From positions 1-25,344 of the IMG/VR virus record IMGVR_UViG_3300006754_000152: a stretch of 25,344 nucleotides of DNA, one strand, 5' to 3'. The translations under genes and the position numbers were made by a program. Origin of the DNA: a virus. Of this stretch, positions 1 to 25,344 are shown piece after piece (the stretch's first letter is position 1; each line of letters begins with the position of its first letter). The notes under the pieces are model-generated. The model was not told the origin of the DNA and ran no database searches. It saw only the letters and a program-made list of their open reading frames with translations.

Positions 1-402
1 AACTACAGACATTTTATTTGTTTTAAATTTTTCTAAAGGTAAAGACGTTGTAATTCCTATAACTTTTATACTTTTACCCCTTTCTTCTTTTTCAACTACA
101 ACTTTTTTTGCATCAGGTAAAGTAACTGCTTTGTTCATAGGTAAAACTAAATCATATCCAACACCTGGGATGTCAACTGTATACACGCCACCGTCTTGTT
201 CAACTTTTATTTCATTTATTGAGTTGTTAATGAGAGAAAGATCAAATTTAGCAAACATAGAGCCCTTTCCAAGCTCGCTGTGACCTTCGCTAATATGCTT
301 TTTCACCCAATCAGCCAAAATAATAATTTTTTTATTTGCTGATTGCATTAAATCAGTTTCCTCTTTTAAATATCTTTGCCAATTTTCAAGTATCTTTTTC
401 AT
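1..402 (-). CDS. Partial phage protein with N-terminal targeting-like peptide
   Basis: Open minus-strand frame of 134 codons running off the left edge; the C-terminus is missing. The start is the ATG at 402, preceded by a GAAGGTG Shine-Dalgarno-like stretch that lies inside the end of the upstream gene (17-nt overlap). The first residues, MKKILENWQRYLKEE, closely resemble those of the next gene (MKLILENWRKYIKEN). This kind of amphipathic, Glu-rich leader resembles the capsid-targeting peptides of T4 internal head proteins (for example MKTYQEFIAEA). The rest looks like a small soluble beta-rich domain with alternating Val/Ile and Lys/Glu. I do not recognise a family. Function as an internal head or virion protein is inference only. 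Confidence 0.7.
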   Translation of the reverse strand, partial: MKKILENWQRYLKEETDLMQSANKKIIILADWVKKHISEGHSELGKGSMFAKFDLSLINNSINEIKVEQDGGVYTVDIPGVGYDLVLPMNKAVTLPDAKKVVVEKEERGKSIKVIGITTSLPLEKFKTNKMSVV

Positions 403-643
403 TATCTTTTTCACCTTCTATGGTTTTCTTACTTTTCTTCTCATCTGGTAAGTTCTTTTCGATTCTAACATTTAAAATAGATTTGCCGTTAACAGTGGGT
501 TGTCCAAGTTCATCTACACCTATTTCTTTAACTACGATTCTTTTATTTCTATATTTACCGCCCAATAGAACATCACCAACCTTTATATCAAGATCAATAT
601 TTTCTTTTATGTACTTTCGCCAATTTTCAAGTATTAATTTCAT
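386..643 (-). CDS. Small phage protein, LENWRKY leader
   Basis: An 85-aa protein, starting at an ATG 5 nt after the stop of the gene at 649-963. It opens with MKLILENWRKYIKEN, nearly the same leader as the downstream partial gene. The leader is followed by a compact beta-rich stretch (residues about 20-65, DVLLGGKYRNKRIVVKEIG and on) that reads like a KOW/SH3-type small barrel, and then a Lys/Glu/Asp-rich tail. Short proteins of this layout are common in marine phage genomes as far as I recall, but I know no proven function. It belongs to a run of four short genes with similar leaders. Packaging into the head is a possibility, not shown. Confidence 0.75.
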   Translation of the reverse strand: MKLILENWRKYIKENIDLDIKVGDVLLGGKYRNKRIVVKEIGVDELGQPTVNGKSILNVRIEKNLPDEKKSKKTIEGEKDNEKDT

Positions 644-648
644 TGAAA

Positions 649-963
649 TTAAAATCCGTCATAGTCGCCTTCACCACTTAAAATAAACAATAGATCTTCT
701 AAGTCTTCAGGAGTTATAGACGACCGACCTTGGCCCATTTGATTTTTCATATTCACAGACCAACTTTGAGCTGCACGAACAATACGTACTGCATCGTCCA
801 CATTAAATTGTGGATCGCGTTCCTTAGATCTTTCTAGATTTCCTGTGACAGTCCTCTCAATATCAAAATCAACTGGATTGTCATAATCGGTTGTCCCTCT
901 TAAATCTGCTTCTGCGAGTTCTTCTTTGATAATTTGTTTTAGTTTTTCTTTTGATATTTTCAT
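649..963 (-). CDS. Small phage protein, KxLKxIIKEEL leader
   Basis: A 104-aa protein. I choose the ATG at 963 because AAGGAG lies 6 nt upstream and the start then sits just past the stop of the preceding gene (TAA at 965-967). A longer reading to 1005 would overlap that gene. The N-terminus, MKISKEKLKQIIKEELAEA, is a basic/amphipathic leader with a Glu-rich end, matching that of the upstream gene (MKITKSKLKKIIREAIDDV). The body is mostly helical and acidic, with a predicted helix around residues 50-75 and an acidic C-terminus (GEGDYDGF). The family is unknown. It is likely co-transcribed with its neighbours. Confidence 0.75.
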   Translation of the reverse strand: MKISKEKLKQIIKEELAEADLRGTTDYDNPVDFDIERTVTGNLERSKERDPQFNVDDAVRIVRAAQSWSVNMKNQMGQGRSSITPEDLEDLLFILSGEGDYDGF

Positions 964-964
964 A

Positions 965-1396
965 TTAATCTCCTTGGTATCGCCCTTTGCCATATCCTCG
1001 ATCATGTGTAGGGGTGGCTTTTAAAAGTTTTTGTGATTGTTCATAAGCATTCATTAATGTGTTTTTTTCATCATCACTTAGATCCCATTTTTTCATTTGA
1101 TATTCTCTGCCTCTGGATATGCTAGCAGTAATATTAAAAGCCTCATTATGTGACGGATTATGTGGAGCCATGATTGCCCATGCTTGACCTAAAAGAGTCC
1201 ACAAAGCAGGGTGATCTCTACGAATTTTTGTAGGGGGTACTATATTTGGGTCAAGAAACTGTACTGCTCCTTGGTATTCCATGGTTTTTTGCATTTCTTC
1301 ATAATCACGACGTTGTTTGATATAAAAATCATCTCCAGCTACATCATCAATAGCCTCACGAATTATTTTTTTAAGTTTGCTTTTAGTAATCTTCAC
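965..1396 (-). CDS. Phage protein with KxKLKKIIREAI leader
   Basis: A 143-aa protein starting at GTG 1396, with AGGAGG 8 nt upstream. The leader MKITKSKLKKIIREAIDD resembles that of the following gene. The remainder is soluble and rich in Trp, His and Asn, with a stretch around residues 60-110 (HPALWTLLGQAWAIMAPHNP, then SISRGREYQMKKWDLSDDEK) that looks like a folded helical domain. I recognise no family. It is the first gene after the short gap behind thyX and so may head the left-end operon. That gap holds the TATTTATA motif listed separately. Confidence 0.75.
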   Translation of the reverse strand: MKITKSKLKKIIREAIDDVAGDDFYIKQRRDYEEMQKTMEYQGAVQFLDPNIVPPTKIRRDHPALWTLLGQAWAIMAPHNPSHNEAFNITASISRGREYQMKKWDLSDDEKNTLMNAYEQSQKLLKATPTHDRGYGKGRYQGD

Positions 1397-1412
1397 GGAT
1401 CAATCCTCCTGC

Positions 1413-1424
1413 TATAAATAGTAA
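1413..1424 (-). promoter_or_regulatory. Shared 12-nt motif TTACTATTTATA (copy 1)
   Basis: On the minus strand the sequence TTACTATTTATA lies 16 nt before the GTG of the gene at 965-1396. The identical 12-mer occurs at 11785-11796, ahead of the acidic-repeat gene. On the plus strand it reads TATAAATAGTAA, which contains the T4 late-promoter core TATAAATA in the wrong direction for these genes. It could be a phage-specific promoter or operator, or chance in AT-rich spacer DNA. As a -10 element it would give a leader so short that the AGGAGG might be lost, which weakens the promoter reading. Confidence 0.25.
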
Positions 1425-1435
1425 GTAATTGATAG

Positions 1436-2203
1436 TTATCCACTTTTAATTTCGCGGTAAGCACCAACAGTAACAGGAAATAATTCTTCTGCTATGTCCA
1501 GACATGCTTCTGCAACTTTTTGGATTTCCCATTGGGCTCCTTCGTGAGTACGAAGGCTGATAAACTTCATTAAATTATTAAGATTGGTGGTGCCATAATA
1601 TGATGTATACATATTTTGTGGCAACACACCTCGGGCTTGCTCTCTACAGACACCCGTTTTAATGAGATAATTATAAAATTTTAAGCACTGCTCGTGATGC
1701 TCTTTAAGTGCTGCGGAACATGTAAGATGTTCTGGATCCCATTGATAAGCAAACTGTGGCATATCCACATACCAATCTTTTATACTATCTTTCCACTTTG
1801 GATTAATTGTATCTTTTGAATTGCTAGCTTGTCTGTTGGATTGATGTTGGGTTCTAAATTCTTTTGGCTCATAAAACTGAATATCCAAGTCAGTATACCT
1901 ACGGGATATCTCGTTATAGCTCCACGTTCTGTGTCGATGGTGCTGGGAACGGACATATAAGGGAACCTTAAATCTAAATGTAATATTATTGTGTTCGAGA
2001 GTTGATGTGTGTCTGTGTTTAATAAGATATTTGATAAGCTTCTTATCTTTGTCGTCAAGCTCTTGTTTGTGTACTCCAAACGAAACACGGGCACTGTTAA
2101 CAATCGTTAAATCAGAGCCCATGTGTTCTACGTAATCTACTTTTCCAATACCGTCGCCATATAATTCTATTGTTTTATTTTTTATGCCTTCTCGCACATT
2201 CAT
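1436..2203 (-). CDS. thyX: Flavin-dependent thymidylate synthase ThyX
   Basis: Makes dTMP from dUMP using methylene-tetrahydrofolate and FADH2/NADPH. The ThyX signature RHRTWSYNEISRRY is seen at residues 90-103 (family pattern RHRxxSxNExSxRY). Other family features are SDLTIVNSARVSF near the N-terminus, the region ARGVLPQNMYTSYYGTTNL and the C-terminal LRTHEGAQWEIQ stretch that forms part of the nucleotide site. I take the ATG at 2203, which overlaps the stop of the preceding zinc-ribbon gene as TAATG, giving 255 aa. A longer frame to 2242 would add 13 residues unlike the family. With NrdJ and dUTPase elsewhere in the window it completes a phage dTTP route that does not need host thyA. Confidence 0.97.
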   Translation of the reverse strand: MNVREGIKNKTIELYGDGIGKVDYVEHMGSDLTIVNSARVSFGVHKQELDDKDKKLIKYLIKHRHTSTLEHNNITFRFKVPLYVRSQHHRHRTWSYNEISRRYTDLDIQFYEPKEFRTQHQSNRQASNSKDTINPKWKDSIKDWYVDMPQFAYQWDPEHLTCSAALKEHHEQCLKFYNYLIKTGVCREQARGVLPQNMYTSYYGTTNLNNLMKFISLRTHEGAQWEIQKVAEACLDIAEELFPVTVGAYREIKSG

Positions 2204-2385
2204 TAGTCGTCTAATACCTCGTACTCTTTTCCTGGTGTCCAAGAAATTTTTAGATAGAATTTACCACCATCGACGGCTACACTTTTGCATTTACACCACC
2301 GAAAATCATGGACATGCATGCTCTGGATAATATCTCCGCAGCTTTTACACCTTACTCTTTTACCTGCTTCACTGCCAATTTCCAT
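2203..2385 (-). CDS. Small zinc-ribbon protein
   Basis: A 60-aa protein with four cysteines arranged as two knuckles: C13-x2-C16 (RCKSCGD) and C31-x-C33 (WCKCKS), followed by SVAVDGGKFYLKISW. This is a typical short zinc-ribbon with a conserved DGG turn; similar phage proteins carry DUF names. The role is unknown; nucleic-acid or protein contact is the usual guess. It ends in a TAATG overlap with thyX, so the two are probably translated together. The start is the ATG at 2385, 2 nt before the end of the upstream gene. Confidence 0.8.
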   Translation of the reverse strand: MEIGSEAGKRVRCKSCGDIIQSMHVHDFRWCKCKSVAVDGGKFYLKISWTPGKEYEVLDD

Positions 2386-2387
2386 TA

Positions 2388-2693
2388 TTATCCTCTAAGA
2401 AGTTGCTTGTTAGCAACAAATAATTTTTCTTGAATCTGTTCGGGAGCGCCCACAATAATTAAATCAGAACCAGTGTGGCCTCTGTTAATCGTCACTCTGG
2501 AAAACCTAGTGCGATCATCCAAACCTTCAGGCAATCGACCTTCATTCAATAGTTTATGTGTTGATGTATCTTCCCTTACATAAATTACATGATCCGGATT
2601 AACTGCTACTTGTCTTAGTGTAAAGGTCGGTTCATAATTTCTAATTGAACGACCTTTAGAGGTTTCACATACCTCTGTTAAAGTTACCAACAT
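2388..2693 (-). CDS. Hypothetical phage protein
   Basis: A 101-aa protein starting at the ATG at 2693 (MLVTLTEVCETSKG). An AAGGAGAG site lies directly upstream; a longer frame from 2714 would bury this site inside the coding region. The protein looks like a small all-beta or alpha-beta domain, and the segment RLPEGLDDRTRFSRVTINRG precedes a hydrophobic strand (SDLIIVGAPEQI). I do not recognise the family. It overlaps the end of the preceding gene by 29 nt, so the two are likely coupled. Confidence 0.75.
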   Translation of the reverse strand: MLVTLTEVCETSKGRSIRNYEPTFTLRQVAVNPDHVIYVREDTSTHKLLNEGRLPEGLDDRTRFSRVTINRGHTGSDLIIVGAPEQIQEKLFVANKQLLRG

Positions 2694-2925
2694 TTTTACT
2701 CTCCTTGAGTTCATTTATGTCTACTGGATAAATGCTCTTTTCCGTTACATACCACTGGCATCCACCGTAAATAATTTCATATCCTTTGTCGTTAACACTT
2801 GTTACCAAAACAATGGACGGCTCATCTGTCATTGTAGCCTTGTTCACTGTTCCATTCTTATCAAAATTAATAAGTGTAACTTGACTTGGTATATAGGCTA
2901 AATCGCCACTACTAATCACTTTCAT
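2665..2925 (-). CDS. Hypothetical small phage protein
   Basis: An 86-aa protein that starts inside the end of the preceding gene (14-nt overlap; the ATG is embedded in the codons for its last residues). It has alternating hydrophobic strands (ISSGDLAYIPSQVTLINF, then SIVLVTSVNDKGYEIIYGG), consistent with a small beta-barrel. The motif GGCQWYVTEKSIYPV lies in the C-terminal third. No family is recognised. It belongs to the small-gene cluster between the 264-aa protein and thyX. Confidence 0.7.
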   Translation of the reverse strand: MKVISSGDLAYIPSQVTLINFDKNGTVNKATMTDEPSIVLVTSVNDKGYEIIYGGCQWYVTEKSIYPVDINELKESKNVGNFNRGM

Positions 2926-3265
2926 TTCGTTGTTTTAAGTGTTCTAAACTATCCCCCAGTTCACTTAGTTTTTCACTCAACTCCTGTGTATCATTAAATT
3001 TAGACAAACTTTGATTCACGGCTTGGTGATACCCATACAGAATAGAATAGCATTCTTCTAATCGTAAATCAATTTCAGCCATTGATCTACGAACATTATC
3101 AATTATTTCAAGAGAACCAGCTATATTTTCAGAACTAATGGGATAAAGTTGTGCAATACGTCCAGACACCAATTTATCAATCTGAAACTGTAATTTCTGT
3201 ATAAGCCCTGAGACTTCTTCTGGAATTTCCTCTAAGTTCACCGTATAAAATATTTTTGCCTTCAT
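2912..3265 (-). CDS. Coiled-coil hypothetical protein
   Basis: A 117-aa, mostly helical protein. After a short strand (KIFYTVNLEEIPEEV) it shows long helices with heptad-like hydrophobics at residues about 15-40 and 55-112 (SEKLSELGDSLEHLKQR at the end). No catalytic motif is visible. The ribosome site is weak (GGAT 5 nt before the ATG). A small oligomeric structural or regulatory protein is plausible, but the function is unknown. Confidence 0.75.
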   Translation of the reverse strand: MKAKIFYTVNLEEIPEEVSGLIQKLQFQIDKLVSGRIAQLYPISSENIAGSLEIIDNVRRSMAEIDLRLEECYSILYGYHQAVNQSLSKFNDTQELSEKLSELGDSLEHLKQRNESD

Positions 3266-3287
3266 TGTTAATCCATATTATATATTC

Positions 3288-3308
3288 AAGCGAATCAAAG
3301 TTTCGCTT
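3288..3308 (-). other. Short hairpin after the 264-aa gene
   Basis: An inverted repeat AAGCGAA / TTCGCTT (7 bp stem, 7-nt loop) overlaps the stop codon of the gene at 3307-4101. On the minus strand it is followed by an AT-rich stretch without a run of T. A weak terminator or mRNA-end structure is possible; evidence is thin. Confidence 0.25.
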
Positions 3309-4101
3309 ATTTCATTGTTTTAATATCTTTTTCTCTGAGCTGCACTGGGGTAGTTTCACCAGCGAAGAGCACACTATACCATCGACCACCAGCAATTGGA
3401 TCTGGTGTGCGAATATCGGTTTGAATAATAAAACCCGGCTTGCCTTGTCGATTAACGGGGAAGCTGCGCTTATATACATCTGAGGATTTGCGAAGCTGCA
3501 CTACAGACTGATTATCGAATTTTGGTTTTGATTCATGAATCTTGATCAATTTCTGAGCATACTTGTTTTGGCACATGGCTTCCCACTGTTTTTGTGTGGG
3601 AATAAACTTAGAGTTGTCAAGAACTTTCTTGACAAGATCTTGGTAGTAAGGCGTTGTCGAATAGTATTTCGCACACACCTGTGCAATTTCACGATGAGTA
3701 TCATCGTAATTTGAGAACCACTCTTGGCGTTCTTGGCGGGCGTCTACTGTATGATTTGCTTCAATTTTTCGTAAAGCTTGAAGTTGCTTCTCTGAGAGCT
3801 TGCGTCCCATGTCATTTTGTTGAGCTAGAGACTCAACAAAGCCAGCTTCCCAAGTATCTGGTGTTACCAGCGTAGAAAGAGCTGCTAGTCTACTAGTAGT
3901 ATGTGGATCCCCGAGAGATGCGCCAGTAGCGAGTTTTGCATACTTCTCTTCGAGCTTTGCAAACCACTTGGCTTGACCTGAAGAAAGCCGAGCCTTCTTG
4001 TCGTAAAAACTTTTTAGACTTTCAATAAACTCACGATCACGCTTAGTGAGATTAGAACTAGACAGAATATTTTTGAAACGATCTGAATAAGTCTGGCGCA
4101 T
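3307..4101 (-). CDS. Phage protein with repeated LSxxQxxxLxKI helices
   Basis: A 264-aa protein. The start is the ATG at 4101, with AAAGG 6 nt upstream; a TTG two codons earlier is less likely. It carries four related helical segments: residues 18-33 (LTKRDREFIESLKSFY), 39-55 (LSSGQAKWFAKLEEKYA), 102-116 (LSEKQLQALRKIEAN) and 168-182 (PTQKQWEAMCQNKYA). Such segments occur in various phage and helicase-linked proteins as small helix-turn modules, but I cannot name the family. The C-terminal third is beta-rich. It is transcribed from a perfect-consensus sigma-70 promoter 47 nt upstream, so it is probably made early and strongly. Confidence 0.85.
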   Translation of the reverse strand: MRQTYSDRFKNILSSSNLTKRDREFIESLKSFYDKKARLSSGQAKWFAKLEEKYAKLATGASLGDPHTTSRLAALSTLVTPDTWEAGFVESLAQQNDMGRKLSEKQLQALRKIEANHTVDARQERQEWFSNYDDTHREIAQVCAKYYSTTPYYQDLVKKVLDNSKFIPTQKQWEAMCQNKYAQKLIKIHESKPKFDNQSVVQLRKSSDVYKRSFPVNRQGKPGFIIQTDIRTPDPIAGGRWYSVLFAGETTPVQLREKDIKTMK

Positions 4102-4147
4102 TTTCAACCTTTCGTGTTTGCGGGCAAAATCCCTACGTCACCCTTAC

Positions 4148-4176
4148 ATTATAAGCCATCGGAGGTTCAATGTCAA
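4148..4176 (-). promoter_or_regulatory. Perfect-consensus sigma-70 promoter
   Basis: The minus strand reads TTGACA, 17 nt, TATAAT (-35 at 4171-4176, -10 at 4148-4153). It lies in a gene-free stretch 47 nt before the ATG at 4101, so it should drive the 264-aa gene and the small genes after it. It matches the bacterial housekeeping consensus at all 12 positions with ideal spacing. Confidence 0.85.
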
Positions 4177-4222
4177 CAAGAAAAGCGTACTATAAACAAA
4201 AGAGGATCGTACTTAAACTCAA

Positions 4223-4274
4223 CAATATCAAGGACTTACAAAAAGTTTAGCAATATCAAGGACTTACAAAAAGT
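4223..4274. repeat. 24-nt direct repeat with embedded hairpin
   Basis: The 24-mer beginning CAATATCAAGGACTTAC occurs at 4223-4246 and again, identical, at 4251-4274, with a 28-nt period. The second copy covers the stop codon and last codons of the gene at 4264-4557 and forms a hairpin there (AAGGACTT / AAGTCCTT). The first copy lies outside the gene, so it looks like a tandem duplication of the gene's 3' end. Confidence 0.8.
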
Positions 4275-4557
4275 CCTTAAAAAACATGGCAGTAACAGAT
4301 GCAAGTGCTGTACCCATGATCGTCCACTGTACTTTCCTCATATTTGCCACAGTAGTTTCGAGCTGACTGATCCTAACAAGACCATCAGCAATAATTTGTT
4401 GTTCTAATACTTTTACTCTAGCAAAAATACCTTTATCGGGGTTATATACTGCTTCTTTAATGTGTGAAATATCTTCTGCAATTTCTTCTTGTTTCTCTAG
4501 TAAGGCATCGAGTCTATTTGCCAATCTTTCTAATAATAATGATGTTTCGTCTGACAT
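4264..4557 (-). CDS. Coiled-coil plus C-terminal membrane segment protein
   Basis: A 97-aa protein with a long N-terminal coiled coil (LLLERLANRLDALLEKQEEI, then RVKVLEQQI and ISQLETTVANMRK) followed by one hydrophobic segment near the C-terminus (residues about 77-92, VQWTIMGTALASVTAMFF). This layout resembles XhlA-type phage lysis accessory proteins and similar small coiled-coil membrane anchors. That similarity is by architecture, not by a diagnostic motif. GGGGG precedes the ATG by 7 nt. It follows groEL after a short gap with no promoter that I can see. Confidence 0.8.
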   Translation of the reverse strand: MSDETSLLLERLANRLDALLEKQEEIAEDISHIKEAVYNPDKGIFARVKVLEQQIIADGLVRISQLETTVANMRKVQWTIMGTALASVTAMFFKDFL

Positions 4558-4572
4558 GTGTAATCCCCCAAC

Positions 4573-4596
4573 AAACTAATACACCATAATTAGTTT
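4573..4596. other. AT-rich inverted repeat between groEL and the next gene
   Basis: AAACTAAT / ATTAGTTT, 8-bp stem with an 8-nt loop, lies in the 47-nt gap. The T-run lies on the plus-strand side, where there is no gene; in the minus direction the stem is followed by GTTGGGG. This fits a weak terminator or mRNA-stabilising structure at the groEL 3' end only loosely. Confidence 0.3.
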
Positions 4597-4604
4597 TTTA
4601 AACT

Positions 4605-6179
4605 TTATTCTGACTCAACTATCGCGTGATTTGTTGTAATTAATGTCGAAGAAACTGAAACTGCGTTTTCTAAAGCGGTTCTTGTTACTTTAACTGGATC
4701 AATCACACCTATTTCATATAAATTCTCCATATTGCCAGTCATAAAATTATATCCCCAATCTGGTTGTTGTTCTTGTTTCACATTAAAAACCACAATATCT
4801 GGAGAAAGACCAGCATTCTGTGCCATTTGTCTTAGTGGAGCTTCAATCGATTTCAGAATAATATCTACGCCGACTTCTTGATCACTGTTATCAGCGTCCA
4901 CCTTTAAATCTTTACTGGCACGTATCAGTGCGATGCCGCCTCCGGGTACAACCCCCTCAAGTTGTGCAGAACGTACAGCTTCAATAGCATCCTCAATTCT
5001 GTGCTTTCTCTCAGTCATCTCAACCTCAGTAGTGCCACCAACCCTAACGATCGCAACACCTGAAGCCAAGCGAGTGATTCTATCCTGAATCTTTTCACAT
5101 TCTTCAAGGTCGTCTGTTTGTTCAATTTCTACCTTTAGAGTATCAATTCTTTTTTCAATCTCGTCCCAGTCACCTTGACCTCCAACAAATGTAGTTTCGT
5201 TTTTAAGAGATTCGAATGTTCGAACGCTACCAAGATCAGATAGCTTGGCTTCTGAAACTCTGGTGCCGCTTTCTTTACTGAAGAATGTAGCACCAATAGA
5301 AACAGATAAATCTTTAAGAAAATTTCTTCTCTCCTCTCCATAGGCTGGTGCTTTAACCGCTGCAACCTTCATGGTACCACGCATAGCATTCATGATCAAA
5401 GCTGCAAGAGCTTGGTCCTGAACATTGTCGGCCACAATAATAAAGGGAGAATTAGCACGAGCAACTTGCTCAAGAATGGGGAGGATTTGCTCTACTGTGT
5501 TAATAGATTCGTCTGTGACCATTACAAGAGCATTCTCGTGCCTTACAACATTTCGTCGTTCATCAGTAATAAAAGCAGAAGCAAGATACCCAGAATCAAA
5601 ACGAAAGCCCTCCAGCATTTCAAGGCTTGTCTCTATTGATTTTGCCTCTTCAACGGTAATGGATCCATCTTTTCCAGCCTGATCTACTGCCGTTGCAATC
5701 AACTGGCCAATTTCTCTATCGTTGTTAGCTGAAATGGTGGCCACATGAGCTACATCTTCTTCAGACATAATGGGTCGAGATAGTTCCTCTAAATTATCTT
5801 TAATGGCAACAACAGCCTTATCCATTCCCCTTTTAAGCTCAACAGGTGAACAACCTGCGGCCAAATATCTTTGAGAGTTTGTGATTATTTCTCTAGCGAG
5901 AACTGTTGAAGTTGTTGTTCCGTCACCAGCACTAAAATTAGTTTCAACTGATGCTTGCTTAATTACATAAGCTGCTGCGTTCTCAATTGGATCCTCTAGG
6001 TCTACAAACTTAGCTACAGTAACACCATCTTTTGTAATAATTGGCGTATGACCTTTGGACTTTAACAACACACTTCTTCCTTTTGGACCCAGTGTGGCTG
6101 CTACGTTATCGGTTAATTTATTAACACCACTTAATATTTTTTTATTTAAACCTTCGTGCGAACTGTATAATTTTGTCAC
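4605..6179 (-). CDS. groEL: GroEL-type chaperonin (60 kDa, group I)
   Basis: A 524-aa ATP-dependent protein-folding chaperonin. The ATP-site motifs are intact: TLGPKGRSVLL, TKDGVTVAK and AGDGTTTSTVLA near the N-terminus, and IEDAIEAVRSA followed by GVVPGGGIAL in the second equatorial half (the Asp of IEDA matches the catalytic Asp398 of E. coli GroEL). The apical-domain stretch ANSPFIIVADNVQDQALAAL is present. The protein ends in NHAIVESE and lacks the Gly-Met tail of cellular GroEL. It starts at a GTG just after AGGAGG, and the preceding stop (TAG) is part of that ribosome site. A promoter at 6481-6509 serves the pair. Presumably it folds phage structural proteins; a GroES-like gene lies separately at 18542-18811. 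Confidence 0.97.
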   Translation of the reverse strand: MTKLYSSHEGLNKKILSGVNKLTDNVAATLGPKGRSVLLKSKGHTPIITKDGVTVAKFVDLEDPIENAAAYVIKQASVETNFSAGDGTTTSTVLAREIITNSQRYLAAGCSPVELKRGMDKAVVAIKDNLEELSRPIMSEEDVAHVATISANNDREIGQLIATAVDQAGKDGSITVEEAKSIETSLEMLEGFRFDSGYLASAFITDERRNVVRHENALVMVTDESINTVEQILPILEQVARANSPFIIVADNVQDQALAALIMNAMRGTMKVAAVKAPAYGEERRNFLKDLSVSIGATFFSKESGTRVSEAKLSDLGSVRTFESLKNETTFVGGQGDWDEIEKRIDTLKVEIEQTDDLEECEKIQDRITRLASGVAIVRVGGTTEVEMTERKHRIEDAIEAVRSAQLEGVVPGGGIALIRASKDLKVDADNSDQEVGVDIILKSIEAPLRQMAQNAGLSPDIVVFNVKQEQQPDWGYNFMTGNMENLYEIGVIDPVKVTRTALENAVSVSSTLITTNHAIVESE

Positions 6180-6187
6180 ACTTCCTC

Positions 6188-6460
6188 CTATTCAATATAT
6201 CCAATTATTTCTGTTAATAGTTTACGAGTTTTTTCAAAGTGCAGGTCTCGATCAATCCCCTGTTCCATATCTTTTATTACTTCAACCCTGTCCGTAATTT
6301 CCATAAGCTGATCTCTGTCTATTAATTCTGTTGCTGTTGCTATAAGAGCTACACTCATAGTTTGTAGCAATGGTAACGCACCGGAATTATCTGCTTTATT
6401 GAGAAGTTCTATTTGTGTTTTAAGTTCTTTTAAGTTTATAATGTTTTTATCATCTTGCAT
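6188..6460 (-). CDS. Small helical protein ahead of groEL
   Basis: A 90-aa protein starting at the ATG at 6460 (MQDDKNIIN), with AAAGGAG 8 nt upstream; the in-frame ATG at 6478 would precede that site. It is mostly alpha-helical and acidic (LKELKTQIELLNKADNSGAL, then TATELIDRDQLMEIT). It is the promoter-proximal gene of the groEL operon and its TAG stop lies within the groEL ribosome site. It does not look like GroES, which would be a beta-barrel. The function is unknown; a chaperonin-related role is suggested only by position. Confidence 0.75.
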   Translation of the reverse strand: MQDDKNIINLKELKTQIELLNKADNSGALPLLQTMSVALIATATELIDRDQLMEITDRVEVIKDMEQGIDRDLHFEKTRKLLTEIIGYIE

Positions 6461-6480
6461 TTTATGCACTCCTTTCATAG

Positions 6481-6509
6481 AGTATACAAGATTATCACAA
6501 CTATGTCAA
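6481..6509 (-). promoter_or_regulatory. Sigma-70 promoter of the groEL operon
   Basis: The minus strand reads TTGACA, 17 nt, TATACT (-35 at 6504-6509, -10 at 6481-6486), in the gap after the Mom-like gene. The -10 ends 20 nt before the ATG at 6460. The predicted transcript would begin almost at the AAAGGAG ribosome site, so the leader is very short. Confidence 0.85.
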
Positions 6510-6533
6510 GTTGTTAATATCAATGAATGTTAT

Positions 6534-7454
6534 TTAGCCTCCCCTATCGATAGGGTACGGCAAGTTCACCAATTTTGGATTTAAAATATTAAATTGTTCT
6601 TTGAGTTTTTTGGTTTCTTTCTTAGTGCGACCAAGAATATAAATATATTTATGTTTGGGCTTCATTTCCCTACTTTTACAACTATCTCTATATTTTTTCT
6701 CTTCTTCTTTAATTTTGATTCGAATCTCTTCTGGGATAATTTCCCAATTTGGGGAATATTTTTTCATATATTTTTTCCATTGTTCTTTTTCAATGCCAAT
6801 ATTTTTTGCATATATAGCATATTTCGATTTTTTGCGAAAATCTCTACCACTAAACCACCCAAGTTCGGGACGGTTAGGATCAAAATATTGTTTTGAGGTA
6901 CCAGACTTCTGACCTAGATAAATAAAATTACATGCTTGGTATATTGTTCCAAGTTCTTTAGCTTCGGGATCTGAATACGCAGAAAATACTCTGAATTCAG
7001 AATTTTTTACCATATGTTTAATTGATCTAGTTATTAACCAAGAGCCTAAATTCTTGGGAGCCCACGAAATACATGCACCTCGACTTATTAACTTTTCTTT
7101 ATCTCTATTTTCTTTTCCAAGAACATGGGAAAACGCATTTGGAGTTGCCATAACAATAGCACCAGCTATTATGTTGTTCTTTTTTAATCGTGCAACAAAC
7201 CTATGAGTTGGTCTTGCTGGGAGCTTGCCGAGCCATTCGTGGCGCTCGATAAACTTTTTTATTTCTCCACATTGTTTTTTATCTTCTTTGTCAACGTAAT
7301 AAAATTCAAAATCGTTGATACGCAAAGATTTATAATCTTCTTCTGTAAGATCTGCTTCTTTTAAATCTATATTTAAATTTTGTTGGCGAATTTCATATTG
7401 CCAGCAATGTTCTTCTTTGTAATTTTTAAATCTGTCGTAAACTTCTTGTTTCAT
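6534..7454 (-). CDS. Mom-like DNA adenine modification protein (GNAT-fold)
   Basis: A 306-aa protein. The central part (residues about 70-200) matches the pattern of phage Mu Mom-type proteins, which turn adenine in phage DNA into methylcarbamoyl-adenine and so block restriction. It contains HRFVARLKKNNIIAGAIVMA, ISRGACISWAPKNLGSWLI and the strongly family-like segment FSAYSDPEAKELGTIYQACN (SDPEA at 161-165), followed by FIYLGQKSG. It carries about 70 extra residues at the N-terminus and a Lys-rich tail of about 90, making it longer than Mu Mom (about 231 aa). It overlaps the preceding gene by ATGA and also has its own consensus promoter at 7491-7519. Family assignment is by recognition of these motifs; the modified base is inferred. 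Confidence 0.8.
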   Translation of the reverse strand: MKQEVYDRFKNYKEEHCWQYEIRQQNLNIDLKEADLTEEDYKSLRINDFEFYYVDKEDKKQCGEIKKFIERHEWLGKLPARPTHRFVARLKKNNIIAGAIVMATPNAFSHVLGKENRDKEKLISRGACISWAPKNLGSWLITRSIKHMVKNSEFRVFSAYSDPEAKELGTIYQACNFIYLGQKSGTSKQYFDPNRPELGWFSGRDFRKKSKYAIYAKNIGIEKEQWKKYMKKYSPNWEIIPEEIRIKIKEEEKKYRDSCKSREMKPKHKYIYILGRTKKETKKLKEQFNILNPKLVNLPYPIDRGG

Positions 7455-9343
7455 TCATCGCTCGTGAGTTCATTAATCATCTCACTAAGCATTATATACG
7501 AAAGGCGGGTGTTTGTCAAGTGTTCTTTTTGTTCTCTCTTCTCTTTTCCTGCCATTGATTGCACCGTTTCTTCTACATCCAAACTGTTAACCATTTGGTG
7601 TGTAAGTTTTTTTTCAAGAGTGTCCATAATATTATCAATCTTTTTCTCCAACTCGCCCATGCCGGGGGTGTCTACGGCTTCTGCCATAAACCCTTGTTCT
7701 GCTCTCTTTTCTTGAGCCTTCGCCATTTCCGCTTCAACTTCTTTAAAAGCTCCCTCAATATCTTTTCCTCGAATATCAAATCTATACGAAGGTTTGCATC
7801 CAATCCCGACCAATCGCCCATCTTTAGATATTGCCCTTCCTCCCTTAGACCGCACATCAACTTTAATAATTTTAGCGAAAGTGGCAATAGTTTTTGCATA
7901 CGCAGCCCCATCCTCGGGCATCAATGAAAATATATGATCTGGTGAAACGATATATTGTGCTATAGCTTCAGGTGCTTCAGCAAAAATTCTTCTTCCTGAT
8001 AATATTTCATCAACCAATACATTTCGTAACGACTGAGAGGCAGTCGGACCTTCAGCAGATTCTTTCACAACTTCAGTAAAGATCGCTTTAAGTTTTCTAC
8101 GAATTTCATTTCCAAATTTTTCCTGCCAATCATCATAATCAAAATTTCTTACAATTACTTCTCCTAATTGATTAATGATGCCCTGCTGCTCAAGAGCCTC
8201 AAGTGCGTTTTTATACTTTTCTATCTTTTTAAGGTCAGCTTTTTTACCTTTTGATTTTTCTTTTTCAATATCCGACAGCATATTTGCAGCACGACCATGA
8301 GTTATAAATTGTTTTTCGCCGTGTTCAAGCATTTCTGTTTTAGCTTCAGCAAAAAGTTTGGCTGTTTCTTCTTGTGCCGCTTTAATTGCAGCGTCTTCAA
8401 CACTATCAGCAGCATTTTCTCTTAACCATTCATCGACAATAAATTGTAATTGTGGTGCGGTATTAGCAGCTTCAGCGGAAGCAGCTTGAATATCACCGGA
8501 CAATTTAATCGAGATATTTTTATCCCCAAACCTTATATCTGTTTTGGGTTGAATGGATGGACCGCCCCACGCAGGAGGTTTTTTACCGACTTCTTCCATT
8601 GTTGCACCAGCAAAATTTGCTTTAGAAAAGAAACCGGAATTGACACACAAGGTAATAGATTCATCAGCTAGTTCTCCTATTGTTGAACCTCCGTGTTCCA
8701 TTTGTCTCCAGTCATCGCTACGGGCACAAGCATAAGCAGCATCCCCAGTGCCTGTTGGCGCACCTACTTTCATTCGCGCAGATTCAATAACACACCACTC
8801 AAATCGCATCGCAGCTTTTGGCGGTGGGACTCCCTTACAATCTCCAGCAGTACGAGCACCACCTAATTTTTCAGAACCAGAAGAAATTACTTTGGGTGGT
8901 TGTTTTGCTTTATTTATTGGACCTTCAGCTTTTCCTTTTGCTTCGTCTTCGCCAAAAGTATAAACTGTTTTACCATCTAATTTATGCTGCCACAATAATC
9001 CCTTACCAACTAACTTGTTCCACGCTTCAACAAATGCAACCATTTCAACCTGTTCCGACTTTATCGCCAGAGCAACTTTTCTATCAAAATCTTTTGCTAT
9101 TACCTCTTCGTCCTCACGATCAATAAAATACTTTTTTATTTTACGATAACAATCGCTTGTAGTTATACATGAAAAAAATTCTTCTTGGCTTTCCGATACT
9201 ATTTTATTATCAGAAATATTTTTATGTAAATCTGGAGTTGTATTATTAATTGGCTCCTCAAAAACTACCAAATCATTCTCACTTAATTCTTCTAGTTGCT
9301 CATCAACTAAACTCACAAGTTCAGCCCAATTAATCTTAGACAT
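7451..9343 (-). CDS. Large phage protein of unknown function (630 aa)
   Basis: A 630-aa protein starting at an ATG that overlaps the previous gene by 8 nt. The N-terminus is acidic. Residues about 65-130 look like a small helical or winged domain (YRKIKKYF through KLDGKTVYTF). Residues 265-295 contain PKTDIRFGDKNISIKLSGDIQ written across a strand pair, with D269 and K280 spaced as in some nuclease cores (D...xK). Long Ala/Glu/Lys helices follow (about 300-400). A C-terminal domain has DEILSGRRIFAEAPEAIAQY and GRLVGIGCKPSYRFDIRG. I have seen similar combinations in unannotated T4-like proteins but cannot name it. A virion or nuclease role is speculation. The Mom promoter lies in its 3' end. 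Confidence 0.85.
   Translation of the reverse strand: MSKINWAELVSLVDEQLEELSENDLVVFEEPINNTTPDLHKNISDNKIVSESQEEFFSCITTSDCYRKIKKYFIDREDEEVIAKDFDRKVALAIKSEQVEMVAFVEAWNKLVGKGLLWQHKLDGKTVYTFGEDEAKGKAEGPINKAKQPPKVISSGSEKLGGARTAGDCKGVPPPKAAMRFEWCVIESARMKVGAPTGTGDAAYACARSDDWRQMEHGGSTIGELADESITLCVNSGFFSKANFAGATMEEVGKKPPAWGGPSIQPKTDIRFGDKNISIKLSGDIQAASAEAANTAPQLQFIVDEWLRENAADSVEDAAIKAAQEETAKLFAEAKTEMLEHGEKQFITHGRAANMLSDIEKEKSKGKKADLKKIEKYKNALEALEQQGIINQLGEVIVRNFDYDDWQEKFGNEIRRKLKAIFTEVVKESAEGPTASQSLRNVLVDEILSGRRIFAEAPEAIAQYIVSPDHIFSLMPEDGAAYAKTIATFAKIIKVDVRSKGGRAISKDGRLVGIGCKPSYRFDIRGKDIEGAFKEVEAEMAKAQEKRAEQGFMAEAVDTPGMGELEKKIDNIMDTLEKKLTHQMVNSLDVEETVQSMAGKEKREQKEHLTNTRLSYIMLSEMINELTSDE
7491..7519 (-). 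promoter_or_regulatory. Perfect-consensus internal sigma-70 promoter for the Mom-like gene
   Basis: The minus strand reads TTGACA, 17 nt, TATAAT (-35 at 7514-7519, -10 at 7491-7496). It lies inside the last codons of the 630-aa gene, 36 nt before the ATG at 7454. All 12 consensus positions match. It would let the Mom-like gene be expressed apart from the upstream genes. Confidence 0.8.
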
Positions 9344-9959
9344 CTAAGTCTTCCTCACAAATTAATGTATATGTAAAGCTGTTACTAAATCTATCGGCTG
9401 CTACCTGACACGTGTCAATAAACTCATAATAATCTTTCGTTCTCTTAAATACTTGACAACCGGCTGACCAAGAATTTACATATTTAGTATCGCCATTGCG
9501 TGATGAACGGTGAATATTAATTCCAAACATCCCTTCTTCAATAAAATTTTTATTTAGCTCATACTTTTTATTTCTATTGTTATCTCTGTATACTTTTACT
9601 TTGCCACCTCTTTGGCAAAGAGCTAGGTATTTACCACCATGCATATCAAGTTTGTATGTAGATTTATATTGGCCAGGGACGAGAATTGCACAACCTGACG
9701 GGCTCGATGGACTAGCAAGACTATCTTTACCTGGATCAGTTGTTGCCTCATAGGTATCAACTACCCACCAACCCTTAACATTTTTGTAAATAATAACAAT
9801 TGCGTCATCAAACAAATTAGTAAAATTTTTGCTAGCTCTTACGCCTATAATATTAAGATTATAAGATTTAGAACTAAAAAATGCATGACCTTTTTTCTTG
9901 AGGGCTTTCTCATACATATTTTTAATAATTTCTGCCTGAACGCCTTCAATTCTTGCCAT
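9336..9959 (-). CDS. L,D-transpeptidase-like (YkuD-type) protein
   Basis: A 207-aa protein from the ATG at 9959 (MARIEGVQAE), 4 nt past the clpP stop; an upstream TTG at 9983 would overlap clpP. The C-terminal half shows the YkuD-like catalytic pattern: H150 in GINIH, 14 residues, then S165-A-G-C168 (WSAGCQVF). The family form is H-x(14-17)-[ST]-[HN]-G-C, so the residue after Ser is Ala rather than His/Asn. The PSGCAILVPGQYKSTYKLDM region resembles the strand leading into that fold. No signal peptide is visible. It may act on host peptidoglycan, as a lysis or entry enzyme, or may be a structural fold user. It sits between a ClpP-like protease and the 630-aa protein. Confidence 0.75.
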   Translation of the reverse strand: MARIEGVQAEIIKNMYEKALKKKGHAFFSSKSYNLNIIGVRASKNFTNLFDDAIVIIYKNVKGWWVVDTYEATTDPGKDSLASPSSPSGCAILVPGQYKSTYKLDMHGGKYLALCQRGGKVKVYRDNNRNKKYELNKNFIEEGMFGINIHRSSRNGDTKYVNSWSAGCQVFKRTKDYYEFIDTCQVAADRFSNSFTYTLICEEDLDV

Positions 9960-9963
9960 TTCT

Positions 9964-10686
9964 TTACACAACCTCGTCAGCAATGCCCAAATCTACCGCT
10001 TCCTGGGCACTGAGGTATACGTTAACCTTCTTCTTAAGTAGGTTTGAAAGATACTTTTTAGACATTGCTGTCTCTTCTACTAGCCTTGCGATATACTGTT
10101 CTTGAATCCAACGAATCTCATCCATTTCATTTTCTAGATTGTGGATAGCGCCACTTGAGCCGCCAATTACAGCATGAATCATTACACGACAGTTGGCACC
10201 AATTCTTCTTTTTCCTTTAGTCCCTGCGGCCATAAGTAAAACACCAGCAGACATTACCTTTCCCAAGCCATAAGTGTGGACTTCACATCCATCTGATTTT
10301 ATTTTACGCATTAAATCATATATGCCAAACATATCAGAAGCTGAACCACCGTGAGTCGAAACAATAATTTCAAATGGTTCGTGGGTTATTGTTGTTTCTT
10401 CACACTCGGGATCTTCTGGATCTAGGGATACTTCTTTGGTCCCACTCTTAAATAAGGAAAGCATACCATACATAAGTTCCGAAGCCTTCTCTTCATCTAA
10501 GTCACCAACGAGACCGACTACTCTAATTTTAGATTCACTGTCTGAAGATGAACCACCCGTTGGAACAATAATATAGTTTGTTTTAGTTTGTTCTTGTTCT
10601 TCCGCACTCCCTGAAGGAGCAGCTTCTTCTTCAGCTTCTTTCTCTTTAGTATCCTGAAGGTGGCCACTATCAATAATAAATGCCAT
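9964..10686 (-). CDS. clpP: ClpP-like serine protease
   Basis: A 240-aa ClpP/crotonase-fold protease. Residues 1-50 form an acidic, low-complexity extension; the protease domain starts near KIRVVGLVGDLDEEKASELM. Visible motifs are VSTHGGSASDMFGIYDLM, the nucleophile S146 in KVMSAGVLLMAAG, and H171 in NCRVMIHAVIGG. The third triad position, Asp before RFLSA in E. coli ClpP, is N222 (VNVYLSAQEAVDLG). A Ser-His-Asn triad is known in some ClpP paralogues such as Listeria ClpP1. No Clp ATPase is in the window. In phages such proteins may act as head-maturation proteases or modify host Clp; neither is proved here. AAGGAG lies 8 nt before the ATG. Confidence 0.92.
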   Translation of the reverse strand: MAFIIDSGHLQDTKEKEAEEEAAPSGSAEEQEQTKTNYIIVPTGGSSSDSESKIRVVGLVGDLDEEKASELMYGMLSLFKSGTKEVSLDPEDPECEETTITHEPFEIIVSTHGGSASDMFGIYDLMRKIKSDGCEVHTYGLGKVMSAGVLLMAAGTKGKRRIGANCRVMIHAVIGGSSGAIHNLENEMDEIRWIQEQYIARLVEETAMSKKYLSNLLKKKVNVYLSAQEAVDLGIADEVV

Positions 10687-10703
10687 AACAAAAACTCCTT
10701 TAA

Positions 10704-10964
10704 CTAGTAGGGTGAAATTATTTTTAATTCATCATCCACGAAAGAAAGATCATAGAATTCATTCATATATCCGATAATACACTCTAGATAATAATCTATG
10801 GTGTGTTCCGAAAGCACTTTTCTTTCTATTTTTTTTTGTAAAGAACTTAGGATTGAATTAACTAAAAACAATTTTGGAGCATAAACAATATTATTTATGC
10901 GAAGGCAAGATTTTGGATGCTGTATACAGTATCTGAGGACTTCTTGAACATCAGCCCTTGTCAT
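10704..10964 (-). CDS. Small helical hypothetical protein
   Basis: An 86-aa protein from the ATG at 10964 (MTRADVQEVLRYC), which lies inside the end of the short ORF at 10951-11106 with GGTGAG directly upstream. The longer frame up to 11036 would overlap that ORF completely and reads as basic, Trp-rich, unlikely protein. The sequence is mainly helical with a hydrophobic middle (NNIVYAPKLFLVNSILSSLQ). It is the gene just ahead of clpP. Function unknown. Confidence 0.65.
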   Translation of the reverse strand: MTRADVQEVLRYCIQHPKSCLRINNIVYAPKLFLVNSILSSLQKKIERKVLSEHTIDYYLECIIGYMNEFYDLSFVDDELKIISPY

Positions 10965-11106
10965 TCTCACCAACCATCTCTTCCAATACTTCAGACACCA
11001 TTTTTTTGATGTCATCCATGTTGGGCGGTTTGACAAGAAGAACTGATTTATTTTCTTTTTGCTGTTCTTTAATCAGTTCTTTTAAATATTTAATATCTAT
11101 TTTCAT
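10951..11106 (-). CDS. 51-aa Lys/Glu-rich helical microprotein
   Basis: An ORF read directly from the sequence: ATG at 11106, TGA at 10951-10953, 51 codons before the stop. It begins MKIDIKYLKELIKEQQKENK and continues through SVLLVKPPNMDDIKKMV, giving two amphipathic helices joined by a Val/Leu strand. The overlap with the next start (ATG at 10964) is the usual coupled style of this genome. The ribosome site is weak (AAAGAA), and the gene begins only 20 nt after a terminator, so its transcription needs read-through or a promoter I cannot see. Confidence 0.55.
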   Translation of the reverse strand: MKIDIKYLKELIKEQQKENKSVLLVKPPNMDDIKKMVSEVLEEMVGENDKG

Positions 11107-11125
11107 TTTATTCTTTAAATTAACC

Positions 11126-11148
11126 AAAAAAGGGGGCAGTACCCCCTT
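11126..11148 (-). terminator. Rho-independent terminator after the acidic-repeat gene
   Basis: In the minus direction AAGGGGG, loop TACTG, CCCCCTT forms a GC-rich stem of 7 bp, followed by a run of six T. It starts 22 nt past the stop of the gene at 11171-11737, so it should end that transcript. Confidence 0.9.
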
Positions 11149-11170
11149 AGCATTTTAGGAGCTTTGCTTT

Positions 11171-11737
11171 CTATTTTTTACTTTCTTTTACGAGACGTAA
11201 AGCGACTCGGCGTGCAACTTCTGATACCACACTTTCATAATCAAACTCTTCTGATTCTTCCACAGGCTCTTCTTCCTCTGATTCTTCAACATCACCTTCA
11301 GCAGCTTCCGCCATCTCAGCGGGCTCTGGTTCCATGTCCATTTCAGGCTCTGGTTCCATGTCCATTTCAGGCTCTGGTTCCATGTCCATTTCAGGCTCTG
11401 GTTCCATGTCCATAGCTGGCTCGGCTCCACCTTCGACATCAACAGAAACACCAGTTTCTTGTTCAATGGCATCAGCAACAGCAACGACGATTCGTTGAAC
11501 CATCTCCTCATCTACGTCAGGCTCTGGTTCCATGTCCATAGCTGGCTCTTCACCCATGTCCATAGCTGGCTCTTCACCCATGTCGTCCATACCTACCTCT
11601 GCCTCTTCTTCATCAGCAAATGCATCATCTTCTTCGACGGTATCAAGAAAATTCTCTGCAAGAGGCTCAATATTGGCGTATTTCATAAACTTTCGAATTG
11701 TATTTTCTTCTAAAAGCTTCTTTACTTTTTTACTCAT
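11171..11737 (-). CDS. Acidic octapeptide-repeat phage protein
   Basis: A 188-aa very acidic protein. The start is the ATG at 11737 after AGGAG (9 nt); a TTG one codon earlier is possible. The N-terminus, MSKKVKKLLEENTIRKFMKY then ANIEPLAENFLD, is a conserved-looking leader of a type I associate with marine T4-like phage proteins. It is followed by Asp/Glu-rich sequence with two MGEEPAMD units, a short helical domain (EEMVQRIVVAVADAIEQETG), four EPEPEMDM-type units and a C-terminal amphipathic helix (SEVARRVALRLVKESKK). The overall form recalls phage scaffold or head-core proteins, but the role is inference. It is flanked by its own terminator and by the TATTTATA motif, so it is probably a single-gene transcript. 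Confidence 0.85.
   Translation of the reverse strand: MSKKVKKLLEENTIRKFMKYANIEPLAENFLDTVEEDDAFADEEEAEVGMDDMGEEPAMDMGEEPAMDMEPEPDVDEEMVQRIVVAVADAIEQETGVSVDVEGGAEPAMDMEPEPEMDMEPEPEMDMEPEPEMDMEPEPAEMAEAAEGDVEESEEEEPVEESEEFDYESVVSEVARRVALRLVKESKK
11322..11417. repeat. Four tandem 24-nt coding repeats
   Basis: Units of 24 nt (GGCTCTGGTTCCATGTCCAT plus 4 nt on the plus strand) start at 11322, 11346, 11370 and 11394. The first three are identical and the fourth differs at its end. They encode the octapeptide EPEPEMDM in the acidic-repeat protein. The near-perfect nucleotide identity points to recent slippage or expansion. Confidence 0.95.
11531..11578. repeat. Two tandem 24-nt coding repeats (second type)
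   Basis: CATGTCCATAGCTGGCTCTT plus CACC occurs twice in tandem at 11531-11554 and 11555-11578, encoding MGEEPAMD units. It shares its CCATGTCCAT core with the array at 11322-11417, so both probably arose from the same sequence. Confidence 0.9.
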
Positions 11738-11784
11738 CAATTTATTCTCCTAAAAATTTTGATCAAACCCTAGACAGGTTCATG

Positions 11785-11796
11785 TATAAATAGTAA
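11785..11796 (-). promoter_or_regulatory. Shared 12-nt motif TTACTATTTATA (copy 2)
   Basis: Identical to the 12-mer at 1413-1424. It lies in the 85-nt gap before the acidic-repeat gene, 47 nt ahead of its ATG. No sigma-70-like -35/-10 pair is evident in this gap, so this motif is the best candidate for a class-specific (late) promoter or operator. Two copies are too few to prove this. Confidence 0.3.
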
Positions 11797-11822
11797 AAGA
11801 ATATTAAAAAAGCAATAATGCA

Positions 11823-12065
11823 TTAAATGTATTCATCTTTTTTAATTTCTAATATCAATTTCTTTAAAGCACGTTGCTGAACATTTCTAACAGTAATATG
11901 GCTTATCTTCTCTATCTCAGCAATTTGTCTTAAAGTCATGGGTCCGTTTTTCGCAATAGCTATGAATATGCAATTTTTATTTTCTTTGCTATCAACCCAA
12001 TATCTACAGCTACTTAGTACACAATCATGATTACACTCCACACACCTTTTAACACATTTTTTCAT
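11823..12065 (-). CDS. Cys-rich protein with sigma-region-4-like helix-turn-helix
   Basis: An 80-aa protein. Residues 4-32 hold six cysteines (C4, C8, C11, C15, C20, C32), consistent with a small metal-binding knuckle. Residues 42-71, PMTLRQIAEIEKISHITVRN then VQQRALKKL, match the pattern of sigma-70 region 4 (LxEIAxxxxxSxxxVRxxxxRALxKL), a -35-binding helix-turn-helix. It is too short to be a full sigma factor, so a DNA-binding transcription regulator is the likely role. It overlaps the Dam gene by ATGA and is probably co-expressed with it. Confidence 0.8.
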   Translation of the reverse strand: MKKCVKRCVECNHDCVLSSCRYWVDSKENKNCIFIAIAKNGPMTLRQIAEIEKISHITVRNVQQRALKKLILEIKKDEYI

Positions 12066-12589
12066 GAAAGACGAACCCCTTTTCTACTCATTGAACTGGT
12101 AAAAAGCCTGTTGGGGAGTTGAAAGAGACTCAGGGCATACTCACGGTAGTCGGTTGTAAAAACCACCAAAGCACTTGGAAACGGAGCAGAATTATCAGCT
12201 TCACCTTTAAATTTTAAACGTCCTTTTATAAAATATATGTGTGCTGCATTCATACAATATTCATGCCAATATTTTGTATCTGTCCTAGATGGTATCAAAC
12301 AAACTACTGTGGTATCTGGCTTTTTGCTTTCCTCATAAGCCTTCTTGATCCATTTGCCAATTGCACCACGAGTATATGGAGGGTTAACAAAAACTGTATT
12401 CCCGGCCCAGTCTTTAGATAAGCCATCGTCGTCTACTGTATAATACTTCTCGCATTTTGCACTTTCAGCAGTTGCACACGGGTCAAGCGTAAATTTATAA
12501 ACCTTATTTAACTCATCAAACAAATCCTGGGGTGTCCCCCATTCATCGGACTTAGACGAAAACATCAATTCTCTTGTCTTTGTATCCAT
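12062..12589 (-). CDS. dam: Phage-type DNA N6-adenine methyltransferase (Dam family)
   Basis: A 175-aa SAM-dependent enzyme methylating adenine N6. The start is the ATG at 12589 with AGGAGG 6 nt upstream; the frame extends 9 codons further but without a ribosome site. Visible features are DEWGTPQDLFDELN and FTLDPCAT, typical of the phage Dam family, the catalytic NPPY at residues 69-72 (VFVNPPYTRG), and VVCLIPSRTDTKYWHEY with the following GRLKFKG. Length fits the family. The target site is not known. Together with the Mom-like gene it gives the phage two possible DNA modifications, usually a defence against restriction. Confidence 0.93.
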   Translation of the reverse strand: MDTKTRELMFSSKSDEWGTPQDLFDELNKVYKFTLDPCATAESAKCEKYYTVDDDGLSKDWAGNTVFVNPPYTRGAIGKWIKKAYEESKKPDTTVVCLIPSRTDTKYWHEYCMNAAHIYFIKGRLKFKGEADNSAPFPSALVVFTTDYREYALSLFQLPNRLFTSSMSRKGVRLS

Positions 12590-12644
12590 CTGTAACCTCC
12601 TCCCATTCTGCATCAATAATATTGGATTGTTTTTTATTAGGCAT
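12552..12644 (-). CDS. Possible 30-aa ORF overlapping dam start
   Basis: ATG at 12644, TAA at 12552-12554. The peptide starts MPNKKQSNIIDAEWEEVTDG and ends KRIDVFV. It fills the gap between the membrane-anchored gene and dam and overlaps the first 38 nt of dam in another frame. An in-frame ATG at 12665 would extend it. The ribosome site is weak. It may be a leader peptide controlling dam translation, or not a gene at all. Confidence 0.3.
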   Translation of the reverse strand: MPNKKQSNIIDAEWEEVTDGYKDKRIDVFV

Positions 12645-12672
12645 TTTCAGCCCGATACACACCATAGAGATA

Positions 12673-13008
12673 CTAATAAAAAGTAACGTTAACTTGAGAA
12701 TTGTCATCTTTTTTCTCTTCTTTCTTTTTGTCTTTTTTCTCTTCTTCTTCTATTTGCTTCTTAAGTCTGTCGAGGATTTTCTTTCTCTTCTTCTTCTTGT
12801 TGTCTGCATAATAAACTTCAGGTGTAATATGCACTGAGGATCTTTGTGGTGGGTGTAGCATTCCGACTATTTCCACTGTTTCACCCAAATCATCTTCAAT
12901 GACAGCAAGTCTACTTTCGACTTGTTTAATAAATGAAAAGCCACCAATTATAGCCGTTGTCATTAAACTGGCTATAACTGCCAATATTTTTGTTGATAAA
13001 TCTTTCAT
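12673..13008 (-). CDS. Membrane-anchored, highly charged small protein
   Basis: A 111-aa protein with one N-terminal hydrophobic segment (residues about 8-27, ILAVIASLMTTAIIGGFSFI), then VESRLAVIEDDLGETVEIV with coiled-coil character. The C-terminal half is extremely Lys/Glu-rich (residues about 70-103). The HPPQRSS stretch lies between. The layout is that of a single-pass inner-membrane protein with a cytoplasmic or periplasmic charged tail; spanin-like or holin-accessory roles are possible but no motif proves them. Its ATG overlaps the stop of the preceding zinc-finger gene (TAATG). Confidence 0.8.
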   Translation of the reverse strand: MKDLSTKILAVIASLMTTAIIGGFSFIKQVESRLAVIEDDLGETVEIVGMLHPPQRSSVHITPEVYYADNKKKKRKKILDRLKKQIEEEEKKDKKKEEKKDDNSQVNVTFY

Positions 13009-13271
13009 TATTGTTTAATATTCTCCTCGTGGTATTCTTTTACTATTTTAACTGCTGTATCCCAGCAAGTTGGGCAGTAAAGCCTAACGGTTTCTTTTTC
13101 CTTATGAACTACCACTTGCCATTCAGAAACCATTCTCTTATTAGTTTTATCAAATTCTGCCTCACATGTCAAGCATTTATCTGAGATCTTGTCAAATAAT
13201 CCCAAAGCGTCCTTAACTTCTTTTTCCGCTTCTTTCTTTTTTTTTCTTTGAATCCTTCTTTTTGAACTCAT
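13008..13271 (-). CDS. Small C4 zinc-finger protein
   Basis: An 87-aa protein with a basic N-terminal tail (residues 1-20, RRIQRKKKKEAEK) and a likely zinc site of C33-x2-C36 (KCLTCEAEFD) and C66-x2-C69 (LYCPTCWDTA), separated by a strand pair (SEWQVVVHKEKETVRLY). This is a compact treble-clef or ribbon-like fold. The basic tail suggests nucleic-acid contact, but the role is unknown. It overlaps dUTPase (ATGA) on one side and the membrane-anchored gene (TAATG) on the other. Confidence 0.8.
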   Translation of the reverse strand: MSSKRRIQRKKKKEAEKEVKDALGLFDKISDKCLTCEAEFDKTNKRMVSEWQVVVHKEKETVRLYCPTCWDTAVKIVKEYHEENIKQ

Positions 13272-13723
13272 TTACCTGTACTCCCTAATGCTCCTTCGCC
13301 TCTAGCACTGATTGTAATTGGCTCATGATATAAACTATCATCTCCAACCTCTTGTGCCCTAAAGGAAATCACTGGTACCAAAACCAACTGGGCGATTTTA
13401 TCGTGCGATTTAACAACCTGTACGGTGTCTCCAATATTATGTAAATCAATAAAAACTTCCCCATTGTATCCAGAATCAATACAATGTGCTCCAACCACCA
13501 AGCCCTTTTTAGCTGCCATACTTGAGCGGTTCATAACTTGTATCATGTGGTTGTGCGGAACTCCAAATTTTAGACCGGTTGGCAAAATAGCATTTTCTCC
13601 TGGTTTTATTTTTACATCCTGCTCAACCGCTGGGGAATAAAACACATCCAGACCAGCATCACTTGGATTTGCTCTTTGTGGATCCTTTACATTTAACCTA
13701 GTTTTAAAATATTCTACAATCAT
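13268..13723 (-). CDS. dut: Deoxyuridine triphosphatase (dUTPase)
   Basis: A 151-aa homotrimer-type enzyme splitting dUTP to dUMP and PPi, which keeps uracil out of DNA and feeds ThyX with dUMP. All five family motifs are seen: PSDAGLDVF (residues 20-28), RSSMAAKKG (66-74), CIDSGYNGEVFIDLHNIG (81-98, catalytic D83 and uracil-pocket Y86), HDKIAQLVLVP (107-117) and RGEGALGSTGK (141-151). The usual GGFGSTG of motif 5 is GALGSTG, so the Phe that stacks on the base is Leu. Its ATG overlaps the stop of the 36-aa membrane microprotein (TAATG). Confidence 0.97.
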   Translation of the reverse strand: MIVEYFKTRLNVKDPQRANPSDAGLDVFYSPAVEQDVKIKPGENAILPTGLKFGVPHNHMIQVMNRSSMAAKKGLVVGAHCIDSGYNGEVFIDLHNIGDTVQVVKSHDKIAQLVLVPVISFRAQEVGDDSLYHEPITISARGEGALGSTGK

Positions 13724-13833
13724 TATTTGTCCTTTTTTATTAATTCATACACTGACAAGCCAAAAAAATAAAATATGGCTCCCCAAAGCATCAATTCTAG
13801 GCTATAATAGCCAATTAGTTCTCCTATTGTCAT
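13723..13833 (-). CDS. 36-aa membrane microprotein between dnaE and dut
   Basis: An ORF read from the sequence: the ATG at 13833 overlaps the dnaE stop (ATGA) and its TAA stop overlaps the dut start (TAATG), so it exactly bridges the two genes. The peptide is MTIGELIGYYSLELMLWGAI continuing FYFFGLSVYELIKKDK. It has one hydrophobic helix of about 20 residues (about 9-29) and a basic tail, as expected for a single-pass membrane protein with the tail inside. The precise fit of both junctions supports it being translated. Function unknown; anchoring or lysis-related roles are open. Confidence 0.7.
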   Translation of the reverse strand: MTIGELIGYYSLELMLWGAIFYFFGLSVYELIKKDK

Positions 13834-16800
13834 GCTAGTAACTTAAAATTCCTTCTGATGTTCCTAACACTAAACCCCCATTGGTCGTCATAATCTAATC
13901 TTGCCATATATGGGCGGTTGATGTGTAGCGTATCTTCATCTTTAACACCCCAACACTTTATTGATGTTGTTGTGCTTGTTGAATCAATTACCTTCACAAT
14001 CCAATAATCTTTATTTTTCTTTGTTTTCTTCTTTATAATTTCTCTTGGAATAAACCACGCTACACCTACTTCAGTATCATAATCTCCCAAGGGAGGGATA
14101 CCGAGTTTATCCAATTGTTGTCTCACGTTATCGGTCATCACCAAGTGTGTTGGGAATACACCAGTTAAATTAACTTTGTATTCAATCATTTCTTCGTCTG
14201 TAAAATCACCTTCAGGTGCATAACTCTGTACATTCTTAAGAAATCTTTTTTTGTTTTTTGCCCTATCCACTGCAACTGCTGACCAGAAATGCTTGAGTCC
14301 CGTGAAGCGGTCATCAATCAATGGGTTGAGGGCCTCTGAGCGCACGAGAACATCTAAGGCTTTCTTGTTCAGCTTGCTATAAATAATATTCTCATTAAAC
14401 AAGAAGTCTTCAATATTATTGAATGGGCGGTTGTCCATAATTTGTTTTACGGCTGCTGCACCCAAGCCTTTGATTGAAGAGAAAGGTTGAATTAGTTTCT
14501 TCCCGTCATCTCCAACCTCCCAACTGTATGTTGACATATTGATATGCAACGGACTAATTTCATAGCCCATCTTTTTAGCAATATTAATAGCTGCTTCTTT
14601 CCTGCTCTCTGGCTCTTTGTCCAAGAAAGCAGCAAGCCATTCGGCTGGATAATAATTTAAAAGCCATGCACACTGATAAGAAAGAATTGAATACGAGACC
14701 GCGTGTGATTTATTAAATCCATAGCCTGAGAAAAATTCGAAACTACTCCAAAGCTCATCAGCTTCACGCGGTGTCATACCCTTTTCGATACAACCCGCAG
14801 AAAACTTTTTATAAATGCCCTCTTTTACTTCATGCCCTTTGCCTGTACCTTTCTTTGTCAGTAATTTACGCAGCAAGTTACCTTCATCTAGTGATAGTTC
14901 CTTACCAAGTAGGTGAGCGAGCAGAGCAATCTGTTCCTGAAAGATAAGAAACCCGTAAGTCTCTTCAGTGACCTCTCTGTGGACATCGTTTAAATATTTA
15001 ATGTTCTCTGGTGAACGGATGGCATCGACATAATTCTTATCCACTTGTGCCGACAGTGGACCGGGACGAAAAATAGAAGTAATAGCCGAAATATCAATAA
15101 TAGAATTTGGCTTTACATTCGAGCAGAAGCTTTGAGCACCTGTTTCTGTAAACTGGAAAACCCCGGCCCACTTGCCATCATGAAATATATTTTTATACAC
15201 TTGTTCATCGTTCAAATTAATCTTATCCGGATGTAAGTAAGTATCATAATAATCTCGGATATCCTCGAACAATACTTCTGAAAATCCGAAATATTTTCTG
15301 AGGATTTTTTCGACACATGACTCAATCATACGCAATGTGCTTAAACCCAGAATATCAAACTTAATAAACCCCATTGGTTCAAGATGCCTAACATTCTGAC
15401 CCTCGGACCATGGTGTTTGCCTAACTCCACCAGAATTAATCAAAGGCATGTGTTTATCTAGGTCTTCTCCGACAAGACACCCGCCAGCATGTCGGGAAGC
15501 GGAGCGCACTTGACCGTATAAAGCCTCGACGTGGGTTTTTACGTGTGGATATTTTCTGAGAAACTTTTGTAGCGACTCGCTATATTCCATTACTTCTTCA
15601 AAAGTAGGAATATAAACACCAGCAGTAATACCATGAGCTAGCTTGGCTGGACCAGTAGCTTCTTTGATCATCGTCCCTGTTACTACATTCACTTCCACAA
15701 AAGGAATGTTATAAAACTTAGAGATATCCTTAATCAATGATTTTAGTTGTAGTGTATTCCAGTTTGAAATGGGAACTACTGTGTTATCTCCCCATTCCTG
15801 AATTAGTTTTTCTTTCAGAATCATAGGATCTGATACATCGTAATCAATATCTGGGTAGTCCTTTGCATCGCTTCTAAGAAAGCGGCTGAATAGTAGACCA
15901 TACTTGATTGGATCAATCTGGGTAATACCCAACACATACGCAACCAATGAACCGGCAGCAGAGCCACGACCTGGACCTGCAATTTGGATCTCTGTGGCTT
16001 TGTCGGCAATGGCCTTCATAGTTAAAAAGTATTTTGAGAAACCACGATCACGAATAATTGTTAACTCAGTCTTTAATCTATCGATATATTCCTGCTTCTC
16101 GTGAAGCTCAAGATCCTTTAGACCCTGGATACAACTCTCGACCAAAGCCTTATTATCGGTCTTGCCTTTGGGAACTACAAAGTCTGGTAGGCGTACGGTC
16201 GAATCAGGATAAAATCTCTCAATCCTATCGTGACCAACTGTATAGGTTTCTTTGATTGATTGTAGAACTAACTCATCATCATACTCTACATCCAAAAGTT
16301 CAGAATAGCTTTTGTAGGATTCCCACATCTGCTCGCCGTTTTTGGGATACAACTCGTAACCAATTTCTTCAACTGAAGCAGGTAGCTCAGTATTCATATC
16401 GCCACCCTTTCCAAGCCAGCCGAGGCGTTTATATAGAATTCGATCCTTCCAAGCATCAGGATTTGGATAATGTGAATCGGCTGTGGAAATTAATTTAACT
16501 CCGTATTCAGCGCAAACCTCAATAACAAATTTATTTAAAAGATGTTGTTCTGGGATGCTGTTCCACTGTAGTTCTCCATACCACCTATCTCCAAAGATAT
16601 CCAGCATTCGCTCTGTTGTTTCACGCATTGCCTTCATGACTGCATCCGGTCCTGCGTCTCGATTTCTCCACATATCACCAGCGTACACACCACCCAAGCA
16701 TGCTGAAGAAGCAATAATACCTTCTGAATTCTCTTTAAGCATCTCGTAATCTATTCGAGGAAATCTATAAAAATTCTCACCAGTAAATGAGCTAGAGATA

Positions 16801-17249
16801 AGCTTAAATAAATTATTCAACCCTTTTTGGTTTTGCGCCAATAAAATTAAATGATTGCGGCGATTAATTGTATCTTTTAAGTTTCTTTGTTCATCTTCAA
16901 TAACTGTAGCAGATGTTTCTTTTCCAGCCTTTAGTTTATTGGCACGTTTTTTATCTTGTCGAGCTTCTTCGTACTGTTGTTTCCAAGTTTTAATCGATGG
17001 AATAAAATAAACCTCACAGCCATAAATTGGCTTAAAGTTTTTACCATCTTTGTTCATCTTCTTGGCATGAAGCACTTGGTAAGCCAAACCATTCATGTTT
17101 CCATGATCAGTTAAAGCCAGGGCGTCACTACCATTCTGATAAGCAAAATCCATGTGTTCTTGGGGGTATCCAAGACCATCAAATGGAGAGCCCGCAACTG
17201 AATGTGCATGTAATCCGATAAATGGAATAGGTGAAGATTTTATATCCAC
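13830..17249 (-). CDS. dnaE: DNA polymerase III alpha subunit (DnaE type)
   Basis: An 1139-aa replicative C-family DNA polymerase. The start is GTG at 17249, with AGGAG 6 nt upstream. The N-terminal PHP domain keeps the metal-binding set: H14/H16 (LHAHSVAG), D24, H49 (TDHG), E79, H133, C184 and D258/H260 (TADSH). The palm has GRGSAAGS (427-434) and the catalytic pair D467/D469 in YPDIDYDVSD, with the third acid D632 in FIKFDILGL. Later motifs are SRHAGG, FRPGPLS, TYGFLIFQEQIALLAHLL and GYGFNKSHAVSYS, then a helix-hairpin-helix (IKGLGAAAVKQIM) and an OB-like C-terminal part. Unlike E. coli, the PHP site looks intact, so built-in proofreading is possible. No DnaQ or clamp is in the window. Confidence 0.98.
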   Translation of the reverse strand: MDIKSSPIPFIGLHAHSVAGSPFDGLGYPQEHMDFAYQNGSDALALTDHGNMNGLAYQVLHAKKMNKDGKNFKPIYGCEVYFIPSIKTWKQQYEEARQDKKRANKLKAGKETSATVIEDEQRNLKDTINRRNHLILLAQNQKGLNNLFKLISSSFTGENFYRFPRIDYEMLKENSEGIIASSACLGGVYAGDMWRNRDAGPDAVMKAMRETTERMLDIFGDRWYGELQWNSIPEQHLLNKFVIEVCAEYGVKLISTADSHYPNPDAWKDRILYKRLGWLGKGGDMNTELPASVEEIGYELYPKNGEQMWESYKSYSELLDVEYDDELVLQSIKETYTVGHDRIERFYPDSTVRLPDFVVPKGKTDNKALVESCIQGLKDLELHEKQEYIDRLKTELTIIRDRGFSKYFLTMKAIADKATEIQIAGPGRGSAAGSLVAYVLGITQIDPIKYGLLFSRFLRSDAKDYPDIDYDVSDPMILKEKLIQEWGDNTVVPISNWNTLQLKSLIKDISKFYNIPFVEVNVVTGTMIKEATGPAKLAHGITAGVYIPTFEEVMEYSESLQKFLRKYPHVKTHVEALYGQVRSASRHAGGCLVGEDLDKHMPLINSGGVRQTPWSEGQNVRHLEPMGFIKFDILGLSTLRMIESCVEKILRKYFGFSEVLFEDIRDYYDTYLHPDKINLNDEQVYKNIFHDGKWAGVFQFTETGAQSFCSNVKPNSIIDISAITSIFRPGPLSAQVDKNYVDAIRSPENIKYLNDVHREVTEETYGFLIFQEQIALLAHLLGKELSLDEGNLLRKLLTKKGTGKGHEVKEGIYKKFSAGCIEKGMTPREADELWSSFEFFSGYGFNKSHAVSYSILSYQCAWLLNYYPAEWLAAFLDKEPESRKEAAINIAKKMGYEISPLHINMSTYSWEVGDDGKKLIQPFSSIKGLGAAAVKQIMDNRPFNNIEDFLFNENIIYSKLNKKALDVLVRSEALNPLIDDRFTGLKHFWSAVAVDRAKNKKRFLKNVQSYAPEGDFTDEEMIEYKVNLTGVFPTHLVMTDNVRQQLDKLGIPPLGDYDTEVGVAWFIPREIIKKKTKKNKDYWIVKVIDSTSTTTSIKCWGVKDEDTLHINRPYMARLDYDDQWGFSVRNIRRNFKLLA

Positions 17250-17371
17250 TACTGGCTCCTATCTTTTTTCTTATGTATACAATTTTTAAAGTAAATCTTT
17301 ACGAAAGGTAAAGAAGATATTGCAGCAATGAGTGCGGTCCACTCTCCGTGGCAATTAAATATATGTTCCAT
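17249..17371 (-). CDS. 40-aa microprotein directly before dnaE
   Basis: ATG at 17371 with GAGG 5 nt upstream; TAG stop shares its G with the dnaE GTG start (TAGTG). The peptide MEHIFNCHGEWTALIAAISS, then LPFVKIYFKN and a basic tail (HKKKDRSQ), has one hydrophobic stretch (about residues 12-29) and a Cys-His pair near the start. I recall short marine-phage proteins opening with a similar FNCHGEW motif. A sigma-70 promoter lies 28 nt upstream, so it is the first gene of the dnaE operon. Likely membrane-associated; function unknown. Confidence 0.7.
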   Translation of the reverse strand: MEHIFNCHGEWTALIAAISSLPFVKIYFKNCIHKKKDRSQ

Positions 17372-17399
17372 TACACCCTCGGTTTCAACTGTTTCCTAA

Positions 17400-17428
17400 A
17401 GTGTACTATATCTGTGCTAGAAAGTCAA
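17400..17428 (-). promoter_or_regulatory. Sigma-70-like promoter of the dnaE operon
   Basis: The minus strand reads TTGACT, 17 nt, TACACT (-35 at 17423-17428, -10 at 17400-17405), in the gap between the 43-aa and 40-aa ORFs. The -10 ends 28 nt before the ATG at 17371. It matches 9 of 12 consensus positions with ideal spacing. Confidence 0.65.
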
Positions 17429-17441
17429 TGAGTATTGGTGG

Positions 17442-17573
17442 CTAAGATGGTGATGCTTCAGGAGGACGATCTTCTAGGATATAGAAAATTTTATTTTCCT
17501 CACTAATTTCATTCATTCGATAATATACAGTAAAATCATGAGAATAGAGCATTAATGATAAAATAATAGACAT
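17442..17573 (-). CDS. 43-aa hypothetical microprotein
   Basis: ATG at 17573 overlaps the stop of the preceding gene (TGATG); stop TAG at 17442-17444. The peptide begins MSIILSLMLYSHDFTVYYRM and continues NEISEENKIFYILEDRPPEA. Alternating hydrophobic and aromatic residues suggest a small beta-hairpin domain, not a membrane helix. No family is recognised. The ribosome site is weak and translation probably depends on coupling. The dnaE promoter lies just after it. Confidence 0.6.
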   Translation of the reverse strand: MSIILSLMLYSHDFTVYYRMNEISEENKIFYILEDRPPEASPS

Positions 17574-17818
17574 CAATTGTCTTTACGTGATTTTACTTCA
17601 GCAGAATATCCGCTGGTATCGGAGAGCGAAGTTACTTCAAAAATAATTTCTTTTGCTTCCACATCATATTTCACAGAAACTAAATCATTTTTTTCAACAT
17701 TTGTGATCTCATCTTCTGTGAGCACCAGCACTCCACCATTTTTTTTAACAAGTGCTGTAAGAAATGTGAACAAGTGATCACGATTTTGTAAAATTGAATT
17801 GCTTGGATCTTTAGCCAT
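17573..17818 (-). CDS. Hypothetical small protein
   Basis: An 81-aa protein whose ATG lies inside the last codons of the preceding gene (8-nt overlap). It starts with a polar helix (residues 5-26, SNSILQNRDHLFTFLTALVK) and then three or four predicted strands (GGVLVLTEDEITNVEKNDLV and following). The function is unknown. It is coupled to the 237-aa gene before it and to the 43-aa ORF after it. Confidence 0.75.
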   Translation of the reverse strand: MAKDPSNSILQNRDHLFTFLTALVKKNGGVLVLTEDEITNVEKNDLVSVKYDVEAKEIIFEVTSLSDTSGYSAEVKSRKDN

Positions 17819-18524
17819 TTTTGTGCCCTTTTTGTAAAATTGGTTTTTTTGTTCTCATAAAAATTTCGCCCATTCTTTTTTTAGCATCACCAAATGTTTT
17901 TGGAGAATTTGAAATATACATAACAAAATTTTCTTGGAGTTGTTCGTCTTCTACTTCTGCACCTCCGTCATCTGTCATGCTAAATCTTCGACTGGGGGAA
18001 TTCTTTCGCAAATAAGTGTAATAAATTTGAGACATATCTGCAACGGAAACATTGCCAAAGGACATTTCAATATTACCTGTTTTATCAATAAAATAAGCTT
18101 TACTATCTTCTTCCATGGGAGGCTTAAACAAAAAACTATCTTGATTATATTTGTGTGAAAGCTTTACTCCAAGTTCCTGAAGATCGTCAATGGACTTACC
18201 TGGCTTGACAGGAATAACAAAAGATGGTTCTGGATTGGGATTATCTTGAAATGTTTGCTCACCAGTATCTGGGTCTACCACCAATTCTCTAAATCCACCA
18301 AAAGTTGGAACATAACCAAAACCTGCTTCTCTAATGTCGTCTTGAAGCCTACGCTCGTTTTGCTTATTTAATTTATCTTGTTCAAGCTGCTCTTCTTCAG
18401 TACAGCCTTGGCCCTTTTCTGCTTCACACGATCTTTCAGCAGATATAATAATAAACCCGACATCAAAATATTTTCCTAATACTCTTCCAAGGCCCGCCTC
18501 CGTTACTAACTGATAATTTGACAT
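17811..18524 (-). CDS. Hypothetical protein, DUF3293-like pattern
   Basis: A 237-aa protein. The ATG at 18524 has TTGGAG 8 nt upstream. The segment VGFIIISAERSCEAEKGQGC, a polar stretch, NERRLQDDIREAGFGYVPTF with GGFREL, and later PEPSFVIP form a pattern like the DUF3293 family (ISAxxxx...N...L...GxxxxxxxGxx...EPSFxV). The next part includes LGVKLSHKYNQDSFLFK. The C-terminal 80 residues are polar. This resemblance is from pattern memory, and no biochemical role is known to me for that family. Confidence 0.8.
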   Translation of the reverse strand: MSNYQLVTEAGLGRVLGKYFDVGFIIISAERSCEAEKGQGCTEEEQLEQDKLNKQNERRLQDDIREAGFGYVPTFGGFRELVVDPDTGEQTFQDNPNPEPSFVIPVKPGKSIDDLQELGVKLSHKYNQDSFLFKPPMEEDSKAYFIDKTGNIEMSFGNVSVADMSQIYYTYLRKNSPSRRFSMTDDGGAEVEDEQLQENFVMYISNSPKTFGDAKKRMGEIFMRTKKPILQKGHKNG

Positions 18525-18541
18525 ATATAATTCTCCAAGCT

Positions 18542-18811
18542 TTAATTGGTTGTCTGTGCTAAGACATAGTTCTCCTGTACTAAGTAGTGCTTGAAACCCT
18601 GATAAGTAAAAGAAATTAACATATTTCCAGGGATTACAATATTTGTTCGAACACTCTGTTCAGTAAATTGTATACAATCAGTAGCAACTTTTAAAATTTT
18701 TACAACTTCATGTTCTTTGACTGGTAAATATTCTTCTGGTAGAGCAACTAAGACCTGAGATTCTTCTGAATCGACCGGCTCCACAAGAAGATGCCTATTC
18801 TTAGGGTACAT
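18542..18811 (-). CDS. GroES-like co-chaperonin (probable)
   Basis: An 89-aa protein from the ATG at 18811, just after the stop of the upstream gene; a longer frame to 19024 runs through that gene and is not credible. The pattern follows GroES/gp31-type co-chaperonins: strand RHLLVEPVD (residues 6-14), a short loop with VLVALPEE (20-27) at the place of the hydrophobic mobile-loop tripeptide that docks into GroEL, then EVVKILKVATDC, and the closing PGNMLISFTYQGFKHYLVQE followed by NYVLAQ, like VGDxVLFxxYxGxxxxxxxxxYxLVxExDILA. Size fits (GroES about 97 aa). It lies 12 kb from groEL. Function by pattern only; no domain search was done. Confidence 0.6.
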   Translation of the reverse strand: MYPKNRHLLVEPVDSEESQVLVALPEEYLPVKEHEVVKILKVATDCIQFTEQSVRTNIVIPGNMLISFTYQGFKHYLVQENYVLAQTTN

Positions 18812-18812
18812 A

Positions 18813-19079
18813 TTATACCCCTTTAATTTTCTTAGAAACAGTCTTGAATACATCAACCAAATCTTCGATATCTTCATTTTTCTTAAGCATGCGATAACAT
18901 TTAACCGCCATATTAATATCTTCTTTAGACAAGCGACCATTTTCAATGTAGCTAGCTCGAAGACCTTTGCGTTGTTCTTTGAATGGTTCCATCGCTGCCT
19001 CAATTGTGGCAAGAGATTTAACATACATTACGAGTGCATCATCTTTTTTTTGTGCTTCGGTTTTTTCTTCAACAGACAT
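18813..19079 (-). CDS. Small helical protein
   Basis: An 88-aa, almost entirely helical and charged protein with AAGGA before the ATG. Helix one is residues about 14-44 (LVMYVKSLATIEAAMEPFKE followed by QRKGLRAS). Helix two covers SKEDINMAVKCYRMLKKNED, and helix three ends the protein. The EQRKGLRASY...INMAVKCYRMLKK arrangement faintly recalls GapR/DUF2312 DNA-binding proteins; that is a weak impression. It is the promoter-proximal gene of the segment leading to the GroES-like gene. Confidence 0.75.
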   Translation of the reverse strand: MSVEEKTEAQKKDDALVMYVKSLATIEAAMEPFKEQRKGLRASYIENGRLSKEDINMAVKCYRMLKKNEDIEDLVDVFKTVSKKIKGV

Positions 19080-19112
19080 AAAGTTTCCTTTGTTAAGATA
19101 TGTGTTGTGAAC

Positions 19113-19142
19113 AGTATAGCATATATTTTATTAATTTGTCAA
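19113..19142 (-). promoter_or_regulatory. Sigma-70 promoter after nrdJ
   Basis: The minus strand reads TTGACA, 18 nt, TATACT (-35 at 19137-19142, -10 at 19113-19118). It lies in the 71-nt gap after the nrdJ stop, with the -10 ending 33 nt before the ATG at 19079. It should start the 88-aa, GroES-like and following genes. Confidence 0.8.
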
Positions 19143-19150
19143 GCAAATAG

Positions 19151-21007
19151 TTACTTAACTTCACAGGCTCCGCCGGTACATGCTAACTCCCCGGATAAAT
19201 TAGTATTATCTTCGAATTCTACTACTTTTGTGAGGTCTACACTTTTTAAACTTTTAATTAATAAATTATATTCTTCCTCAGTACAGTCCTCGAATGGAGC
19301 TTGCTTATAGCTTCCCCCATCATGATTCAGGACAGAAAGACCATTGTAATAATTTCTATTTTCCCACATCCACTCACCCACTTCTTCCCATTCATTGTCC
19401 CGAACAGACACAGTGGCAGAGACATTATGTGTGTTTTGTCCCTGTCTGTGACCTGGGTTTACCCATTCATTACTAATTTTTTTGACTCTTTCAAGCATAC
19501 CAAGTGCTGGTTCATCTCTTAAGATTGCTCCCGTGGGAGCCTTTTGGGGTATACCAATGACAGCAGTATCATGGGGTCTGAAATATTCGTCCTCAACCAA
19601 CTCTGGATGATTGATCGCCAAATGCATATAAATTGCTTCGTTTTTTCCAACCCTAACACGACGAATATAATAATCATTATGCCACGCATGAATACCAGAA
19701 CTTGTGCCAACTGTTAAACTAGTTGTGCCAGCGGGCTTAACACAAGTTACTCGGCTTGCCTTTTTAATTCCAATCAACTCAGCAACTCTTACGTTTTCTT
19801 CTTTGGCTACGCTAGATGCTGCTTCAAGGTCTAAACCCAAAACTGCACCAGAGGCAATGCCTGTCATACTTACGCCAATCAAAGCTTCTTTTTCTGTATT
19901 ACGTCTCCACACATCCCTCAAATAATGGAAATCTGTATAGCCAGCTTGAAGTGTTCCAATAAATGAGGCGGCTCTGGTACGTTCTTCCAAATCTTGTTGG
20001 TTCTCTACGTTGCTTACGTTCACTTCTGTTAAATTACAGAATTGATATGGACGAAGAGCAATTTCACAACATGGATTAGTACCCCAGTCTTTATCATTCG
20101 AAAAATAAAATCCTGGTTCCCCTGCTCCTGATTCTTTTACTCGTTCCCAAAGATTCATAAAATATTTTTTTGTAATTCGATGGCGCATTAAAACTACACT
20201 GTTGTTTGCACGACCACGTTGTGGATTTTTTTCCCACCAGTTACCAGACTTACACGCGATCATTTCATCATCGTCGGCAGAGAACAATGAAATAAGTGCG
20301 GCTCTTCGGATACCGCCAGCAAGCACTGCATCAGCAATATGACAAACCATGTCATGCACTTCAATAGTACTAAGCTTCTCTCCATTTTCTTTTGATTCTA
20401 AAATACCCTCAAGCTTAAGAAGACATTCTTTTAATGGTTGTGGTCCTGGGGCTTTCCCACCAGATGTGACAAGTAGCGCGCCTTTTGGGCGGATATCGCT
20501 GAAGTCGAAACGAAGCTTAGAGCCACCTTTAAAATAACTTTGCATTAAAGTCTTTACAGCATCTGCCCAACCCTCGATAGAGTCACCAATTAAATAGCGA
20601 CGGGTTCTCTTGCTATTCGGTTTTTGAATTTCTGGAATTTTTTCGACATGATGACTCTGCACGGAATAGCCAACACCAGTCCCACCCAAAAGTAAAAACA
20701 TAGTTTCGCTGAAACACCGCCAATCATCAGCAGGCATGTAAGCACAGTTAAAGACGCGATTGGGAGCAACCTCAATAGGTTTTCCTCCGAACTGCATTGA
20801 ACGCATTGATGGAAGTACTTTTTTATCTGTGACAAATTTATATACATGTTCGATTTGTTCCTTCATATGTGGATATTTTTTAATGTGCATCTGTTTATTT
20901 CGTGTTACCAATTCTTGCCAAGTCTCTCTACGTTCTTCTTCCGGTAAATATTTTGCATACTTCATGTATACAGTTATGTCCGACAAAATTTTTGATGCTA
21001 GTTCCAT
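19151..21007 (-). CDS. nrdJ: Adenosylcobalamin-dependent ribonucleotide reductase (class II, monomeric)
   Basis: A 618-aa enzyme reducing ribonucleotides to deoxyribonucleotides with a B12-generated radical, working with or without oxygen. Catalytic residues line up with the Lactobacillus leichmannii enzyme: N311, radical C313 and E315 in NPCCEIALRP, the disulfide pair C88 (NRVFNCAYMP) and C324 (FCNLTEVNV; 11 residues after the radical Cys as in the reference), and the C-terminal shuttle pair C610/C615 (ACTGGACEVK). VTCVKPAGTTSLTVGTSSGI is the conserved phosphate-site region. It is shorter than the L. leichmannii enzyme (about 739 aa). The gene starts directly after the helicase stop (TAAATG). 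The phage relies on host or scavenged cobalamin. Confidence 0.97.
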   Translation of the reverse strand: MELASKILSDITVYMKYAKYLPEEERRETWQELVTRNKQMHIKKYPHMKEQIEHVYKFVTDKKVLPSMRSMQFGGKPIEVAPNRVFNCAYMPADDWRCFSETMFLLLGGTGVGYSVQSHHVEKIPEIQKPNSKRTRRYLIGDSIEGWADAVKTLMQSYFKGGSKLRFDFSDIRPKGALLVTSGGKAPGPQPLKECLLKLEGILESKENGEKLSTIEVHDMVCHIADAVLAGGIRRAALISLFSADDDEMIACKSGNWWEKNPQRGRANNSVVLMRHRITKKYFMNLWERVKESGAGEPGFYFSNDKDWGTNPCCEIALRPYQFCNLTEVNVSNVENQQDLEERTRAASFIGTLQAGYTDFHYLRDVWRRNTEKEALIGVSMTGIASGAVLGLDLEAASSVAKEENVRVAELIGIKKASRVTCVKPAGTTSLTVGTSSGIHAWHNDYYIRRVRVGKNEAIYMHLAINHPELVEDEYFRPHDTAVIGIPQKAPTGAILRDEPALGMLERVKKISNEWVNPGHRQGQNTHNVSATVSVRDNEWEEVGEWMWENRNYYNGLSVLNHDGGSYKQAPFEDCTEEEYNLLIKSLKSVDLTKVVEFEDNTNLSGELACTGGACEVK

Positions 21008-22378
21008 TTAGGTGGCGCTCCCGTTCTTTTTAAATGTTTTATATTTTTCTTTTAATGTCTGAGCCTGTTGCTTTGACGTTTTGGTAACTAATTGTACTGC
21101 TCCGTTTGTTTGTGGCAGTATCTTAATTTTCACATTTTTTGTATCCATAAATATTGGAAATACTAACCCGTCTGGACCATTACGATTCTTCGCGATGAAA
21201 GCTCGACCTTCATTATTTACCTTGTCTTCGATTGTTCTAGAGATTGTAAAAATAAAGTCTGCAACAAAACACTTATTGAAAGCTTCTGAAATAGACTCCA
21301 TAGTAATCACTTCCGCGTTTAATCCTGAACGATTAGTTTGAGAGGCTGTCCAGATTGGGCATTCAAAAATTTGTGCCATTCCTCGCAGCTCTTCGTAAAT
21401 AGATTCTAGTTCGTTTCTTCGCTCCTTTAAATATCTTATTGGTCGCAGCAGATCACCGTAATCAACGATGATCATGTCAATGTTTTCTCCTCGACGTTTG
21501 AGCTTTTCCAAGTGATTCCGAAGCGTTTGAGTTGAGGCAGATTTAGTTGGATACTCTTTAACAATAAGCTTTCCATCTAAATTTTTTATTTGTTCATGTA
21601 CATCTTTTTTACGACCATAGATCTCGTTCAAATCAATACCAGTAATACAACTATCATAACGAGTAGCCACTACGGTTTCCTGTAGTTCTAGCGTATAATG
21701 TACGACTGTTAGACCATCTAATATAGCCTGTGCTCCAAGGTGTACTAGCGCCATAGATTTACCAGCACCTGTGGGGGCGATGACTACACCCAACTCACCT
21801 CGTCCAATACCACCTTTAGTAAGACTATCAAGAATTTTCCACCCAGTTCCTACTGGATTCCGGGCCTTGATCATAAACCTTTCTTCAAAGTCTTTAAGAT
21901 ACTCATACCCAATATTATTATCAACACCAAGCTTCAAAGCATCATTAATAATCTTGCTAATTTCTTCATATGAAGAAGACTGGATGAGTTTGACACTTTT
22001 GATCATAGCCTCTTTGAGCTTCTGCTTCTTGCAGAAATCCAAAGCTACCTCTTTAATGTGGTCCACGCCTTCGACGTTGGTTTCGGAGCTACAAATACGA
22101 GTGAAGTAATCCCTCATCTGCTTCTGAATTAACTCGTCTTCATCGTCAATCTCAGCCCTTAGAATGGTAAGCATGGTATCCCGCGAAGGATGTGAACCAT
22201 ACTTTTCACGATAGCCTTTAATTAGCTGAACAAAGCTCTTGAGGTATTTAAGCTCTAAAAAGCTGGTATCCAAAACTTCAAATATCTGATCTGCAAAAGG
22301 TCGATCATCTAGGATAACCTGAATTAAATTTTCCTGAAATTTCTTTCCGTATTTACTAAAACTTGCTATCTCTGTCAT
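21008..22378 (-). CDS. Replicative DNA helicase, DnaB/gp41 type
   Basis: A 456-aa ring helicase that would unwind DNA ahead of the polymerase. The N-terminal region (residues 1-170) is helical with the polar, acidic character of DnaB-family N-domains. The RecA-like core has Walker A APTGAGKS (201-208), then VVHYTLELQETVVATRYDS (motif 1a region), Walker B IDMIIVDYGDLL, and the Gln/Arg sensor region CPIWTASQTNRSG. The segment ADFIFTISRT follows. It overlaps the exonuclease gene by ATGA and adjoins nrdJ. No separate primase is recognised in the window. Confidence 0.93.
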   Translation of the reverse strand: MTEIASFSKYGKKFQENLIQVILDDRPFADQIFEVLDTSFLELKYLKSFVQLIKGYREKYGSHPSRDTMLTILRAEIDDEDELIQKQMRDYFTRICSSETNVEGVDHIKEVALDFCKKQKLKEAMIKSVKLIQSSSYEEISKIINDALKLGVDNNIGYEYLKDFEERFMIKARNPVGTGWKILDSLTKGGIGRGELGVVIAPTGAGKSMALVHLGAQAILDGLTVVHYTLELQETVVATRYDSCITGIDLNEIYGRKKDVHEQIKNLDGKLIVKEYPTKSASTQTLRNHLEKLKRRGENIDMIIVDYGDLLRPIRYLKERRNELESIYEELRGMAQIFECPIWTASQTNRSGLNAEVITMESISEAFNKCFVADFIFTISRTIEDKVNNEGRAFIAKNRNGPDGLVFPIFMDTKNVKIKILPQTNGAVQLVTKTSKQQAQTLKEKYKTFKKNGSAT

Positions 22379-23364
22379 TTCTTCTCCGTCTTATTTTTGA
22401 TACATATGTCCTTTAACGAACTGAACAAACTAGTCCAGTCGCCAGAACCAAAACCATCTTCAACTGTCATCTTTAAAAATTGAGTTTTATTATATGAATA
22501 ATCAAATTCATCTAAGGTCCATTTAATTTTATTTCTTCCCTGAATCGAGATACTAGGAGTATATAGCTGCATCATTTGATAGTTTGTTGTGACAACATCT
22601 ATTTGGTCCACAATATTCTCATATGCTTTTATACTACTTTCCTGCTCTTTGCAATAGTCAAATACATCTCCAATAGTATATGTCTTTTCCTCTTTCAGAA
22701 AGGGTAGTCTTTTCGCGACCGTTGGTAATCCCACTCGTTCAACACCCTTCAAATTATCCGATTTGTCTCCAGCGATAGCTCTCGCTAAAGCAAAATTAGT
22801 TGGATGAATATTAAATTTTTCAATTACATTATTTTTGTTTAATACTTCTTTTTGAATCGGTCGATATATTATTGTTTCGTCGTCACACAACTGATAAAAA
22901 TCTTTGTCACTCGATACAATTACTTTTTGCCAACCTTTATGTCTCTGGTCATTTACCACAAAAGAAATAATATCGTCTGCTTCAACACCCTCCAGCATCA
23001 ACTGGATAATAGGAGTTTGATTAATATATTCTACGATCCTAGTTTGTTGATAGACCTGATTTTTTAGTTGTGCATTGTTGTCCAACAAATCTATATTACG
23101 ATTTAACCTAAGAGGCTTCCGCCCTTCTTTATATCCTTTGACCATCTGCTTGCGTTTTTGTGAACCTCCTGGTCCATCCCAACAAATAATAACTTTGTCT
23201 GGCTTAGTCTCTCTCAGTAACTTCTGGAGTATTTTAAAGTAGCCTTTAAGACCACCGATGGGTTCGCCATTCTCCGATACGCTAGGATCCACAATGTATG
23301 CTCGAAAAAACATATTTAAGGAATCTACGATTAATAATCTTTTTGGTGTGTCCTCCAGCTTCAT
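22375..23364 (-). CDS. 5'-3' exonuclease, FEN/T4 RNase H type
   Basis: A 329-aa metal-dependent nuclease that removes RNA primers and 5' flaps. Visible family motifs are LLIVDSLNMFFRAYI near the N-terminus (D14), VIICWDGPGGSQKRK with KGYKEGRKP (the arch and second acid), EGVEADDIISFVV, KVIVSSDKDFYQL and the helix-hairpin-helix region AIAGDKSDNLKGVERVGLPT. All the main acidic ligands appear present. Its ATG follows a GGAGAG site. Its promoter at 23398-23426 is interlaced with the recA terminator, and its stop overlaps the helicase start. Confidence 0.92.
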   Translation of the reverse strand: MKLEDTPKRLLIVDSLNMFFRAYIVDPSVSENGEPIGGLKGYFKILQKLLRETKPDKVIICWDGPGGSQKRKQMVKGYKEGRKPLRLNRNIDLLDNNAQLKNQVYQQTRIVEYINQTPIIQLMLEGVEADDIISFVVNDQRHKGWQKVIVSSDKDFYQLCDDETIIYRPIQKEVLNKNNVIEKFNIHPTNFALARAIAGDKSDNLKGVERVGLPTVAKRLPFLKEEKTYTIGDVFDYCKEQESSIKAYENIVDQIDVVTTNYQMMQLYTPSISIQGRNKIKWTLDEFDYSYNKTQFLKMTVEDGFGSGDWTSLFSSLKDICIKNKTEKK

Positions 23365-23378
23365 ATTTCTCTCCTATT

Positions 23379-23415
23379 AAAAAACCCCAAGTGCTTTATT
23401 GTAAAACACTTGGGG
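23379..23415 (-). terminator. Rho-independent terminator of recA
   Basis: In the minus direction CCCCAAGTG ... CACTTGGGG forms a 9-bp perfect stem (extended by three A-T pairs past one mismatch), followed by six T. It starts 28 nt after the recA stop and should end that transcript. The next gene's -10 element lies in its loop. Confidence 0.92.
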
Positions 23416-23426
23416 CTTCTTGTCAA
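23398..23426 (-). promoter_or_regulatory. Sigma-70 promoter overlapping the recA terminator
   Basis: The minus strand reads TTGACA, 17 nt, TACAAT (-35 at 23421-23426, -10 at 23398-23403), ahead of the exonuclease ATG at 23364. The -35 is just before the hairpin, the spacer is its 5' arm and the -10 falls in the loop. A transcript from it would start in the 3' arm and so cannot fold the terminator. Confidence 0.8.
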
Positions 23427-23443
23427 CACACAAACGCGCTGTA

Positions 23444-24613
23444 TTAAGCTTTTACTTTTTCTTCTTGATCATCTGCTAAGTCTAGCGCGTTACCATTTGG
23501 AAGTTCTTCATCCACATTATAATAAGTTGAAGCTTCACCGCTTCTGCTATCGAATTTTAAAATTACTTCTTCATCCATTAGTTCCATAATTCTATTTTTA
23601 AATTTCTCATCTTGCAGCATCTCGGTCCATTTGCTGGCCTGAAATTTCTGCGATGAACCATCTTTATATTTTAAAGTATACCATGCGCCGCCAGAGGAAA
23701 TACTTTCGGAACTTTTTATAGCCTCAAGCCAACTTTCTTCATCCTGAACACCAATGTTTTCGCCCCACAATATTTTAAATGCACACAAACGACCCTGTGT
23801 ACCAAAGCGTGACTTTTCTAATTTGACTTTTACTTCTGAGCCAATCCGATAACCTTTATCATCTAACACAAAAGATGCCTTTGCCTTACGACCAGTGAGC
23901 CAGATACGCAAACTATAAGAATAGTTTAGTGCCTTGCCACCTGGAGTAAAATATGGAGTTGTGAGAGCCTCTGCAATATTAGACGTAATATTTGTTTTTA
24001 GTTGGTTCAAACACAACAGTGTTGAATTTGAGTTAGCGATCGGCAGAACAAGCTTTGCCAAACCTTTTGATAGAATCCTGGGTTTAACTGCCATTGAAGA
24101 CTGTGGGTTAAAGTCACCCTCAATATCTGCCTTACTTGGAGTTAGTGCTACCGAATCCCAAACGAATAGCATTTTATTTTCATTGGCACCCAATAGTTCT
24201 TCAATTGTTTCCAACACAAACTCGACACTACTCGCCTGTACATATAGAATCTTGTCTACGTCACACCCGCAATTGGCCAAAAACGTAGGATCAATTGCTG
24301 ATTCAGAATCAAAGTAAACAACATCAATTCCCATCTTTTGAGCGTTGGCTGCCACCTGTGCTGCCATATATGATTTACCTGTGGACTCCAGTCCAGCAAT
24401 TTCTGAGACTTTGCCAACCGGGATACCAGCTAGTTTCCCCCTACAAACAATTGAGTCTAGCCATCTAGAGCCGGTGGGAATCCATTCATCGACTTGTGTA
24501 GGATTTTTATCGTTAAGTGAAAATGCGACATTGCTACCAGCCTTTTTATTAATAAGCTTTCGCATATCAGCAATTGAGACTTTACCTGCTTTATTGTCTT
24601 TCGACTTGCTCAC
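23444..24613 (-). CDS. recA: RecA/UvsX-like recombinase
   Basis: A 389-aa ATP-dependent strand-exchange protein. I choose the GTG at 24613, which has GGAG 6 nt upstream; a TTG four codons earlier overlaps that site. Walker A is GLESTGKS (residues 74-81), the DNA/ATP-region glutamate is in VVYFDSESAIDP, and Walker B is MLFVWDS (148-154). SKGLAKLVLPIANSNSTLLC and NQLKTNI match the L2-like region and the Gln switch (N/Q of NQLK). The C-terminal tail is acidic. It stands between the SSB gene and the exonuclease, as a recombination gene would, and ends in its own terminator. Confidence 0.95.
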   Translation of the reverse strand: MSKSKDNKAGKVSIADMRKLINKKAGSNVAFSLNDKNPTQVDEWIPTGSRWLDSIVCRGKLAGIPVGKVSEIAGLESTGKSYMAAQVAANAQKMGIDVVYFDSESAIDPTFLANCGCDVDKILYVQASSVEFVLETIEELLGANENKMLFVWDSVALTPSKADIEGDFNPQSSMAVKPRILSKGLAKLVLPIANSNSTLLCLNQLKTNITSNIAEALTTPYFTPGGKALNYSYSLRIWLTGRKAKASFVLDDKGYRIGSEVKVKLEKSRFGTQGRLCAFKILWGENIGVQDEESWLEAIKSSESISSGGAWYTLKYKDGSSQKFQASKWTEMLQDEKFKNRIMELMDEEVILKFDSRSGEASTYYNVDEELPNGNALDLADDQEEKVKA

Positions 24614-24635
24614 TGTATTCTCCAATCGTAGTAAT

Positions 24636-24659
24636 GGGGCATCTGTGAAGCCATGCCCC
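24636..24659. other. GC-rich hairpin between the SSB gene and recA
   Basis: GGGGCAT / ATGCCCC, 7-bp stem with a 10-nt loop, lies in the 59-nt gap, 14 nt after the SSB stop and just before the recA ribosome site. It has no T-run downstream in the minus direction, so it is not a standard terminator. An attenuator, RNA-processing site or mRNA-stability stem is possible. Confidence 0.6.
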
Positions 24660-24672
24660 CCTGCGCTTATTA

Positions 24673-25344
24673 TTACTGTGTCAAATCAGCGAATGCTTCT
24701 TCAACGCTGGAAGTAGCTTTTGATTTGGCTGCTTCATTGTATTTAACAGACTCGCTGGAACGGTCCTCGGCTGATTCATCATCCGAAAAATATTCGTCCA
24801 ACTTCTTCTGCACGTCGGCAGTTGCCTGACGCTCAAACAAAGTATCAATGTCTGGCAAGGTATCTAGAAGTTTCTTACACTCTTCCGTAGAAATGTCTGG
24901 ACAGATTTTAGAAACCTTACGAGCAGGCATAATATCAGTCTGTGGGTACTGAGCACCGGCTGGCTTGCCATAACGAATGTTAAGGTCAGTACCTGCATCG
25001 GGATCAGTGATATCACCGTAATCAGGATTCAGAACTAACTGGAGAAGAGACTCGTAAGCCTTCTTTCCATAGCCCCAGATACGAATACCTTCTTTTTCCT
25101 CACCTCGAACCAAAACAGGAGAGAAGAAACGTTGTTTCGCACCCATGTCACGAGCGAGCTTCTTGCTCTCCTCGTCACCCTTGTTCGCTTCTTTCCAAAG
25201 CGAATCTACAAAGCTACAAACTGGGCAGTCATCACCGAAGTTTTTCTTCGGACACATAAAGCCAGCATTGTTGCCAACGTTGTAGTGGAACCAATGTTCC
25301 TTAAAGGGATCGCCATCGGGCGTAGGTACAATACGAATCGTTTG
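24673..25344 (-). CDS. Single-stranded DNA-binding protein, gp32-like (N-terminus cut)
   Basis: A 223-codon open frame that continues past the right edge; the start is outside the window. Near the cut it reads QTIRIVPTPDGDPFKEHWF then HYNVGNNAGFMCPKKNFGDD and CPVC. This His-...-Cys-x8-Cys-x2-Cys arrangement resembles the zinc site of T4 gp32, and the following part (FFSPVLVRGEEKEGIRIWGY, then LNPDYGDITDPDAGTDLNI) resembles the gp32 core. The C-terminal 60 residues are acidic and Ser-rich, as is usual for SSB tails that bind partners. It coats single strands in replication and recombination and is next to recA. The window-internal ATG at 25257 (MCPKKN) is not the start, because it would split the zinc site. 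Confidence 0.88.
   Translation of the reverse strand, partial: QTIRIVPTPDGDPFKEHWFHYNVGNNAGFMCPKKNFGDDCPVCSFVDSLWKEANKGDEESKKLARDMGAKQRFFSPVLVRGEEKEGIRIWGYGKKAYESLLQLVLNPDYGDITDPDAGTDLNIRYGKPAGAQYPQTDIMPARKVSKICPDISTEECKKLLDTLPDIDTLFERQATADVQKKLDEYFSDDESAEDRSSESVKYNEAAKSKATSSVEEAFADLTQ

Follow-up and report, generated by a model that had tools for sequence, protein, structure and literature searches.

The promoter early stem-loops (PeSLs) of T4-like phages (RB49, phi1 and others), to which the work of Arbiol et al. 2010 and Comeau et al. 2014 is devoted, are reportedly sigma70-like promoters with stem-loops, and these stem-loops are said to terminate transcription and to mediate gene shuffling. 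The PeSL work is cited in PMC4503421 and PMC5931544, and promoter and inverted-repeat motifs in a haloarchaeal virus have been likened to PeSLs (PMC3950731). In T4, the stretch that encodes the 5' strand of the leader hairpin of genes e, soc, 49 and I-TevI also contains a promoter; RNA starting there escapes, and RNA from upstream is shut off (PMC3014915). Our literature search for promoters inside terminators gave nothing direct, and no layout of this kind appears in the passages found on LUZ100, CKA15, 515A1 and LIMEstone.

Using the same scanner as for the relatives of the locus reported here, we found in RB49 21 sites of loop type (-10 in the hairpin loop) against a control mean of 2.4, and 13 of spacer type (whole hairpin in the spacer) against a control mean of 0.9. 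The RB49 sites 3201 and 112374 (minus) have T-rich tracts after the hairpin and match the present layout closely. T4 gave 11 loop-type sites against 2.0 in the control, including early-type promoters with a Shine-Dalgarno (SD) sequence in the 3' arm. Several promoters of early type in the T4 record (AF158101; L340-L347), such as TTTACA-17-TATAGT, place the -10 in a hairpin loop, and some of the 3' arms contain the SD. A promoter-in-terminator design is already known in kind from T4-like phages, and the preliminary description of the present locus, which knew of no common description of this exact layout in phages, is not borne out in that respect, since T4-like PeSLs have been described and the -10-in-loop topology is present in RB49.

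The locus lies in an IMG/VR virus record of 25,344 bases (IMGVR_UViG_3300006754_000152), the whole of which is referred to as the window. All genes near the element are on the minus strand and include, besides those in Table 1, genes for a DnaB-like helicase and a ribonucleotide reductase; a DnaE-type polymerase is encoded further along, and no structural gene was identified within the window. There was no DNA match to the window among 50,697 cultured phage records, and RecA and the polymerase matched cultured phages at <60% identity only, hence the family has no close cultured relative in that collection. The Rfam families searched across the window gave no match. The relatives are uncultivated contigs of up to 204 kb, mostly marine as judged from collection and content. 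As the T4-type capsid protein Gp23 was found in all four near-complete relatives (E about 1e-58 to 1e-62), the group may belong, by its capsid, to the broad T4-like lineage, though its polymerase is of DnaE type. The window further encodes a GroEL/Cpn60 chaperonin of 524 aa (4605-6179, minus; PF00118, E 9.3e-66) and a highly acidic protein with repeated PEPEMDMEPE units (11171-11740, minus).

On the minus strand, from 23426 to 23379, the sequence TTGACA-N17-TACAAT is interlaced with a 20-bp hairpin and a T6 tract, and the coordinates 23379-23426 earlier given for an interlaced promoter and terminator proved exact. The minimum free energy (MFE) of the hairpin is -26.7 kcal/mol, whereas 200 shuffles average -9.2 and none of them reaches it (z = -7.0). 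The promoter boxes agree with sigma70 at 11 of 12 positions, with a 17-nt spacer inside the 16-18 nt range of sigma70 promoters, and the GC-rich stem followed by a U-tract is that of an intrinsic terminator. The -10 had been placed in the loop, which is true only of its CAA, the sole part unpaired in the MFE structure; the first two bases and the last T are paired in the stem, so the -10 forms the apex and not a wholly open loop.

Table 1. Positions of the composite element and its neighbouring genes in the window.
Feature	Position	Strand	Basis or remark
SSB-like gene	24673-25257	minus	
RecA/UvsX-like recombinase gene, upstream of element	23444..24625	minus	PF00154, E 1.6e-38; phrog_97
-35 hexamer TTGACA	23421..23426	minus	begins 18 nt past recA stop codon; TTGAC in 20/20 divergent homologous elements
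17-nt spacer, includes most of hairpin 5' arm	23404..23420	minus	spacing 17 in 19/20 elements
Hairpin 5' arm AAGCCCCAAGTGTTTTA	23402..23418	minus	fold prediction
-10 hexamer TACAAT, hairpin apex	23398..23403	minus	sequence match and fold prediction
Predicted transcription start, within 3' arm	23391..23392	minus	geometry only: 6-7 nt past -10
Hairpin 3' arm TAAAGCACTTGGGGTTT	23382..23398	minus	fold prediction
T6 tract, predicted intrinsic termination site	23379..23384	minus	sequence
SD sequence AGGAG of exonuclease gene, outside hairpin	23371..23375	minus	sequence
5'-3' exonuclease gene, predicted promoter target	22375..23364	minus	PF02739, E 3.2e-32; phrog_107

Between positions 6000 and 25344 there are four promoter matches of at least 11/12, the element included, and the element is the single composite of interlaced type in the window. 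The three other near-consensus sigma70 promoters (11-12/12; 7491-7519, 6481-6509 and 19113-19142, minus) are without an interlaced hairpin.

We consider it likely that the element is a composite promoter-terminator working in the manner of a PeSL. From its sequence and conservation, ssb-recA read-through RNA, which contains both arms, would fold the hairpin beside the U-tract and be released at about 23384-23379. Host polymerase carrying the main sigma factor would bind TTGACA-17-TACAAT in duplex DNA and start at about 23392-23391; the new RNA would begin in the 3' arm and, by fold prediction, be unable to form the hairpin and so pass the U-tract. The predicted promoter-derived leader is without notable structure (z = -0.5) and would leave AGGAG exposed and free for translation of the exonuclease. 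The net effect would be to end the ssb-recA message and to start an exonuclease-helicase-reductase unit anew, with dose and timing settable separately. Termination, initiation and escape are all inferred here from sequence. The fixed 17-nt spacing implies recognition of linear duplex, and we rejected a cruciform or N4-like hairpin promoter.

A polymerase coming from recA would cross the -35, the -10 and the start before reaching the U-tract, and could clear a bound polymerase. The earlier designation of the element as an insulator hence seems apt for the RNA, whose read-through is predicted to be blocked, but not for the promoter DNA, where occlusion by polymerases crossing the whole promoter is not prevented. 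It might also be that the polymerase releasing the recA RNA at the U-tract stays on the DNA beside or over the promoter, rebinds sigma and restarts in place, and that the overlap was selected for this coupling; transcription on the two sides of the junction would then be coupled although their RNAs are separate. Polymerase that has undergone intrinsic termination in vitro often remains on the DNA and initiates again at promoters close by (PMC6978380; also PMC6978322, PMC7957599), and re-initiation is expected by the authors to depend on the distance between terminator and promoter (PMC6978380), which at the element is about 0. The sequence is compatible with either occlusion or such a restart and cannot tell the two apart; selection for the restart appears to us rather unlikely. 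The element offers a compact natural part for asking whether zero terminator-promoter distance favours re-initiation by the same polymerase.

To follow the composite promoter-terminator through the relatives we used the intervals that separate the recA stop and the exonuclease start, grouped at 92% RecA identity into 59 clusters. An automatic scan found a composite in the interval of 24 of the 59 clusters and detected none in the other 35; it missed some elements with an SD in the 3' arm (see below) at the interval edge, and L095 was confirmed separately. The nearest relatives (L002, L003 and L004; 84-87% RecA identity) have TTGACA-17-TATAAT or TATCAT with the same CCCCAAGTG stem. A promoter-blind hairpin search in the recA-exo intervals gave 43 strong gene-strand hairpins, 26 of them with a -10 in the loop and a -35 at 16-18 nt. 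Among the terminator-like gene-strand hairpins, 17 of 20 hold the promoter, against 0 of 49 hairpins on the opposite strand. The control with 179 permuted -35 hexamers had a mean of 0.91, and its few high values were register shifts of the same sites.

Hairpins kept without the promoter in homologous phages had been named in the preliminary description as evidence against interlacing. The promoter is retained in the 17 mentioned, though three terminator-like hairpins are exceptions; in one of these, L097, the hairpin, the T-tract and a TATACT at 17 nt are kept and the -35 is degenerate. In the recA-exonuclease gap of Microcystis phage Mel-JY01 a hairpin and TTTT are present and a -35 is not evident. 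Mel-JY01 (L288, 225-292) is a cultured cyanophage with the same recA-exonuclease order, and its RecA is only ~33% identical.

Covariation was studied in 20 elements less than ~80% alike to each other. TTGAC is invariant in all 20, the sixth -35 base being A or T, the spacing is 17 nt in 19 elements and 16 nt in one, and the -10 is TAnnnT throughout. Positions 10-15 of the spacer and stem, on the other hand, show 4-6 kinds of standard pair each, with nearly every cell paired, the stems changing in sequence by compensatory substitution; the stem covariation thereby separates the promoter constraint from the hairpin constraint. These results bear on a simpler explanation, namely a plain terminator after recA whose inner promoter is a coincidence of an AT-rich genome. 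Weak promoter matches are indeed common, with 71 promoter-like matches in the window against 58 expected. Coincidence would, however, hardly place a promoter at the same position in 17 of 20 terminator-like hairpins of homologous intervals, nor hold TTGAC and the spacing constant while the stems diverge. We regard this explanation as extremely unlikely; on the comparative evidence the overlap of promoter and hairpin is not chance.

The non-Watson-Crick stem positions of the 20 elements comprise 23 G-U, 3 A-C and 3 others. Since G-U far exceeds A-C, a bias that a DNA palindrome would not show, the pattern points to selection on the transcribed RNA, the hairpin being kept as gene-strand RNA. The same asymmetry speaks against the palindrome being a DNA operator for a repressor or activator covering the -10, with no RNA hairpin. 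A palindrome that covers a -10 region is a typical operator site, so the position would suit one, but the stem sequence is not conserved and the U-tract lies on the 3' side; we find an operator hardly credible. Of the 20 elements, 15 have the predicted start within the 3' arm and 5 in the loop just before it, so that promoter-derived RNA is predicted never to carry the 5' arm. Conservation thus lends support to what had been proposed of the composite element, that its hairpin acts as RNA, ends as an intrinsic terminator and is escaped by promoter RNA without the 5' arm.

The element occurs in three variants: (a) the U-tract form of the window; (b) a form with a minimal U-tract or none, whose 3' arm places GGAGG immediately ahead of the start codon, as in CCTCCAGCCCGTTATATTATGGGCTGGAGGTAATCTATG of L099-L105 and others; and (c) an unpacked form, seen at the recA-exo junction of L032, in which the terminator precedes the promoter. 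Form (b), with the same promoter geometry, was seen in L087, L088, L095, L099-L105, L121 and L129 as well as L091, L141 and L152. It seems to constitute a new sister class whose 3' arm is predicted to hide the SD, and read-through RNA would be silenced at translation. In the T4 genes e, soc, 49 and I-TevI, as proposed for the window, promoter-started RNA without the 5' arm escapes the hairpin; those genes differ in acting on translation by hiding the SD and in using T4 late promoters. An SD within the hairpin, as in T4 gene e, is absent from the window element and present in the sister class, which follows the logic of the gene e group with a sigma70-type promoter instead.

One may therefore ask if the window hairpin, too, serves mainly translation or stability, the read-through RNA being silenced or protected and not terminated. 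The T4 genes named above act in this way (PMC3014915), and sister-class members such as L087, L095 and L121 have the same geometry with GGAGG just before the start codon and without a long U-tract. In the window, however, the hairpin does not include the SD and the stem leads into a T6, which makes such a function quite improbable there. We suggest that the terminating U-tract class and the hidden-SD class are two solutions, in one geometry, to the same problem.

In the window and in some relatives the exonuclease gene comes after the element, many relatives have a gene for a dCMP/cytidine deaminase (PF00383) in that place and L107 has another gene, and in some lineages the element is found right before the exonuclease, 300 to 2500 bases past recA. 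With downstream gene and position varying in this way, the element belongs to the junction and not to one gene, and the earlier view of it as an exonuclease-specific device is not supported. Insertion of the PF00383 deaminase gene into the recA-exo interval, immediately following the element, is frequent (e.g. L005, L010, L015, L112 and L138); the gene is not there in the window. That the genes in this interval vary does no more than hint at PeSL-like recombination and shuffling. A stronger version gives the element mainly the part in gene shuffling that has been proposed for PeSLs, as a site of recombination, with transcription secondary; it could draw on the recA-exo distance of ~0 to 2.8 kb among relatives and on the place of the element, which may precede, follow or separate the inserted genes. 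But a single strong recA-linked copy is present in three of the four near-complete genomes, and the stems of different lineages have diverged too far for them to act as homology arms; we hold this version to be very improbable.

Returning to the composite promoter-terminator, its likeness to PeSLs is that a sigma70-like promoter shares bases with a stem-loop, in the window as in RB49; the near-complete relatives carry the T4-type Gp23. It differs in number and setting: PeSLs occur as many similar copies in variable regions, whereas the window relatives have about one strong copy at a conserved locus. There is one composite in the window and one strong recA-linked copy in each of G001, G002 and G005, compared with 21 and 13 sites in RB49; in G003, also near-complete, there was no composite at the recA region and the loop-type count was near background. 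Further, the window-type stem is long and GC-rich, with a canonical U-tract, and diverged between lineages, the phages are of DnaE type, and the spacer type, also present in RB49, is rare among the window relatives. Because of the copy number we term the element a PeSL-like variant and not a PeSL cassette. What is new is an apparently single copy, deeply conserved at recA-exo, in marine phages that combine a DnaE-type polymerase with a T4-type capsid. The composite design known from T4-like coliphages is kept by selection at one junction, from recA to the exonuclease or an inserted deaminase, in uncultivated marine phages that are highly divergent.

A looser scanner brought out in G005 two composites of spacer type and another two loop-type candidates in front of start codons, so the promoter style is not wholly confined to recA. 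The spacer-type composites (51584 and 55271, plus), with the whole hairpin between -35 and -10, also stand before start codons and resemble the RB49 spacer type. A genome-wide role found no support, the near-complete relatives holding about one strong copy.

A strict scanner for the interlaced terminator found none in T5, lambda, N4, rV5, HTVC008M, Mosig, D260 and 100 kb of P-SSM2; the sole T5 match, in the terminal repeat, was an in-hairpin promoter-like match without a T-tract. T5 (AY543070, e.g. P10a 27162-27251) is similar in terminating and then re-initiating within ~100 bp, with overlapping annotated terminator and promoter ends; it differs in that the hairpin is complete upstream of the promoter and the -10 is not in the loop, an unpacked layout like that of L032.

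We scanned 2.9 million viral contigs for the pattern of a -35, GCCYC...GRGGC and a T5 tract (-10 not required) and obtained 59 matches, 17 with the -10 rightly placed. These include more recA-linked relatives, a group around L208 sharing short DNA stretches with T5-like phages, and L210/L233. The permuted-hexamer control scan gave 22 matches and is not a clean null, because real, register-shifted cases (TTGACT) turned up in it, among them another family with TTGACT-17-TATAAT in a GCCTCTGACAG...CTACAGAGGC hairpin (L256 and others). This separate TTGACT-17-TATAAT phage group (L256, L257, L262, L263, L268-L270 and L275) has its terminator hairpin downstream of a cell-wall-hydrolase-like gene.
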